This document shows positions 1 to 64,000 of a DNA stretch of 64,000 nucleotides, piece after piece. Below the pieces are notes generated by a model. That model was not told the DNA's origin. It did no database searches and worked only from the letters and a program-made list of their open reading frames with translations. Made by a program: the position numbers and the translations under genes. Positions within the stretch are counted from its first letter, which is position 1. Every line of letters begins with the position of its first letter. The stretch comes from Bacteroidales bacterium (GTDB lineage: Bacteria > Bacteroidota > Bacteroidia > Bacteroidales > UBA3824): the NCBI GenBank assembly GCA_024413595.1, contig JAKSUC010000011.1:1-64000 (forward strand). Direction: 5' to 3'.

Positions 1-80
1 ATCCGTTAAATATTCAAAAAAAAGACTCTACGGATATTTGTAGAGCCTTCGTATTGTGATTTTAGAAATTATCTCGGACA
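1..80. repeat. Partial hairpin element ending in TCTCGGACA
   Basis: Bases 1-55 are an exact inverted copy of 55474-55528, and bases 56-80 match the continuation of that copy at about 20 of 25 positions by hand. The shared part holds a hairpin (arms GACTCTAC and GTAGAGCC) next to an A/T run, which can act as a transcription terminator. The element ends in TCTCGGACA at 72-80. Its other end lies left of the window. That the match starts at base 1 suggests a contig end at a repeat. Confidence 0.75.
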
Positions 81-679
81 ACAATAAAAAAAAATATTGG
101 ATTGAGGCACTTGAAAACGCCGCAATCAAGCAGTTGACGGATGAATATCAGCAGAAGGGGTATATGACCAGTGTCGACAACAATGATCTGGCAGTAGATC
201 TGCGAGTAAAGAACGACACTGAAGAAATTGCATTTGTAGTTAAATCAGGCAAAATGACCAAATCCGCATCAAAGAAAATAGTTTCTCTCGTTCAGAAATG
301 CAAGAAAAAAGGTATAAAACTTCAGTACGTGCTCATCAACGACCCTAAAACTAAATCCATTGAGTTCGAAGGCATTGAAGACACCTTCTACTCATACCTT
401 ATAAATAATATGCCTTCCGACTTGGATGAATTGTCCCCATATACAGTTCTTGACAGCGTATCGAATATCGAGTTCAATAAATGCGACGTTACTAGCGGAG
501 ACACCATTAGTCTTAAAGGAAATGGCGACGTGGTTGTTATATTGAATGACAACGACAAGGATATCAGATACTCTGAATCATTTCCGTTTGCATTCGACGT
601 GAATACAGTTTTCGACAATAAATGGATAATCAACGACGTCAACAAACTACAATTCAACACAAGCAACTTTTATAATTGA
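56..679 (+). CDS. Possible nuclease-like protein, 207 aa
   Basis: I do not recognise this protein with certainty. The N-terminal half has alternating helix and strand, with VDLRV followed about ten residues later by IAFVVKSGK. That spacing recalls a PD-(D/E)XK nuclease core in which the usual acidic residue before the lysine is missing. The C-terminal half looks beta-rich and ends in a segment (FPFAFDV, then NTSNFYN) that resembles tails seen on predicted defence-associated nucleases; this is a weak impression. The only plausible start is GTG at 56, inside the flanking hairpin element, with an in-frame stop at 41. The original start may therefore have been lost or replaced when the element joined. 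Codons are much richer in G and C than those of genes beyond 2.5 kb. It converges with the ATPase gene at 727-2139. Confidence 0.5.
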   Translation: MILEIISDNNKKKYWIEALENAAIKQLTDEYQQKGYMTSVDNNDLAVDLRVKNDTEEIAFVVKSGKMTKSASKKIVSLVQKCKKKGIKLQYVLINDPKTKSIEFEGIEDTFYSYLINNMPSDLDELSPYTVLDSVSNIEFNKCDVTSGDTISLKGNGDVVVILNDNDKDIRYSESFPFAFDVNTVFDNKWIINDVNKLQFNTSNFYN

Positions 680-726
680 TACACAGGTAATGAAATTCTC
701 AACACACCATGTAGCTAATTCCTCCT

Positions 727-2139
727 TTACCCAAACAACTCATCCATCGTAACTTGCGCATTTACCACGGCGCTGTTCTTGCCCATTCTGACGCCGTAGG
801 TGGTTATGAATGTATTCGACAAAGTTAGTTTGCATTTTGTACGCACTCTGAAGATTGACATACGTTCACGGAGTTTGTCGGCGTAGTCTTTTGTGATTTC
901 GAATGGTTCCACGGAGAATTTCATCTCGCAAAGATTCACTATGCGATCGGCCCTATCTATTACAAGATCTATCTGAGCATTGTCGGATCGCCAACCTGAG
1001 GCCGAAGTAGATATTCCAGCTATTCCCAAGGCTTTCTTTATCTGATCCAAATGCAGGAGACAAACCAACTCGAAACTGAAACCTTGCCAAGATTTTATTG
1101 CAGACGACTGCAAATTGTTCTGCCACCAAGAAAAGTCCTTGCTGTTGTTGTTTTCCACAAACTTGAAATAGAACAATGTGTAAAAGTCAGTAAGTTTGTA
1201 TATTGAATCGCGCAACGAATGTCCATATTGTTGATAGCAGACTATGAAATCACTCTTCTCCAAATTTGACAATATGCGGGTAAGAGTGCTTCCCTGCATT
1301 CCGGTGGCTTTCATCAATTCGTTGCGGGACAATCCTTTGCGTTTCTCAGCCAAGGCTTTCACTACATCCACATACTTGTCGGCAGGGGAGAACAATGCAT
1401 AATACAACTCATCGAACTCAAGCCTCAGCGTGGCATTCCGCTCAAAAAACAGCGCGTCGATATTCTGCGCAAAACTAATGCTTGGATTTATAAGACTCAG
1501 ATAGAATGGCACACCACCCAACGCCATATATGTCTGCACTATCTGATACCTGTCCCAACTTGCACCAAGATATTCAAGGTATTCCTCGGTCTCTTTCAGG
1601 CAGAATGGTTGCAAGACTATCTGTTTGGTGATTCTCGCGTGAAGACCGCCCTGATTCTCAGTAAGTTTGTCGTTGAGCCACGAGGTTGCCGAACCGCTCG
1701 CAATAAACATAATATCATCCTGCATAGCGCCCCAGCTGTTCCAGAAATATTCCAAAGCCGACACAAAATCAGATTTCTTGTTGTCGATCCACGGCATCTC
1801 GTCAATAAATATCAGCCTGCGCTTGCCTTCGGTTGCAGGTATGGATTTCAGATAGTCCTGAAGCGCGTCGAAAGCATCGTACCAGTCCTTGAACTCCACT
1901 TGTGTCTTAGACCTGGAATACTCGCTCAATGCCTTGGAGAATTTCCTCAACTGAAGTTTCTGACTTAGATTATGACCTCCCACATACGAAAATACGAATT
2001 GCCCTTCGTATAGTGTGTTCACCAAATAAGTCTTACCAATACGGCGGCGACCGCTCACCACAACAAACTCAGCCCTCGGAGAGTTGTAGCAACGTTGAAG
2101 CTCTGATATCTCATTCTGTCTTCCGATTATTTTTCTCAT
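727..2139 (-). CDS. AAA ATPase with ATPase_2 and DUF234 domains
   Basis: The protein belongs to the ATPase_2 (archaeal-type STAND/AAA) family with a C-terminal DUF234 domain, a group present in many copies in Bacteroidota and archaea and of uncertain function. It has a Walker A motif GRRRIGKT near residues 30-37 and a Walker B RRLIFIDEMPWID near residue 110. A winged-helix-like middle (GLSRNELMKATGMQG) follows. The C-terminal domain holds IDLVIDR...LCEMKFS, the D and E-x-K pattern of a PD-(D/E)XK nuclease fold. At 470 aa it is full length. Base composition is richer in G+C than genes beyond 2.5 kb. Its promoter region carries a long palindrome at 2186-2223. The biological role is not known; genes of this family are often treated as selfish or defence-linked. 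Confidence 0.88.
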   Translation of the reverse strand: MRKIIGRQNEISELQRCYNSPRAEFVVVSGRRRIGKTYLVNTLYEGQFVFSYVGGHNLSQKLQLRKFSKALSEYSRSKTQVEFKDWYDAFDALQDYLKSIPATEGKRRLIFIDEMPWIDNKKSDFVSALEYFWNSWGAMQDDIMFIASGSATSWLNDKLTENQGGLHARITKQIVLQPFCLKETEEYLEYLGASWDRYQIVQTYMALGGVPFYLSLINPSISFAQNIDALFFERNATLRLEFDELYYALFSPADKYVDVVKALAEKRKGLSRNELMKATGMQGSTLTRILSNLEKSDFIVCYQQYGHSLRDSIYKLTDFYTLFYFKFVENNNSKDFSWWQNNLQSSAIKSWQGFSFELVCLLHLDQIKKALGIAGISTSASGWRSDNAQIDLVIDRADRIVNLCEMKFSVEPFEITKDYADKLRERMSIFRVRTKCKLTLSNTFITTYGVRMGKNSAVVNAQVTMDELFG

Positions 2140-2165
2140 AGCCTTGCTGATATTTATTTACGCCC

Positions 2166-2223
2166 CAAAGATACAAAAAAATCCGAGATATGGTTACTTT
2201 TCTCAAGTAAAATAACCATATCT
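2166..2223 (-). promoter_or_regulatory. Promoter and 38-bp palindromic operator of the DUF234 ATPase
   Basis: On the minus strand TATCTTTG (2166-2173) fits the Bacteroidota -7 box TAnnTTTG and lies about 27 bases before the ATG at 2139. Just upstream, 2186-2223 is a palindrome with perfect 11-bp outer arms (AGATATGGTTA and TAACCATATCT). A further GGTTATTTTACT half-site sits at about 2243. The palindrome covers the expected -33 region, so binding there should block transcription. Autoregulation is an inference. Confidence 0.6.
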
Positions 2224-2266
2224 ATGCAAAATTACCCACTTCTGGTTATTTTACTCGATTTTTTTC

Positions 2267-2422
2267 TCAAATTCCGAACTCGCCAAGGATTACCCAATCC
2301 ACCGTATGACCAACGATTTCAACATCCCATTGCTGACTAACGTACGTCACGTTGGCGCATTCTGCAAGCACAACCTCGATTTCGTGCAAAAACAGCATTT
2401 TCAGAACCTCGATTTCGTGCAT
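2267..2422 (-). CDS. Possible 51-aa peptide with repeated HEIEV motif
   Basis: A short open frame runs from ATG at 2422 to TGA at 2267, reading towards the ATPase gene. The peptide begins MHEIEVLKMLFLHEIEVVL, because the DNA has a 17-bp direct repeat (2372-2388 and 2405-2421), and ends VDWVILGEFGI. It may be a remnant of a longer gene tail duplicated at the cassette edge. There is no homology call and no clear promoter. It is listed because it is the only frame in this 331-bp gap and shares the richer base composition of the cassette. Confidence 0.2.
   Translation of the reverse strand: MHEIEVLKMLFLHEIEVVLAECANVTYVSQQWDVEIVGHTVDWVILGEFGI
2372..2421. repeat. 17-bp direct repeat, two copies
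   Basis: AACCTCGATTTCGTGCA occurs at 2372-2388 and again at 2405-2421, 33 bases apart and identical. On the opposite strand it reads as TGCACGAAATCGAGGTT and encodes HEIEV twice in one frame. It lies just inside the right end of cassette I. Confidence 0.85.
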
Positions 2423-2470
2423 TTTTGCTTGTTTATATAAAAAAAAACTATTGCTGTCCGAGATTATAAA

Positions 2471-2965
2471 TTATCTATTTTCCCCTTTTTCTTCTAACAA
2501 ATTATATTCAGAACGAATAATAACTTTTGATTGACGATCAATTAAAGTATTAACAGAATTTTGCATCTTATTTAACTGACCTTGAGTATTTTTGATACCA
2601 ATTTCCATTTGATTTTTTATCTCTTCAAGATTAGCTTTTTCGTCAGACATTTGATTTAACATTTGGTCGAGAGTTACCATACTATTAATAGTTTCAGCCA
2701 AACGAAGACTCATTTCTTGTAGTTTTTTTTCGAGATTTGAATTTTCTACAGTAGATACAAAATAATTTTGTTTAGAAATTTGAAGTTCACGTTCATATTT
2801 AGCAACAGTAGCTTTATAATTATAATGTTGATAAATAGCTAATCCACCTAAAAACAATAAACCTAAAATAATTAAACACAAAAGAATAGTTAAAATAGAT
2901 TTAGTAGTTTTTGATTTTTTACGAAAAAACAATTCAGATTTTTCTGCTATAGAATTAAACTTCAT
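2471..2965 (-). CDS. Single-pass membrane protein with coiled coil
   Basis: This 164-aa protein is not a family I recognise. A basic N-terminus (RKKSKTTKS) is followed by one hydrophobic segment at about residues 23-46, then a long hydrophilic coiled coil (about 50-150) rich in L, E, N and Q. The topology would place the basic end in the cytoplasm and the coiled coil outside the membrane. It lies 21 bases downstream of the UbiB-like gene on the same strand and very likely shares its transcript with the phasin-like genes at 4814-5455. Its stop is only 8 bases from the right end of cassette I, so the operon terminator, if there was one, may have been displaced. Confidence 0.7.
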   Translation of the reverse strand: MKFNSIAEKSELFFRKKSKTTKSILTILLCLIILGLLFLGGLAIYQHYNYKATVAKYERELQISKQNYFVSTVENSNLEKKLQEMSLRLAETINSMVTLDQMLNQMSDEKANLEEIKNQMEIGIKNTQGQLNKMQNSVNTLIDRQSKVIIRSEYNLLEEKGENR

Positions 2966-2986
2966 AATAAAACAAATTAAAAAAAA

Positions 2987-4684
2987 TTATTCACCATCAG
3001 GATCATTTCCTCTACTTCCAAAACGATTTCTGATAGTATAAAACAACAAAGATAATGATAAAATTAAAGCCAAAGCAAAACCAATTAAAGCAGGAACAGG
3101 GAAACCTAAAATAGTATACATATTTTCACCTAAAACAGTAATAATAGAAGCACCAATAATCAATGCTGCAATCATAATAGCATAAACAAGTTTATTAGCC
3201 GCAGTATCCACTTTTTTTACAAAAAATCCCATACCTACAATTTTGTGATTAGCAGTAAATTCACCCTTACGTAATTTTTTTAAAATTAAAGACAAATCCA
3301 AAGGAGAATTTTCAAGCAAATCAGAAGCTTGTGAAATATTTTGATTTAATTTAGATTTTAAACGGTCAGGCGAAAAACGCTCCATAAATAATTTTGTGCT
3401 GTATGGCTTAAAATATTTTGCAATAGAAATATCCGGATTTATAGAAACAGCGACATTTTCAGCAGCTGCAAGTGATGTAAAAGCACAAACCACTTCGCGT
3501 GGCAACAATAATTTATGACGATAAGCAATCCGCATCATTCCAAGCGAAAATTCATTCATATAAGACGAAGAATCTTCCATATAAAAAAGATTATCAGCAA
3601 GATATTGAATTTCAGTTCTAAAAGTTTGATAATCATCGATTTCTCCACCTACAGATAATTTTCGTAAACTTTCGGACAAAACACGAGAATTTCTAGCAAT
3701 TAAAGATGCAGTGGCATCGTTAACTAAAATTCTTTGATCAGAAGTCAACATTCCCGTACTTGCATAATCAGAAAAAGAGATTTTACCATTGGGTAAAACA
3801 GCCACAACAGAACGACGAGGCGAAGAATGAAAAACTCCAGTTTGTAATAAACCAGAAATATAAGTTTGTAAAAATTTATCTGCAGTATCTTTTCTAGAAA
3901 CGCCCCAAGTTGAAAAATCAACACCACTTTTAATGCTTAACGAATTATAATAATCAGTAACAAGAGTTTCTTTTGTAGAAAATTCAGTATATACTTTTGG
4001 AACAATTAACGAATCAGCTTTAGAATATGCTTTTTTAAAACGACCAATCATATTGGCCTCGTTTCGCAAATCTAATTCAGGAATTATCTGTTCTTCAAAC
4101 ATATTCACTAATTCAAGAGGATTAACAATACCATGTTTAACAAGATAATTCTCAATTAACGAAACCACATCACGTATAAGCGTAATGTCTGTTTGAACAG
4201 TAGTTTCCGCATTCGGCATCAAAACCTTAACAGCAACATCTTCACCAGAAATTAATTTTGCTCTAAAAGTACGACCAAACCCTTCCGAAAAACAACAAGT
4301 GGAATCAAAATACGAAAAAGCATTATCAACCTTAATATTTGTAGCTTTTTCAAAAAAGTCAACGGCTTGAACCTTACTAAAAGGTTCATCAACATGATTA
4401 ATATGAGAAAATTCAGAAATTAAAGGTTCAGGCAAAATATCAGGACGACAAGCCAAATAATTTGCAAACTTAATCATTGTAGGGCCAAGTTCTTCAATAA
4501 CCATTCTTATTCGTTGCCAACGATTTAATAAAACATCTTTTTTTTCACCAAAAGGCGCTTTACGATCATTAGACAAAAAACTACGCAAACCAGTTGACGA
4601 CACAAAACCTTCAAATCCATTTTGTATCAAAATATTAACAACTTTGCTAATACGACTAAGATTTCTTACACTGCGAGGTTTCAC
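2987..4684 (-). CDS. UbiB/ABC1-family protein with degenerate kinase motifs
   Basis: The fold is clearly that of the UbiB/AarF/COQ8 atypical kinase-ATPase family: ELGPTMIKF (about 65-73), VAVKV with its lysine at 153, and ELDLRNEANM near 203-212 are well kept. Two hydrophobic segments at about 500-555 give the usual C-terminal membrane anchor. Several catalytic motifs are altered, however. The family KxGQ signature reads KFAN, the alanine-rich nucleotide loop reads CCFSEGFGRTF, HADPHPGN reads HSSPRRSVV (catalytic Asp to Ser, Asn to Val), and DFG reads DYA. The frame is open over 565 aa, a normal length, so this is not simple decay. It may act as a pseudokinase scaffold or lipid-binding protein. 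The membrane-protein gene at 2471-2965 and the phasin-like genes at 4814-5455 flank it on the same strand. Confidence 0.85.
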   Translation of the reverse strand: MKPRSVRNLSRISKVVNILIQNGFEGFVSSTGLRSFLSNDRKAPFGEKKDVLLNRWQRIRMVIEELGPTMIKFANYLACRPDILPEPLISEFSHINHVDEPFSKVQAVDFFEKATNIKVDNAFSYFDSTCCFSEGFGRTFRAKLISGEDVAVKVLMPNAETTVQTDITLIRDVVSLIENYLVKHGIVNPLELVNMFEEQIIPELDLRNEANMIGRFKKAYSKADSLIVPKVYTEFSTKETLVTDYYNSLSIKSGVDFSTWGVSRKDTADKFLQTYISGLLQTGVFHSSPRRSVVAVLPNGKISFSDYASTGMLTSDQRILVNDATASLIARNSRVLSESLRKLSVGGEIDDYQTFRTEIQYLADNLFYMEDSSSYMNEFSLGMMRIAYRHKLLLPREVVCAFTSLAAAENVAVSINPDISIAKYFKPYSTKLFMERFSPDRLKSKLNQNISQASDLLENSPLDLSLILKKLRKGEFTANHKIVGMGFFVKKVDTAANKLVYAIMIAALIIGASIITVLGENMYTILGFPVPALIGFALALILSLSLLFYTIRNRFGSRGNDPDGE

Positions 4685-4813
4685 GTATTAAATAATAAAG
4701 AATTAAAAAATAAGAACTTTAAACATTAATAACTTACAAAAAAAACGTCATTTCGAACTAATGAGAGAAATCAAATAAAACACTCTCACTAAGTTCGATA
4801 GACAATTATTAAA

Positions 4814-5119
4814 CTACAACTTTCCGTTTTTCTTCATTTCATAAATTTTTTCAAGAATGGCAACACGACGACGAAGTTTTTCTACCTCATCAGCATGTTC
4901 GTAGCCCATTTTTTCTATAATTTTGTTAACAATTTCTTCAAGAAGCTTTTCGGTGTCTTTAGCTTTGCCAGAAATAAAACTTTTAAAATCATCAAACAAA
5001 GAATTTCCTTCTTCTTTTGAAATTTTACGTTTATCAACAAGTTCATCAACCGACTGTTTTACTTTTTCACCAGCTTCGCTAACAAGTTTTAAACCTAAAG
5101 AAGTTATTTTATCAATCAT
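4814..5119 (-). CDS. Phasin-like helical protein (second of pair)
   Basis: This 101-aa all-helical, charged protein resembles the phasin / poly(hydroxyalkanoate) granule-associated protein superfamily. It has an amphipathic N-terminal helix, a KRKISKEEGN turn and a C-terminal heptad-like segment (DEVEKLRRRVAILEKIYEM). It is a paralogue of its neighbour at 5132-5455: both have the pattern (L/V)VSEAGEKVKQ...ISKEEG...KAKDTEK. In Bacteroidota such genes often sit beside UbiB-family genes, as here, and need not imply storage granules. There are 12 bases between the two genes, so co-transcription is likely. The exact function is unknown. Confidence 0.75.
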   Translation of the reverse strand: MIDKITSLGLKLVSEAGEKVKQSVDELVDKRKISKEEGNSLFDDFKSFISGKAKDTEKLLEEIVNKIIEKMGYEHADEVEKLRRRVAILEKIYEMKKNGKL

Positions 5120-5131
5120 AATATTTACAAA

Positions 5132-5455
5132 TTAATCTAAAGAAGCAATCATTTTTTCAAGAGCTTCGATACGTTTTTTTAAATCTTCTACTTCGCTTTT
5201 TGTAGCAGGACGAAATTTAGAAATAGTTTCGTTAACAATGTCGCGAATTTTCTTTTCAGTATCTTTAGCTTTAGAATCAACATTTTGCGAAAAGTCATCA
5301 ACAATTTTTTTACCTTCTTCAGCAGAAATTTTATTACTATGAATAAGGTCAGAAACAGCTTGTTCAAGTTTTTCTTTAGTCATAGCTGCAATACCAATAC
5401 CTTGATAGATAAGTTTTTTAATTAAACCATCAACATTATCTTTGTTTTCTTCCAT
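5132..5455 (-). CDS. Phasin-like helical protein (first of pair)
   Basis: This 107-aa protein has the same layout as its downstream paralogue: a glycine-containing amphipathic helix (YQGIGIAAMTKEKLEQAV), a SNKISAEEGK turn, a KAKDTEKKI segment and a C-terminal coiled coil (EVEDLKKRIEALEKMIASL). It fits the phasin / PHA granule-associated superfamily. It is the first gene of a minus-strand group that continues through the paralogue, the UbiB-like protein and the coiled-coil membrane protein. The helices could coat a hydrophobic surface or bundle with each other; that is inference from the family. Confidence 0.75.
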   Translation of the reverse strand: MEENKDNVDGLIKKLIYQGIGIAAMTKEKLEQAVSDLIHSNKISAEEGKKIVDDFSQNVDSKAKDTEKKIRDIVNETISKFRPATKSEVEDLKKRIEALEKMIASLD

Positions 5456-5806
5456 TTTTTTGAATTTTTAAAATTATAAAATAATAGTTGCACCAAAATG
5501 CTTAAAATGTAAAATCAAAGATATGAATTTTTTTTTGAATATTAAATCATAAAAAAAATAATTTTTTTTATCACTATATATAATAGAAAACTCAAAAAAA
5601 ATAAATCATAAAAATAATTTTTTAAAAAATGAATGCAACATATTTTTTTAGTTGCCGTTTATTGATTTTGTAATTTGAGAAAATAAAGGGTATTTAAAAT
5701 TTAACAAAAAATAAAACTACGAAAATTGACTTTTTTAGTCATAGTTCGTAAATTGCATACGAGATTACAATTAATTTAATTATAAACAAACAAATTCTAC
5801 AAAAAA
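5456..5806. other. Divergent intergenic region with promoter for the lipoprotein gene
   Basis: This 351-bp, almost purely A/T stretch separates the minus-strand phasin-like group from the plus-strand lipoprotein. A plus-strand promoter candidate is TTG at 5726-5728 followed 20 bases later by TAAATTGC at 5749-5756, close to the Bacteroidota -33/-7 pattern, which leaves about 45 bases of leader before ATG 5807. I see no hairpin terminator, RNA gene or open frame in the rest. Confidence 0.5.
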
Positions 5807-6616
5807 ATGAAAAAATTTTTAAGCGTAGCAACATTTGCAGCTCTTTGCTGCATGGGTTTAATGACAACCACTACAATGACATCTTGTTCAGATGACGATT
5901 CAACAGACAGTGCTCCAGCAATTGATGAACAAATCAATTTCAGCGATTTAGTAGCAGTAGCAAAACCAGACGGAACAATCGAAATTTCAGGTAATGTTAC
6001 AGCAAACACAAAAATCAAAACATTGGAATTACAAACTCCAGATGGTAAAACAATCGTTGACTTAAAGAAAGAAGGTGATCAATCAAAAGCTAAAGCTATT
6101 GATGAAGCAGGTGAAAAACAAAAAACTTTCACTTTAGCAATTCCAACAACTCCAGTAGCTGTTCAAAAAATGGTTTTAGTTGGTAAAACAAGAGGAGACA
6201 AAAAAGCAAGTGCAGAAATTGGACAAGATTATTCATTTGTTTGCGGAGCTGGTTCAAAATCAAGTGAAGGTTCTTATGTATCATTAGTTAACAAGAAAAA
6301 CTACAAAGTAGCTGATGTAAAAGAATTAACAGAAAAAGTTATTGATTTAGTTTGTCTTGATGATAAAACATTCCAAGTACCTTCTGCTGCAAAAACTCAA
6401 TATGCAAATGCATTTGGAAAATCAGCAGTATTTGATTCTAATGGAAAATCAGTAGACGCAGCTGCAAGTGGTACTATTATCACATCAACAGGTTGTATTG
6501 CTACATTCAGCGCAACAAATGCTGCAAGTGGTGATTACGATGTAACTATTTCAGGTGTAGTTATCGATTCTAAAGTTTTCAAAATTGATGCTTCAGGCGT
6601 AAGTCTACACAAATAA
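5807..6616 (+). CDS. Surface-type lipoprotein, 269 aa, function unknown
   Basis: A type II signal peptide ends in the lipobox MTSC, and the cysteine is followed by SDDDSTD. Acidic residues right after the cysteine are the known lipoprotein export signal of Bacteroidota, so surface display is likely. The mature part looks beta-rich: a first domain (about 45-140) with GTIEISGNVTANTKIKTLEL, then a second (about 150-269) ending in a short beta sandwich (GDYDVTISGVVID). I do not recognise a named family. Codons are regular, with a promoter upstream and a strong terminator at 6642-6674, so it forms a single-gene unit. It heads a run of three lipoprotein genes, the next two being DUF285 proteins. 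Confidence 0.8.
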   Translation: MKKFLSVATFAALCCMGLMTTTTMTSCSDDDSTDSAPAIDEQINFSDLVAVAKPDGTIEISGNVTANTKIKTLELQTPDGKTIVDLKKEGDQSKAKAIDEAGEKQKTFTLAIPTTPVAVQKMVLVGKTRGDKKASAEIGQDYSFVCGAGSKSSEGSYVSLVNKKNYKVADVKELTEKVIDLVCLDDKTFQVPSAAKTQYANAFGKSAVFDSNGKSVDAAASGTIITSTGCIATFSATNAASGDYDVTISGVVIDSKVFKIDASGVSLHK

Positions 6617-6641
6617 TTTGAAATAACAAATTATTAAAATA

Positions 6642-6674
6642 TAAAAGCTATCCATTAATTTGGATAGCTTTTTT
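6642..6674 (+). terminator. Rho-independent terminator after the 269-aa lipoprotein
   Basis: A hairpin with arms AAAGCTATCC and GGATAGCTTT is followed directly by a run of T. It ends the single-gene unit at 5807-6616. Confidence 0.85.
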
Positions 6675-6684
6675 TGTAATTTTT

Positions 6685-6713
6685 TTTGAAAAATAAAAAA
6701 AAGAAATAATTTT
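6685..6713 (+). promoter_or_regulatory. Promoter of the 453-aa DUF285 lipoprotein
   Basis: TTG at 6685-6687 and TAATTTTG at 6706-6713, 18 bases apart, match the Bacteroidota -33/-7 consensus. The ATG at 6783 follows about 70 bases downstream. Confidence 0.65.
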
Positions 6714-6782
6714 GCAACATTAAACCTCAAAATCAAATAAAATAGCTTCAATAATTTTTATATTTAACTTTAAAAAAACAAA

Positions 6783-8144
6783 ATGATGAAAAAAAAATTC
6801 AAGCCATTATTCGTAGCAATGCTTTTCACATTTACTTTTAGCGCAATGTTCTGTTCTTGTAACAAAGATGATGATGACAACAATCCTAAAGACAATCCAA
6901 AAGATGAAACACAATTAAAAAAACCAGGAACTTTAATAAATTGTAAATGGGACGTAGATACTAAAGATAATTTTTTTGGAGATATAATAGAACAACTAAT
7001 AGAAGACAAAAAATCTATAAATTATATAAAAATAGATGTAAATAGCAAAGAAGAATCTTCATTTATTGTTGGAGGAGAAAATAGTGATTGCGAAACTATA
7101 TATGCTGTATTAACAGGAGATACTTTAAAACTTAGTACACGAGCAGATTCTATTTATACAAATAAGTATGCAGGTAGAATGTTTAATTCTTTTACAAATG
7201 CGAAATTCATAAATCTCGAAAAACTCAATGTTAGTAAAACTGAAGATTTTTCATATATGTTTAGTAGTTGCAATGCTATTGAAAAACTCGATTTGTCTTC
7301 GTGGAAAATGGATAAAGCAATAAATCTATCTCACATGTTTTATTCTTGCGAATCTTTAAAAGAAATAAATCTTTCTAATTGGAAATTAATTTATTGCGAA
7401 GATATGAGTTATACTTTTGCATATTGTAAATCTTTAGAAAATTTAATATTTGATAAATCAGGAATAAGTTCAGAAAATTTAGAATCAACTTTTTATGGAT
7501 GCTCAAGTTTAAAAAGTATAGATTTATCAAATTGGTATTGTCCATTTTGTACTAAAGCAAATGATATGTTTTACAAATGTACAAATTTAGAATCTGTAAA
7601 TTTAGAAACAATAGATTTACAAAGTTGTGAAGATATGTCAGGCATGTTTTGCAATTGTGAAAATATAAAAAGTATCGACATGTCAAAATTAAACACAATT
7701 AAATCATTATCCTTTGCAGGAATGTTTGCCAATTGCAAAAAATTAGAAAAAGTAGAATTTCCATCTAATGTATTTGGATTAAACAAATGCGAAAATTTTT
7801 CACGAATGTTTTTTAATTGTTACGAATTAAAAGATATAGATTTATCAAAATTATCAGTAATAAAAGGAACTGATTTTTCAGAAATGTTTTATCAATGTAA
7901 AAGTTTAGAAAAAGCAGATTTAAAAAAATGGCAATTATCAGGAAGTGATGTGTTGTATGATATGTTTTGTTATTGTGAAAATTTAAAGGAGTTGCGAATG
8001 CCAATTTCAAATCTATCAGACAAAGCTCGTTTAGATGGATTTTTGTATAAAGTAACAGCAAAAGTAATTTGCAATAAAGATACAAAAGCAAAATTATTAG
8101 CACAAAATAATAAATTTGCTGGCTCTTGGGAAATAACCGACTAA
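6783..8144 (+). CDS. BspA-like DUF285 repeat surface lipoprotein, 453 aa
   Basis: A signal peptide with lipobox FCSC is followed by NKDDDDNN, the acidic export signal for surface lipoproteins in Bacteroidota. The mature protein carries about eleven DUF285 (BspA-type leucine-rich) repeats of roughly 24-25 residues. Each has the pattern M-F-x-x-C-x-x-L-x-x-(I/V)-(D/N)-L-S-x-W, for example MFYSCESLKEINLSNW. Each repeat also has a cysteine in the MFxxC position. Proteins of this family act as adhesins or binding surfaces. Start ATGATG at 6783 allows either methionine. It is followed by a paralogue at 8309-9253. Confidence 0.9.
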   Translation: MMKKKFKPLFVAMLFTFTFSAMFCSCNKDDDDNNPKDNPKDETQLKKPGTLINCKWDVDTKDNFFGDIIEQLIEDKKSINYIKIDVNSKEESSFIVGGENSDCETIYAVLTGDTLKLSTRADSIYTNKYAGRMFNSFTNAKFINLEKLNVSKTEDFSYMFSSCNAIEKLDLSSWKMDKAINLSHMFYSCESLKEINLSNWKLIYCEDMSYTFAYCKSLENLIFDKSGISSENLESTFYGCSSLKSIDLSNWYCPFCTKANDMFYKCTNLESVNLETIDLQSCEDMSGMFCNCENIKSIDMSKLNTIKSLSFAGMFANCKKLEKVEFPSNVFGLNKCENFSRMFFNCYELKDIDLSKLSVIKGTDFSEMFYQCKSLEKADLKKWQLSGSDVLYDMFCYCENLKELRMPISNLSDKARLDGFLYKVTAKVICNKDTKAKLLAQNNKFAGSWEITD

Positions 8145-8169
8145 CCAAAATTTAAAGTACAAAAAAGCC

Positions 8170-8200
8170 ATCCGCACCAAAAATGCGGAGTTTTTTATTT
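8170..8200 (+). terminator. Terminator after the 453-aa DUF285 lipoprotein
   Basis: A short hairpin (arms CCGCA and TGCGG, loop CCAAAAA) precedes a T-rich run. The stem is short, so termination may be partial. Confidence 0.55.
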
Positions 8201-8308
8201 TTAACATTTTTTACACAATAAAATTTATTTTTTTGCATTATAAAAATGTTTCATTAGAAAAATATAACTTAAATTTTATTATAAACAATTCAATAACACT
8301 TTCAAAAA

Positions 8309-9253
8309 ATGAAAAAATTCAATTTTATGCCATTTATAATGGCAATTTTATTGACAAGTATGTCAATATTTATAACATCATGTGATAAAGATGATGATGA
8401 AAATACGCCTTCAAAAACAACACAAAAATCATCACCACTAATAGAATCAAAATCATTTCAAAACAAATTAGAAGGTAAATATAGCAAAAGTGTATTTGAA
8501 ATAAAATACATAAAATTTGAAAATCATACAAAAGAAGCAGAAAGTGATAGATTTACAACACGTTTATCATCAGAAGACAGCGAAACACCAATTTTTAGTA
8601 TAATATCAGACGACACTTTAAAAATCTGTACACCAACAGATAGTATTATTTTACCAGAAAAATGTGATTATTTGTTTAGTAAATTTGAAAAAGTAGAAGA
8701 AATTTTAAATACAAAAATATTAAACATTTCAAAAGTAACAAGTTTAGAAGGAATGTTTTCTACATGTAAATCATTAACTAAAATAGAAGATATTGAAACA
8801 TGGAATGTAGAAAATGTAGAATATTTTTCAGGAATGTTTTATGCTTGTACAAAACTACAAAATATAAATATCGAAAATTGGAAAGTGTCAAACAAAGCCA
8901 AAAAATTTGATTATATGTTTTCACAATGTGGAGTAGAAAAACTAAATCTAGAAAAATGGAATACAGAATCGGTAGAAACCATGGAAAATATGTTTTATAT
9001 AAGTAAAATAAAAACATTTTCAGGCAAAGGCTGGAATACATTAAAATGTAATAATTTTACAAACATCTTTGACAAAACAACAATAGAAGAATTAGATTTA
9101 ACCAATTGGAAAATAAACGACAACGAAGAAACACAAGAATCTGCCAAAAGTATGATTTCAGGTTCACAATCAATACATATAACCTGTTCAAAAGAAATAC
9201 AATCAATAATAAAAGTCTATTTAGCAGGAGCAACATGGACACTAGTAGACTAA
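8309..9253 (+). CDS. BspA-like DUF285 surface lipoprotein, 314 aa
   Basis: This is a paralogue of the preceding gene, with lipobox ITSC followed by DKDDDENT, again the surface-export pattern. Mature residues from about 130 carry about five DUF285 repeats (GMFSTCKSLTKIEDIETWNVENVEYFSGMF and similar), fewer and more diverged than in the 453-aa protein. The N-terminal 100 mature residues share a common non-repeat domain with the larger protein, including a segment ending DTLK(L/I)(S/C)T. Both genes look like products of duplication. A strong terminator lies at 9271-9307. Confidence 0.88.
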   Translation: MKKFNFMPFIMAILLTSMSIFITSCDKDDDENTPSKTTQKSSPLIESKSFQNKLEGKYSKSVFEIKYIKFENHTKEAESDRFTTRLSSEDSETPIFSIISDDTLKICTPTDSIILPEKCDYLFSKFEKVEEILNTKILNISKVTSLEGMFSTCKSLTKIEDIETWNVENVEYFSGMFYACTKLQNINIENWKVSNKAKKFDYMFSQCGVEKLNLEKWNTESVETMENMFYISKIKTFSGKGWNTLKCNNFTNIFDKTTIEELDLTNWKINDNEETQESAKSMISGSQSIHITCSKEIQSIIKVYLAGATWTLVD

Positions 9254-9270
9254 AATAGTAATACACACAC

Positions 9271-9307
9271 AAAAAAAGAGACATAATAAATTATGTCTCT
9301 TTTTTTA
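9271..9307 (+). terminator. Terminator after the 314-aa DUF285 lipoprotein
   Basis: Perfect hairpin arms AGAGACATAA and TTATGTCTCT are followed by seven or more T. Confidence 0.9.
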
Positions 9308-9386
9308 TTTAATCTCAATATTAAACAAAAATAAAAAAATTAATGAAAAAATCACTTAAAAACGTCAACCTATTAAAAAAAAGTTG

Positions 9387-9394
9387 TATATTTG
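9387..9394 (+). promoter_or_regulatory. -7 box upstream of the CBM48 gene
   Basis: TATATTTG followed by C matches TAnnTTTG and lies 35 bases before ATG 9430. No clear -33 TTG is seen at the expected distance. Confidence 0.6.
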
Positions 9395-9429
9395 CATTAT
9401 TAAATAAGTAATAACCAAAGACTAAAAAC

Positions 9430-9810
9430 ATGGCAGTAAGAAAAAAGGGACCAGCTCCCAAAGAAGGAAAACAAAGTGCAACCAAAAGCACATGTAAAAA
9501 AGCTATTGAAACCGAAGAGCAAGAATCAATATTTAGCTCTACCAAAGTTAAAACATTGTTTTCAATAACAAAAGAAGAAGCAAATAACGCAAAAACTGTT
9601 ACACTCGCTGGTGATTTTAACAATTGGGACAAAGAAATCACAGTAATGAAATACGATTGCAGAGCCAAAATTTTCAAAGCAGAAATTGAGCTAGAAAAAG
9701 GCGTTCATCAATTTCGTTATGTATTTGATGGCAAAGTATGGGGCAACGATCCAAAATATCCTACTGAAGAAAATGATTTGGGTGTAAACTCAATTATTGA
9801 AGTAAAATAA
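9430..9810 (+). CDS. Stand-alone CBM48/AMPK-type glycogen-binding protein
   Basis: A 126-aa protein with a lysine-rich N-terminus (MAVRKKGPAPKEGKQ) and one C-terminal domain at about 50-126. That domain holds VTLAGDFNNWD, then FKAEIELEKGVHQFRYVFDG and W-G-N-D-P, the core of the CBM48 / AMPK beta-subunit glycogen-binding family. It has no catalytic domain and no signal peptide, so it should act in the cytoplasm, perhaps tethering to or sensing glycogen. A terminator at 9831-9860 separates it from lptB. Small proteins of this type are common in Bacteroidota. Confidence 0.88.
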   Translation: MAVRKKGPAPKEGKQSATKSTCKKAIETEEQESIFSSTKVKTLFSITKEEANNAKTVTLAGDFNNWDKEITVMKYDCRAKIFKAEIELEKGVHQFRYVFDGKVWGNDPKYPTEENDLGVNSIIEVK

Positions 9811-9828
9811 TTTTTGGAAAAAAAGTTA

Positions 9829-9862
9829 AAAAAAGCAAAATGATATTTCATTTTGCTTTTTT
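9829..9862 (+). terminator. Terminator after the CBM48 gene
   Basis: Arms AAAAGCAAAATGA and TCATTTTGCTTTT with a short loop, followed by a long T run. Confidence 0.85.
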
Positions 9863-9898
9863 TTTTGAACTTTGCAATTTGAAAACAAATTTGATAAA

Positions 9899-10660
9899 AT
9901 GAAGTTAGAAGCACAACACTTAATAAAAATATACGGTAAAAGAACGGTAGTAAAAGACGTATCCATAAATGTTTCGCAAGGAGAAATAGTAGGATTGTTA
10001 GGACCTAATGGAGCAGGAAAAACCACCTCGTTTTATATGATAGTTGGTTTAATAAAACCCAACGGAGGAAATATATTTCTTGACGATACAGAAATAACCA
10101 AACATCCGATGTATCGAAGAGCACAACTAGGCGTTGGATATTTACCCCAAGAAGCCTCAGTTTTTCGTCAAATGAGCGTTGAAGATAATATTAAATCAGT
10201 GATGGAAGTTCGCGGATTTAGTAAAGAATATCAAAAAGAAAAACTTGAAAGTTTAATAGAAGAATTTGGATTAGGAAGAATTCGCAAAAGTTTAGGAATA
10301 CAATTATCAGGAGGAGAACGCCGTAGAACCGAAATAGCTAGAGCATTGGCAGTAGATCCCAAATTTATATTGCTAGACGAACCATTTGCAGGTGTTGACC
10401 CAATAGCAGTAGAAGATATTCAAGGTATAGTTGCAAAACTAAAGAACAAAAACATCGGAATTTTAATTACCGACCATAATGTTGATGAGACATTACAAAT
10501 TACCGACCGAGCATATCTGCTTTATGATGGTAAAATATTACAAGCTGGAACGCCAGAAGATTTGGCAAATGATCCAGAAGTTAGAAGAGTTTATCTTGGT
10601 AAAAACTTTGTTTTAAAACGTCCAGCATTTGTAACTCAAAACAATACAAATGCAGACTAA
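9899..10660 (+). CDS. lptB: LptB, ATPase of the LPS export ABC transporter
   Basis: LptB powers extraction of lipopolysaccharide from the inner membrane with LptF and LptG. The sequence has Walker [10 protein letters not shown], a Q-loop region ([10 protein letters not shown]), the signature [15 protein letters not shown], Walker [14 protein letters not shown] and the switch histidine in [10 protein letters not shown]. This is the diagnostic LptB set. I chose ATG 9899 (MKLEAQHL) because family members begin just before the first strand; an in-frame ATG at 9872 would add nine residues that overlap the upstream terminator region. The C-terminus extends slightly past the family core. It is probably co-transcribed with the exonuclease gene 55 bases downstream. 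Confidence 0.95.
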
Positions 10661-10715
10661 CAAGAAATATATCCAAGTAATCAAGAAATATCAAATAATA
10701 ATTAATTCAACAACA

Positions 10716-11492
10716 ATGGAATTAAAACTTAAAAAACCAATAGCCTTTTTTGATTTAGAGGCTACTGGAATAAATGTTTCAAGCGACAGAATAATAGAGA
10801 TTTGTGTATTAAAAATAAATCCAGATCATACCGAAGAAACATTTGTATCAAGAGTAAATCCACAAATGCCAATTAGCAAAGAAGCAATAGAAATAACAGG
10901 AATTAAAGACGAAGATTTAAAAGATTGTCCAACATTTGCAGAAATAGCACCACGATTAAACAAGTTTTTAGAAAATTGTGATTTTGGAGGATTTAATTCC
11001 AATAAATTTGATATACCAATGTTGGCAGAAGAATTTTTGAGAGCCAACATAGATTTTGATATGCGCAAACGTCATTCAGTAGACGTACAAGTGATATATC
11101 ACAAATTAGAACAACGAAATTTAACGGCTGCATATAAATTTTATTGCAACAAAGATTTAACCGAAGCCCATACCGCAATGGCAGATACCAAAGCAACTTA
11201 CGAAGTGTTAAAAGCACAGTTAGATAAATATCCCAATGATATAGAAAACGATATAGAAAAACTTGCAACATTCTCAAATCAAACCAATTGTGTAGATTTT
11301 GCAGGTAGAATAATATATAACGAAAAAGGCGAAGAAATAATTAATTTTGGTAAATATAAAGGTGTAAAAGTAGAAGACGTTTTCAAAAAAGAGCCTGGAT
11401 ATTATGCGTGGGTAATGAATGGAGATTTTCCATTATATACAAAAAAAGTGTTAACTGCCTTAAAATTACGAGGAGCTGCATTTAATAAATAA
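10716..11492 (+). CDS. DEDD 3'-5' exonuclease with DUF3820 domain
   Basis: The N-terminal 180 residues form a DnaQ-like exonuclease: motif I FFDLEATG (Asp and Glu), motif II in GGFNSNKFDIPML, and motif III HTAMADTKATYEV (His and Asp), so all DEDDh residues are present. The C-terminal part (INFGKYKGVKVEDV...GYYAWVMNGDFP) is a DUF3820 domain. The combination is typical of Bacteroidota exonucleases, which may proofread or repair. ATG 10716 (MELKLKKP) is preferred to an upstream in-frame ATG at 10650 that overlaps the end of lptB. Confidence 0.92.
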   Translation: MELKLKKPIAFFDLEATGINVSSDRIIEICVLKINPDHTEETFVSRVNPQMPISKEAIEITGIKDEDLKDCPTFAEIAPRLNKFLENCDFGGFNSNKFDIPMLAEEFLRANIDFDMRKRHSVDVQVIYHKLEQRNLTAAYKFYCNKDLTEAHTAMADTKATYEVLKAQLDKYPNDIENDIEKLATFSNQTNCVDFAGRIIYNEKGEEIINFGKYKGVKVEDVFKKEPGYYAWVMNGDFPLYTKKVLTALKLRGAAFNK

Positions 11493-11621
11493 AAAAAAAT
11501 AAAAAAAATTACCTTTTTTTGTAACAGTTTCAAAAAAAAACTGTATAATTGCACAGAAAATAGTAATGGAAAAACCAATACTACATAAAATAAATTAATA
11601 ACTCTCTAAAATAAAATAAAA

Positions 11622-12011
11622 ATGGCTGAAGAAAATGCAAATTTAGGAGAAAATACTCCTGCCAATGTAGAACCAACAAGTTCTAATGATAAAACTAATG
11701 GTATATTATGTTATTTAGGAATTTTAGTATTGATTCCTTTCTTAACAGTAAAAGAAGGTCAAAGAAGTGAATACCTAATTAAACATTTACGTCAAGGTTT
11801 TGGTTTACTTATCACAGGAGTTGCTGCTTCTATAATTAAAGTATTATTATCAATGATTAGTAGTACATTTGGCGGATTAGTATATATGGTATTAGGTATA
11901 TTAATCTTTGTAATGTTCATTTGTGGCCTAATTAATTCAATTAAAGGGCAATACAAAGACCTTCCTATATTAGGAGGATTTTTTGATAAAAATTTAACTT
12001 TTATAAAATAA
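11622..12011 (+). CDS. DUF4870-like small membrane protein
   Basis: A 129-aa protein with a charged N-terminal tail (about 1-27) and three to four hydrophobic segments (about 28-45, 62-82, 85-107). LIKHLRQGFGLLIT matches the conserved (Y)HARQA-type region of DUF4870 / Tic20-like proteins. It should sit in the inner membrane; function unknown. A TATAATTG-C sequence near 11541 may be its -7 box. It converges with recQ, and the shared hairpin at 12029-12063 can stop both transcripts. Confidence 0.8.
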   Translation: MAEENANLGENTPANVEPTSSNDKTNGILCYLGILVLIPFLTVKEGQRSEYLIKHLRQGFGLLITGVAASIIKVLLSMISSTFGGLVYMVLGILIFVMFICGLINSIKGQYKDLPILGGFFDKNLTFIK

Positions 12012-12028
12012 TAAAAGTTTAAAAACAT

Positions 12029-12063
12029 AAAAAAAGCTGGCAAAATTTTGTCAGCTTTTTTTT
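12029..12063. terminator. Bidirectional terminator between DUF4870 and recQ
   Basis: A hairpin with arms AAAAAGCTGGCAAAA and TTTTGTCAGCTTTTT has A-run and T-run on its two sides, so it can work on both strands of this convergent pair. Confidence 0.85.
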
Positions 12064-12078
12064 ATTAATTAATTTTTG

Positions 12079-13992
12079 CTATTCTACATTAATAATTTCA
12101 TAATCACCAGATTCATTTAGTTTTACGATTCCGTCATCAATCATATTTTTTAAAACAGTTAAAATTTCGTCAGGTTCAAATTTTAAATTATATACAATAT
12201 CATTAAAGTTTTGAGGAACGTTTTGAATATATTTATAAACAGCATCAAAAATTTTTTCAAAAACGTCACCTTCAATTTCTTTATTTTTTTGAGATTTACA
12301 AACGTCACACTCACCACAATTTTGCGTGTTAGTTTCTCCAAAATATTCAATCAACTGACGACTACGACATTTATTATTATTAACACAATATTTAATAACA
12401 GCATTAATTTGTTGAGTGTATCTATCTTTTAATAAATCATAGCTTTCAGGCGAAATAATAAGATTTTTTTCATCGAGACGTTCTTCGGTAAAAAATAAAA
12501 AAGGAGTCTTTTTTTGCGGAATGTAACTTATAATTTTTTGAGAAGCCATTTTTTTTAAAAAGTCAATAATAGTATCTTTGCTACATTTTAAATTATTGGC
12601 AATAGCTTGTTCATCAATTTCGGCATAATTTCCAAAAAGCCCAGTATATCCACGTAACAAAGTTTTAATTAAAGCATCAAGTTTAGCATTAGCCACTTGA
12701 AATTTGTATAAATCATCACGATTAATATTAAACATAACGCGAGAACCTACAAAAACTTCTTCAGTAGTTTCGATATAACCATTTCGTTGAAGAATTTTTA
12801 AAGCCCCCATACATTGCATAATGTTAAGGTTATAACGTTCAACAAAATCACCTAATTTAAATTCAAAGGCTTTTCCTTTAGCAGCGCCAATAGGAACTTG
12901 GAAATAATTACCTAAAGCATTATAAATATTTTTGATATAAGATTTAGGAGGAAACGAATTAGTAATATTACGTCTAAGATTTGCAATATCATTTTCATCA
13001 TAAAGCAAAATTGCGTATGCCGTTTTTTCGTCACGACCGCCACGACCAGCTTCTTGAAAATAAGCTTCTAAACTGTCAGGAATATCAAGATGAGCCACAA
13101 AACGCACATCAGGTTTATCAATTCCCATTCCAAAAGCGTTAGTAGAACAAATAATTCTAGTTTTGCCATCTTTCCATTGTTGTTGTCTAAAGTCTTTGTA
13201 AGCTTGAGTTAAACCAGCATGAAAATAGTCAGCAGAAACACCATTTTTTTGAAGAAATTCAGCAGCTTCTCTAGTTTTTTTTCTGTTACGAACATAAACG
13301 ACGCCAGTACCTGGTTGATTTTTAACAATTTTCATCAAATAACTATATTTATCAACCACATGTCGAACAATGTAAATAAGATTTTTACGAGCGAAACTCT
13401 TTTTAAAAAGATTTTTTTCTTTAAACAAAAGTTTATCTTGAATATCATCAGCCACTTGAGGGGTAGCAGTTGCAGTTAAAGCTAAAACAGGAACATTAGG
13501 TAAAAATTTTCTGACATCAGCAATTTTGAGATACGAAGGTCTAAAGTCGTAGCCCCATTGCGAAATACAATGAGCCTCATCAATAGCTAAAATATTAACA
13601 TTAATAGATTTAAGGCGTTCAAGAAATAGCTCAGTAGATAAACGTTCCGGAGAAATATATAAAAATTTTGTATTACCAAAAGTACAAGAGTCAAAAGCAG
13701 CTTGCATTTCTTGAAAAGTTAAACCAGAATAAATAGCAACTGCTTTGATATTACGTTTTTTTAAATTTTCAACTTGATCTTTCATTAAAGCAATCAAAGG
13801 AGTGATAACAATACACACTCCATCCATGCTTAAAGCTGGCACTTGAAAAATAATACTTTTACCACCGCCAGTTGGCAAAAGGCCTAAAGTATCTTTTTTA
13901 TCATCGGCAACAGATTTAATAATATCTTCTTGTAGAGGACGAAACGAACTGTATCCCCAATATTTACGCAATATGTCGGTATATATACTCAT
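12079..13992 (-). CDS. recQ: RecQ ATP-dependent DNA helicase
   Basis: This is a 3'-5' superfamily 2 helicase for recombination and fork repair. It has Walker A LLPTGGGKS, DEAH box AIDEAHCISQWG, motif III ALTATAT and motif VI QEAGRGGRD. A zinc-binding cluster (CVNNNKCRS...NCGECDVC) with its RQC winged helix follows, and the C-terminus (about 570-637) is a helical tail and not a clear HRDC domain. I chose ATG 13992 (MSIYTDILRKYWG) because homologues begin there; 11 more residues are possible from 14025. A -7-like TATCTTTG on the minus strand (13998-14005) sits only a few bases before this ATG, which implies a very short leader. Confidence 0.93.
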   Translation of the reverse strand: MSIYTDILRKYWGYSSFRPLQEDIIKSVADDKKDTLGLLPTGGGKSIIFQVPALSMDGVCIVITPLIALMKDQVENLKKRNIKAVAIYSGLTFQEMQAAFDSCTFGNTKFLYISPERLSTELFLERLKSINVNILAIDEAHCISQWGYDFRPSYLKIADVRKFLPNVPVLALTATATPQVADDIQDKLLFKEKNLFKKSFARKNLIYIVRHVVDKYSYLMKIVKNQPGTGVVYVRNRKKTREAAEFLQKNGVSADYFHAGLTQAYKDFRQQQWKDGKTRIICSTNAFGMGIDKPDVRFVAHLDIPDSLEAYFQEAGRGGRDEKTAYAILLYDENDIANLRRNITNSFPPKSYIKNIYNALGNYFQVPIGAAKGKAFEFKLGDFVERYNLNIMQCMGALKILQRNGYIETTEEVFVGSRVMFNINRDDLYKFQVANAKLDALIKTLLRGYTGLFGNYAEIDEQAIANNLKCSKDTIIDFLKKMASQKIISYIPQKKTPFLFFTEERLDEKNLIISPESYDLLKDRYTQQINAVIKYCVNNNKCRSRQLIEYFGETNTQNCGECDVCKSQKNKEIEGDVFEKIFDAVYKYIQNVPQNFNDIVYNLKFEPDEILTVLKNMIDDGIVKLNESGDYEIINVE

Positions 13993-14091
13993 ATTTACAA
14001 AGATAATAAATATAAATTTAATCATTAAAAAAATAATCTTATTATTTAGTCAAATTACGTTAAAAAAGATGGTCAAAGATGAATAATTTAC

Positions 14092-14099
14092 TAATTTTG
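14092..14099 (+). promoter_or_regulatory. -7 box upstream of the PpiC-SurA operon
   Basis: TAATTTTG matches TAnnTTTG and lies about 70 bases before ATG 14170. It is on the opposite strand from the recQ promoter in a 144-177 bp divergent gap. Confidence 0.55.
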
Positions 14100-14169
14100 T
14101 CAAAATTTCCGATTTTATGACTTTGTCGGAATTTAAATTTTAATAATTTATTGTTGAATATTATTAAAA

Positions 14170-16119
14170 ATGAGAAAAATATTATTTATATTAAGCATTT
14201 TATTAATTACAAAATCAAACCTATTTTCACAACAAGGAGAATGTATATTTACAATAGATAATAGTTTAAATGTATATTCCGATGAATTTATGAGAGAATG
14301 TTCTTCTATAATTAATTTTGAAGATACAACTGGCATAAACGAAATGTTAAATAATTATGCAGATTATAGATTGCAAATATACGAAGCATATCAAAAAAAA
14401 TTGGATACAACAGCCGAAATACGTTCAGCAATAGAATACTACAAAAATTATTTAGTAGTAAAACATGTAGCAGATAGCAAAAAATCACAAGAAACATTTA
14501 ATAAAATATTTAAAGATTCAGAAAAACAATATAGAGTATCTCATATTCAAATAAATATAAATGATTTATTATTAAACGATTCATTAGCTGCGTATTATAA
14601 AGCCGAAAAAATCAAAAATAGAATATTAGGAGGTCAAAAGTTTGAACTAGCAGCACGTCAAATGTCAGACGATCCCTCAGCAAATTATAATGGTGGCGAC
14701 TTAGGATATTTAACAATTATGCAAATGCCAGGTAAAGATTTTGCGAAATATGTTGTTGAAAATAAAGATAATAATGAAATTTCATCACCAATAAGATGTG
14801 GAAATTCTTATCATATAATAAAAGTTGTAGATTGTAGACAAGTAATTGATAGTGTGTCGATATCTTGTATAAAATTAACCAAGACTCATAAATATAGAAT
14901 TGACGACTCGTTACAAACATTAGCTAATGAAATTTGTGAAAAACTAAAATCAGGAGAAAACTTTTTTAATCTACAAAAAAAATATTCTGATGATAAAGCA
15001 ACCCATAATTTAACATTGTTTGAAGCCATAGATAAATATGGAATAGAAATATGTGATTTAAAAAATGAGGGAAATACATATTCAAAACCTATAAATTTTT
15101 ATGATGGATTTTATATTGTAAGATTAAATTCATTAACAAAAACACCTATAGATGAAAAATACAAAGAAAAAATATATTCACAATATTTATTAAGTGACGT
15201 ATTTGAAAATTATATGTTAGAATTTTTAGATAGTATAAAAAATGTTTCAGGTTATACAAAATTAGGAGATTACTCAATATTAAGCAAAGCAATATCAGAC
15301 TCTTCAATTTATAATGGCAAATGGATTCCCGAAGATGGATTATTAGTATTATCAGATAATTTATTTAGTATTGGAACACAAACATATACGATAGGTGATT
15401 TTGCTAGATATATTTACGAAACACAAAAAAAGTGTTCAATGCAAAAAATAAATTCATATTTAACCTATAAATACAATGAAATGGTAAATTATGAAACATA
15501 TAAACAAGCAATAAAGATGTTATCACGAAAAAATAAAAATTTTAATATCCAAATTCAAGAATATACCTATCCCCTATTATATCAAAAAATAAAACAATAT
15601 CACTTATTAACAAATAAAAACATAGATTCAAGTGAAATATCAGAATATTATGAAACTTGTAAACAAAATTATCTGAGTGGATATAAAATACATATTAGAT
15701 TTTATGACTATTTAAATGAATCAAACTATAAAAAAGCTAATAAATTTGCACAAAAATTATCAGAAAATCCCAATATGGCAATAGATTACAATTTAATAAA
15801 ACCATTAGAAACAGATACATTTCAATTGGGACAAAATAATAAAGCAGATATAATATTAAATGGATTTAATATAGGCCAATATTCATATCCAGCCGATAGA
15901 ATAATAAAATTAGAAAATCAACATAATTTGGCAATAATAACACTAATATCAGAACCAGAACCATTGCCATTATCAGAAGTATATCAATCAGTATATTCAG
16001 AATATTTAAAACATAAAGAAGCAAATTATACAAACACATTAAAAACAAAATACAACATACAAATAATACCAGAAGCAAACCAAATATTATCAAACGCAAT
16101 AATAAATTACAACAAATGA
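14170..16119 (+). CDS. PpiC-type periplasmic peptidyl-prolyl isomerase, 649 aa
   Basis: A signal peptide (about 1-20, ending FSQQ) is followed by a helical SurA/PrsA-like chaperone region and a parvulin domain at about 115-225: VSHIQININDLL, ARQMSDDPSANYNGGDLGYL, SYHIIKVVDC. A second, more diverged isomerase-like segment follows (FFNLQKKYSDDKATHN), then a long C-terminal chaperone region. It should help outer-membrane proteins fold in the periplasm. Its TGA overlaps the ATG of the next gene by four bases, so the two are translationally coupled. It is the first gene of a PpiC-lipoprotein-SurA order that is typical of Bacteroidota. Confidence 0.88.
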   Translation: MRKILFILSILLITKSNLFSQQGECIFTIDNSLNVYSDEFMRECSSIINFEDTTGINEMLNNYADYRLQIYEAYQKKLDTTAEIRSAIEYYKNYLVVKHVADSKKSQETFNKIFKDSEKQYRVSHIQININDLLLNDSLAAYYKAEKIKNRILGGQKFELAARQMSDDPSANYNGGDLGYLTIMQMPGKDFAKYVVENKDNNEISSPIRCGNSYHIIKVVDCRQVIDSVSISCIKLTKTHKYRIDDSLQTLANEICEKLKSGENFFNLQKKYSDDKATHNLTLFEAIDKYGIEICDLKNEGNTYSKPINFYDGFYIVRLNSLTKTPIDEKYKEKIYSQYLLSDVFENYMLEFLDSIKNVSGYTKLGDYSILSKAISDSSIYNGKWIPEDGLLVLSDNLFSIGTQTYTIGDFARYIYETQKKCSMQKINSYLTYKYNEMVNYETYKQAIKMLSRKNKNFNIQIQEYTYPLLYQKIKQYHLLTNKNIDSSEISEYYETCKQNYLSGYKIHIRFYDYLNESNYKKANKFAQKLSENPNMAIDYNLIKPLETDTFQLGQNNKADIILNGFNIGQYSYPADRIIKLENQHNLAIITLISEPEPLPLSEVYQSVYSEYLKHKEANYTNTLKTKYNIQIIPEANQILSNAIINYNK

Positions 16120-16991
16120 AAACAATGAAGAAAACAATTTTATATGGTACACTTATAAGCATAATGTTATCATCATGCAATCAAGAAAACAATATGTTAG
16201 AAAACAAAACACCATTAGTAAAAGTCTACGATCAATGTCTATATTATGAAGATTTAGGAGATTTAGTACCCGAAGGCACATCACCAGAAGATAGTGCAGT
16301 AAAAGTAAAAAGCTATATAGACATTTGGGCAAGAAAACAATTAATGATAAAAAAAGCAGAATTAAATTTAAGTACAGAAGAAAGAAATGTAGAACGACAA
16401 TTAGAAGATTATCGAGCAAGTTTATTAATATATAAATATAAAGATAAATATTTAGGCGAAAATCTCGACACCATAATAAGAAAAGAAGATGCCGAAAAAT
16501 ATTATAACGAACATCCAGATGATTTTAAACTTCAAAGGAATGCAGTAAAAGCCATCTATGTAAAAGTACCTATAACATCAACAGATATAAACAAAATAAA
16601 AACATTATTAGATTATCGCTCCGAAAAAGATTCTTTAAATTTATATGAAATATGTTTAGAGAATTCAGCGAAAATAGAAAATTTTGATAATGAATGGCAA
16701 ACAATATCAATAGTTAGCGACGAAATGCCAGAAATAATAGACGATAATTATGACAAAATAAAAGCTAAAGGAACAATATCACAAAATGATGAACAATATT
16801 GTTATTTATTAAAAATCAAAGATTTTTTGCCATCAGGTTCAATAGAACCATATAGTATGGCACAAAACAAGATTTCAAGTGTATTATTAACATCAAGAAT
16901 GAGTGCATTGATAAACGACTTAGAAAAAACAATATACGACAATGCAATAAATAGTGGCAATATAGAATATTTTGACAATAATAAAAAGTAA
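16116..16991 (+). CDS. Lipoprotein of the SurA cluster, chaperone-like
   Basis: Lipobox LSSC at about residues 18-21 gives a lipoprotein; there is no acidic stretch directly after the cysteine (NQENN), so it may stay on the periplasmic face. The mature protein is mostly helical, with a SurA-like N-terminal pattern (DSAVKVKSYIDIWARKQLMIKKAEL) and EDAEKYYNEHPDDFKLQ, which often precedes a parvulin domain. No conserved isomerase motif remains. The gene overlaps the upstream gene by ATGA and stops 8 bases before surA. A chaperone role without catalysis is inferred. Confidence 0.75.
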   Translation: MKTMKKTILYGTLISIMLSSCNQENNMLENKTPLVKVYDQCLYYEDLGDLVPEGTSPEDSAVKVKSYIDIWARKQLMIKKAELNLSTEERNVERQLEDYRASLLIYKYKDKYLGENLDTIIRKEDAEKYYNEHPDDFKLQRNAVKAIYVKVPITSTDINKIKTLLDYRSEKDSLNLYEICLENSAKIENFDNEWQTISIVSDEMPEIIDDNYDKIKAKGTISQNDEQYCYLLKIKDFLPSGSIEPYSMAQNKISSVLLTSRMSALINDLEKTIYDNAINSGNIEYFDNNKK

Positions 16992-16999
16992 AAAATAAA

Positions 17000-18445
17000 A
17001 TGAGACATATAATACGATTATCAATAATAACATTAATATCAATATTATTTGCACAAAACGCATCTTCACAAGATACAACAAAAAATGCGAATAATATAGT
17101 ACAATCAAAAGAAGCAATACCAACAACTCCAATTAGTACAGATACAATAATATTAGATAGAGTTGTAGCAGTTGTAGGTAACAAAATAATATTAGAATCA
17201 CAAGTAGAAGCCCAATTGCAACAAGCACAAGCAAGAAATCTGAAAGTAACCAAAGGAAAAGTATTTGAAGATTTATTATATCAAAATCTCTTGATAGCAC
17301 AAGCAGAAATAGATAGTATAGATGTTCAAGTAACCGACAAAATGGTAGAAGAACAAGTTACAGAAAAATTAAATAGTTTTATAGATGAAATGGGCGGTGT
17401 AGAAAAAATGGAAGAATATTTTAATAAATCACTAGCCGAAATCAAAGAAGATTTACGTGATGCAACACGAGATCAATTAATAGCCCGCCAAGAACAAAAC
17501 GAAATAACCAAAGATGTGAAAATAACTCCAGCAGAGGTAAATAAATTTTATAAAAATTTATCAAAAGATTCGTTACCATTAATAGATTTGGAATTTGAAT
17601 TAAACGAAATAGATTTTCATCCGATAATATCCAAAGCAGATAAAGAAGAAGTAAAAAAACAATTATTGAAAATAAAAAAAGAAGTAGAAACCGAAGGCGC
17701 ATCATTTGAAACCAAAGCGATATTATATAGCGATGATCCAGGATCATCAGCACAAGGCGGAGAATTAGGTATGATGTCACGCGGAGAATTAGTTCCAGAA
17801 TTTTCAGCAGCAGCTTTTCAATTAAAAAAAGATTCAATATCAGATGTAATAGAAACAGAATTTGGATTTCACATAATACAACTGATAGATCGCAAAGGAG
17901 AAAGAATAAACGTTAGACACATATTACTAAAGCCAAAATTTTCACAAGAAGCTAGAATAAAAGCCAAAAATCTTGCAGATAGTGTTTATAATGCTATAAT
18001 AAACAAAAATATCAAATTTGAAGATGCTGCAAAATTATATTCAACAAATGAAAATACAGGGAAAAATGGAGGCGTAAGAGTAAATCCATATACAAGTTCT
18101 ACAAAATTTACAGTAGAAATTTTACAACGTATATCACCACCAGACTATTATTACTTCAAAAATTTAAAAGAAGGAGAAATAACCAAACCATTTGAATCAT
18201 ACGATGAAAAAGGAAATTATACATACAAAATAATAGAAATAAAGTCAAGAGTAGAACCTCATATTGCAACAATAGAAACAGATTATCAAGTGATTCAAGA
18301 TATGGCATTAAGTCAAAAAAATAATAATCAATATGATAAATGGATAAATGAAAAGTCAAAATCAGTATATGTAAAAATCAGTAAAGAATACCAAAATTTA
18401 GATTTTAAATATACAGGATGGTTACATCAAGATATCGAAAGATAA
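17000..18445 (+). CDS. surA: SurA-type chaperone and peptidyl-prolyl isomerase
   Basis: A signal peptide (ending ASSQD) leads to a SurA N-terminal domain starting LDRVVAVVGNKIILESQVEAQL, which is strongly conserved in SurA. A parvulin domain (about 205-300) holds LYSDDPGSSAQGGELGMM and EFGFHIIQLIDR, and a second begins with INVRHILLKPK. Length 481 aa is usual. SurA escorts outer-membrane beta-barrel proteins such as the SusC receptors encoded further on. It is the third gene of the folding operon; the MoxR gene starts 32 bases after its stop and may be co-transcribed. Confidence 0.93.
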   Translation: MRHIIRLSIITLISILFAQNASSQDTTKNANNIVQSKEAIPTTPISTDTIILDRVVAVVGNKIILESQVEAQLQQAQARNLKVTKGKVFEDLLYQNLLIAQAEIDSIDVQVTDKMVEEQVTEKLNSFIDEMGGVEKMEEYFNKSLAEIKEDLRDATRDQLIARQEQNEITKDVKITPAEVNKFYKNLSKDSLPLIDLEFELNEIDFHPIISKADKEEVKKQLLKIKKEVETEGASFETKAILYSDDPGSSAQGGELGMMSRGELVPEFSAAAFQLKKDSISDVIETEFGFHIIQLIDRKGERINVRHILLKPKFSQEARIKAKNLADSVYNAIINKNIKFEDAAKLYSTNENTGKNGGVRVNPYTSSTKFTVEILQRISPPDYYYFKNLKEGEITKPFESYDEKGNYTYKIIEIKSRVEPHIATIETDYQVIQDMALSQKNNNQYDKWINEKSKSVYVKISKEYQNLDFKYTGWLHQDIER

Positions 18446-18477
18446 TTAATTGTCTATTAACTTATAAAGTATAAAAA

Positions 18478-19443
18478 ATGGAACAATATAACAACACAGT
18501 AGATGCTGCTGATGCTTTAAAACAAAAACATGATTTACTAATAAATGAAATAGGGAAAGTTGTTTACGGACAAAAAGATGTAATCGAACAAGTTTTAACT
18601 GTGATATTTAGTGGTGGACATTGTTTACTAGTAGGAGTTCCAGGCTTAGCCAAAACACTATTGGTAAACACAATAGCAAAAGTGTTGGATTTAAAATATA
18701 AAAGAATTCAATTTACACCCGACCTTATGCCGTCAGATATAACAGGAAGTGAAATTCTTGACGAACAAAAAAACTTTAAATTCTTAAAAGGTCCAATATT
18801 TGCCAACATAATTTTAGCAGATGAAATAAACAGAACACCACCCAAAACACAATCTGCACTACTAGAGGCAATGCAAGAACATACGGTAACAGTTTCTGGT
18901 ATAAATTACAATCTTGAAGAACCATTTTTTGTATTAGCAACACAAAATCCAGTAGAACAAGAAGGCACCTATCCCCTACCAGAAGCACAATTAGACCGTT
19001 TTATGTTTAATGTAATATTAGATTATCCATCAACAGAAGAAGAAATAACAATTGTAAAAAATACAACACGAGACATTGTTCCACAACCCAATAAAATAAT
19101 TTCATCAGAAGAAATAATCTATTTTAGAGATTTAATAAAAAAAGTGGCAATATCCGACAATGTAATAAAATATGCAGTAACATTGGTTAGTAAAACACGA
19201 CCCAACACTCCAACTGCCGATCAAATAGCAAATAAATATTTAAATTGGGGAGCAGGTCCACGAGCTTCACAATATTTAATAACAGGAGCAAAAACCTACG
19301 CATTATTACATGGTAAATATTCACCAGATATTGAAGATGTACAAGCAGTAGCCTTGCCTGTATTGCGTCATAGAATTATTAAAAACTATCAAGCCGAAGC
19401 AGAAGGAATCAACGAAGATCAAATCATAAAAATGTTATTATAA
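18478..19443 (+). CDS. MoxR-family AAA+ ATPase
   Basis: Walker A GVPGLAKTLL, Walker B IILADEINRTPPKTQSALLEAMQE, sensor 1 FFVLATQNPVEQEGTYPLPEAQLDRF and a C-terminal lid domain (NLNWGAGPRASQYLI type) identify a MoxR AAA+ ATPase of usual length (321 aa). These proteins act as chaperones, often with DUF58 and von Willebrand factor A proteins of the Bat operon. Those partners are not next to it: a terminator and a long intergenic region follow. It directly follows surA. Confidence 0.93.
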   Translation: MEQYNNTVDAADALKQKHDLLINEIGKVVYGQKDVIEQVLTVIFSGGHCLLVGVPGLAKTLLVNTIAKVLDLKYKRIQFTPDLMPSDITGSEILDEQKNFKFLKGPIFANIILADEINRTPPKTQSALLEAMQEHTVTVSGINYNLEEPFFVLATQNPVEQEGTYPLPEAQLDRFMFNVILDYPSTEEEITIVKNTTRDIVPQPNKIISSEEIIYFRDLIKKVAISDNVIKYAVTLVSKTRPNTPTADQIANKYLNWGAGPRASQYLITGAKTYALLHGKYSPDIEDVQAVALPVLRHRIIKNYQAEAEGINEDQIIKMLL

Positions 19444-19502
19444 AACATATTCATAATATATAAATTAATATTTTTTTATAGCATTAATATTTATAAAAAA
19501 AA

Positions 19503-19546
19503 AAAAATCATACATAATCATTTTTGTATTATGTATGATTTTTTAA
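19503..19546 (+). terminator. Terminator after the MoxR gene
   Basis: Long hairpin with arms AAAATCATACATAAT and ATTATGTATGATTTT and a 9-base loop, followed by T residues; it also has A-run symmetry. Confidence 0.85.
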
Positions 19547-19665
19547 TTTAACATTAAATCAAATTACTTCTAAAAAATTTTTTTATTTAATAAATCAACT
19601 TAATTTTAAATAAACATAGTTAATAATTATTAAATTTGTAAAGTTAAAACGCTAGCAATTTTTCT

Positions 19666-19695
19666 ATTTTATTTCATTTTATTTCATTTTATTTC
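19666..19695. repeat. Three tandem copies of ATTTTATTTC
   Basis: Three exact 10-bp copies lie about 200 bases upstream of the xusA promoter. The spacing is near one helical turn per copy, so they could form a bent segment or a cluster of binding sites; they could also be a simple slippage repeat. Confidence 0.8.
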
Positions 19696-19868
19696 GAAAA
19701 TAGATTCAGTAAAAATATTTTTGATTTAATATATATTTTTTGTTATACAAATCCAGATTTTTTTTTGCACAAATTAACATTTAAAAACCGCCATACAAGT
19801 ACACGAATTACGTTTTTGTAACATTTTCAAAAATTAATGAAACATAACAAAATTAAATCAAAATCATT

Positions 19869-19913
19869 TGTAACATGTTACATTGTTTATTTTAACCTAT
19901 AAGAATACTTTTG
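19869..19913 (+). promoter_or_regulatory. Palindromic operator and promoter of the xylan operon
   Basis: TGTAACATGTTACA (19869-19882) is a perfect 14-bp palindrome directly next to TTG at 19883-19885. After a 20-base spacer comes TACTTTTG (19906-19913), a good Bacteroidota -7 box. An upstream position next to -33 suits an activator; a repressor is also possible. Xylan operons in related species are controlled by hybrid two-component regulators, but none is encoded in this window. Confidence 0.65.
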
Positions 19914-20080
19914 CTTATTAAAAAATACAAAAAAAATTAACACGACCGATGTTCCTTTACTTATAACTTACAAAAAAAAGACAACAAGTAAAAAAATAAA
20001 CATTAATACTTGTTTATAAATAAATAATACTTAAATTAATTAAAATATGTTATTAGACGATAGTTAAAACTCAAAATTTC

Positions 20081-20139
20081 GAATAGGGAAATAAGATTTT
20101 TCTATTCAAAATTCCCAAACAACAGGATATTATCCTGTT
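20081..20139 (+). other. Structured leader of xusA mRNA
   Basis: Within the long 5' leader, GAATAG (20081-20086) can pair with CTATTC (20102-20107), and 20121-20139 forms a tight hairpin (AACAGGAT/ATCCTGTT). Neither is followed by a T run, so they are not terminators. They may stabilise the mRNA or control translation of xusA. Confidence 0.4.
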
Positions 20140-20196
20140 CCCTCTCATCCAAATATTGGAAATCTTAGTTATTAAATTAGGTAAAACTAAATTTTT

Positions 20197-23100
20197 ATGA
20201 AAGACAGTTTAAAAAAAGGCGATTGCTTTAAAAGAATTGCAAGAAGATTTATTCTGGCTTTTTTGCTAATAATCACTTGCAGTCAAATTCAGGCGCAAAA
20301 CGGTAAAAGAATTACTGGTATTGTAACTGACGATAATGCGCAACCATTGCCTGGCGTAACAGTAATGGTTCAAGGTACCACTGTAGGTACAATTACCGAT
20401 TTAGACGGTAAATACGTAATAACAGCTTCAAATGGAGCAAAATTAATTTTTACATTTGTAGGTTACGAAGAACAAATCGTAACCGTAGGTTCAAGTTCTA
20501 CATATAATGTAAGTATGAACGAAAACACCTCAGAACTAAATGAAGTAGTGGTAGTAGGTTATGGACAACAGAAAAAAGCAAATGTTGTTGGAGCTATATC
20601 ACAAACCACAGGAAAAGTGTTGGAACGAGCTGGAGGAGTTAGTAATATTGGAGCAGCACTAACAGGAAACTTGCCAGGAGTAGTAACAACCCAAGGAACA
20701 GGTATGCCAGGCGAAGAAGATCCAAAAATTGTTATTCGTGGTGTATCATCATGGAATAGTACAGAGCCTCTTGTATTAGTAGATGGAATTGAACGTTCAA
20801 TGAACTCAGTAGACATCAGTTCTGTAGAAAGTATATCAGTTTTGAAAGATGCTTCTGCCACAGCAATTTATGGAGTTCAAGGAGCCAATGGTGTAATTCT
20901 TATCACAACTAAACGAGGTAAAGAAGGAACTGCACATATAGAAGGTGGTTTTAGTACAACAATAAAATCACCATCAAAATTGCCAAACAAATTGGATTCT
21001 TACGATGCTTTAATGGCAAGAAACGAAGCAATAGAGCATGAGTTGTCTTTAAATCCAGATTCATGGCAATATATTCGTTCAATGGATTTTATTAATAATT
21101 ATCGTAACCAAACCACAGTTGAACAACAAGAACGATATGCAAATGTAAATTGGCAAGATTATTTGTTTAAAGATTATGCATTATCATATCAAGGATATGT
21201 AAATATAAGTGGAGGAACAAAAGCGGTAAAATATTATGCAGCAGCTGATTATGTAAACGAAGGCGACTTATTTAGAATTCAAGACAATGGTCGTGGATAT
21301 GATTGTGGATATAATTATCAACGTATAAATGTACGTAGTAACTTAGACTTCAACATTACAAAATCAACACTATTCAAAGTAAATATTGCAGGAAGCAATG
21401 CAATAAAGAAAAATCCATGGTCAAACATGGTAAACAATGAATGGCAAATAGGTCAACAATGGGCAGGAGCATATAATATTGCCCCAGACGTATTTTTAGG
21501 TAAATATAGCGATGGAACATGGGGTTTTTATCCAAATGCTTCAAACGTTTCAAACTCAGCTGAAAACATGTCGTTAGGAGGAGCTACCCAAACTGCAACC
21601 ACCACAATTACAACAGACTTTACCTTGGAACAAGATTTAGACTTCTGGGTAAAAGGCTTAAAACTAGTTGGTAGAATTTCATGGGATAATAAATTTGTAG
21701 AAGGAAGTCGTGGTATCAACGACCTTTATAATTCTACACTTCACAAATGGATTAACCCAGAAACAGGACAAGAAGTATATAAAGAAACCACAACAGGCTA
21801 CGAAAAATTCAAATTTTTTGAAGGACGTCAATGGTCAACATCAGCAGGAGGAGTTGATAATAATCAAACATTCCGCAAATTATATTATCAATTTCAAATT
21901 AATTACAACCGTAAATTTGGCAAAAACAATGTTGGTTTAATGGGTGTATTTGACCGCAACGAAGAAGGAACAGGTAGTGCAGTACCATCGTTACGTGAAA
22001 ACTGGTCATTCAGAGCTTCTTACGATTGGGATGGTAAATATTTTCTAGAAGCAACAGGTTCTTATAATGGTTCAGAAAGATTTGCCGACAAAAACAGATT
22101 TGCCTTTTTCCCTGCAGTAGGTGTTAACTGGATTATTTCAGAAGAACCATTCATGAAAAATCTTAAAGATAAACACATGATTGACATCTTAAAAATCCGT
22201 GCTAATGTTGGACAATCAGGTTCAGACTTTTTAATGTTTGAACGTTGGATGTATTTAACCCAATGGGAATATGGAGAAAAAGTTAAAATGTCTAATTTAC
22301 ACGAAGAATCAATTTATGAACGCTATCGTGAAAGTGTATTAGGAAATGAAGATGTACATTGGGAAGTATCTACAAAAGCAAACATAGCATTAGATTTTAA
22401 TGTATATCACGGAATATTTTCAGGAAGTATCGATTTCTTTAAAAACCATCGTACAGATATTCTTATTAGAGGAGTAGATCGTTCAGTTCCTGATTATTTT
22501 GGAGCAACACCTCCAACAATTAATAAAGGAGAAGTTGACAACCAAGGTTTTGAATTAGAATTAAAAGTTGATAAAACATTCCAAAATAAAATAAGAGTTT
22601 GGGGTAATTTTAACTTAACACATAACGAAGACGAAGTTAAAGTAAAAGATGATAAAGAATTAACTCCAAACTACCAAAAAGCTGCAGGCTATGCCAATGA
22701 TCAATACAAATCACATCTAGATGCAGGATTCCTAAATAATTACGACCAAGTATATGGATCACCAGCACACGATATTAATGATAATCAAAAACTTCCAGGA
22801 GATTTATATATCATCGACTTCAATTCAGATGGTATAATAAATACAGAAGACGAAGCACCAATAGCATTTTCAAGCAATCCACAAAACACTTACAATGCGA
22901 CAATAGGTGTTGAATATAAAGGATTTAGCTGTTTTGCACAATTCTATGGAGTAACCAATGTTACACGTGATGTTGTTTTACATAGTTTAACAGATTATAT
23001 GGACAATGTTTACGATTTAGGAGATTGGTGGTCAGCTGATGGAAGTGGAGAATTTTCAGTTCCACGTTGGGCAACATCAGTAAATTATAATGATGGAACC

Positions 23101-23340
23101 AACTACTTATATGATGGTAGTTTTATTCGTTTGAAAAACGTTGAATTAGCTTATCAATGGAATGAAGGATGGATAAAAAAACTAGGTATGTCATATTTTA
23201 AAGTATATGTCAACGGCAATAACTTATGGTTATGGACACGTATGCCAGACGACCGTGAAGCCAACTTAGGTGGAGGTGGTATGTTAGGTGCATATCCAAC
23301 AGTAAAACGTTATAATATTGGTGTTAAATTCGCATTCTAA
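20197..23340 (+). CDS. xusA: SusC-like TonB-dependent receptor XusA
   Basis: Outer-membrane TonB-dependent transporter for xylo-oligosaccharides, by analogy with the xylan loci of Prevotella and Bacteroides. A signal peptide (to about 34, QIQAQ) is followed by a carboxypeptidase-D-like regulatory domain (RITGIVTDDNAQPLPGVTV, about 38-115) and a TonB box region (LNEVVVVGYGQQ). Next come the plug (GALTGNLPGVV, VLVDGIERSMN, YGVQGANGVILITTKRG) and a 22-strand-type beta-barrel ending in FAF with a terminal phenylalanine. Its length, 1047 aa, is normal. It is the first gene of a six-gene operon, with its SusD partner 10 bases downstream. Confidence 0.93.
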   Translation: MKDSLKKGDCFKRIARRFILAFLLIITCSQIQAQNGKRITGIVTDDNAQPLPGVTVMVQGTTVGTITDLDGKYVITASNGAKLIFTFVGYEEQIVTVGSSSTYNVSMNENTSELNEVVVVGYGQQKKANVVGAISQTTGKVLERAGGVSNIGAALTGNLPGVVTTQGTGMPGEEDPKIVIRGVSSWNSTEPLVLVDGIERSMNSVDISSVESISVLKDASATAIYGVQGANGVILITTKRGKEGTAHIEGGFSTTIKSPSKLPNKLDSYDALMARNEAIEHELSLNPDSWQYIRSMDFINNYRNQTTVEQQERYANVNWQDYLFKDYALSYQGYVNISGGTKAVKYYAAADYVNEGDLFRIQDNGRGYDCGYNYQRINVRSNLDFNITKSTLFKVNIAGSNAIKKNPWSNMVNNEWQIGQQWAGAYNIAPDVFLGKYSDGTWGFYPNASNVSNSAENMSLGGATQTATTTITTDFTLEQDLDFWVKGLKLVGRISWDNKFVEGSRGINDLYNSTLHKWINPETGQEVYKETTTGYEKFKFFEGRQWSTSAGGVDNNQTFRKLYYQFQINYNRKFGKNNVGLMGVFDRNEEGTGSAVPSLRENWSFRASYDWDGKYFLEATGSYNGSERFADKNRFAFFPAVGVNWIISEEPFMKNLKDKHMIDILKIRANVGQSGSDFLMFERWMYLTQWEYGEKVKMSNLHEESIYERYRESVLGNEDVHWEVSTKANIALDFNVYHGIFSGSIDFFKNHRTDILIRGVDRSVPDYFGATPPTINKGEVDNQGFELELKVDKTFQNKIRVWGNFNLTHNEDEVKVKDDKELTPNYQKAAGYANDQYKSHLDAGFLNNYDQVYGSPAHDINDNQKLPGDLYIIDFNSDGIINTEDEAPIAFSSNPQNTYNATIGVEYKGFSCFAQFYGVTNVTRDVVLHSLTDYMDNVYDLGDWWSADGSGEFSVPRWATSVNYNDGTNYLYDGSFIRLKNVELAYQWNEGWIKKLGMSYFKVYVNGNNLWLWTRMPDDREANLGGGGMLGAYPTVKRYNIGVKFAF

Positions 23341-23350
23341 AATTTGAGAA

Positions 23351-25357
23351 ATGAAAAATATTACTTCTATATTATATAAAGGTGTTTTAGGTGCTTTGGT
23401 TACCTTTTCAATGACAAGTTGCGAAGACTACCTTGAAAAAGAACCTGATACAGATATTTCAGAAACTGAAGCATTTAAAAACTTTACAAATTTTCAAGGT
23501 TTTGTAGAACAAAACTATGGAAATATACCAGACAAAGAATCATGTAATTGGTGTCCATCATGGAACTGGGGCGATGACGAAATATTCAACCCAGAAGCAG
23601 ATAGCCGTTTAACACACCAAATGGATATCGGCAACTTTAAAGCATGGACAACCACAGGAAATTGGCTATATAAAAACGATAACAATCTTACCGATTATGG
23701 TAACACATTTGCACACTCACTATATCCAAGCATGTGGTATTGTATCCACGTTTGTAATGTAGGTATTCATCAATTAACCGAAGAAAATAATTTTCTAGGC
23801 TCAGAAGAAGAAAAAAATCTTCTTTTAGGACAATTATATTTCTTCAGAGCATGGTGGCACTTTGAAATGATAAATTATTTAGGAGGGTTACCATATATTG
23901 ATAGAGATTTAAGTCAAGAAAAAGTTGTTGACGAAGAACGTCTTTCTTATTTAGATTGTGCTAAAAAATGCGCAGAAGACTTTAAACGTGCTGCTGACTT
24001 GCTACCAGTAAATTGGGACGAAACCACAACAGGAACTGCAACAAAAGGCAAAAACGAAATTCGTATCAACAAAATCATGGCACTTGGCTACTTAGGCAAA
24101 TGTTATTTATATGCTGGTAGTCCATTATCAATTAATGGTGCACAAGTAGGTGGTTCTCATACCTACGATTATGATTCAGAATTGTGTAAACAAGCTGCAG
24201 AAACATTTGGTCAAATTTTAACTATGGTTGAAAACAATTCTTGTCAATATTCCTTAGTTAGTTTTGAACACACTGATATTTATAACCATAAAAATGGTGA
24301 AAATATCATGGAATACTCACAATTGTTTTATACAATGAAAGCAAGTGGACGTCTTCCAGGCTTAACAGAAGTTATTTTTGGTGGACCATCTTATAGTGGA
24401 GATTTCAATTATAGTAACTGGAACAACTCAAAAGTTTGGGGACCTAAAAACGAAAAAATTGTTGAGCATGATAACGTTATTCACCAACCAACAGCCAACT
24501 ATGTAGAAAATTATGGAATGGCAAATGGACTTCCATTACATGATCCAGAATCAGGATTTGATCCACGTCATCCATGGAAAGATCGTGACCCACGTTTTTA
24601 TCATGACATAGTTTTTGATGGTTTCCAATATGTAAATGGTTCAATGAACAACGAAGCCCAAGAATATTTACGATATTGCAGTCTTTATACAGGTGGAGAC
24701 ATGCGAAGTGTTACAATTGCAAGTCGCACTGGATATTTCACACAAAAACTTGTTCCTCACACATGTAATGCAATTGACGGTGATTATAACTGGGGTTCTT
24801 CACTACAAACACACCTTTCATATATGCGTCTTGCCGATATTTACTTAATGTATGCAGAAGCAGGAGCAGCTATTCAAGGTAGTAGTTATAAAAGTACAAA
24901 TTGTAGTTTAACAGCACTTGATGCTATTAATAAAATTCGTAAACGTTGTGGAGCAGGCGAAGTTGCCGAAAAATTCGTATCAGATCAACATAAATTTATG
25001 GACGAAATTCGTAGAGAACGTGCCGTTGAGCTTTCGTTTGAAGGTCATCGTTTCTGTGATTTACAACGTTGGTTATTATTAACAGAAAAACCATATACCC
25101 AAAAATACTCTGTTGAATTTGATAGAGTTTACAATGGAAACAAAGTTGATATTTCAACAAAATTAGGAAAAGCAAAATCAGAAGAAATGGATATGTTTTA
25201 TCGTAATGATAAAAAAGATCCTAAAGATGCTGAAGTTGCGAACTATAGATTAGTTGAGATATTAACACGTAATTATGATGCAAGACACTATTGGTTCCCA
25301 ATTCCTATTGACCAAACTTACTATTCTTCTAAATTCCAACAAAATCCTGGATGGTAG
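23351..25357 (+). CDS. xusB: SusD-like xylan-binding lipoprotein XusB
   Basis: A lipoprotein signal (TSCEDYLEKEPDTD) starts a SusD/RagB family protein of 668 aa, longer than the usual 500-600. The family pattern is clear: an N-terminal part with AEAFKNF-like helix, LLGQLYFFRAWWHFEMINYLGGLPYIDR (TPR region) and C-terminal LADIYLMYAEAGA, AINKIRKRCG and IRRERAVELSFEGHRFCDLQRW. It caps the barrel of XusA at the cell surface and binds xylan chains. It is followed 21 bases later by the second SusC-like gene. Confidence 0.92.
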   Translation: MKNITSILYKGVLGALVTFSMTSCEDYLEKEPDTDISETEAFKNFTNFQGFVEQNYGNIPDKESCNWCPSWNWGDDEIFNPEADSRLTHQMDIGNFKAWTTTGNWLYKNDNNLTDYGNTFAHSLYPSMWYCIHVCNVGIHQLTEENNFLGSEEEKNLLLGQLYFFRAWWHFEMINYLGGLPYIDRDLSQEKVVDEERLSYLDCAKKCAEDFKRAADLLPVNWDETTTGTATKGKNEIRINKIMALGYLGKCYLYAGSPLSINGAQVGGSHTYDYDSELCKQAAETFGQILTMVENNSCQYSLVSFEHTDIYNHKNGENIMEYSQLFYTMKASGRLPGLTEVIFGGPSYSGDFNYSNWNNSKVWGPKNEKIVEHDNVIHQPTANYVENYGMANGLPLHDPESGFDPRHPWKDRDPRFYHDIVFDGFQYVNGSMNNEAQEYLRYCSLYTGGDMRSVTIASRTGYFTQKLVPHTCNAIDGDYNWGSSLQTHLSYMRLADIYLMYAEAGAAIQGSSYKSTNCSLTALDAINKIRKRCGAGEVAEKFVSDQHKFMDEIRRERAVELSFEGHRFCDLQRWLLLTEKPYTQKYSVEFDRVYNGNKVDISTKLGKAKSEEMDMFYRNDKKDPKDAEVANYRLVEILTRNYDARHYWFPIPIDQTYYSSKFQQNPGW

Positions 25358-25378
25358 TAGATACAATAGATGTTTTAA

Positions 25379-28243
25379 ATGAAAAAAGTAGAAAAAATGA
25401 AGAAATTCAAATCAATATTTATAACATGCTCTATGGTAGCTGCAGTTTTACCAACTACTACCATAGCCCAAACACCAGAAGAAGATTCTGTAAGCAACGA
25501 AATTGCTCCAGAAATGGTAAACATGGCCTTTGGTCAAGTTGAAGCACAAGATATTCTTGGAGGTGTTTCTTATATCAATGTTAGAGATTATAATTACAAA
25601 TACGAACGCGATTATTCATTAGAAGGAATTACTGCTATGACAAGTGGTTTTAATGGTAATGCAATTCGTGGATGTCAAAGTGTTCTTATACTTGTTGATG
25701 GAGTTCCTCGTAATGCAAACAATGTTTTGCCAAGCGAAATAGAACAAATCACTGTATTAAAAGGTCCTGAAGCATCTATTCTATATGGTAGTGCAGGTGC
25801 AGACGGAGCTATAGTTATTACAACACGTAGAGGTAAAGTGGACGGATTAGAAATTACAGCCAATGTAAAAACTGGCTTTAATGTAATGAAAAATAGTCTT
25901 CCTCAATATCTAAATTCTGCTGAATATATGGATACATACAACAAAGTTCGTATTGCAGAAGGAAATGATCCTTTATATTCAGAAGAAGATATATATTATC
26001 ATAGTACTGGCGAAAATCCATATCGTTACACAGATATCGATTATTACTCTTCTGACTATATAAAAAAATATTATAATTATACTGAAGGAACAATCGAAAT
26101 GGACGGCGGTAATGAAAAAGCTCATTTTTATGGTAATGTAGGATATTACAGAAATGGCTCATATCTTAACTTTGGAGAAGATAAAAATGCAGGCAACTCT
26201 CGTTTAAACATTAGAGGAAATGTTGATGTTGATATTACTAAAAGTATAACAGCTTTTATCAATGCAAATACAACATTCTATGATGTAAAAGGTTCAAACT
26301 CTAATTATTGGAGTGCAGCAGCAACAAATCGTCCAAATTATCCAGAAAATGCAGCTCCTCTTATTCCAATTAGTTATATAGACGAAGAAAATGATAATGC
26401 TTTAAAAATTATCAATTCTTCAAACAATATTATTGATGGAAAATATTTTTTAGGTGCTACACAATCAACAAAAACTAACACAATAGCAAATATTTATGCA
26501 GCTGGTCACCAAAAATATACAGATCGTCACTTCAATTTTGACGCAGGTGTTAATGCTAATTTAAAATCATTATTAGACGGTTTATATTTTAAAGCTACAT
26601 TTTCTGTTGATTATTCAACATCATACACTGCTTATTTTACAGAAACATATGCTTCATACGTTCCAACTTGGGGTAATATGAATGGTGAAGACAAAATTAT
26701 TTCTGTAGAAGTTATGAATAAAGATAAAAAATCAGGAAAACAAAACATTACAGGTAGTAGTAGTGACCGTACTATTGGAGCAAACGCATTGTTTGGCTAC
26801 AAAAAATCTTTTGGTTTACACAATGTAAATGCTCTATTAACAGGAAATGCTTATCAAGAAACAATTTCTGGTCAATATCACAGAGAAACAAACGTTGCAT
26901 TATCTTTCTTAGGTAGTTACAATTATGATCGTAAATATTATATAGATTTAGGATTAGCAATGCCTCATTCAACAAAACTTCCTGAAGATAATAGAAATGG
27001 ATTAAGCAAATCAGTTTCTTTGGGTTGGAATATTGCAAACGAAGATTTCTTAAAAGGTAATTCTATTATTAGTAGTCTTTCAATTTATGGTTCTGCATCT
27101 GATATTGAAGAAGCAAAACACATTTCAGACTATTATATGTATGAAGGTTCTTGGGATACAGGTTGGGGCTATGGTTGGGCCGATGGTAACGATGGACAAT
27201 ATACATATTGTACAGCAGGTGCAAACTATTCTCTAGACTATATCAGAAAGAAAACATTATCAGGTACTTTAAAAATCGGATTTTTAGAAGACATGATTAA
27301 ACTTGAAGGTTCTTACTTTACAAGTACATGGGAAGGTTTAATCACAAAAGTTTCTACAAAATATCCAAACTTCTTAAATAATGGATGGCCTTCTGTTTCA
27401 TTTGTTCCTTACGAAAACTACAACGACCAAAAACGTTGGGGATATGAAATTGGTCTTGAATTTAATAAACAAATCAATGAAGATTGGTCTGTTGGTTTAG
27501 GAGCTTATTCTACATGGTATGATACAGAATACACCAAACTAGACGAAATTCACGATTATGATTATCAATATCGCGAAGGTACTTCTATTAATAGTGCTTG
27601 GGGTTACAAATGCGCTGGCATATTCCAATCGCAAGAAGAAATTGATAACTACACCAATGCTGAAGGTAAAAATGTAGTTCAAAAATTAGGAGCAACACCT
27701 GTTCCTGGTGATTTGAAATACATAGACCAAAACAATGATGGCGTTATTGATTCACAAGACCAAGTTTATTTAGGAAGAATAGACGATCCATTTAGACTTG
27801 GTGTTAATTTAACTCTTAAATATAAAAACTTTACATTATTTGCCATAGGATATGGATATTTTGGAGGAATTTATTTTAAGAGTAATTCATATTATTGGAT
27901 GGATGGCGTTGACGCTAAATATTCAGTTATAGCTCGTGATTGTTGGACAGCAGACAATCCAAATGCTAAATATCCAAGACTTACAACAGGTTCATCAGCC
28001 AACAATTATCAAATTTCAGATTTTTGGCAATTTGATTGGAATGAATTCAATCTTTCTGTTGTTCAATTGTCTTATGAATTTCCTAAAGAAATGTTTGCAA
28101 ATTCATTTATCAAAGGCATTTCTGTTTATGGACAAGGTGCAAACTTATTCAAATTCTCAAAAGAACGCGAATATATGGAAACTTATATAGGTTCAGCTCC
28201 TGCTAGTAGATTCTTTATGGTTGGTGCTAAGTTAACTTTCTAA
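25379..28243 (+). CDS. xusC: Second SusC-like receptor XusC without N-terminal domain
   Basis: A TonB-dependent outer-membrane receptor of 954 aa. Unlike XusA it has no carboxypeptidase-like domain and no obvious TonB box: after the signal peptide (ending TTTIAQ) come about 35 residues, then QDILGGVSYINVRDY and the plug (SVLILVDGVPRNANN, ILYGSAGADGAIVITTRRG). This form matches the second SusC of xylan loci such as XusC. The barrel ends in KLTF. Two starts are possible, ATG 25379 and ATG 25397; the second gives a more compact signal peptide. How it couples to TonB is unclear. Confidence 0.88.
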   Translation: MKKVEKMKKFKSIFITCSMVAAVLPTTTIAQTPEEDSVSNEIAPEMVNMAFGQVEAQDILGGVSYINVRDYNYKYERDYSLEGITAMTSGFNGNAIRGCQSVLILVDGVPRNANNVLPSEIEQITVLKGPEASILYGSAGADGAIVITTRRGKVDGLEITANVKTGFNVMKNSLPQYLNSAEYMDTYNKVRIAEGNDPLYSEEDIYYHSTGENPYRYTDIDYYSSDYIKKYYNYTEGTIEMDGGNEKAHFYGNVGYYRNGSYLNFGEDKNAGNSRLNIRGNVDVDITKSITAFINANTTFYDVKGSNSNYWSAAATNRPNYPENAAPLIPISYIDEENDNALKIINSSNNIIDGKYFLGATQSTKTNTIANIYAAGHQKYTDRHFNFDAGVNANLKSLLDGLYFKATFSVDYSTSYTAYFTETYASYVPTWGNMNGEDKIISVEVMNKDKKSGKQNITGSSSDRTIGANALFGYKKSFGLHNVNALLTGNAYQETISGQYHRETNVALSFLGSYNYDRKYYIDLGLAMPHSTKLPEDNRNGLSKSVSLGWNIANEDFLKGNSIISSLSIYGSASDIEEAKHISDYYMYEGSWDTGWGYGWADGNDGQYTYCTAGANYSLDYIRKKTLSGTLKIGFLEDMIKLEGSYFTSTWEGLITKVSTKYPNFLNNGWPSVSFVPYENYNDQKRWGYEIGLEFNKQINEDWSVGLGAYSTWYDTEYTKLDEIHDYDYQYREGTSINSAWGYKCAGIFQSQEEIDNYTNAEGKNVVQKLGATPVPGDLKYIDQNNDGVIDSQDQVYLGRIDDPFRLGVNLTLKYKNFTLFAIGYGYFGGIYFKSNSYYWMDGVDAKYSVIARDCWTADNPNAKYPRLTTGSSANNYQISDFWQFDWNEFNLSVVQLSYEFPKEMFANSFIKGISVYGQGANLFKFSKEREYMETYIGSAPASRFFMVGAKLTF

Positions 28244-28256
28244 TTATTTAAAGATT

Positions 28257-30056
28257 ATGAATAATAAATTTTTAAAATACGCTTTTATACTTGTAGCTGG
28301 ATGTTCAATAACATTTACTGCATGCGATGATGTTTTCGAACCTATCATTGAAAACAACAAAGGTATGGATATGGTTGTTGAAAATGGAGACTATATCGGT
28401 GGCGTTCTTGGTTATGCGTATGCAACTTTACCATACAATTCTAAAAGTGATTGGGATGTTGCTACCGACGATGCTACAACAAATGATGCTAATAGTGCTT
28501 ATGTAGCAATGTCCACTTCTTGGAGTGCTCAAAACTCACCTATCAATCAATGGCAAACACGTCTTTGTACTATCAACAATTTGAATATTTATGTTGCCAA
28601 CAACGACGGTGTTGAATGGTCTTCTGATGAAATAGCTAACCAACTTTACACAATTCGTGGTAGAGGTGAAGCTTATGCTTTACGTGCATTAAATATGTAT
28701 TATTTGTTAATGCTTCATGGAGGAAAAAGTTCGGATGGGCAATTTTTAGGATTTCCATTGTTTACTGAACCATTCCCTGATGGTTTTGATTACAATATGC
28801 CTCGTGCAACCATTCAAGAATGTGTAAATCAAATTTATGCTGATCTTGATGCTGCAATTAGCATTCTTCCTGAACAATATACTGATATTGACAACGATAG
28901 TCAAGTTCCTGAACAATACAAAGCATTAGGAGCTTCTGCAAGTCAATACAATAGAGTTTTTGGTGCACACTTAAAAGGACGTGTTGATCGTACTATTGCA
29001 GAAGCAATAAAATCTCAAGTAGCCTTATTAATGGCTAGTCCTGCATTTGAAGGAGCAACAAGCATCAATTATGATGAAGCTGCCAAACTAGCTGGTAACG
29101 TTTTAGCTAAAATTGGTGGTATTAATGGTTTAGATCCTAAAGGAAACACTTGGTTTTGTAACGAAGAAATCGATGGTCTTGGTGGAGGTGTTAACCCTAA
29201 AGAAATTCTTTGGCGTGGCAATCTTGACCGTAGCGATGCAGATTATGCTTTAGGTAGCGACCAAGAAGTTAACAACTTCCCTCCTACTCTTAACGGAAAA
29301 GGAAGAATTAACCCTTCTCAAAACCTTGTTGACGCATTTCCTATGGAAAATGGATTTCCAATCACATCTTCAAATTCAAATTACAATCCTCAAAATCCAT
29401 ACGAAGGACGTGACCCTCGTTTAGCTAAATACATTGTTTATGATGGTGCTAAACTAAGCAATAAAGCAATAGAAACTGGTTCTTATTCAGGAACTACCGA
29501 TGGCCTTAGAAAATCAGATAATGCTACTATCACAGGTTATTATTTAAGAAAACTTCTTCGTGAAGATGTTATTATTTCTAACTCTGGTGATAAAACCACA
29601 CGTCCTCACTATCATGCACGTATACGTTACACTGAAATCTTCTTAAATTATGCAGAAGCAGCCAACGAAGCTTGGGGACCTAATGCAGATGGAGGTTTCG
29701 GGTTCTCTGCTTTTGACGTTGTAAAAGCTATTCGCCAACGTGCTGGTATCTCTGGTGGTGATGGTTACTTAATGCAATGTACTTCTAAAGAACAATTAAG
29801 AGAACTTATCAGAAACGAACGTCGTATTGAACTTTGTTTCGAAAATAAACGTTTCTGGGATTTACGTCGTTGGAATCTAACTGAAAAAATGAACGAAACT
29901 GTAAAAGGTATTAACATCACAAATGACGGCACTCAAAAAGTATACACTATTATTGATGTTGCAAATCGTTCTTATCAGCCATATATGATATATGGTCCTA
30001 TTCCAAATGATGAAATCACAAAATGGTCTAATTTAGTACAAAATCAAGGCTGGTAA
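28257..30056 (+). CDS. xusD: SusD-like lipoprotein XusD
   Basis: A lipoprotein signal (FTACDDVFEPII) precedes a 599-aa SusD/RagB protein. Family features include GRGEAYALRALNMYYLLMLHGG, RYTEIFLNYAEAANEAWGP, VVKAIRQRAGI and LIRNERRIELCFENKRFWDLRRWNL. It is the cap of XusC, encoded 13 bases before it, and should bind xylan or substituted xylo-oligosaccharides at the surface. Compared with the first SusCD pair, synonymous codons shift towards T-ending ones. Confidence 0.92.
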   Translation: MNNKFLKYAFILVAGCSITFTACDDVFEPIIENNKGMDMVVENGDYIGGVLGYAYATLPYNSKSDWDVATDDATTNDANSAYVAMSTSWSAQNSPINQWQTRLCTINNLNIYVANNDGVEWSSDEIANQLYTIRGRGEAYALRALNMYYLLMLHGGKSSDGQFLGFPLFTEPFPDGFDYNMPRATIQECVNQIYADLDAAISILPEQYTDIDNDSQVPEQYKALGASASQYNRVFGAHLKGRVDRTIAEAIKSQVALLMASPAFEGATSINYDEAAKLAGNVLAKIGGINGLDPKGNTWFCNEEIDGLGGGVNPKEILWRGNLDRSDADYALGSDQEVNNFPPTLNGKGRINPSQNLVDAFPMENGFPITSSNSNYNPQNPYEGRDPRLAKYIVYDGAKLSNKAIETGSYSGTTDGLRKSDNATITGYYLRKLLREDVIISNSGDKTTRPHYHARIRYTEIFLNYAEAANEAWGPNADGGFGFSAFDVVKAIRQRAGISGGDGYLMQCTSKEQLRELIRNERRIELCFENKRFWDLRRWNLTEKMNETVKGINITNDGTQKVYTIIDVANRSYQPYMIYGPIPNDEITKWSNLVQNQGW

Positions 30057-30087
30057 TAATATTATTAATTTGAAAAATTCACTTAAA

Positions 30088-31110
30088 ATGAAGATAAATA
30101 AATTATTATGTGGAATGTCGGCTATGGCTTTATTAGCTTTGCCGTCTTGTGAAAATGGCGATAGAGATTTTCCTGATTTTGATGGAGGTGCAACTGTATA
30201 TTTTGCATATCAATATCCCGTTCGTACTATTGTTTTAGGAAATGATACATACGATACTAAAGCTGACAATGAACATCGCTTTGCAATTTACTCTGTTTCT
30301 GGAGGCACATACGATGGAGTTACTGCTAGCGTTGGTTTCGGTATCGAAGAATCTCTTTGCAACAATCTCTATTTTGATCAAGATAAAAATGAACCTGTTA
30401 AAGCAATGCCACAATCTTATTATTCTTTAGGTTCTGAAGTTCTTCAGTATAACAAACAACAAAACACTTATGTTGATGTTCAATTATCTGACGAGTTTTT
30501 TGCAGATCCTAATAGTTTAAAAAATACATACGTTATTCCTCTTAGAATGACAAGTGCATCTGGCAATGTTTCTATTTTAGAAGGTTCTTCAATGGTTGAA
30601 AGTCCTGTTTGGCAAAATGCTAATGATTGGAATACGCTTCCAAAAAACTACGTTTTATATTGTGTTAAATTTATCAATAAATATCATGCTAATTATCTTC
30701 GTCGTGGTGTTGATAATATCACATATAATGGAAACACAGATACAAAAATTCGTCACAATGGTGTTGAAAAAGATGAAGTTTGTTCAACAAAATCATTATC
30801 TTTAAATTCTGTTGAATATCCTGTATCTACTTTATTAGCAGATGGAACCTCTGTCACCTGTAATCTTGTTCTTGATTTCGATGCAAATGGAAATTGTACA
30901 ATAAAAGGCGATGGAAAATACGAAGCTTCTGGTTCTGGTAAATATTGTGAAAATTCTGAAATCAAAGCTTGGGGTAATAAAGATAGAGATGGATTATATC
31001 TTGATTACACTATTGATTTTGGCGAACGTCAAATCTCTACTAAAGATACTCTTGTATGGCAAAGTCGTGGAGTATCTATGGAAACTTTCAGCCCTTATTA
31101 TATTCAATAG
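30088..31110 (+). CDS. xusE: DUF1735/DUF5627 surface lipoprotein XusE
   Basis: A lipoprotein signal (LPSCENGDRDFPDF) is followed by a DUF1735-type beta-sandwich (about 35-165, with YVIPLRMTSASGNVSILEG) and a DUF5627-type C-terminal domain (about 190-338, with NYLRRGVD and DRDGLYLDYTIDF). Its position between SusD and the GH10 gene is the one held by the unknown-function gene xusE in known xylan operons; related proteins bind xylan. I prefer ATG 30088 (MKINKLLCGM) to the TTG at 30070. An 8-base gap or less separates it from xyn10, counting from its stop to the alternative TTG. Confidence 0.87.
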   Translation: MKINKLLCGMSAMALLALPSCENGDRDFPDFDGGATVYFAYQYPVRTIVLGNDTYDTKADNEHRFAIYSVSGGTYDGVTASVGFGIEESLCNNLYFDQDKNEPVKAMPQSYYSLGSEVLQYNKQQNTYVDVQLSDEFFADPNSLKNTYVIPLRMTSASGNVSILEGSSMVESPVWQNANDWNTLPKNYVLYCVKFINKYHANYLRRGVDNITYNGNTDTKIRHNGVEKDEVCSTKSLSLNSVEYPVSTLLADGTSVTCNLVLDFDANGNCTIKGDGKYEASGSGKYCENSEIKAWGNKDRDGLYLDYTIDFGERQISTKDTLVWQSRGVSMETFSPYYIQ

Positions 31111-31126
31111 TTAAAATTTGATTACT

Positions 31127-33385
31127 ATGAAAAACATATATAAATTTTTATCTTTAGCTACTATTTTAACTTCGTTTTCGGCTTGTATTGACGATCCATA
31201 CGAAGAATATTCGGTAGAAAAACCTCAAAGTATTTCAGAATACGAATATCTTAAAGAATATGATGTTCTTAAAAATTATCTACCAAACGATAATTTCAAA
31301 TTAGCTTCTGGAGTTTCTGCTACAGATTTTGTTAATGGTGGAACATGCTATGTGTTAGCAAAAACTAATTTTAACGAAGTTGTTGCTGGTAACGAAATGA
31401 AATATGGTTCTTGCGTTGCCGACAATGGTACAATGAACTTTGTTACTGTTTCTGATTTTGTAAATTTAGCTAAAGAAGCAAATCTTTCTGTATTTGGTCA
31501 TACTCTCTGTTGGCACGCTCAACAAGGTCAATATCCTAAAACTAGTGTTCTTGGTCACATAACAGAAAGAAAACTCGTTGATAGAGACGTTACTGATGCC
31601 GACAATACAAATCCTGTTTGTACATGGAATGGAGGACAAGGTGAATTTACTTCTACTGCAGAAGGTCTTCACGTTGTTTCTCATAAAACCGCAAATTTTT
31701 GGGATGTTCAATTTTGGAATAGTGTAGGTGCTAAAGACCTTAATCCTGATTTTACATACACAATTAAAGTTACTATTGATTCTAAATCTTATCAAAACAA
31801 GATGAACTTTAAACTTGGAGATTGGGGAGGTGGAATTGAAACTCAACTTGATGTTATTCTTGGTACAAAAACTTATGAATTTCAAGGTTCTCCTGCATCA
31901 AAAATTGGAAATGCAGACCTTATGCTTCAATCTGGATTTGACGAAGGCGAATACATTGTTAAAGAAATCAAAGTTACACACCACGAAAATTTTTGGGAAG
32001 GTGGTACTAAAGTTGTTGAAAATCCTTACAAAAAAGAATTAATCACAAACGTTGATAGTGAAGGAGAAAACACAAACTTTTTTGCTAACGATAAAGTTTC
32101 TGGTATATCTACTGGTAAAGCAGATGTATTTAATGATCCTACTCAAGGTAAATGTTTTGTTGTTCACAATAAAGACGTTGCAACATGGAGTTGGGATGCT
32201 CAATTCTTTATCAATGTTGATCACAAATTTACAACAGGAGAAAAGGCAACTCTTAAAATGAAGATTAAAGCCGACACTGAAATGGACGCTGATGGTTGTC
32301 AAGCTCACGTTGGACCAGGTAACTATAAACACTGGGCTTTCTTTGATTCTCCTCATTTCACTACTGAATGGAAAGACTACTCTTCTACTATTACAATCAC
32401 TGCTGATCAAAATGAAGTTACTTGTGTTGCTTTCAATCTATCAAAAGGTGCTCCTAACGTAGATGATAACACAACAGGACCTGTTACACCAAACAACTAT
32501 TATTTTGACGACATTCAAATTATTGTTGAAGGCGTAACAAAAGAAACCGTTGAAGATCGTATTCCTCAAACAGAAAAAGAATTATACGATACTACATATC
32601 GTGCTCTTGAAAAATTCATTTCTGGTATAATGACTGCTTCAAACGGATATGTTAAAGCTTGGGACGTTGTTAACGAACCTCTTTCGGGTGAAGATAAAGA
32701 TGGTGATGGTAAATACGACCTTCAATCTTCTAAAAACGTGAGCGAAGATGATGCTAAAGCCAACTTCTATTGGAGTGATTATCTTGGCGACACATACGTT
32801 CGCGATGCAGTTGCTTTAGCTCGTAAATATGGTAGTGCTACTGGTGCTGACAATCTACAACTTTTTGTTAATGATTACAATCTTGAATCTACTTGGGATA
32901 ATAATCAAAAACTTAAAGACCTTATTAAATGGATTGAATATTGGGAATCTGACGGAGTTACAAAAATTGATGGTATTGGATCTCAAATGCACATCAGTTA
33001 CTACTCTGATCCTGAAAGCCAAAAGTCGCAAGAAGACCACATTGTTGAAATGTTAAATTTAATGGCTGCTTCTGGTAAATTATGTCGTATATCTGAACTT
33101 GATATGGGATATGTTGACGGTAAACAATTTGCTGGACAAACTATTAAAACTACAGAAATGACTTTAGAAATGCACAAACAAATGGCTGAATTTTACAAAT
33201 TTATTGTAAAAAAATATCTTGAAATCATTCCTGCAAGTCAACAATATGGTATTTGTCAATGGTGTCCTACAGATAGTCCTGCAAACTCTGGTTGGAGAGC
33301 TGGAGAACCTACTGGTTTATGGAACGAACAATACAATCGTAAACCTCAATACGCTGGTTTCGCTGAAGGTTTACAAAACAAATAA
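31127..33385 (+). CDS. xyn10: GH10 endo-xylanase with two CBM-like inserts
   Basis: A lipoprotein (FSACIDDPYEEY) endo-1,4-beta-xylanase of family GH10. The catalytic barrel begins at about residue 40 (YDVLKNYLPNDNFKLASGV) and includes SVFGHTLCWHAQQ. It is then interrupted by two carbohydrate-binding-like beta-sandwiches (about 164-290 and 300-465, CBM4/22 type), and resumes at about 489. The acid/base glutamate is in WDVVNEP (about 515) and the nucleophile in ISELDMG (about 656). A CBM-split catalytic domain is the mark of xylan-locus GH10 enzymes such as Xyn10C of Prevotella bryantii. ATG 31127 is used; a TTG at 31118 is in frame. It is the last gene of the operon and is followed by two terminators. 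Confidence 0.94.
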   Translation: MKNIYKFLSLATILTSFSACIDDPYEEYSVEKPQSISEYEYLKEYDVLKNYLPNDNFKLASGVSATDFVNGGTCYVLAKTNFNEVVAGNEMKYGSCVADNGTMNFVTVSDFVNLAKEANLSVFGHTLCWHAQQGQYPKTSVLGHITERKLVDRDVTDADNTNPVCTWNGGQGEFTSTAEGLHVVSHKTANFWDVQFWNSVGAKDLNPDFTYTIKVTIDSKSYQNKMNFKLGDWGGGIETQLDVILGTKTYEFQGSPASKIGNADLMLQSGFDEGEYIVKEIKVTHHENFWEGGTKVVENPYKKELITNVDSEGENTNFFANDKVSGISTGKADVFNDPTQGKCFVVHNKDVATWSWDAQFFINVDHKFTTGEKATLKMKIKADTEMDADGCQAHVGPGNYKHWAFFDSPHFTTEWKDYSSTITITADQNEVTCVAFNLSKGAPNVDDNTTGPVTPNNYYFDDIQIIVEGVTKETVEDRIPQTEKELYDTTYRALEKFISGIMTASNGYVKAWDVVNEPLSGEDKDGDGKYDLQSSKNVSEDDAKANFYWSDYLGDTYVRDAVALARKYGSATGADNLQLFVNDYNLESTWDNNQKLKDLIKWIEYWESDGVTKIDGIGSQMHISYYSDPESQKSQEDHIVEMLNLMAASGKLCRISELDMGYVDGKQFAGQTIKTTEMTLEMHKQMAEFYKFIVKKYLEIIPASQQYGICQWCPTDSPANSGWRAGEPTGLWNEQYNRKPQYAGFAEGLQNK

Positions 33386-33402
33386 TTAATTTTACTTTTT
33401 TA

Positions 33403-33437
33403 TCCGATTGAACATATTTTGTTCAATCGGACTTTTT
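33403..33437 (+). terminator. First terminator after xyn10
   Basis: Perfect arms TCCGATTGAACA and TGTTCAATCGGA with a short loop, then five T. Confidence 0.9.
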
Positions 33438-33507
33438 ACTCAACTATTAAGTATTTAAATTGATATATTTTTAAACTTTTATCAACCTGTTTTTTTTAGA
33501 AACAATC

Positions 33508-33546
33508 ATAAAGGCTTTACATAAATATTTGTAAAGCCTTTTTTAT
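33508..33546. terminator. Second, palindromic terminator (GGCTTTAC family)
   Basis: Arms AAAGGCTTTACA and TGTAAAGCCTTT form a near-perfect palindrome with A and T runs on both sides. The same arms recur at 59468-59507, and a variant at 55481-55511. Confidence 0.85.
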
Positions 33547-33596
33547 ACATAATAAGCAAATTGAATATTAAAAACTAGATATAATAATAATTTTTG

Positions 33597-33604
33597 TAAC
33601 TTTG
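33597..33604 (+). promoter_or_regulatory. -7 box of ilvB
   Basis: TAACTTTG followed by CA matches TAnnTTTG. It lies 30 bases before ATG 33634, so the leader is too short for a classic attenuator. Confidence 0.65.
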
Positions 33605-33633
33605 CACACAATTGAAAAATAGATATTTATTTC

Positions 33634-35331
33634 ATGAAATATACTAATATAACAGGTGCAGAAGCAATAACTCTTGCTTTAATAGAAGAAAATATACAAG
33701 TAATATTTGGTTATCCCGGAGGAGCCAATCTTCCAATTTATGATTCATTTTATAATCACGAAGATAAAATTTCACATATATTAGTACGTCACGAACAAGG
33801 TGCAGTTCATGCTGCTGAAGGTTATGCCGAAGCATCTGGACATGTAGGAGTTTGTATGGCAACTTCTGGTCCTGGAGCAACAAATTTTTTAACTGGAATT
33901 GCTGACGCAATGCTTGATAGCGTTCCAATTGTTTGTATCACTGGACAAGTTAATTCTAACGAATTAGGTTATGATGCTTTTCAAGAAACTGATGTTGTTG
34001 GTTTTTCGATGCCTGTTACAAAATGGAATTATCAAATAACCAACGCCGACGAAATAGCAGAAAACATTGCTAAAGCATTTTATATTGCACGTAGTGGACG
34101 TCCAGGACCTGTTTTATTAGATATAACAAAAAATGCACAAACTTCTATCATTAAAGAATTTGAGTATAAAAAATGTACCAAAATTGACAGTTATCATCCT
34201 AAATGGAAACCTCGTTTAGACAAAATAGAAGGCGCAGTAAACTTACTTAACAATGCAAAACGCCCATTTATGGTGGTTGGGCATGGTGTTTTACAATCAA
34301 AATGTCGTGAAGAAATTAGATATATAGCCGAAACACTTTCAATGCCAGTTGGTTGTACATTAAAAGGATTAACCGCATTTGCCTCTGATCATCCACTTTT
34401 TGCAGGAATGGTTGGTTTACACGGAAACTATGCAGCAAATATGTTAACAAACGAATGTGACGTTTTATTGGCTGTAGGAATGCGTTTTGCCGATAGAGTT
34501 ACAGGTAACGTAAAAAAATATGCAAAAAAAGCCAGAATTATTCATATTGATATAGATTCATCTGAAATTAATAAAGTTATACAATCACGAATACCTATAA
34601 ATTCAGATGCAAAATCAGCATTAAAACTCATCAACGAAAAAATATTGCCCAAAAATAATCCAGAATGGCTAAACTTGATGGAAACTTATAAACAAAAAGA
34701 ATATGAAAAAGTTATCAAACAAGATTTAGATCAACATTCCAAAGAATTAAGAATGGGACGAGTGGTTGACGCCGTTTCAAAACGTTTACCAATGGGGGCA
34801 GTTTGCGTTACCGACGTTGGACAAAATCAAATGGCTGCTGCTAGATATTTTCGACATACAATTTCAGATTGTTTAATAACAAGTGGAGGACTTGGAACTA
34901 TGGGTTTTGCATTGCCAGCTGCAATTGGTGCTGCTCAAGCTATCAAAGGTTGCAATATTATTACTTTTATGGGCGACGGTGGATTCCAAATGACTATCGA
35001 AGAGCTTGGAACAATTATGCAATATCATCTTCCAATCAAAATTATTTTATTAAACAATAATTATTTAGGTATGATTCGTCAATTACAAGAATTATATTAT
35101 AAAGATCATGACTATTTTGAAGGTTTAATAAACCCTGATTTTGTGATGATTGCAAAAGCGTATCATATTCCTGCAAAAAAAGTTACAACTCAAGAAGATT
35201 TAAATCTTGCAATAGAAGAAATGTTAACAACTCCAGGACCATTTTTTATAGAAGCTCAAGTTGAAAAAAAAGCAAATATATATCCTGTTATTCCAGCAGG
35301 TTGTGGCGTTGGTGAACAAAAACTTGAATAA
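33634..35331 (+). CDS. ilvB: Acetolactate synthase large subunit
   Basis: Catalyses the first common step of valine, leucine and isoleucine synthesis from pyruvate, using thiamine diphosphate, FAD and magnesium. Visible motifs are GYPGGANLPIYD, the cofactor-activating glutamate in RHEQGAVHAAEGYAEASG, ATSGPGATNFLTGIADA, and the thiamine diphosphate/Mg motif GDGGFQMTIEELGTIMQY...NNNYLGM. Its length of 565 aa is normal. The small subunit follows 12 bases later. In many Bacteroidota ilvD precedes it and ilvC follows; here neither is adjacent, and ilvC is at 49815. Confidence 0.95.
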   Translation: MKYTNITGAEAITLALIEENIQVIFGYPGGANLPIYDSFYNHEDKISHILVRHEQGAVHAAEGYAEASGHVGVCMATSGPGATNFLTGIADAMLDSVPIVCITGQVNSNELGYDAFQETDVVGFSMPVTKWNYQITNADEIAENIAKAFYIARSGRPGPVLLDITKNAQTSIIKEFEYKKCTKIDSYHPKWKPRLDKIEGAVNLLNNAKRPFMVVGHGVLQSKCREEIRYIAETLSMPVGCTLKGLTAFASDHPLFAGMVGLHGNYAANMLTNECDVLLAVGMRFADRVTGNVKKYAKKARIIHIDIDSSEINKVIQSRIPINSDAKSALKLINEKILPKNNPEWLNLMETYKQKEYEKVIKQDLDQHSKELRMGRVVDAVSKRLPMGAVCVTDVGQNQMAAARYFRHTISDCLITSGGLGTMGFALPAAIGAAQAIKGCNIITFMGDGGFQMTIEELGTIMQYHLPIKIILLNNNYLGMIRQLQELYYKDHDYFEGLINPDFVMIAKAYHIPAKKVTTQEDLNLAIEEMLTTPGPFFIEAQVEKKANIYPVIPAGCGVGEQKLE

Positions 35332-35343
35332 ATTTTAAAAATT

Positions 35344-35907
35344 ATGAGACAAAAAAACGATACAATTATAAAACGTAGATACACTTTATTAATATATACA
35401 GAGAACCATATTGGTTTATTAAACAGAATTTCAATTATATTTACTCGTCACAAAGTAAATATTGAAACTCTAAATACATCATCATGTATGCACAAATCGC
35501 TACATTCTTTTGTAATAACTATAAACACAACCAAAGCACAAGCAAAACATCTTTGTAAATGTATCGAAAAACAAGTAGAAGTTGCCAAAGCTTTTCTTTA
35601 TCGTGAAGATCAAATTATTGCACAAGAAGTTGCCTTGTACAAAATTTCATGTACCGAAAAACAACCTTTTTCAAAACTACAAAACATTATTAGAACAAGC
35701 AATGTTCGTGTTTTAGCCGTTGAAGGTGATTTTATTGTGTTAGAAAAAACAGGAACTCAAATTGATACTCAAGATTTTTTAAAGAAACTAAAAGATTTTG
35801 ATGTTCGCGAATTTATTCAATCTGGTAGAGTAATAGTTACTCGTCCAATGGGTAAACTTCAAGATGTTCTTGCAAAAATGGACGAAGACGAAGAAAAAGA
35901 CTTTTAG
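35344..35907 (+). CDS. ilvN: Acetolactate synthase small (regulatory) subunit
   Basis: The N-terminal ACT domain is clear (YTLLIYTENHIGLLNRISIIFTRHKVNIETLN), followed by the family C-terminal domain (FSKLQNIIRTSNVRVLAVEGDFIVLEKTG). It confers feedback inhibition by valine on the IlvB catalytic subunit. Length of 187 aa is usual for Bacteroidota. It ends with an acidic tail (MDEDEEKDF). It forms an operon with ilvB; the next gene begins behind its own promoter. Confidence 0.93.
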   Translation: MRQKNDTIIKRRYTLLIYTENHIGLLNRISIIFTRHKVNIETLNTSSCMHKSLHSFVITINTTKAQAKHLCKCIEKQVEVAKAFLYREDQIIAQEVALYKISCTEKQPFSKLQNIIRTSNVRVLAVEGDFIVLEKTGTQIDTQDFLKKLKDFDVREFIQSGRVIVTRPMGKLQDVLAKMDEDEEKDF

Positions 35908-35958
35908 TTTGATTTATTCTGCAACCTTTTTTTTATTGTAAATCATCAAAATAATCAC

Positions 35959-35966
35959 TAAATTTG
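35959..35966 (+). promoter_or_regulatory. -7 box of the Rpn-type gene
   Basis: TAAATTTG followed by CA matches TAnnTTTG, 40 bases before ATG 36007. Confidence 0.6.
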
Positions 35967-36006
35967 CAAAACGAAAACTTAAAATCTTATTCTTAATTTA
36001 CAAATC

Positions 36007-36978
36007 ATGGCAAGAGTAGTTAATCCGATATATGATACAGTATTTAAATATATAATGCAAGACCCACGTGTAGCAAAAGTCTTGATTGGTAATATTTTGA
36101 ATACAAAAATTGTTGATATTTCAATGAACAATAATGAATATTCTACAACATTACCTAACGGAAAACATATATTTAAATTAGATTTTTCGGCAACAATTCT
36201 TAATAAAGACAATCAAAAACAATTAATACATATTGAAGTTCAAAAAGCCTTAGAAAGTGGTGAAATTATGCGTTTTAGAGAATATCTCGGGGCTTTATAT
36301 ATGGATAATACTAAATGTGATAAAGAAATAATTTCAACTTATAAAGGTAGAACTAAAGAAATAGATCATCCTTATCCAATACATTCAATTTATATTTTAG
36401 GACACGAACTTGGTGATGGATTGAAATATTCGGTAATGAAAGGTGAAAATATATTTTTTGACCAACAAGGAAACGTTATAAACGTTCCAGAAAACAATGA
36501 TTATATCAAAGGTTTAACACACAAAATCACATTTGTGATAGCTCCACTTACTAAAAATAATGTTAAAACACATTTAGATAAGTTATTAACCATTTTTTGT
36601 GAATGTAATCCACAAGATCCAAAACAAGAAATTGAAATCGACGAATATTTTGACGACTCTGAAGATTATAAAATTTTGATAAAAGCACTTCAAAAAGCAT
36701 CTGGTGATAAACAATTGCAAGGTAACTTAAGTTTAGAACAACATGCTTGGAAAAATTTTATTGATTTAGAAAATGAAAATAATGATTTAAAAGAAATTGT
36801 TGGTGAACAAAAAAATCAATTAATTGAACAAAAAAATCAATTAATTGAACAAAAAAATCAATTAATTGAAAAAGATAAAAAAATAGCAAAAAAACTATAT
36901 ACATTAGGAAATAGTCTTGAAGAAATCTCTGAATTTTTATCAATTGATATTCAAAATGTAAAAGAATACTTAAAATAA
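36007..36978 (+). CDS. Rpn-type PD-(D/E)XK nuclease family protein
   Basis: This is the PD-(D/E)XK nuclease family often labelled transposase (PF12784/Rpn type). The start ARVVNPIYDTVFKYIMQDPRVAKVLIGNIL is typical. The nuclease core is FKLDFSATI (Asp) followed by QLIHIEVQKA (Glu-x-Gln), which fits the Rpn active site. After about residue 265 the protein turns into a short coiled coil made of three identical EQKNQLI heptads, and ends in a small helix-turn-helix-like tail (LGNSLEEISEFLSIDIQNVKEYL). No terminal inverted repeats or target duplications surround the gene. It sits between ilvN and the AddA-like helicase as a single-gene unit. In enterobacteria Rpn proteins work in phage defence with an intragenic antitoxin; whether that holds here is unknown. 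Confidence 0.87.
   Translation: MARVVNPIYDTVFKYIMQDPRVAKVLIGNILNTKIVDISMNNNEYSTTLPNGKHIFKLDFSATILNKDNQKQLIHIEVQKALESGEIMRFREYLGALYMDNTKCDKEIISTYKGRTKEIDHPYPIHSIYILGHELGDGLKYSVMKGENIFFDQQGNVINVPENNDYIKGLTHKITFVIAPLTKNNVKTHLDKLLTIFCECNPQDPKQEIEIDEYFDDSEDYKILIKALQKASGDKQLQGNLSLEQHAWKNFIDLENENNDLKEIVGEQKNQLIEQKNQLIEQKNQLIEKDKKIAKKLYTLGNSLEEISEFLSIDIQNVKEYLK
36805..36867 (+). repeat. Three tandem 21-bp copies encoding EQKNQLI
   Basis: The unit GAACAAAAAAATCAATTAAT plus one T is repeated three times without a mismatch inside the Rpn-type gene. Each copy is seven codons, so a change in copy number keeps the frame and alters the coiled-coil length by one heptad. Confidence 0.95.
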
Positions 36979-37091
36979 CAAAACAATTTTTTATAGAAAC
37001 AACATAAGAAACTATAACATCAATTTTTTTTAGTTATTTTTCAATTATTTTCATATTTCTTATTAAATTGCGAAATATTTAATAAGGAAAA

Positions 37092-40000
37092 ATGAAACTA
37101 AAAATATATAAAGCCTCTGCAGGAAGTGGTAAAACCTATAATTTAACAGAAAATTATTTAAAATCAGCATTTAAACAATCGTCAGCTAATAGTCAATTAT
37201 ATTCGGCTTTTGCTGATTCAATGGCATTTAGCAAAATTTTGGCTGTTACTTTTACAAACAAAGCAGCAGGCGAAATGAAAGATCGTATTCTAAAAGAATT
37301 AGACAAACTGATTTTAAACGAAAAAAGTAGTTATATTCCTGAATTACAAAAGATTTTTCCTAAATTTAAAGAAACTGACATAAGAAACCGAGCACGTCAA
37401 ATTAGAACAGCAATTCTTCATAATTATACCGATTTTAATTTAAAAACTATAGATTCGTTTGTTCAAAGAATAGTTCGTGCATTTTGCTACGATATCAATG
37501 TTGATAGTGGATATCGTATTGAAATTGATGACGATAAAGTTATTAATGATCTTTCTGAAATTTTGTTCTCAAAAATTGACGAAGACGAAAATTTGCAAAG
37601 TCAAATGTTGAATTTAGCAGAACAAAATATTGACGAAGGTAAAAATTGGGATTTTAGAAACCATATTAAACAATTAGCAAAACTGATTTTTACTGAAAAG
37701 TTTAAAGAATTAGAAAACAACGAAAATATTGCAGACGAATATCTTAGAAAAGAATTTTATGCTAAAATTTCTAAAGACATCAACAATATCTTTGAGTCGT
37801 ATCAATCACGCTGCAAATCAATAGCTCAACGAAGCAAAGATATTTTTAATACATTATTTCATAATTATGCAAAAACGCCAGAAGCATTAGGAAGTAAAGT
37901 TAATCCTATCTATAATTATTTAGTAAATTTTTTGATTAGCAAAAAAATAGACGATTTAATCCCAAAACCTACAGTAGTAAATTCAATAGACAATTTTGAC
38001 AAATACCTCACAAAAAAAATAGAACCAGAACAAAAAGACTTTTTGCAAGCAGTTTACGTAAATATAAATCCATTAGTAAAAGAAGCTGTTGAATTATATG
38101 AAACTGAATACATTGATTTTATAACAGCAAAAATTATACGTGATGATTTTTACGCATTTTCATTAATGGGCGATTTAGCTTCATTATTACCAACTTATCG
38201 TCAAGAAAATAAAATGATGCTTGTGAGCGATGCTACTGTTTTTTTAAATAAAATCATACAAGACAATGATGCTCCATTTATTTACGAACGTGTAGGAAAT
38301 AAATTTGACCACATTTTTATTGACGAATTTCAAGATACATCAGGCTTTCAATGGCAAATTTTTAGACCATTAATAGAAAATACTCTTGCTCAAGGATATG
38401 ATAATATGATTGTTGGTGATGTTAAACAATCTATTTACAGATTTAGAGGTGGTGATTGGACTTTGCTACATTCTAAAGTTGAAGAAAATATAGGGAAAAG
38501 TTATATCGATTATAAAACTCTAGACACAAATTGGCGAAGTAGAAAAAATATTATTGATTTTAACGACACTATATTTTTATCAGCTGTTCAAATATTAGAA
38601 AACCACGATGACAAAGATAAACCTCTAGATTATACAGAATTAAAAGATATTTATTCTGATAGTTTTCAAAAATCACCTAATTCACCTAAAATTGGAGGTA
38701 AAGTAAAAGGTGTATTTTTTGAAACAGATAAAAAATCTAAAAAAAGCAAAAAAAGTCAAACAGAACAAGAAGAAACTAACACACAAGATATTAAAACAAA
38801 AATCAATGAAAAATATCCTGATTTAGAAATAATATTACCATCTGAAGAAAAGAGTGAATTTGAAATATTAGCATTGAATTCAATGGCTAAAGAAATCGAC
38901 ACTTTATTAAAATCAAAATATCCAGCAAAAAATATATGTATTTTAGTTAGAAAAAGACAAGAAGCTGAACTAGTTGTTAATTTTTTATTAAAATATAAGT
39001 CAGAAAAACAAGACGCAAAACAATATGATGTTATTTCTGCCGACTCATTATATATTTCAAATTCACAAATAGTAACAATTGCAATCAATGCAATGAAAGT
39101 TGTAAATAATCCCAACGATTCTATTGCAAAATCAAAACTAATATTCTCATACTCAAAACTGATAAATTCACCTAACACAGACGATGCAATATTTAAAGCT
39201 GCATCAAGCGAAACTTTGCCTAAAGGATTTTTACCTGACGAATTTTCTGATATTTCAACTAATTTTTCAAGTTTACCATTATATGATTTATGCGAAAAAA
39301 TTATATCTATTTTTGATTTATATAAATTTATTCACGAGTCAGAATATTTGAGAACTTTTGAAGATTGTGTATTAGAATTTACAAAAAAATACACATCTGA
39401 TTTATCTAGATTTATTAAATGGTGGGACGAAAGTGGAATAAAAACTTCAATTCAGCCTTCCGACAATCAAAATGCTGTAACTGTGATGACAATTCATAAA
39501 TCAAAAGGATTAGATTTTGGAACTGTATTTATTCCATTTTGTAATTGGAATATGGAAGAAAACAATCCTTTAACTCCTAAATATATTTGGGTTACCACTC
39601 AAGGGAACAACAAATTTTCAAATTTACCAACATTACCTGTAAAATATAGTAGCAATTTAGATAAATCCCACTTCAAAACTTCATATTACGAAGAAAAACG
39701 AAACATGTATGTAGATGCTTTAAATACATTATATGTTGCATTTACTCGCCCTGTTGACGAACTATACTTCTATTGCGAAATTCCACAAAAAGAAACTATA
39801 AAAAATATAGGTGATATGTTGTATTTTTTAATGAAAGATAATGTTAACATAAATAGTGAATATCCCATTGTTTCATTATCAGATCATTTTAACGAAAGCG
39901 AAAATATCTATTTATCAGACAAACAACACACAATAGACATAGGACGAAAACAACCAGAAGGTGAAAAATTTCAAATATCACCATTTAAAAATTCATCTTG

Positions 40001-40508
40001 GGACAATAAATTATCGATAAAATATCATTCATCAGATTTTTTTATAAAAAGCAACGAATTTATTCAAGAAAGAATAAATTATGGTTCGTTTATGCACAAT
40101 ATATTATCCAAAATTGAAGTAAAAGAAGACTTACCAATTGTTTTAGAAGAATTAAAAATGCAAGGACGAATAACCGAAGAACAAAAAATAGAATTAAAAC
40201 AAAAACTAGAAAAAACCTTTGAAATTCCACAAGTTAAAGAATGGTTTAGCAATAAATGGACAAGTATAATAACCGAATGTGCATTATTAACCACAGACGG
40301 AAAAATTAGAATCCCCGACCGAGTTATGGTTTCACCAAACGAAACAATAGTAATAGATTTTAAATTTGGCGAACATCATGACGAATATTTTGACCAAATA
40401 AAAGAATATGCTAATTTATTATCAAGCATGAAAAATCCAATTTATCCAAACATAAAAGCCTACCTTTTTTATGTAGAAAGTGGCGAAATAATCTATGTTG
40501 ATAAATAA
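37092..40508 (+). CDS. AddA/RecB-like UvrD helicase-nuclease
   Basis: A 1138-aa superfamily 1A helicase with a C-terminal nuclease, the Bacteroidota AddA-like type that processes DNA double-strand breaks. It has Walker A ASAGSGKTYNL, ILAVTFTNKAAGEMKDRIL (motif Ia), FIDEFQDTSGFQW (motif II), VGDVKQSIYRFRGGD (motif III), TNWRSRKNI (motif IV) and VMTIHKSKGLDFGTVFIPF (motif V). The C-terminal PD-(D/E)XK site has RVMVSPNETIVIDFKFG (Asp, then D-x-K). The N-terminal part ends INY-GSFMHNIL before the nuclease fold, as in RecB-type domains. An AddB partner is not in this window. It appears to be a single-gene unit. Confidence 0.93.
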   Translation: MKLKIYKASAGSGKTYNLTENYLKSAFKQSSANSQLYSAFADSMAFSKILAVTFTNKAAGEMKDRILKELDKLILNEKSSYIPELQKIFPKFKETDIRNRARQIRTAILHNYTDFNLKTIDSFVQRIVRAFCYDINVDSGYRIEIDDDKVINDLSEILFSKIDEDENLQSQMLNLAEQNIDEGKNWDFRNHIKQLAKLIFTEKFKELENNENIADEYLRKEFYAKISKDINNIFESYQSRCKSIAQRSKDIFNTLFHNYAKTPEALGSKVNPIYNYLVNFLISKKIDDLIPKPTVVNSIDNFDKYLTKKIEPEQKDFLQAVYVNINPLVKEAVELYETEYIDFITAKIIRDDFYAFSLMGDLASLLPTYRQENKMMLVSDATVFLNKIIQDNDAPFIYERVGNKFDHIFIDEFQDTSGFQWQIFRPLIENTLAQGYDNMIVGDVKQSIYRFRGGDWTLLHSKVEENIGKSYIDYKTLDTNWRSRKNIIDFNDTIFLSAVQILENHDDKDKPLDYTELKDIYSDSFQKSPNSPKIGGKVKGVFFETDKKSKKSKKSQTEQEETNTQDIKTKINEKYPDLEIILPSEEKSEFEILALNSMAKEIDTLLKSKYPAKNICILVRKRQEAELVVNFLLKYKSEKQDAKQYDVISADSLYISNSQIVTIAINAMKVVNNPNDSIAKSKLIFSYSKLINSPNTDDAIFKAASSETLPKGFLPDEFSDISTNFSSLPLYDLCEKIISIFDLYKFIHESEYLRTFEDCVLEFTKKYTSDLSRFIKWWDESGIKTSIQPSDNQNAVTVMTIHKSKGLDFGTVFIPFCNWNMEENNPLTPKYIWVTTQGNNKFSNLPTLPVKYSSNLDKSHFKTSYYEEKRNMYVDALNTLYVAFTRPVDELYFYCEIPQKETIKNIGDMLYFLMKDNVNINSEYPIVSLSDHFNESENIYLSDKQHTIDIGRKQPEGEKFQISPFKNSSWDNKLSIKYHSSDFFIKSNEFIQERINYGSFMHNILSKIEVKEDLPIVLEELKMQGRITEEQKIELKQKLEKTFEIPQVKEWFSNKWTSIITECALLTTDGKIRIPDRVMVSPNETIVIDFKFGEHHDEYFDQIKEYANLLSSMKNPIYPNIKAYLFYVESGEIIYVDK

Positions 40509-40733
40509 AAACACCAAAAAATGACGAAAAAAATAAGAAATCACTATTTTTTAACATAAAAATAATTTATAGAAAAAATACATTAACAATAATAATCTTT
40601 ACATTTGCATCAAAATTCGAGAAATAAAATAGTTCGCCCGAGATGGGTAAAACATTAATATTAAGTACATTATTTTTAAATAAAATTGTTTTCATATCTT
40701 GTTTGATTTTAAGTGTTATTTTTTTTTGAAATA

Positions 40734-40759
40734 AGTCCGGAAATTCGCCGGACTTTTTT
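40734..40759 (+). terminator. Hairpin with T-run just before the DUF4301 gene
   Basis: Arms AGTCCGG and CCGGACT (7 bp) with loop AAATTCG, then six T. It could end transcripts from upstream. Because it lies only 30 bases before the preferred DUF4301 start, the promoter of that gene must overlap or follow it, or the hairpin acts as an attenuator. Confidence 0.65.
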
Positions 40760-40789
40760 AATTTTATGGCAAATTCAAAACACCTTAGT

Positions 40790-42328
40790 ATGTATAATAA
40801 AAGCGACATCGAATATTTCGAAAATATGGGAATTTCAACAGCTGAAATTGACCATCAAATCAATTGTTACAAAAGCGGATTTCCATATATGCAACTAATA
40901 CGTCCTGCCACTGCAAACGACGGTATTAGATGTTTCAGTAAAGAAGAAACTGAAAAATACGCACAAAAATATGTTAAGGCGTGCAACAACCTAAACGTAG
41001 TTAAATTTGTGCCGGCTTCAGGAGCTGCTTCTAGAATGTTTAAAGATTTATTTGTTTTTGTTTCTGAATTCAACAATTCTCCTGAACAAAAACTTAAATT
41101 TAATGATGCTCATTCTCCTGCAAGAAGATTTATCGACAACATTGACAGATTTGCTTTTTACGACAAACTTCAAAAAATTGTTTATTCAAAATTTGGATTG
41201 TCGATAAAAGAAATGTTGCAAGATCACAAACCTAAAGAATTGGTTGAATGTGTAATAACTTCTGAAGGTTTAAATTATGGAAATTTGCCTAAAGCATTAA
41301 TTGATTTTCATAGATACAAAAATTCTTCGCGTACTCCTTTTGAAGAACACATTGCGGAAGGCATGTTGTATGCTTCTACTAACAAAGAAGTTAAAATTCA
41401 TTACACTGTTTCTCCTGAACATTTAAAACTTTTCTCTGATTTTATTGAAAATATTCGTGAAAAATACGAAGAAAAATTTTCATGTAAACTTAATATTTCG
41501 TTTTCTACTCAAAAGAAATATACAGATACTGTTGCTGTTGACGAAAACAACGAAATTTTTAGAAATGATGATGGGACTCCTCTTTTACGTCCTGCAGGTC
41601 ACGGTGCTTTAATCGAAAATCTCAATGATTTAGATGCTCAAATTGTTTTTATAAAAACTATCGACAATGTTGTTCCTGACAACAAAAAAGAACCTACTAT
41701 TCTTTATAAACAAGCTTTAGCAGGTTATTTATTAAAAACTAAAGAAAATATTGATGATTATATAAAATTATTAGAAGATAATCCTACAAGCAAAGTTTTA
41801 GACGAAGCATACATTTTTGTTTCTAAAAAACTTTGTACTGAATTTGAACCTTCATTTTTATCATTACCAAACAAAGAAAAGGCAAAAACTTTATTATCAA
41901 AACTTAAACGCCCTCTTAGAGTATGTGGAATGGTTAAAAACGAAGGTGAACCTGGAGGTGGTCCATTCTGGACTAAAAATTCTGATGGAACTATTTCGTT
42001 ACAAATTGTTGAGTCGTCTCAAATCGATAAAAACGATGAAAATAGTATGGACATAATGAAAAAATCAACTCATTTTAATCCTGTTGATTTAGTTTGTGAC
42101 CTTACTGATTGTGAAGGCAAAAAATTTGATTTACGAAAATTTACTGATCCAAAAACTGGGTTTATTTCTAACAAATCAAAAAACGGTAAAACATTAAAAT
42201 CTATTGAACGACCAGGATTGTGGAATGGTGCAATGTCTGATTGGAATACAATTTTTGTTGAAGTTCCTATCGAAACTTTTTCTCCTGTTAAAACAATTCT
42301 TGATTTACTTAGAGAACAACATCAATAA
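40790..42328 (+). CDS. DUF4301 family protein
   Basis: A long soluble protein typical of Bacteroidota and labelled DUF4301. Recognisable segments are the N-terminal IEYFENMGISTAEIDHQI...GFPYMQLIRPATANDGI, FVPASGAASRMFKDLF (a nucleotide-sugar-transferase-like loop), LRPAGHGALIENLNDLDAQIVFIKTIDNVVP and ERPGLWNGAMSDWNTIFVEVP. The loop and the GHGALIENLN motif recall nucleotidyltransferase folds, but the function is not known. I prefer ATG 40790 (MYNKSDIEYF), where homologues begin; ATG 40766 is in frame eight codons earlier and nearly touches the hairpin at 40734-40759. Confidence 0.88.
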   Translation: MYNKSDIEYFENMGISTAEIDHQINCYKSGFPYMQLIRPATANDGIRCFSKEETEKYAQKYVKACNNLNVVKFVPASGAASRMFKDLFVFVSEFNNSPEQKLKFNDAHSPARRFIDNIDRFAFYDKLQKIVYSKFGLSIKEMLQDHKPKELVECVITSEGLNYGNLPKALIDFHRYKNSSRTPFEEHIAEGMLYASTNKEVKIHYTVSPEHLKLFSDFIENIREKYEEKFSCKLNISFSTQKKYTDTVAVDENNEIFRNDDGTPLLRPAGHGALIENLNDLDAQIVFIKTIDNVVPDNKKEPTILYKQALAGYLLKTKENIDDYIKLLEDNPTSKVLDEAYIFVSKKLCTEFEPSFLSLPNKEKAKTLLSKLKRPLRVCGMVKNEGEPGGGPFWTKNSDGTISLQIVESSQIDKNDENSMDIMKKSTHFNPVDLVCDLTDCEGKKFDLRKFTDPKTGFISNKSKNGKTLKSIERPGLWNGAMSDWNTIFVEVPIETFSPVKTILDLLREQHQ

Positions 42329-42334
42329 AATTAT

Positions 42335-42376
42335 ATAAGTAAAGTAAAAAATATTTTGATTTTTTACTTTACTTAT
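42335..42376. terminator. Terminator after the DUF4301 gene
   Basis: Long hairpin with arms ATAAGTAAAGTAAAAAA and TTTTTTACTTTACTTAT around an 8-base loop. Confidence 0.85.
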
Positions 42377-42410
42377 TTTCTCAAAAACAGAAAAACAGAA
42401 AAACAACACA

Positions 42411-43679
42411 ATGTCGCTATTATTAAAAAATGGAACATATATAGATATAAAAAATCTAAAATTTTATTCTACAGATATACTTGTAGATGAAAAAACAGAA
42501 AGAATACAATTATCTATAAACAATCCATTTACACAAGAACAAATAGAAAATGTACAAATAGAAGATTGCACAGGAAAATATATAATGCATTCTTTTGCAG
42601 ATGGATTTTTACGTCCAGGACTATCATTTTCGTTTGTCAACAAAAATTACGAAATAAGTCAACCTACATATTTTAAATATGTTAGTAATATATTGTGGAA
42701 TATAGACTCACAATTAGACAAAGATTTATTGTATGCTTCGTCGCTATACGCAGCAATGATGTCGGCTAAAAATGGGACAACTTTTGCTATATGTAGAAAT
42801 GAAACTTCAAAATATATAGAAGGTTCATTATCCACAATAGAAGAAGCATTTAAACAAGTTGGAGTATCAACATTGTTATCATTTTCAGCAAGCGAAGCCA
42901 ATGGATACGCCACAGCCGAAAAAATTATAGCAGAAAATCAAAACTATTTAACAAATCATCAAGGTCTAATGGGAATTGCAGCTTCTTATTTAGCAAGTGA
43001 TGATTTATTTGAAACAATATCAAATATTTGCAAAGAAAACAATAAAGGTATTATAATAAATACCGCCGAAGATAATATAGATCAAACTAATACAATGCGC
43101 GATCATCATAAAAGTGCAATAACTCGCATTTTTGATAGTGGTTTAATGGATTATAATTCTACCATATTATTAAATGCCAATTATTTGAATGATGAAGAAC
43201 GTTGTTTTATAAAAAACAAGCCAGCTTGGATTGTTCAAAATCCATACGGAAATTTAGAAAGAGGTATTATTCCTTTTAATTCAATTTGGCTTGGAAACAA
43301 AATTATGATTGGTTCTGACTTTACTCAACAAAGCATTTCGCAATGTATGCGTATGGCGTATATGTTATCACTAAATACTGATAATAAAATTAGTGATATA
43401 GAAGCTTTTAATAGAATGAATGCAGTACACAATTATATTAACGATAATAATTTTATTGGCGATAAAGAAAACAATTTAATAGTGTTTTCTAATAATACAC
43501 CAATAGAACTTAACTCAGAAAATTTTATCAAACATATTGCCTATAATTTTAATGATAGAGATATTAATTTGGTAATTTCTGATGGTAAAATCATTGTTAA
43601 AGATAATAAAACTACTTTGATAGACGAAAAAGAAGTAATGAAAATTTGTTCTGAACAATGTAAAAGAATTAAAAGTTAA
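42411..43679 (+). CDS. Amidohydrolase-like protein lacking metal ligands
   Basis: Overall layout and many segments match the SsnA-like amidohydrolase group of Bacteroidales: LLLKNGTYIDIKNLKFYSTD at the start, CTGKYIMHSFADG, an ASSLYAAMMSAKNGTTFAI helix, INTAEDNID, and IMIGSDFTQQS near residue 300. Yet the residues that bind zinc are replaced. The HxH site after beta-strand 1 reads ADGFLR; the conserved His of the HVAED strand reads N (INTAED); the AHCIHL site reads LNANYL; the catalytic Asp motif GTDG reads GSDF. The frame is intact over 422 aa, so this looks like a kept pseudoenzyme. It follows DUF4301 and precedes lpxK by 39 bases. Confidence 0.78.
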   Translation: MSLLLKNGTYIDIKNLKFYSTDILVDEKTERIQLSINNPFTQEQIENVQIEDCTGKYIMHSFADGFLRPGLSFSFVNKNYEISQPTYFKYVSNILWNIDSQLDKDLLYASSLYAAMMSAKNGTTFAICRNETSKYIEGSLSTIEEAFKQVGVSTLLSFSASEANGYATAEKIIAENQNYLTNHQGLMGIAASYLASDDLFETISNICKENNKGIIINTAEDNIDQTNTMRDHHKSAITRIFDSGLMDYNSTILLNANYLNDEERCFIKNKPAWIVQNPYGNLERGIIPFNSIWLGNKIMIGSDFTQQSISQCMRMAYMLSLNTDNKISDIEAFNRMNAVHNYINDNNFIGDKENNLIVFSNNTPIELNSENFIKHIAYNFNDRDINLVISDGKIIVKDNKTTLIDEKEVMKICSEQCKRIKS

Positions 43680-43718
43680 TAATAATAGTTTCAGTAGAAA
43701 CTAAAAAACAATAATAAT

Positions 43719-44804
43719 ATGTTTAAATTCCTACTAAAACCGATATCATGGATTTATGGAATGGTGGTGGCCATTCGTAATTTTTTGTATGATAATAAAG
43801 TATTAAAATCACATGAATTTGAAATACCAGTGATTTCAGTAGGAAATATTGCAGTTGGCGGAACAGGTAAAACTCCACATACAGAATACATAGTTAATTT
43901 ACTAAAAGATTTATACAACGTTACAATACTTAGTAGAGGTTACAAACGTAAAACAAAAGGCTATATTAAAGCTACAAACGAAAGTACTGTAGCTGAAATA
44001 GGCGATGAACCAAAACAAATGTCTATAAAATTTAAAGATCAAGCTAATGTTTGTGTTTGTGAAAATAGATGTAAAGGAATTAAAAATATACTAAAAGAAC
44101 GAAACGAAAAACAAGTTGTAATTCTTGATGATGCATATCAACATCGCAGAGTTACACCTAGATTAAGTATATTATTAACCGACTATAATAAACCATTTTA
44201 CGAAGACTCTATGCTTCCATACGGAAATTTACGTGAACCTTCAAGCCGTTATAACAGAGCTAACATAATTATTGTTACCAAATGTCCTGACAATCTGAAA
44301 CCAATAGACCGAAGAGTTATTTCTAAACATATAAATTTATTGCCATTTCAATCAATTTATTTTACCAACTTTAAATATTTAGAAATTAAACCAGTATTTT
44401 CAGAACAAACTCAAACAGAGATAAATAAAGACACTGAAATATTATTAATAACAGGAATTGCAAATCCTACAACATTAATTCAACATATTCAAAACAAATA
44501 TTCACAAAAAATCACTCATATTAAATTTGCAGATCATCACAATTTTAGTAAACGTGATATTAACAAGATTACAGAAAAATTCGTATCTTTATCACAAAAC
44601 AAAGTTGTTATTACAACAGAAAAAGATGCAGTTAGACTAATGGAACAAAACTTTGAACCAACTATCAAAGAAAAAATGTATTATATTCCAATAGAAATCA
44701 ACTTTGTTTTTGACGACGCAGATAAACTTAATTCACAAATAATTAAATATGTTGAAGAAAATAAAACAAACTATCGATTACATACAACAGTGCATCAATT
44801 TTGA
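43719..44804 (+). CDS. lpxK: Tetraacyldisaccharide 4'-kinase
   Basis: LpxK phosphorylates the lipid A disaccharide at the 4' position at the inner membrane. The sequence has an N-terminal amphipathic/hydrophobic start (FLLKPISWIYGMVVAIRNFLYD), the P-loop VGNIAVGGTGKTPHTEYIV, LSRGYKRKTKGYI, GDEPKQMSIKF, VVILDDAYQHRRVTP and LREPSSRYNRANIIIVTKC. Its 361 aa are in the family range. The last 56 bases overlap the start of the purine nucleoside phosphorylase gene in another frame, which suggests translational coupling. Confidence 0.95.
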   Translation: MFKFLLKPISWIYGMVVAIRNFLYDNKVLKSHEFEIPVISVGNIAVGGTGKTPHTEYIVNLLKDLYNVTILSRGYKRKTKGYIKATNESTVAEIGDEPKQMSIKFKDQANVCVCENRCKGIKNILKERNEKQVVILDDAYQHRRVTPRLSILLTDYNKPFYEDSMLPYGNLREPSSRYNRANIIIVTKCPDNLKPIDRRVISKHINLLPFQSIYFTNFKYLEIKPVFSEQTQTEINKDTEILLITGIANPTTLIQHIQNKYSQKITHIKFADHHNFSKRDINKITEKFVSLSQNKVVITTEKDAVRLMEQNFEPTIKEKMYYIPIEINFVFDDADKLNSQIIKYVEENKTNYRLHTTVHQF

Positions 44805-45558
44805 GCCAGAAATCGGTATAGTACTTGGCACAGGTTTAGGAGCTTTAGCCAACGAAATTAAAGTTGAAAAAGCTATCCCCTATTCAGAAATTCCTAATTT
44901 CCCAGTTTCAACTGTTCAAGGTCACAAAGGACAATTAGTATTTGGAACTTTAGGTGGTAAAAAAGTGGTTGCAATGCAAGGTCGTTTTCACTATTACGAA
45001 GGCTACACAATGCAACAAGTTACATTTCCTATCAGAGTATTAAAATTTTTAGGTATTAAATTATTGATACTTAGCAATGCTTCTGGTGGAATGAACACAT
45101 CTTTCCGTGTAGGAGATATTATGGTGATAACCGACCACATAAATCATTTTGGAACCAATCCATTAATAGGACCAAATGATGATGAATTAGGACCTCGTTT
45201 CCCTGAAATGAGTTGCGCTTACGACCGAAAATACATAAAACTTGCGTTTGAAATTGCAGAAGAAACCAACATTCATCTTCAACAAGGTGTTTATATGGGT
45301 GTAACTGGACCTACTTACGAAACTCCAGCAGAATATCGTTTTTATGCAAAAGCAGGAGCTGATGCTGTTGGTATGAGTACTGTTCCAGAAGTAATTGTTG
45401 CTCGTCACATGGATTTACCATGTTTTGCACTTTCAATTATTACAGATATGGGAATTGGTGCTATAGAAAAAGTATCTCACGAAGAAGTTCAAAAAGCAGC
45501 TAATGCCGCAGAACCTCGTATGACTACTATCATTAAAAAATTAATTGAAAGAATTTAA
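44749..45558 (+). CDS. punA: Purine nucleoside phosphorylase (trimeric type)
   Basis: Cleaves purine ribonucleosides with phosphate for salvage. Typical class I motifs are GIVLGTGLGALANEI (phosphate loop), VQGHKGQLVFG, GRFHYYEGYTMQQVTFPIRV, SNASGGMN, GVYMGVTGPTYETPAEYRFYAKAGADAVGMSTVPEVIVARHM and the ITDMG loop. Its 269 aa are normal. ATG 44749 lies within lpxK and gives an N-terminus (MLKKIKQTIDYIQQ) that fits homologues, so the overlap is real. A strong terminator follows. Confidence 0.95.
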   Translation: MLKKIKQTIDYIQQCINFEPEIGIVLGTGLGALANEIKVEKAIPYSEIPNFPVSTVQGHKGQLVFGTLGGKKVVAMQGRFHYYEGYTMQQVTFPIRVLKFLGIKLLILSNASGGMNTSFRVGDIMVITDHINHFGTNPLIGPNDDELGPRFPEMSCAYDRKYIKLAFEIAEETNIHLQQGVYMGVTGPTYETPAEYRFYAKAGADAVGMSTVPEVIVARHMDLPCFALSIITDMGIGAIEKVSHEEVQKAANAAEPRMTTIIKKLIERI

Positions 45559-45576
45559 TTCTAATTTTAAAACTTA

Positions 45577-45613
45577 AAAAACATCAATTACATTGTGTAA
45601 TTGATGTTTTTTT
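45577..45613 (+). terminator. Terminator after the purine nucleoside phosphorylase gene
   Basis: Arms AAACATCAATTACA and TGTAATTGATGTTT with a 3-base loop, then T run. Confidence 0.92.
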
Positions 45614-45743
45614 ATATAAATACTTCAAAATAATAAAAATAACAGAACTATAAGACATAATGATTAAAAAAAATTTAAACAAATAAATTTATCAATTTAT
45701 ACAATTTTTTAATTCCTAAGTTTTAATTATCAAAATCTTTTAA

Positions 45744-45751
45744 TACTTTTG
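45744..45751 (+). promoter_or_regulatory. -7 box of ffh
   Basis: TACTTTTG followed by CG matches TAnnTTTG, 38 bases before ATG 45789. Confidence 0.65.
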
Positions 45752-45788
45752 CGCAAATAACAATATGTGCATATAAACACTAATAAAA

Positions 45789-47123
45789 ATGTTTGAAAGT
45801 TTAAGCGAAAAACTCGAGCAATCTTTTAAAAAGATTAAAGGAGATGGCAAATTAACCGAGATTAACGTTGTTGATGCTTTAAAAGAAGTACGTAGAGCAT
45901 TGTTAGATGCAGACGTTAATTATGATATAGTAAAAGATTTTACAAATAAAGTTAAAGAAAAAGCTTTAGGTTCTGAAGTTCAAGGTGATTTAAAACCTAA
46001 TCAATTAATGATTAAACTTGTTCACGACGAGTTGATTACATTAATGGGAACTTCTGAAAGTGAAGTAAATTTAAAAGCTGATCCTGCTATTATTCTTATT
46101 GCAGGTTTACAAGGTAGTGGTAAAACCACTTTCTCTGGTAAATTTGCTAACTTTGTTAAATCAAAAAAAGGTAAAAAACCTTTACTCGTTGCAGGTGACG
46201 TTTATCGTCCTGCGGCTATTGATCAGTTAAAAGTTTTGGCTGACCAAATTCAAGTTCCTGTTTACACTCAAGATGGTGAAAAAAATCCTGTTAAAATTGC
46301 TAAAGACGCAATAAAACAGGCTAAACAAAATGGCAACGATGTTGTTATCATAGATACTGCTGGACGTTTGGCTGTTGATGAAGAGATGATGAACGAAATC
46401 TCTAATATCAAAAAAGAAACAAATCCTACAGAAATACTTTTTGTTGTTGACTCTATGACTGGTCAAGACGCAGTTAACACAGCAAAAGCTTTTAATGATC
46501 AATTAAATTTTGATGGTGTAGTTTTAACAAAATTAGATGGTGATACACGTGGTGGTGCTGCGTTGTCTATTCGTTACACTGTTAATAAACCTATCAAATT
46601 TGTTTCTTCTGGTGAAAAAATTGACGCCTTAGATATCTTCTATCCTGCTCGTATGGCTGATAGAATTTTAGGTATGGGTGATATTGTTTCTTTAGCAGAA
46701 CGTTTACAAGCTCAATACGATGCCGAAGAAGCTGCAAAACTTCAAGCTAAAATTCGTAAAGATCAATTTAATTTCAACGATTTTCTTGCTCAAATTCAAC
46801 AAATCAAGAAAATGGGTAATCTTAAAGATTTAGCTTCTATGATACCAGGTGTTGGTAAGGCTATCAAAAATCTTGATATTAGTGACGATGCTTTTAAAGA
46901 AATTGAAGCTATCATTAAATCAATGACACCATTTGAACGTGAAAATCCTCAAGTAATTAATGGTTCTCGTCGTCGTAGAATTGCTGACGGTAGCGGAACT
47001 GACGTAGCTGTGGTTAATCGTTTATTAAAACAATTTGAAGAAACCAGAAAAATGATGAAAATGTTAACTGGTGGAGGCGGAAGACGCTTAGCTGGTTTAA
47101 TGTCTGGTTTTAGAAGAAGATAA
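45789..47123 (+). CDS. ffh: Signal recognition particle protein Ffh
   Basis: The GTPase that binds signal peptides of nascent membrane proteins together with 4.5S RNA. N domain (about 1-90), then G domain with GLQGSGKTTFSGKFA (G1), DVYRPAAIDQLK, DTAGRLAVDEEMM (G3) and TKLDGDTRGGAALS (G4), then a methionine-containing M domain (about 300-444) with NPQVINGSRRRRIADGSGT and a GGGGRRLAGLMSGF tail. Its 444 aa are normal. Codons are strongly T-ended, as expected for a well-expressed gene of this organism. folD follows 46 bases later. Confidence 0.96.
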   Translation: MFESLSEKLEQSFKKIKGDGKLTEINVVDALKEVRRALLDADVNYDIVKDFTNKVKEKALGSEVQGDLKPNQLMIKLVHDELITLMGTSESEVNLKADPAIILIAGLQGSGKTTFSGKFANFVKSKKGKKPLLVAGDVYRPAAIDQLKVLADQIQVPVYTQDGEKNPVKIAKDAIKQAKQNGNDVVIIDTAGRLAVDEEMMNEISNIKKETNPTEILFVVDSMTGQDAVNTAKAFNDQLNFDGVVLTKLDGDTRGGAALSIRYTVNKPIKFVSSGEKIDALDIFYPARMADRILGMGDIVSLAERLQAQYDAEEAAKLQAKIRKDQFNFNDFLAQIQQIKKMGNLKDLASMIPGVGKAIKNLDISDDAFKEIEAIIKSMTPFERENPQVINGSRRRRIADGSGTDVAVVNRLLKQFEETRKMMKMLTGGGGRRLAGLMSGFRRR

Positions 47124-47169
47124 ATAAACATAAAAAAGAAAGTAGAAATTTATTTTTCTCCTTTCTTTT

Positions 47170-48063
47170 TTGTTTTTAAACAATATAAATATTTTTATTA
47201 TGACATTGATTGATGGTAAAAAAACTTCTTCTGAAATAAAAGCAGAAATTGCTGAAGAAGTAAAAAATATGATAGCATCTGGCAAAAAAGCACCTCATTT
47301 GGTTGCTGTTTTGGTTGGTCATGATGGTGGAAGCGAAACTTATGTGGCTCACAAAATTAAATCGTGCGAAGAAGTTGGTTTTGTTTCTACTTTAATTAGA
47401 TTTGAAGACAATGTTTCAGAAGAAGAACTACTTAAAACCGTTGATAAATTAAACAATGACGCAGATGTTGACGGTTTTATTGTTCAATTGCCTCTTCCAA
47501 AACATATAGATGAACAAAAAATAATAGAAGCAATAAATCCAAACAAAGATGTTGATGGATTTCATCCTGTAAATTTGGGTCGTTTGGTTGCTGGACTTGA
47601 CACTTTTGTATCTGCAACACCTGCTGGTATTGTTGATCTTTTAAAACGTTACAATATTGAAACAGCTGGTAAACATTGCGTAATTATTGGTAGAAGCAAT
47701 ATTGTGGGTCGTCCGTTGAGTATTCTTTTAAGTCAAAAAGGTATAGATTGTACAGTTACAGTATGTCATTCAAAATCTGAAAACTTAAAAGAAATAACAA
47801 AAACTGCTGATATTCTTGTTGCAGCAATTGGACGTCCTGGTTTTGTTACTGGTGATATGGTTAAAGATGGTGTTACTGTTATTGATGTTGGAACAACACG
47901 TGTTAAATCTGATCAAACAAAATCTGGTTGGAAACTTAAAGGAGATGTCAATTTTGAAGAAGTTTCTCCAAAAGCATCTTTTATAACACCAGTTCCTGGT
48001 GGAGTTGGACCTATGACAATTTGTTCTCTTCTTAAAAACACATTAAAAGCTGCTAAAAAATAG
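47170..48063 (+). CDS. folD: Bifunctional methylenetetrahydrofolate dehydrogenase/cyclohydrolase
   Basis: FolD interconverts 5,10-methylene- and 10-formyl-tetrahydrofolate using NADP. Motifs are [22 protein letters not shown] (with the catalytic lysine in the HKIK segment), [48 protein letters not shown] and [11 protein letters not shown]. Length 297 aa is typical. It lies directly after ffh and is probably on the same transcript, ended by the hairpin at 48082-48146. Confidence 0.96.
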
Positions 48064-48397
48064 TTTTTTAAGATAAATAGTAAATCTGAATTACAAATCC
48101 AGAACTTTAAGTTTCATAATATGAATTTGTAATTCGGATTTTTGGTATTATTTCAATCGATTTTATTAATAAAAAAAATTACTATTTTTGTATCTATTTA
48201 ATATTGAAGTTTAAGTTTTGCAAGTTATAGAAAGCAATTTACAAGATAATAAAGTTCTTCTAGGAATGGAAAATCATTGTTATTTCCTATCCTAAAAAAA
48301 ACTTATTAAAATAAGTTGTGTAATTTTGTGAAAATTCAAGATTTGAATATTTGTAATATTTATAATTGATACAATAATTATCTAAAAAATAATTAAA
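48064..48397. other. Intergenic region with terminator and duplicated promoter
   Basis: This 334-bp gap holds the folD terminator and the first of two copies of a promoter-leader block (48316-48400). The stretch between (about 48147-48315) shows no frame, hairpin or recognisable RNA; it includes a weak inverted pair around 48260. Confidence 0.6.
48082..48146 (+). terminator. Terminator after folD
   Basis: A long stem (AATCTGAATTACAAATCC against GAATTTGTAATTCGGATT, one or two mismatches) with a 22-base loop, followed by TTTTT. Confidence 0.75.
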
Positions 48398-48400
48398 ATG
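48316..48400 (+). repeat. Promoter-leader direct repeat, copy 1
   Basis: These 85 bases, ending with the ATG of the truncated ATPase, match 49733-49817, which end with the ATG of ilvC, at 75 of 85 positions without gaps by hand. The block contains a -7 box TAATTTTG (48321-48328) and the whole leader, so both genes start from copies of one promoter. Confidence 0.88.
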
Positions 48401-49618
48401 GATACAAAAACTTATAGACGAAAACTACCACAAGGTTTATCATCATTTGCAAAACTTCGCGAATTGAAATGTTTGTATGTTGATAAAACTGAAATAATAT
48501 GGAATTTAGTAAATTGTGATAGTTATATCAACTATTTAAGTCGTCCACGAAGATTTGGAAAAACAATGCTTGTTGATACCTTACAATGCTATTTTGAAGG
48601 TCGTAAAGAATTGTTTGAAGGATTAAAAATCAATAATTACGAAAAAGAGTGGAAACAATATCCTGTAATCAGATTAGATATGTCGAATGCAGGTGCGTCT
48701 GCCGAATCTTTAAAATCTTTTTTTGATAGAGAATTTCAATACTTAGAATCTAAATATGATATTACTATAAAAGAAACTGATAGTTTAACTGTTAGGTTTA
48801 ATAGTATTATAAAAAAAGCATATCAAGACACCAAAAATAGAGTTGTTATTTTAATCGACGAATATGATTGTCCGTTACAACACTCTTGGCATACACCAGA
48901 ACATGAAAAATGTACTGCAATTTATCGTGATGTTTTTGCAGTATTGAAATCGGCTGACGCATACGAACGTTTTGTATTTATTACTGGAATCACTAAATTT
49001 ACTCAAATATCATTGTTTTCAGTTCTTAACAATTTAAACAATATAAGTTTCTTGCCTAATTATGCTGAAATTTGTGGAATTAGTAAACAAGAATTATTAG
49101 ATAATTTTCAACCTGAAATACAACTTCTTGCAAATAAATTTAAATGTAGTTACGATAATGCAGTATTAAAACTAAAGGAAAATTACGATGGTTATCATTT
49201 TAGTGATGAAAATATGACCGACATGTTTAATCCATTTAGTTTAATAAATGCTTTGGCAAATCAAAAAATTAGTAACTATTGGATAGCATCAGGAGCCACT
49301 TCTATGATTTATAAATTTGTAACTGATTTGGATATAAATATTGACAAATATGATAATTATTTGATAGAACGTGACACTTTAGAATCTTCTGATGTAAGTT
49401 GCGGTGATAACGGATTATTCCTTTATCAAACTGGGTATTTAACCATTAAAAGCTTTGATGATGACGTTTTTATTTTAGGTTTTCCTAACAAAGAAGTTAG
49501 AAAAGCTTTATATAAATTTGTTTTGCCATCGTTAACAATGCGAGCTCAAAATATTGTTTCTTCTGAGCAAACACAATTGATTTATAATTTAAAACAAGCC
49601 AATATTCCAGAACATTAG
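48398..49618 (+). CDS. AAA-ATPase-like protein, C-terminally truncated
   Basis: The family (AAA-ATPase_like, PF09820, usually fused to a C-terminal PD-(D/E)XK domain, PF08011) occurs in many copies in Bacteroidales. Visible are FAKLRELKCLYVDKTEII, Walker A LSRPRRFGKTML, VVILIDEYDCPLQHSWHTPE (Walker B), RFVFITGITKFTQISLFSVLNNL and YDGYHFSDENMTDMFNPFSLINAL. The protein stops at 406 aa, where relatives continue for about another 110-130 residues into the nuclease domain; no remnant of that domain follows. The gene is bracketed by two copies of the ilvC promoter-leader block. Its role is unknown. Confidence 0.85.
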   Translation: MDTKTYRRKLPQGLSSFAKLRELKCLYVDKTEIIWNLVNCDSYINYLSRPRRFGKTMLVDTLQCYFEGRKELFEGLKINNYEKEWKQYPVIRLDMSNAGASAESLKSFFDREFQYLESKYDITIKETDSLTVRFNSIIKKAYQDTKNRVVILIDEYDCPLQHSWHTPEHEKCTAIYRDVFAVLKSADAYERFVFITGITKFTQISLFSVLNNLNNISFLPNYAEICGISKQELLDNFQPEIQLLANKFKCSYDNAVLKLKENYDGYHFSDENMTDMFNPFSLINALANQKISNYWIASGATSMIYKFVTDLDINIDKYDNYLIERDTLESSDVSCGDNGLFLYQTGYLTIKSFDDDVFILGFPNKEVRKALYKFVLPSLTMRAQNIVSSEQTQLIYNLKQANIPEH

Positions 49619-49732
49619 CTCTTATATACTTATTATTAATAAAAATTTTTGGAGGTATTGTTAAGTAGCAAAATTCTAAATTACACTCTCAAAAAAAACT
49701 TTTACCTAAAAAAATCTTTATTAATAATAATA

Positions 49733-49817
49733 TTGTGTAATTTTGTGAAAATTCAAGTTTTGAAAATTTGCAAAACATATAATTGACACAATAATTATCT
49801 AAAAATAAATAAAAATG
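49733..49817 (+). repeat. Promoter-leader direct repeat, copy 2 (ilvC)
   Basis: The second copy of the 85-bp block has TAATTTTG at 49738-49745 and leads into ilvC. Since ilvC is a housekeeping gene, this is likely the ancestral copy and 48316-48400 the duplicate, although the reverse cannot be excluded. Confidence 0.88.
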
Positions 49818-50858
49818 GCAAAGATGAATTTTGGCGGAGTTATAGAAAACGTTATGACCCGCGACGAATTTCCTTTGGAAAAAGCACGTGAAATTTTAAA
49901 AAACGAAACTATTGCAGTTATTGGTTATGGAGTTCAAGGTCCTGGTCAATCACAAAACCTTAGAGACAATGGTTTTAATGTTATTGTTGGACAACGTGCT
50001 GGAAAAACTTTTGACAAAGCAATAGCTGATGGTTGGCAACCTGGAGAAACTTTATTTAGCATTGAAGAAGCTTGTCAAAAAGGTTCTATTATAATGTGTC
50101 TATTGTCAGATGCAGCTGTAATGTCGGTTTGGCCTACATTAAAAAAATATTTAACCGCAGGAAAATCTTTATATTTTTCACATGGTTTTGCTATCACTTG
50201 GAACGATCGTACTGGTGTTGTTCCTCCAAAAGATATTGACGTTATTATGGTTGCGCCAAAAGGTTCAGGAACTTCTTTACGTACAATGTTTTTAGAAGGT
50301 CGTGGTTTAAACTCTTCTTACGCAGTTTATCAAGATTTCACTGGCAAAGCTCTTGAAAAAACTTTAGCTCTTGGTATTGGTATCGGTTCGGGATATTTGT
50401 TTGAAACCACATTCCAACGTGAAGCTACATCAGATTTAACAGGAGAACGTGGTTCTTTGATGGGTGCTATTCAAGGTTTATTGCTTGCTCAATACGAAGT
50501 TTTGCGTGAAAACGGACACTCTCCTTCTGAAGCTTTTAACGAAACTGTTGAAGAATTAACACAAAGTCTTGGTCCATTGTTTGCTAAAAACGGTATGGAT
50601 TGGATGTACGCAAATTGTTCTACCACTGCTCAACGTGGGGCTTTAGATTGGATGGGGCCATTCCACGATGCTATTAAACCTGTGGTTCAAAAACTTTATG
50701 CTAGTGTTAAATGTGGTAACGAAGCTCAAATTTCTATTGACTCTAATAGCAAACCTAACTATCGTGAAGGTCTTGAAAAAGAATTAAAAGCACTTCGTGA
50801 TAGTGAAATGTGGCAAACGGCTGTTACTGTTCGTAAACTTCGTCCTGAAAATAACTAA
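49815..50858 (+). CDS. ilvC: Ketol-acid reductoisomerase
   Basis: IlvC converts acetolactate to dihydroxyisovalerate with NADPH, the step after IlvB/IlvN. The nucleotide-binding region is IAVIGYGVQGPGQSQNLRDNGFNVIVGQRAG; further motifs are KGSGTSLRTMFLEGRG, and the metal-binding part DLTGERGSLMGAIQGLLLAQYEVLRENGHSPSEAFNE. Its 347 aa are usual for the Bacteroidota form. It is transcribed from its own promoter (TAATTTTG at 49738) about 14 kb from ilvBN, and ends at a strong terminator. Confidence 0.96.
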   Translation: MAKMNFGGVIENVMTRDEFPLEKAREILKNETIAVIGYGVQGPGQSQNLRDNGFNVIVGQRAGKTFDKAIADGWQPGETLFSIEEACQKGSIIMCLLSDAAVMSVWPTLKKYLTAGKSLYFSHGFAITWNDRTGVVPPKDIDVIMVAPKGSGTSLRTMFLEGRGLNSSYAVYQDFTGKALEKTLALGIGIGSGYLFETTFQREATSDLTGERGSLMGAIQGLLLAQYEVLRENGHSPSEAFNETVEELTQSLGPLFAKNGMDWMYANCSTTAQRGALDWMGPFHDAIKPVVQKLYASVKCGNEAQISIDSNSKPNYREGLEKELKALRDSEMWQTAVTVRKLRPENN

Positions 50859-50881
50859 TTTTTAGTTTAGATATTTTTATT

Positions 50882-50918
50882 AGCGTTGATTTTCTTATAA
50901 AAGTCAACGCTTTTTTTA
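50882..50918 (+). terminator. Terminator after ilvC
   Basis: Arms AGCGTTGA and TCAACGCT with a 12-base loop, then seven T. Confidence 0.9.
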
Positions 50919-51008
50919 TATATTTATAATTTGTCATAGCCGCCATTGCTGATTATCGAAATGATTTCTTTGAGAGGAATCAAAGAAAAAATCTGAGAAA
51001 AGATTGTC

Positions 51009-51138
51009 TGTCCGAAATATTTGTAATTTTGCCCATAGTAACATGTTTTTGTTTAGCGACTGAAAGTTACCAAAAAAAAACGGGCTGCCTAATTATGGCA
51101 GCCTTATTTTTTATTCGATTTTTTATTTTTCTCGGACA
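51009..51138. mobile_element. Small element A between TGTCCGAAA and TCTCGGACA
   Basis: A 130-bp unit with inverted ends TGTCCGAAA (51009-51017) and TCTCGGACA (51130-51138). Inside is a -7 box, a weak hairpin and a strong terminator. It has the same build as element B (55449-55585, 137 bp) though the interior differs. Ends of the form TG...CA recall transposon ends, but I find no target duplication. Confidence 0.5.
51024..51113 (+). ncRNA. Candidate small RNA inside element A
   Basis: TAATTTTG (51024-51031) is a good -7 box with ATTG 17-20 bases upstream overlapping the TGTCCGA end. About 45 bases later a hairpin with GGCTGCC and GGCAGCC arms and a T-rich run (51083-51113) should terminate. 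The predicted transcript of roughly 75 bases also contains a small GTAAC/GTTAC stem, and has no open frame. The candidate rests on a promoter plus terminator only. Confidence 0.35.
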
Positions 51139-51178
51139 CTAATAATATTTTATCACTGTTATAAGTCAATTTTTTGAT

Positions 51179-51186
51179 TATATTTG
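51179..51186 (+). promoter_or_regulatory. -7 box of the GH43-GH51 operon
   Basis: TATATTTG followed by CG matches TAnnTTTG, about 40 bases before ATG 51225. It lies inside cassette II, so the genes would carry their own promoter. Confidence 0.6.
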
Positions 51187-51224
51187 CGATAACTTTTTTT
51201 TATAACTTATTAATACTTATTTAA

Positions 51225-52856
51225 ATGAAAAAATTATTGATTTTAACACTAATTCTTTTTTTGACATTTAGTGTTTCTTTTGTTTATTCGCAAGGATATC
51301 GTAATCCTATTCTTCCGGGTTTTCATGCTGATCCAAGCGTATGTCGCAATGGAGATGATTTTTACCTTGTAAATAGTACTTTCCAGTATTTTCCTGGAGT
51401 ACCAGTGTTTCATAGCAAGGATTTAATTCATTGGGAACAAATTGGCAATTGTTTATCACGACAATCACAATTAGACCTTTCTGGACTTTATAGTCAAGCA
51501 AATCCTGAACTTGGTTGGACAAATGGTGGAGTCTATGCCACTACAATTCGTTGTCACAAAGGACGTTTCTATATGGTTACAACGGTTTTCCCTTCGCGAC
51601 GTCATTTTTATGTTTGGACAGATAACCCAGCAGGTGAATGGTCTGAACCTATTGTTATAGACTTTGCTATAGGTAGTTGCGACCCAACACTCTATTTTGA
51701 GGACGACAAATGTTATTTTATTTGGAAAGAGGGCGATATAAAGATATGCGAAATTGATGTTGAAACAGGTAAACAATTAGGAGAGATTCATCACCTTGGA
51801 ACAGGGCTTGGTGGACGTTATCCAGAAGGTCCGCATATTTATAAGAAAGACGGTTATTATTATATGATGTTAGCCGAGGGTGGAACAGAGCAAGGTCATC
51901 AGGTAAATATTCTTCGCAGTCGCAGTCTCTTTGGACCATACGAGTCAAACCGCGCTAATCCTATACTCTCTCACTTTAATATGGAAATGCAGAATAGTGA
52001 GATTCAGGGTCTTGGACATGCCGATTTTGTTCAAGCACCTGATTCTTCATGGTGGATGATATGCCTTGGATACCGTACAAGTGGATATCTTCTTCATGTT
52101 ATGGGACGCGAAACATTCCTTGCTCCTGTCCGTTGGGACAAGAACGCTTGGCCTGTAGTAAATGGTAACGGTACACTTAGTATTGATATGCAGTGCGAGA
52201 CATTACCTCAAGTATTAATGCCAACTGACCCTAAAAAAGAGGAGTTCAACTATGTAAAACGCGATACACCTGCCGATAGTTATCATTCGATAGGACTTCC
52301 TTGGGGCTGGCATGGTATAGGTAATCCTGACCTTAAATGTTACTCGCTCACCGAGAGAAAAGGTTGGTTACGTTTGTATCCTAAATCAACAACACTTGAT
52401 GAGGCAACATCGCCAACATTTGTTGCTCGTCGTCAAACTGAGAAGAAGTTTTCAGCTACCGTATTGTTAGATGCTTCAGAAATAAAAGAAGGAATGCAGA
52501 CTGGAATAACAGCTTATGCAGCTCCACTAAATCATTATGATATATTGGTGGAACGTAGAAATGGCAGTCTTTTGGTACGTCCTAATATTCGTCTTGGAGA
52601 ACTTGCTCATTCTCAACAAGAAATTAAGTTGAACAACTCTAAAGTGTATCTCCGAATTGCTTCTGATGCTGTATATTATACTATGGAATATTCTATTGAC
52701 GGCAAGAACTTTAAAACACTTGCTAAGATGGATTTTCGTTATCTAAGTACAGAGGTGATAGGAGGGTTTACTGGCGTGATGTTAGGAGTGTTTGCTCAGG
52801 GCGACAGTAAGAACGGAGTTGCTGATTTTGATTGGATGGAATATATAACAGAATAA
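51225..52856 (+). CDS. GH43 beta-xylosidase/arabinofuranosidase
   Basis: A signal peptide (ending VYSQG) precedes a GH43 five-bladed propeller. The three catalytic acids are visible: general base Asp36 in GFHADPS, pKa-modulating Asp153 in SCDPTLY, and general acid Glu201 in RYPEGPHI. The C-terminal part (about 330-543) is a concanavalin-like beta-sandwich of the beta-xylosidase C-terminal type (FSATVLLDASEIKEGMQTGITAY). It releases xylose or arabinose from xylo-oligosaccharides. No lipobox is present, so it is periplasmic or secreted. It is the first gene of a two-gene operon with GH51, 28 bases apart. Confidence 0.92.
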   Translation: MKKLLILTLILFLTFSVSFVYSQGYRNPILPGFHADPSVCRNGDDFYLVNSTFQYFPGVPVFHSKDLIHWEQIGNCLSRQSQLDLSGLYSQANPELGWTNGGVYATTIRCHKGRFYMVTTVFPSRRHFYVWTDNPAGEWSEPIVIDFAIGSCDPTLYFEDDKCYFIWKEGDIKICEIDVETGKQLGEIHHLGTGLGGRYPEGPHIYKKDGYYYMMLAEGGTEQGHQVNILRSRSLFGPYESNRANPILSHFNMEMQNSEIQGLGHADFVQAPDSSWWMICLGYRTSGYLLHVMGRETFLAPVRWDKNAWPVVNGNGTLSIDMQCETLPQVLMPTDPKKEEFNYVKRDTPADSYHSIGLPWGWHGIGNPDLKCYSLTERKGWLRLYPKSTTLDEATSPTFVARRQTEKKFSATVLLDASEIKEGMQTGITAYAAPLNHYDILVERRNGSLLVRPNIRLGELAHSQQEIKLNNSKVYLRIASDAVYYTMEYSIDGKNFKTLAKMDFRYLSTEVIGGFTGVMLGVFAQGDSKNGVADFDWMEYITE

Positions 52857-52883
52857 TAGACATTAATACTTAAATATCACGTT

Positions 52884-55364
52884 ATGAAAATTAAATTTTA
52901 TGCTTTGTGTGCATTTCTGACGGCATCATGTTTTGCCAATGCACAAGTTGTTATAAATGTGGATGCCTTGCAGAAAGGTCCCGAGATTAGTCCTACTCAT
53001 TACGGTATTTTCTATGAGGATATAAACCATGCTGCCGATGGTGGACTATATGCAGAACTTATTCGCAATCGTTCGTTTGAGGATGATTCCATGTTGCCAG
53101 ATAATAGCGGAAAAATTAGTAATTGGAATGCTGTTGGAAAGGCTAACATTTCTCTAACTCAGAATAATCTTCTTAATAGTGTTCAGCATAATGCACTTGA
53201 CCTAAAGTTGACAGCTTCTGGTGATGGTGTACAAAATGAGGGTTTTTGGGGAATGAATGTGGTTGCTGGTCAGAAATATCAACTCTCGTTTTTTGCCAAA
53301 AGTGACCAAGGTTTCAAGGGTACTCTAAATGCAAAACTTGTATCAATACAGGGAAATGTGTTGGGCAGTGTAGCAATTAATGTGAAAGCGTCTGTAAAAT
53401 GGCAAAAATATACCGCCACCATAACCGCTACGGGAAATGATCCCAAGGCACAATTTGCACTTATCACCGATAAAGCAGGACAACTTCAACTTGATGTGAT
53501 AAGTCTTTTTCCTCCAACGTTTAAAAATCGTCCAAACGGAATGCGTCCTGATTTAGCTCAGATGCTTGCAGATATGAATCCACGTTTTATGCGTTTCCCA
53601 GGTGGTTGTTTTGTAGAAGGACAGAATAGTCCTGACAATGCTTTTCGTTGGAAACGTACAATTGGACCTATTGAAGAACGCGAAGGTCACGCCAATATTA
53701 ATTGGGGATACCGCACTTCTGACGGTATAGGTTTTCATGAGTATTTGCAGTTGAGTGAAGATTTGGGTGCAAAACCGCTTTTTGTGGTAAATGTTGGTAT
53801 TTGGCATGGTGGCTGCGACCCATACGACAAGATTGACAGTTGGATTCAAGAATGTTTAGATGCATTAGAATATGCCAATGGTGACGTATCAACTCCATAC
53901 GGAAAATTAAGAGCCAAGAATGGTCATCCTGAACCTTTTGGACTTGAGTATATCGAGATAGGTAACGAAAACTACAACTTTAATATGGATAATAATTCTG
54001 ATCAATCTGATCATTATCCAGAACGCTATATTCAATTTTACAATGCTATTAAGGCAAAATATCCAAACGTGAAATGTATTGGAGATGTAGAGGCGTGGAG
54101 TACCGACAATCCAACTTGGCGAAATAGCCATCCTGTAGATATGGTTGACGAGCATTATTACAGAAATCCACGTTGGTTTGCCGAACGTTTTAACAAGTAC
54201 GATAGTTATCCACGAAATCAGCACAAAGTTTATGTTGGAGAGTATGCCGTTACAAGTCAGTTTGGAGAAATTGGCAATCTTGATGCAGCACTTGGAGAGG
54301 CTGTATTTATGATGGGCATGGAAAACAATTCAGATGTTGTGGCAATGAACTCTTACGCTCCAATTTTTGTAAACGAAAACGATGCGCGTTGGCGTCCTGA
54401 TATGATACGTTTCAACTCGTATCAAAATATGGGAACTCCTTCGTATTATATTCAGCAACTTTTTTCAAACAATATTGGCACAAGAGTTATTAAAACAGAT
54501 TGTACTTGGAATTTGACTAACCCTCAGCCAAAGGTAGAAGCACCAAAACCTGTTCAAGTAGGTGTGGCTTCATGGAATACAAACGTTCATTATCGCAATC
54601 CACAACTTATTGTTGATGGTAATTTTATTCCGATTGATGATTTCAACAAATGGGAGTCGATTAGTGGTAATTGGACTGTGGAAGATGGTCAGTATGTTCA
54701 ACGTTCTAACAATATGCCTGCACTCAGCGTTTGTCCTCAGCAGATAAATTCTAAAAAGTATTCATATAAGATACAAGCTATGAAAGAATCTGGAAACGAA
54801 GGATTTATTCCAGTTGTAGGATATACCGATAAGCGAAACTACGATTGGTACAACGTTGGAGGATGGAACAACACCTTAAAAAGTGTTGAGCAGACAACTG
54901 AAGGTAGCAAAGGACAAATTGCTAAAGATAAGCGTTTTAGAGTAGAGGATAACCGTTGGTATAATCTTCAAGTAGATGTTGATGGTGATAGCATTTTCTG
55001 TTATATGGAAGGTGAACTTGATTTTGCCTGCAAACGTCAGAAAGGTGGAATGTTAGAGGGCGTATATGCAACTACCACAATCGACGAGGCTCAAAAGATA
55101 ATGTACGTGAAAGTAGTGAATATTGGAGATGGTAGTGCTTCTGGAACTATTAATCTAAAGAATTGTGAGGTTGATAAATCGTCTTCTTCAGCTGTAACCA
55201 TTACAAGACTTGCTTCTGCCAAAAACACCGACGAAAACACACTCGACAATCCAAAGGCAATTTTCCCACAAACAAGCGACATTTCCTCTGACGCGTCAAA
55301 CAATGTTGTTAACTTCAATGTGATTCCTTTCTCTGCAAATATTATCAAAATAAAATTGAAGTAA
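52884..55364 (+). CDS. GH51 alpha-L-arabinofuranosidase
   Basis: A signal peptide (ending FANAQ) leads to ISPTHYGIFYEDINHAADGG, the N-terminal signature of GH51 enzymes with an inserted CBM4/9-like domain (about 75-215, VVAGQKYQLSFFAKSD). The catalytic barrel follows with MRFPGGCFVEG, acid/base Glu362 in EIGNENY and nucleophile Glu453 in VGEYAVTS. A C-terminal segment (about 560-730, NKWESISGNWTVEDG) is an extra beta-sandwich. It removes arabinose side chains from arabinoxylan. At 826 aa it is a multi-domain member. Together with GH43 it complements the GH10 xylanase at 31-33 kb. Confidence 0.93.
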   Translation: MKIKFYALCAFLTASCFANAQVVINVDALQKGPEISPTHYGIFYEDINHAADGGLYAELIRNRSFEDDSMLPDNSGKISNWNAVGKANISLTQNNLLNSVQHNALDLKLTASGDGVQNEGFWGMNVVAGQKYQLSFFAKSDQGFKGTLNAKLVSIQGNVLGSVAINVKASVKWQKYTATITATGNDPKAQFALITDKAGQLQLDVISLFPPTFKNRPNGMRPDLAQMLADMNPRFMRFPGGCFVEGQNSPDNAFRWKRTIGPIEEREGHANINWGYRTSDGIGFHEYLQLSEDLGAKPLFVVNVGIWHGGCDPYDKIDSWIQECLDALEYANGDVSTPYGKLRAKNGHPEPFGLEYIEIGNENYNFNMDNNSDQSDHYPERYIQFYNAIKAKYPNVKCIGDVEAWSTDNPTWRNSHPVDMVDEHYYRNPRWFAERFNKYDSYPRNQHKVYVGEYAVTSQFGEIGNLDAALGEAVFMMGMENNSDVVAMNSYAPIFVNENDARWRPDMIRFNSYQNMGTPSYYIQQLFSNNIGTRVIKTDCTWNLTNPQPKVEAPKPVQVGVASWNTNVHYRNPQLIVDGNFIPIDDFNKWESISGNWTVEDGQYVQRSNNMPALSVCPQQINSKKYSYKIQAMKESGNEGFIPVVGYTDKRNYDWYNVGGWNNTLKSVEQTTEGSKGQIAKDKRFRVEDNRWYNLQVDVDGDSIFCYMEGELDFACKRQKGGMLEGVYATTTIDEAQKIMYVKVVNIGDGSASGTINLKNCEVDKSSSSAVTITRLASAKNTDENTLDNPKAIFPQTSDISSDASNNVVNFNVIPFSANIIKIKLK

Positions 55365-55448
55365 ATAAACATAAATACTTTTTAATGTGAGTTCAACGAA
55401 TTAATAATTATGGTTCGTTGAACTCATGTTATAATTAAGAATTATTAC

Positions 55449-55585
55449 TGTCCGAGATAAATTCCAAAAACTTAATACGAAGGCTCTACAAATATCCGTA
55501 GAGTCTTTTTTTTGAATATTTAACGGATTATGTAAATATAAAGTTTATTTTTATCTGCGGGTCGAAAAAATTGTTTTCTCGGACA
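55449..55585. mobile_element. Small element B between TGTCCGAGA and TCTCGGACA
   Basis: A 137-bp unit with perfect inverted 9-bp ends; counting flanks the match is 14 bases with one mismatch (ATTACTGTCCGAGA against ATTAGTGTCCGAGA). It holds a hairpin (arms GGCTCTACAAAT and its partner at 55481-55504) plus T run, which serves as terminator for the GH51 transcript. Bases 55474-55528 recur exactly, inverted, at 1-55. This shows the element exists in more than one copy in the genome. Confidence 0.6.
55481..55511 (+). terminator. Terminator of the GH43-GH51 operon within element B
   Basis: Arms GGCTCTAC and GTAGAGTC around AAATATCC, then eight T. The arms resemble the GGCTTTAC palindromes at 33508 and 59468. 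Confidence 0.8.
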
Positions 55586-56483
55586 CTAATAGTTTATAAT
55601 CTAATTTTTATAGGCAAAAGTTATGTTATATATCATTTTAACTAGACTTTTGATACTCATAAACTATTTTCTAAAAAAATGAATTTTTATTTAATAACTC
55701 ATAAAAATCTCATTAAATCATAAGCATTAATATTAATGTTCAATAAATAATTTTGACATATTTAAAAAAGAATTATTTAGGAGTTCGATTTTGTAACATA
55801 TAATATTAGGTTCAAATTTTAGTGTTAATATTTAAAACCATAAAATACAAGGCTTGTTGTGATATAGATTACACAATGAGCAACAAAGTATAAAGACCCT
55901 ATATTAATAGCAAAGTATATTTTCATATAGCTTTAGGAGTGGATTTTTAATACTTTTATATTAAAATATACAATATTTACTCTTAATACGTATAGAAAAT
56001 ATACTTTTTTTCAAAATATAAACACTATAAACTTGGTTGTTAAAATAAATTGCATAAAAAATAAGTACTCTAAATTCGATGCAATAAATATTAGTGTAAA
56101 GAAAAATAGCTTATATTTAGAAGCAAAGAAAATTTTGACCAACCCTAAGCCATTAGGGTTAGTTGTAAGTTGTATTGCCACAAACCATGAAGCCTCATAC
56201 TTAATCACGCTGAGCTACGCTATATAGCTATAGGTGTTGATTTTTGGAGATAAGTAAATTTATGTAAAATATAATAGCTAGATTTTTAACGTTATAACTC
56301 TTTGGATATAATATCTAGTGGTCTAAATTAATAGTTTAGAGGTTAATAATCTAACCCTAAGAGCTCTATTTTTTGAAAAAATAATTCTTGACATAAGGCT
56401 AACCTCTAAATATATATAATTTGTAACTTATGCAACAAAGTATGAGGTGTTAGGGTTAATCACTTAGTGGTAAAGTGACAAGG
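55586..56483. other. Gene-poor A/T-rich tract with worn repeat copies
   Basis: About 900 bases without a supportable gene. Two spots carry worn copies of the 14-codon repeat described for 56484-57346: one at about 56070-56135 (reading KFDAINISVKKNSLYLEA) and one at about 56368-56415 (EKIILDIRLTSKYI). An inverted pair AACCCTAAGCC / TTAGGGTT occurs near 56140-56162. A short frame at 56033-56227 exists only because of these copies. No RNA gene or promoter is clear. Confidence 0.55.
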
Positions 56484-57346
56484 TATGAGGTTGTATGGTT
56501 TGCCATTCAAACACTTGACATAAGGCTAAATGAGTCATTTTTTTTTGGTGACCAGCTCAATATATAGCTAAAGCAGAAATTTTTTAACGCTCAAACGCTC
56601 AGCATGAGGCTTTAGCAGAAATTTTTTAACGCTCAGACGCGCGGCATAGGGCTAGAGCATAAATATTTTGACGCTCAAACTCTCAGCATAAGGCTAAAGA
56701 ATAAAATTCTTTAAACTGAGAGAAAAAGTGATAAAGTATGAGTTTTCATGGTATATCGGTTAGTGGCTAAGTGATTAAATACGGGAGGTCGTATTTTACC
56801 ACTTAGAAATTAGGCAACAAGAAATTACGCCTAAAGCCTGCCTACAAGCTAAAGAGCGTTAAAAAAAAAAGTCTCAAGCCTACCTCATTTCGGCGGGACA
56901 AAAAAATATTATTTCTCAAGCCTTATGCAGAAAATCCGGGCAAAAAATAAATTCTTCTCTAGCCCTATAACAAGATACTTGGCAACAAAAATTTTCTTCT
57001 TCAGCCTATTGCATAGGTTTATTACTACATAAATGAAGAGGTCGATGCTTGTAGCTGAGCAACTGAACAAAATTGAGAAAAATGATAATGACCCTATTTT
57101 TTTTTGTTTTTTAAGTGTTAAAGACGTAATATTTGATGCAAAGAGTTTAAGCGACGAAATTAAAGCCATAATATTTTACATCAAGAAACTTTGCATCAAA
57201 ATTAAAGGTCTAATATTCGATGCTGAGAATGTTAGCATCCAAAATAAAGGTCTAATATTCGATGCAAAGAGTGTAATCATCCAAAATCGAGCAATAATAC
57301 TTTACACAAAAGTTATTGCACCCAAATTGAAGAACTCAATTTGTGA
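56484..57346. repeat. Field of degenerate 42-bp (14-codon) repeats in both orientations
   Basis: Three blocks share one 42-bp unit. Plus block 56484-56735: six units, clearest at 56568, 56610 and 56652 (each starting CT(A/T)(A/G)AG, containing ACGCTCA and GCAT). Minus block 56819-57028: five units, for example 56945-56986. Plus block 57123-57332 with a partial sixth to 57346: five units. All translate to one pattern, (D/N)-A-(K/Q)-(S/T)-(L/V)-S-I-(R/Q)-x-K-x-x-(I/F)-F. The first two blocks contain stop codons; the third is open. Period is exactly 42 in every block. There are no unique spacers, so it is not a CRISPR array. Confidence 0.8.
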
Positions 57347-57365
57347 TGCAATAACTCAATGTTGA
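57033..57365 (+). CDS. Possible 110-aa protein of 14-residue repeats
   Basis: The only intact frame of the repeat field. After a unique start (MKRSMLVAEQLNKIEKNDND) come five and a half 14-residue units, such as DAENVSIQNKGLIF and DAKSVIIQNRAIIL, with alternating hydrophobic residues that would suit stacked beta-strands or short helices. There is no signal peptide, clear promoter or known family. Similar units in neighbouring blocks have stops and the middle block is on the other strand, so this may be the least decayed piece of a lost gene or a chance open frame in a DNA repeat. Confidence 0.3.
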   Translation: MKRSMLVAEQLNKIEKNDNDPIFFCFLSVKDVIFDAKSLSDEIKAIIFYIKKLCIKIKGLIFDAENVSIQNKGLIFDAKSVIIQNRAIILYTKVIAPKLKNSICDAITQC

Positions 57366-57468
57366 AAAATATTAGCCATTATACTTTACACAAGATTGTT
57401 GTTAATAAAAAAAAAGTAGTTTTTAGGGGTGTGGTCTAGTATAATTGGAAAATTAATAGAAATATGAG

Positions 57469-57659
57469 TTAATATAATTACGAGTTACGAATTACGAGCT
57501 AAGTAATTCAAAATTCAAAAATGAATATGTAGCTGAAAGAATTTGTGTTTTTTTTTAACATTTTTTATAAATATTTCGTATTTTTGAATTGGAAAAGAAA
57601 AAGCTTAATATAATTACAAGTTACGAATTACGAGCTAAGTAAATCAAAATTCAAAAATC
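57469..57659. repeat. 54-bp direct repeat, 137 bases apart
   Basis: 57469-57522 and 57606-57659 match at 52 of 54 positions by hand; both begin TTAATATAATTAC and include GTTACGAATTACGAGCTAAG. The second copy runs into a string of CAAAATTCAAAAAT micro-repeats that ends 20 bases before the beta-helix gene. The -7 box of that gene lies between the copies. Confidence 0.85.
57579..57586 (+). promoter_or_regulatory. Candidate -7 box of the beta-helix gene
   Basis: TATTTTTG matches TAnnTTTG and lies between the two 54-bp repeats, giving a leader of about 115 bases that contains the second copy. Confidence 0.4.
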
Positions 57660-57709
57660 AAAATTCTAAATTCAAAAATCAAAATTCAAAAATTAAAAAA
57701 TATATTTAT

Positions 57710-59452
57710 ATGAAAAAAACATCATTATTATTATCTACATTAGCTGTAATATTATCAGCATGTGGAGGAGGTTCGGGCAATTCAAATAGTGTTCAGAATG
57801 TTCAAGGAGAAGGTGAAACCGAAAGTTTAAAACCTCAAAAAGAAATTCATGTGTCAACTGCAGAAGAGTTTATAAATGCTATTGGCAATGATACTCATAT
57901 TATTCTTGATGATAATATCTTAGATCTTCAAAGTATTGTGGATTTAAAAGTTCAAAATGGTAAGATTTCTAAAGTTGAATATGAAAATGAAGATTATAGA
58001 AAACCTATAAAACAAGATAATGCAGTTGTTGCTTATGGATATGGTTCTTATAGCAATAATCAATTAAACTTTATGTCTTTAAACAATTTTACAATTGATG
58101 GAGGTAAAGATAGATATTGTATTTGTTTAGACTCATACGAAGCAGATGTTCTTTCTTTTGTATTTTGTAAAAACATTACAATCAAGAATATTATTCTTGG
58201 TCACGAACCAACAGCTGGTTGTGCTGGTGGTGTAACTAAATTTTTTGAATGTTCTAATGTAACAATCGAAAACTCTCAATTGTTTGGTTGTGGCGAAATT
58301 GGTATTGATGCTACAAAATGTAACAATTTTACTGTATCTAAATCTGATATTTTTGATTGTTCTTATGCTGGTATCGAAGTAAATGATATTAGTAACTTTG
58401 CCTTTAATAATTGTAATTTTGCTGACTTAGATACAGATGTTCTTAACTTTTGGGAAGATTGTAAAGATGTAGTTTTCAATAATTGTGTGTTTGATGTTGA
58501 AAATTATGAAACAAATAATCCAAATGCAAATAAAATAACCTACAATAATTGTAAAGTAGATACAAGCCTTAATTTCCCTGATTTGTGGTCTGAATTAGTT
58601 GGTGGTTTTGGTTATGATGGTTATTATGAAGGAGAAGAATTTGAGTATTATGGTGATAATCCAGATGAAGGACCAGATCCTGTTGAACTTGAATTTGATG
58701 ATGTTAAAGGTTCTTTTTCAGACAAAGTAATTCATGTTAAAACAGGTCAAGAATTTATCAAAGCTCTTGGAAATAATAGAACAATTATTGTTGATAATGA
58801 TATATTAGATTTTTCATATTGTCTAGGAGATTTAATCGACAATGGCGAAATATCACAAGAATCAGAAGGAAAACCTGCAATTCCTGGTATATATTGCACC
58901 GACAATTTTGATGGTTGGGGTCTTAAACTAAGTCATATTTATAATCTTAAGATAGAAGGTAAAAATAAAGAGACACATATTCAAATAGAACCCAAATATG
59001 CAGATGTTTTATATTTTGAATTTGCTAAAAATATAGAACTTAAAAATCTAAAACTAGGACATAAAGAAAAAGGAGATTGTGAAGGAGCTGTATTACATTT
59101 TAATTCATGTCAAGATATAGAAATAGAAGATTGTAAACTCTATGGATGTGGAGTTCAAGGAATTTTTGCTGCGTATTGTAATAATATTGATGTAGAAGAT
59201 ACTGAAATATATGAATGTAGCGAAACAGGTTTGTATTATAATGTAGTTAAACAGAGTAAATGTAAAAATTGCAAATTCTATCAACTTGCAAATCCTTTGA
59301 TTTTAACTAATAGCTATGTAACATTCAAAAAGTGTAGTTTTGATGTTGAATATTGGAATCCTGATTATACAAACAATGGTTCTAAAGATAATCCAGTTGT
59401 ATTCGATAATTGCGATATTAAATATAAGAATGTGATGGAATACGGAGACTAA
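57710..59452 (+). CDS. Duplicated parallel beta-helix lipoprotein
   Basis: A lipobox LSAC followed by GGGSGNSNS gives a lipoprotein without the acidic surface-export stretch. The mature protein has two homologous halves. Each begins with a short unit (KEIHVSTAEEFINAIGND / KVIHVKTGQEFIKALGNN) and DDNILDL / DNDILDF, followed by a right-handed parallel beta-helix of turns such as NFTIDG, NITIKNIILGHEPTAGC and NVTIENSQLFGCGEIGI. The linker between halves (about 300-335) is rich in G, Y, E and D. The family suggests carbohydrate or surface binding; catalytic residues of lyases or hydrolases are not evident. It is a single-gene unit with a palindromic terminator. Confidence 0.85.
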   Translation: MKKTSLLLSTLAVILSACGGGSGNSNSVQNVQGEGETESLKPQKEIHVSTAEEFINAIGNDTHIILDDNILDLQSIVDLKVQNGKISKVEYENEDYRKPIKQDNAVVAYGYGSYSNNQLNFMSLNNFTIDGGKDRYCICLDSYEADVLSFVFCKNITIKNIILGHEPTAGCAGGVTKFFECSNVTIENSQLFGCGEIGIDATKCNNFTVSKSDIFDCSYAGIEVNDISNFAFNNCNFADLDTDVLNFWEDCKDVVFNNCVFDVENYETNNPNANKITYNNCKVDTSLNFPDLWSELVGGFGYDGYYEGEEFEYYGDNPDEGPDPVELEFDDVKGSFSDKVIHVKTGQEFIKALGNNRTIIVDNDILDFSYCLGDLIDNGEISQESEGKPAIPGIYCTDNFDGWGLKLSHIYNLKIEGKNKETHIQIEPKYADVLYFEFAKNIELKNLKLGHKEKGDCEGAVLHFNSCQDIEIEDCKLYGCGVQGIFAAYCNNIDVEDTEIYECSETGLYYNVVKQSKCKNCKFYQLANPLILTNSYVTFKKCSFDVEYWNPDYTNNGSKDNPVVFDNCDIKYKNVMEYGD

Positions 59453-59467
59453 TTAAACAAAATATTA

Positions 59468-59507
59468 ATAAAAAAGGCTTTACAAATATTTGTAAAGCCT
59501 TTTTTAT
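59468..59507. terminator. Perfect 40-bp palindromic terminator
   Basis: The sequence is its own reverse complement over 40 bases; arms AAAAGGCTTTACAAAT and its partner, with A and T runs on both sides, so it can stop transcription from either side. Nearly the same hairpin occurs after xyn10 at 33508-33546. Confidence 0.93.
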
Positions 59508-59569
59508 GATTAAAACATTGTAAAATAGAATTTTGTAAAAATAAATTACAATATTCTAAATATTACAAA

Positions 59570-59791
59570 TTAGTATTCATCTTCGTTAAAAAAGAAATCT
59601 TCTTTACTAGGATAGTCTGGCCAAATATCTTCGATACCGTCGTATATTTCACCGTCATCATCGATTTCTTGTAGATTTTCAATCAATTCCATAGGCGCTC
59701 CAGATCTAGTTGCATAATCGATTAATTCATCTTTGGTTGCAGGCCATGGAGCATCTTCGAGTTTTGTTGCTAATTCAAGTGTCCAGTACAT
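59570..59791 (-). CDS. DUF2795 family small acidic protein
   Basis: A 73-aa protein matching the DUF2795 family of Bacteroidota almost throughout: YWTLELATKLEDAPWPATKDELIDYA, RSGAPMELIENLQEIDDDGE, then the strongly acidic end (IWPDYPSKEDFFFNEDEY). The N-terminal half looks like a small winged-helix-like fold. The function is unknown. It stands alone on the minus strand, convergent with the beta-helix gene, with a 187-bp A/T-rich gap to the TPR gene. Confidence 0.92.
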   Translation of the reverse strand: MYWTLELATKLEDAPWPATKDELIDYATRSGAPMELIENLQEIDDDGEIYDGIEDIWPDYPSKEDFFFNEDEY

Positions 59792-59978
59792 AGTATTTTA
59801 TATGTTTTTGAATTGTTAATATTCCTATTTTTAAAAAATCGCAAATATATGTAATTTTCTTTTTAAAATCACAAATTATGCCATCTCTTTTTTTATTTAT
59901 AAAATATTATTCTTGTTGCGTACAATTACGTACTATTATTAATAAAGTTTCTAATTGGTTGAAATTTTTGAAATATAT

Positions 59979-61265
59979 TTAAAATCTTGCAGTAGTAACC
60001 TCATCAAATCCCCAAATAGTTACAGGTACACTATCACCACCTTTAACAGAGTGCATAAAAGCTTCAGAACTTGTTGTGAATTTATGAGCAAATGTGTTTA
60101 TTAGTTTTTCGGCTTCGTCTTTTAAAGTATTATCAACGCGTTTGGCTTTTGCTGCATAATCGGCTGCCACCCAATAAATTTTGCTACGTTCAAATTCGTC
60201 TGCTATATTAGATGTGGCAACATTGCCATATATTGTTGATATCAATATAAATGATTTTCCATTTTCTGAATTTAGTTCTATTGATTTTTTTAATTGCGAA
60301 ATTGCACTTTGATATTGTTTTCTGCTACAATTTACTGTTGCAAGATTATAATAATGTTCTGATTTTTGAATATTTTCGGTTTCTTTATCTATTGCTTCTT
60401 TATAATATTCAGCAGCTTTGTCAAAATTTTTATTGTTTTTGAAATATTTAGCAATTGCACTTGCTGCTTGAGCTGTTGGATTTAAAGCGTACATTTTTTC
60501 AGAAACTTTGGCGTAAGTTTCACAATTATCACAATTTAAACATTCTAATACATTATAAATGGCTTTATTTTCGTTTTCATTATCATTTACTTCAATATTA
60601 TTATCAAACAATTTTGCCAATTCTGTTTTGTCTAATTTTTGAGTTTTTTTGTTAACAGATTGAATTATAGTAGAAACATTTTCAGAATATTTTTGATCTT
60701 GATTAAAAGATTCTTTAGAAATATTCATTAAAGTTTTGATAGCATTATTATAATAATCTTCATAAGAAATTTGTTTGGCTATAACTAAACTAGTTGCAAG
60801 TTGAATGTATGTAGAAGCTATACTTAAATCAGGATTAAAATTATACAATTTAATAGATTGATTTAATAAATTGTATGCCTCAAAATAAGCAGAGTCAGAT
60901 TTACGAAGTTTCATAATATCAATTCCGCATCTACCTAAGACATTTGCACTATCACCAAAATATTGCATACGCTGAAAATAAATTGTTTTTAAAGTGTCAA
61001 CATACGCATTGATTGTATCAGTGTTTGATGTTTTTGAAATAAAACCTTTATAAAGTTTAACACCATCAAGATACACGTTTTTGCTTTTTTCAGGATATTT
61101 TGAGAAAATAATTTTGAAAGGTTCGCGTGCATAATTATATGCTTCAACATCTAAAAGCGATTTATAAAGCGAATAATTAACATTATAATCGTTAACGTTG
61201 TCTTCTTGACTAAATAAACTATTAGAGCATACAACTAATACTAATAAAATAAATACCTTTTTCAT
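59979..61265 (-). CDS. Secreted TPR-repeat protein
   Basis: A signal peptide (MKKVFILLVLVVCSNSLFSQ) is followed by about 400 helical residues. Clear tetratricopeptide units appear at about 265-350 (AIAKYFKNNKNFDKAAEYYKEAI, HYYNLATVNCSRKQYQSAISQLKKSIELN). The N-terminal half looks like more diverged helical repeats. Two cysteines in the motif LNCDNCETY may form a disulfide. It should be periplasmic and serve as a protein-interaction scaffold. It lies downstream of the LysM gene on the same strand but behind a terminator, so it probably has its own promoter. Confidence 0.82.
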   Translation of the reverse strand: MKKVFILLVLVVCSNSLFSQEDNVNDYNVNYSLYKSLLDVEAYNYAREPFKIIFSKYPEKSKNVYLDGVKLYKGFISKTSNTDTINAYVDTLKTIYFQRMQYFGDSANVLGRCGIDIMKLRKSDSAYFEAYNLLNQSIKLYNFNPDLSIASTYIQLATSLVIAKQISYEDYYNNAIKTLMNISKESFNQDQKYSENVSTIIQSVNKKTQKLDKTELAKLFDNNIEVNDNENENKAIYNVLECLNCDNCETYAKVSEKMYALNPTAQAASAIAKYFKNNKNFDKAAEYYKEAIDKETENIQKSEHYYNLATVNCSRKQYQSAISQLKKSIELNSENGKSFILISTIYGNVATSNIADEFERSKIYWVAADYAAKAKRVDNTLKDEAEKLINTFAHKFTTSSEAFMHSVKGGDSVPVTIWGFDEVTTARF

Positions 61266-61363
61266 TTTTCAATTTTTCATTTTAGTTACTAATCGATACA
61301 ATATTACGGACTAATAAAAAGAATGTTATTTAGTAATTATCAAATAAATATTAAAATGAAGTG

Positions 61364-61400
61364 CAAAAAAAAAGAGAGTTAATTTAAATTAACTCTCTTT
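61364..61400 (-). terminator. Terminator after the LysM gene
   Basis: A perfect palindrome (AGAGAGTTAATTT and its partner) flanked on the minus-strand downstream side by nine T (A on the plus strand at 61364-61372). Confidence 0.9.
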
Positions 61401-61422
61401 ATATTATTTGGTAATATAACAA

Positions 61423-63264
61423 CTAATCAGCTTGTTCTAATTCAAAATTGTTACCATATCTAAGAACGAAAGTAGATTTGTTTTCAAACCCACTTGTTGG
61501 ATTTACTCTTTGAAAATCGAATTTATAAATTAACCCATTTTCTTGACCTTCATCACAGAATTGGAAATATTTACCGTGTTTAACTAATTTAGAAATAAAA
61601 TAGTCTGCAATATCATAACCACTAAATCCATAAATACCAGGTTCAATGTTAAAGAATTCTCTAAAATCAGACACAAACATTTTAACCTCAGTTTTAGAAT
61701 AATCAATAAAACTATTAGAACGATAACAGAAATTCATATTTTGAAGAAATTCTACATCAATATTCACATATTTTTCCCAACTTTGAGAACCAAACAAAGT
61801 AACTTTGTATTTATTAGTTTTAACAATAGTAGCTAATTGATTAACAACTTTAGTGATAAAAACTTCGTCGTTGCTAGGAATAAGAATAACATTGTTTTTA
61901 GCCAAATTCATAGCTTCTTCCACTCTAGAAATACCACCATTATGAATATCAATTTCTTTAAAAATCATATCAGGAACATTTTTGTCAGAAAAATAACTAC
62001 GAGTTAAATTGTCGCGATAAATTTTTGTCATTTCAATTTCAGAAGCAGAACCATTATGAACTACAACTATATTTGAATTAGATAACTGACTAAAGAAATC
62101 TGTTGTTTGAGCAATTGAAGTGGCTGTTGATGGAGAAAATTGATATAGATAAGGATTGTTATGAAGAATTTCGTTTTTTTGAGCAAAAGGCGAAATCATA
62201 GCTATTTGATTTTCTGTAGAAAAACGTGCTACTTTAACAACATTATCAGTATAAAGAGGACCAATAATTAAATCCATCTTTTTTAATTCAGGTTCAGTTA
62301 ATATTCTGTCGGTTGTAGCAAAATTATTTTCGGTATCATAAACATATAAACAAACTTTTTCACCATTGTTTTGATGTTTTTTTATAGCTAACAATACACC
62401 ATTATAAAATTCAAAAATTCTTTCGCTATTTTTAATTAATTGTTTTTTATCAGGTTCTGATTTAACGCTTTCACTGATAGAAGCATTATCATTAATAAAC
62501 AAAGGTAAAAGAAGAGCAATTTTAAAAGTTTTAGAATTTTGATAATGATAATCATCACAAGGAATATAATCTTCTTTTCTTTTAGCACGGTCTTTAATTA
62601 AGTCTATTTCGTCAACCTGATTTTCTGCAATATCTTCTAGATTTTTATCATCAGCAATAATACGAGGTAAACGAATAATAGTACCTTGAGGAATACCATT
62701 TTTTAAAGAAGGATTATATTTAACAATTTCGTCAATTTCGATGCTATATCTTTCACTAAGAGAAAGCAAAGTTTCGTTTTGTTTAGCAGTGTGATAAACA
62801 AATTCGGCATCTTGACGATCAGGTTTACCAGGATTTCCCACAGGAATTTTTAAAACAGTACCAGCTTTTAATCCCGCCTTTGTTGAAGGATTATATTTAT
62901 AAATATCATCTTCAGTAACTCCATATTGTTTACAAATAGAATACATTGTTTGTTTACGTTCTACAGTATGGTAAACAAATTGTTGAGTATATCCTGGAGT
63001 GGTATTTTCACCCATAACAGGAATTTTGATACGAGTACCAGGAGTCATTTTTCCAACAAGAGCTTTGTTTTGCATATTGATATCTTGGATAGAAACACCA
63101 TATGCACGAGCTATTGCGTCAACGGTTTCGCCATCTTTAATTGTATGGAGATAATATTTTGTACCAAACAATTGAACAAAAACTTCTGATTTTTTAACGT
63201 TTTGAGCATTAAGTATTGTTATAGAAAACAATACAACCCCGATTAATAATAATATTTTTTTCAC
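61423..63264 (-). CDS. LysM protein with periplasmic-binding-like domain
   Basis: A signal peptide (ending ILNAQN) is followed by three LysM peptidoglycan-binding domains at about 36-83, 97-142 and 156-201; each starts with (L/V)YHT-type strand and ends with IKIPV, LKIPV or IRLPR. The C-terminal 370 residues resemble a type 1 periplasmic binding fold: KIALLLPLFIN, ILLAIKKHQNNGEKVCLYVYD, LIIGPLYTDNVVKVARF, NIVVVHNGSASE. This architecture is common in Bacteroidales and is often annotated as LysM or amino-acid-binding; it may monitor or organise cell-wall synthesis. It lies 96 bases downstream of mreD on the same strand. Confidence 0.9.
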   Translation of the reverse strand: MKKILLLIGVVLFSITILNAQNVKKSEVFVQLFGTKYYLHTIKDGETVDAIARAYGVSIQDINMQNKALVGKMTPGTRIKIPVMGENTTPGYTQQFVYHTVERKQTMYSICKQYGVTEDDIYKYNPSTKAGLKAGTVLKIPVGNPGKPDRQDAEFVYHTAKQNETLLSLSERYSIEIDEIVKYNPSLKNGIPQGTIIRLPRIIADDKNLEDIAENQVDEIDLIKDRAKRKEDYIPCDDYHYQNSKTFKIALLLPLFINDNASISESVKSEPDKKQLIKNSERIFEFYNGVLLAIKKHQNNGEKVCLYVYDTENNFATTDRILTEPELKKMDLIIGPLYTDNVVKVARFSTENQIAMISPFAQKNEILHNNPYLYQFSPSTATSIAQTTDFFSQLSNSNIVVVHNGSASEIEMTKIYRDNLTRSYFSDKNVPDMIFKEIDIHNGGISRVEEAMNLAKNNVILIPSNDEVFITKVVNQLATIVKTNKYKVTLFGSQSWEKYVNIDVEFLQNMNFCYRSNSFIDYSKTEVKMFVSDFREFFNIEPGIYGFSGYDIADYFISKLVKHGKYFQFCDEGQENGLIYKFDFQRVNPTSGFENKSTFVLRYGNNFELEQAD

Positions 63265-63360
63265 TTTAGTATTAAAAATTTGCAGTTTATAATTATGACA
63301 AATGTATAAAAAAAATTAATTAAAGATTTAAAATCTTAAAATTTACACTTTATCTCTTAA

Positions 63361-63873
63361 TTATTTTCTAAAAATAAAAAATTGAGAAAGAATAATAAAA
63401 ATAGAAGAGCAAATAGTAGTAAAAAATATATTAATTATCAAATTATAGAAATCAAAAAAGCCTATTGAGTTTATTAAAAAATAAACAAAATGATGAATAG
63501 CAATTAAAGTAACACTATATTTAATAAACCAATTCATACCTAAATAAGAAACGTAAGGCAAAAGACCAGATTCGTAGCCATCACGCGGAGAAAGAATATT
63601 TAAAATACCAGGACGTGCAAAAGCCATAACCACAGTAGCCGCAGCATTTAATCCAGGAGTATCGGCAAACACATCGATAGAATAACCTAAAATAAAAGCA
63701 AAAACTAATTGTAACCAATTTGGAACTTCAAATGGCACAATAAGAATAAACAAAACATAAAACATCGGAGTTATTCCAACTTCACTAATTTTTATGTTGC
63801 TAAAAACTAAAACTTGAATTAATACTAAAAAAAAGTATGCACCTAATAATTTTAAATATCCTCTTATATCCAT
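63361..63873 (-). CDS. mreD: Rod shape-determining protein MreD
   Basis: A 170-aa inner-membrane protein with five to six hydrophobic segments, typical of MreD: YLKLLGAYFFLVLIQVLVFSNI at the start, PMFYVLFILIVPFEVPNWLQLVFAFILGYSIDVFADTPGLNAAATVVMAFARP, and a C-terminal pair of membrane helices. The ADTPGLNAAATV segment is a Bacteroidota hallmark. MreD couples MreB filaments to the wall-elongation machine. Its ATG follows the mreC stop codon with no gap. The genes that usually follow, mrdA (PBP2) and rodA, are not next; the LysM gene takes that place. Confidence 0.92.
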   Translation of the reverse strand: MDIRGYLKLLGAYFFLVLIQVLVFSNIKISEVGITPMFYVLFILIVPFEVPNWLQLVFAFILGYSIDVFADTPGLNAAATVVMAFARPGILNILSPRDGYESGLLPYVSYLGMNWFIKYSVTLIAIHHFVYFLINSIGFFDFYNLIINIFFTTICSSIFIILSQFFIFRK

Positions 63874-64000
63874 TTATTGTACAAATTTTGACTCTTGTGA
63901 CTCTAATTCAATTTGTTCTTGTTGAAACAAATTATCAATAACAAACACTTTTGATAAACATTTCATATCAGTGATATATTTAACCTTGATGCTATAAAAA
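63874..64000 (-). CDS. mreC: Rod shape-determining protein MreC, C-terminal end
   Basis: Only the last 41 codons are in the window. The frame reads IKVKYITDMKCLSKVFVI, then DNLFQQEQIELESQESKFVQ and a TAA directly abutting the mreD ATG. The VxYI...(L)xxVxVI pattern just before the C-terminus is what MreC has at the end of its beta-domain. The position directly before mreD supports the call. Confidence 0.8.
   Translation of the reverse strand, partial: FYSIKVKYITDMKCLSKVFVIDNLFQQEQIELESQESKFVQ

Follow-up and report, generated by a model that had tools for sequence, protein, structure and literature searches.

A degenerate, noncoding array of dyad-symmetric 42-bp units in inverted layout in an intergenic gap of a Bacteroidales genome

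Within a window of 64,000 nucleotides, part of a 71-kb contig (C13) of a Bacteroidales genome of 3.9 Mb in 195 contigs, most of one intergenic gap is occupied by a field of about 36 diverged 42-bp units (~55883-57401, ~1.5 kb), which forms one large imperfect inverted repeat of dyad-symmetric units, the left arm on the plus strand and the right arm on the minus strand. The spacing of this field is conserved far better than its sequence. The reading that we prefer, tentatively and with not quite an even chance of being right, is that of an old noncoding DNA array, a minisatellite in helical phase, whose dyad-symmetric units would serve some function at the DNA level. Such a function, with 42 bp taken as four turns of the helix, was one of several possibilities raised in a preliminary description made from the letters of this DNA, and it fares best among them, being favoured by the conserved spacing and by the periods of other arrays, although the function itself is something that we infer.

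The 2.3-kb gap that holds the field is flanked on one side by a GH43-GH51 arabinan-type gene pair, the GH51 arabinofuranosidase gene ending at 55364, and on the other by a beta-helix lipoprotein gene (57710-59452); DUF2795, TPR and LysM genes also lie around it. Judged by the GH51 gene, the closest relatives are MAGs of horse and ruminant gut, such as Candidatus Minthosoma caballi, for which the best segment reaches 81%. The gap is AT-rich, with simple repeats, and a multi-copy MITE lies 300 bp from the field. This MITE-like element (TGTCCGAGA...TCTCGGACA), present in the window at 55449-55585 and 1-87, has an internal terminator-like hairpin and many copies, often contig-terminal. Shortly before the beta-helix gene there are a 60-bp direct duplication (93%, 57469-57664) and an AAATTCA tract (7/14/21-bp, 57641-57701), and elsewhere in the window a perfect 21-bp repeat of 3.2 copies (36804-36870) lies at the end of the ORF 36007-36978.

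The strict 42-bp period reported earlier is confirmed by TRF (56567-56714 and 57127-57299) and by autocorrelation, which reaches 0.73, 0.70 and 0.58 in the three blocks then recognized; over the whole field, the lags of 42, 84 and 126 stand at z 7.4, 5.7 and 4.3. The repeats of that description are real, but the extent given to them, 16 units at 56484-57346, was too small. A cyclic 42-state Viterbi model traces a single lattice along 55883-56721 (phases 41, 0, 2, 3, 4, 5, 6) and 57401-56800 (phases 41, 40), the phase steps over 1.5 kb being mostly of 1-3 bp, and scores +223 to +258 against -95 to -149 in six control stretches, a contrast that is descriptive, as the model was trained on the field's own units. 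The extent of the field is drawn from this trace, from scans with two covariance models of the unit (R1 and R2) and from the inverted alignment given below. Moreover, R1 matches 56033-56106 (E 2e-5) and 56241-56312 (E 3e-5), neither unit being in its training set; its best match in the 64-kb window outside the gap has an E of 0.06. A position matrix, together with the covariance models, adds single units at 55901 and 56369. Several candidate structures were dropped: a 297-bp higher-order repeat and BLAST self-palindromes in the AT-rich left flank, neither of which exceeded what locally shuffled controls gave, and a CRISPR array, ruled out by units that are diverged along their entire length and are not identical repeats with unique spacers.

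The left arm (55883-56765) carries its units on the plus strand, with weak stretches at 55955-56020, 56325-56368 and 56411-56495. It includes block B0 (56030-56323, +, seven units), which was outside the earlier list and is recognized by block comparison and R1 matches, and block B1 (56496-56705, +, five units). The right arm (56766-57401, minus strand), recognized by covariance-model scans, block comparison and the lattice trace, includes B2 (56825-57034, -, five units) and B3 (57120-57413, -, seven units), the third block of the earlier account, whose quasi-palindromic units, such as GATGC-N11-GCATC, are readable on the plus strand too. A palindromic centre, CTAAGTGATTAAATAC-gggaggtc-GTATTTTACCACTTAG, is found at 56767-56806 by its sequence and by a local dyad axis scan, which places the top axis at 56765 and further axes at 56786 and 56807.

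Aligned with the reverse complement of the right arm, the left arm reaches a local alignment score of 103, against 33.9 +/- 4.7 for locally shuffled sequence (z 14.8) and 49 for the direct comparison. Block by block, B1 and reverse-complemented B2 are clearly one DNA repeat, with register 0 ahead of the 41 others (z 8.0), B0 fits B3 better inverted than direct (z 6.1 against 4.3) and B1/B2 better direct than inverted (4.0 against 1.2), and, at a single register, B3 can be matched to B1/B2 in either orientation (z 3.0 and 3.2); in the favoured sense, register 0 comes first of 42 in every block comparison. A sequence of plus, minus and plus blocks had been proposed: B1 on plus and B2 on minus are borne out, but the return of B3 to plus is not demonstrated, this block fitting the minus arm equally well or better and being readable on plus because the unit is dyad-symmetric. 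The axis of this symmetry, at offset 16 of the unit, is the first of 83 axes, with 42.5% complementary against a mean of 28.2%. Along the field the dyad axes keep one phase (mod 42, 18 to 22 on the left and 24-25 on the right), so that the lattice crosses the strand switch with a 2-bp shift. Random block inversion would match such closeness of phase about 1 time in 8, and this continuity, taken alone, is suggestive only. The rearrangement invoked earlier is not needed, given a dyad-symmetric unit and a 2-bp lattice shift at the switch point. Long inverted arms built from tandem subrepeats are a feature of eukaryotic foldback elements, which the architecture of the field recalls, and the nearby multi-copy MITE might be taken as a further hint that the field is the remnant of a foldback-like mobile element. 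This origin is nevertheless very improbable, since the field has one genomic copy, with no second copy to define ends or a target duplication, no transposase is found among the neighbouring genes, and the sequence of the MITE is unrelated.

The 42-bp spacing by itself does not separate a codon frame from a helix, and the field had been read as a former repeat protein. The residue pattern F-F/D-x-A-x-x-L-x-I-x is indeed present in the frame named for B1 (56496-56705, +), B2 (57034-56825, -) and B3 (57129-57380, +), and the stops are placed as described, 7 of them falling in the 140 codons of B1 and B2, with B3 open within a 110-codon ORF (57033-57365, +) that we judge not to be a gene. A partly inverted remnant of a gene that encoded a 14-residue repeat protein would explain 42 bp as 14 codons as well as this ORF; furthermore, the proposed frame has the highest residue similarity of the six, albeit a modest one (z 2.5), and similarity at codon positions 1 and 2 exceeds that at position 3 across blocks (p 0.03), but not within them (p 0.19), so that the bias is marginal. 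Against it, codon usage in the proposed frame is anti-genic in B1 and B2, the log-odds being -0.41 and -0.67, and -0.04 in B3, when the genes of the same window average +0.31, with their 5th percentile at +0.085. The stops of B1 and B2 and the 1-bp shifts of the lattice disrupt the frame, the encoded protein has no match in Pfam, NCBIfam or PDB, intact homologues of the 14-residue repeat were found neither there nor in 59 relatives, and no fold is predicted for the 110-aa ORF (AlphaFold pLDDT 43, a weak result as the input was a single sequence). The pattern F-D-A...S-I-K, in turn, corresponds to TTT GAT GC. ....GC ATC AAA, which is a DNA palindrome, and the dyad sequence alone (TTTGATGC-N11-GCATCAAA) yields F-D-A...S-I on both strands, because the reverse complement of the palindrome lands in codon register on the opposite strand. 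A coding past of the field has little to stand on, and a gene relic is improbable; what favours the helix over the frame is the dyad, together with the codon usage and the arrays of 43 and 53 bp described below.

The symmetry of the units could also belong to a structured RNA, in the form of hairpins in tandem or of one long double-stranded transcript, and the folding energies do lie under those of shuffled sequences (z -3.9 for 56440-57060 and z -4.1 for 57080-57420). Nevertheless, the repeats by themselves account for such low energies, as any inverted repeat would, the dyad pairs do not covary (57.5% paired against 56.7% in shuffles, with a covariation score below the shuffle mean), and Rfam has no match near the gathering score, all of which makes an RNA role scarcely credible. 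It is in the consensus that the dyad resides, as would be the case for a protein site or an ancestral palindrome.

The field has the tandem units, within ~10-100 bp, of a noncoding minisatellite, and lies outside any gene, as judged by codon usage, stops and the lack of protein relatives; it also has the traits of a helically phased dyad array, the unit being an integer number of helical turns and the phase being held along the array. Although its units are near 50% identity, 20 of them align gap-free, and adjacent units within B1, B2 and B3 differ by 240 substitutions and 0 indels. Copies of the MITE in the same genome show 644 substitutions and 71 indels, a ratio at which ~26 indels would be expected in the field blocks, bearing in mind that unit pairs are non-independent and that the MITE, a different element, is a proxy only; the shortfall is large all the same. 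Over the whole field, about 10 small phase steps compare with about 60 estimated at the MITE ratio from ~17 differences per unit. Inside the unit, AA/TT dinucleotides show no 10.5-bp rhythm.

The chief rival of the phased array is a neutral minisatellite in which indels are rare for mutational reasons: a functionless, decaying noncoding array, unmaintained now, in which slippage made the copies and template switching in quasi-palindromic units made the inverted arms. Template switching at quasi-palindromes is a described mutation type (PMC3820800, PMC7954356), and the single copy, the lack of a relative in 393 genomes of the order, the low identity of the units and the AT-rich gap alongside a MITE and simple repeats would all suit such an origin, which we regard as distinctly possible though not probable. 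It accords poorly with 0 indels where ~26 were expected, with 0 again in a second field (on contig C174), and with the clustering of the periods of unrelated arrays. The spacing could, in any case, be held by a mutational mechanism and not by selection.

These other arrays come from a sampled survey of the same genome (1.1 Mb). Noncoding 42-43-bp arrays of unrelated sequence were found at C152:1-211 (L251:1-211, five copies, 95%), at C16:1-99, linked to MITEs on C4, C10, C109 and C118, and at C174:30300-31340. The last of them (L254:300-1340, genome G000), which shares the chief traits of the field on C13, is a diverged noncoding 43-bp lattice in an inter-ORF gap, adjoining a 252-aa ORF, with lags of 43, 86, 129 and 172; its 10 units show 176 substitutions and 0 indels, one unit is inverted (26/28 bases) and the left block fits the right block inverted (z 5.6). 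Its whole-arm alignment is not above the AT-rich null, so that the inverted arms are supported only by a phase-locked profile and that one unit. Noncoding 53-bp arrays, again of unrelated sequences, occur on C119 (L306:9602-9855), C108 (L303:18666-18869) and C24 (L299:15055-15178), and 33-bp noncoding arrays are also present. A general rule that arrays of 42-53 bp contain dyads was rejected, the dyads being significant only in C108 and C24 and borderline in C16 and in block B3 of the field.

The periods of the noncoding arrays of at least 26 bp in this genome are 28, 30, 32, 32, 33 (five times), 42 (four times), 43 and 53 (three times), values close to three, four and five turns of the helix. 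With each family counted once, they lock in phase to 10.5 bp, with R 0.80, p 2e-5 and an offset of 0.5 bp, and those of coding arrays do not (R 0.18, p 0.55). This clustering was noticed post hoc, and its p value is 0.056 with distinct periods only; a genus sample, mostly of 21-bp arrays, agrees (p 0.001), and a small independent sample of other genomes gives p 0.09-0.10 with n=5 arrays.

Other features were recorded in the course of the survey. The array on C16 (L292:1-99), of the form CATTGCA-N11-TGCAATG, lies upstream of a gene resembling those of cytosine methyltransferases and of another that is probably a restriction gene. The 41-42-bp arrays at L077:4172-4297, L079:3878-4120, L081:3905-4078 and the end of L218 consist of TATTCCCC..GGGGAA hairpins with T-runs and adjoin MITE ends, at contig ends. 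A CRISPR-like array with a repeat of about GTTTCAATTCCAAAAGGTTCAATTAAAAG and a period of 63-66 is found at L255:17747-19272 (C57), and two small genes lie in tandem at L319:18500-18900 (C35), one of which reads MKKITIEQMQFVDGG..., resembling the double-glycine leader peptides of bacteriocin-type precursors.

If the field is a phased array, its 42 bp, or 4 x 10.5, would amount to four helical turns and every unit would show the same face of the helix, the lattice being kept by something that reads phased spacing and not exact letters. The reader may be a DNA-bending or bridging protein that binds the dyads, or the array may fold in a torsion-dependent manner; a dyad-binding architectural protein would be the simplest candidate, which we infer in its entirety. 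Slippage in phase, or unequal exchange, might have enlarged the array, and its arms may be inverted since a unit that resembles its own reverse complement allows copying in both senses. Against the phased array speak the lack of an AA/TT rhythm inside the unit and the fact that no binding protein, conserved operator core or homologous array elsewhere is known.

The earlier statement that the unit belongs to no described family holds across everything searched. BLAST and profile searches found no second copy of the field in its own genome or in the genus, only short chance matches, and an 80% BLAST match on C79 lies within a gene resembling ribosomal protein L17. No convincing homologous array was found among the 393 genomes of the order, R1 matches in four other genomes (no surrounding 42-bp period) and a tblastn match in G027 (E 0.004, no tandem repeats there) being judged chance. 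Phages, plasmids and viral contigs gave no homologous array, nor did the 42 loci scanned with R1 among 80 related GH51 neighbourhoods; in the genus there is no close GH51 orthologue and no orthologous gap. Noncoding 22-bp tandem arrays of differing sequences are common in Bacteroidales/Prevotellaceae loci (L147:5710-5814, L149:5737-5819, L165:5687-5774 and others), some of them immediately upstream of the GH51 gene. Another Bacteroidaceae MAG has a GC-rich 42-bp array (CGAAAACGACCATTTTCACC..., L144:1546-1797), and a congener has a noncoding 77-bp array of ~30 copies (L273:1-2283, G016 C65).

It is conceivable, although on balance doubtful, that the genomes of this group of Bacteroidales have long intergenic fields forming a class of their own, of unrelated sequences and with units of three, four or five turns, which conserve solely the helical phasing of degenerate dyads and act as sequence-tolerant platforms for a nucleoid or segregation protein. 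If the spacing is selected, the function would lie in geometry and not in letters, and such fields would be invisible to homology searches and annotated as empty intergenic DNA; their signature, many substitutions, no indels and a period in multiples of 10.5 bp, is one for which any genome can be searched. Even a neutral field would be a clean case of DNA dyad symmetry mimicking a coding repeat with a strand switch.

Among known systems, bacterial minisatellites or VNTRs (e.g. of the MIRU type) also have noncoding units of tens of bp that stand in tandem between genes, but the field is a much longer, decayed lattice with a dyad-symmetric unit, inverted arms and a spacing that has outlasted the sequence. 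Iteron arrays and partition (centromere) sites resemble it in having repeated sites in helical phase; their units are of ~20 bp, well conserved and beside a Rep or Par gene, whereas those of the field are of 42 bp and diverged, and no Rep or Par gene is among its neighbours. REP and BIME elements are likewise palindromic, in intergenic arrays of changing orientation, but REPs share a conserved core and occur as many dispersed copies, and the palindrome of the field is restricted to one locus and not dispersed in the genome. The 41-42-bp TATTCCCC...GGGGAA arrays beside MITEs in the same genome share the period and the noncoding nature; they are unrelated in sequence, with young copies and 41/42-bp length changes. 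Eukaryotic foldback elements (FB/Galileo) have comparable long inverted arms of tandem subrepeats, and differ from the field, for which neither mobility nor ends nor a second copy were seen. The field is new as a variant of noncoding repeat arrays, and the possible helically phased class is the part worth following.
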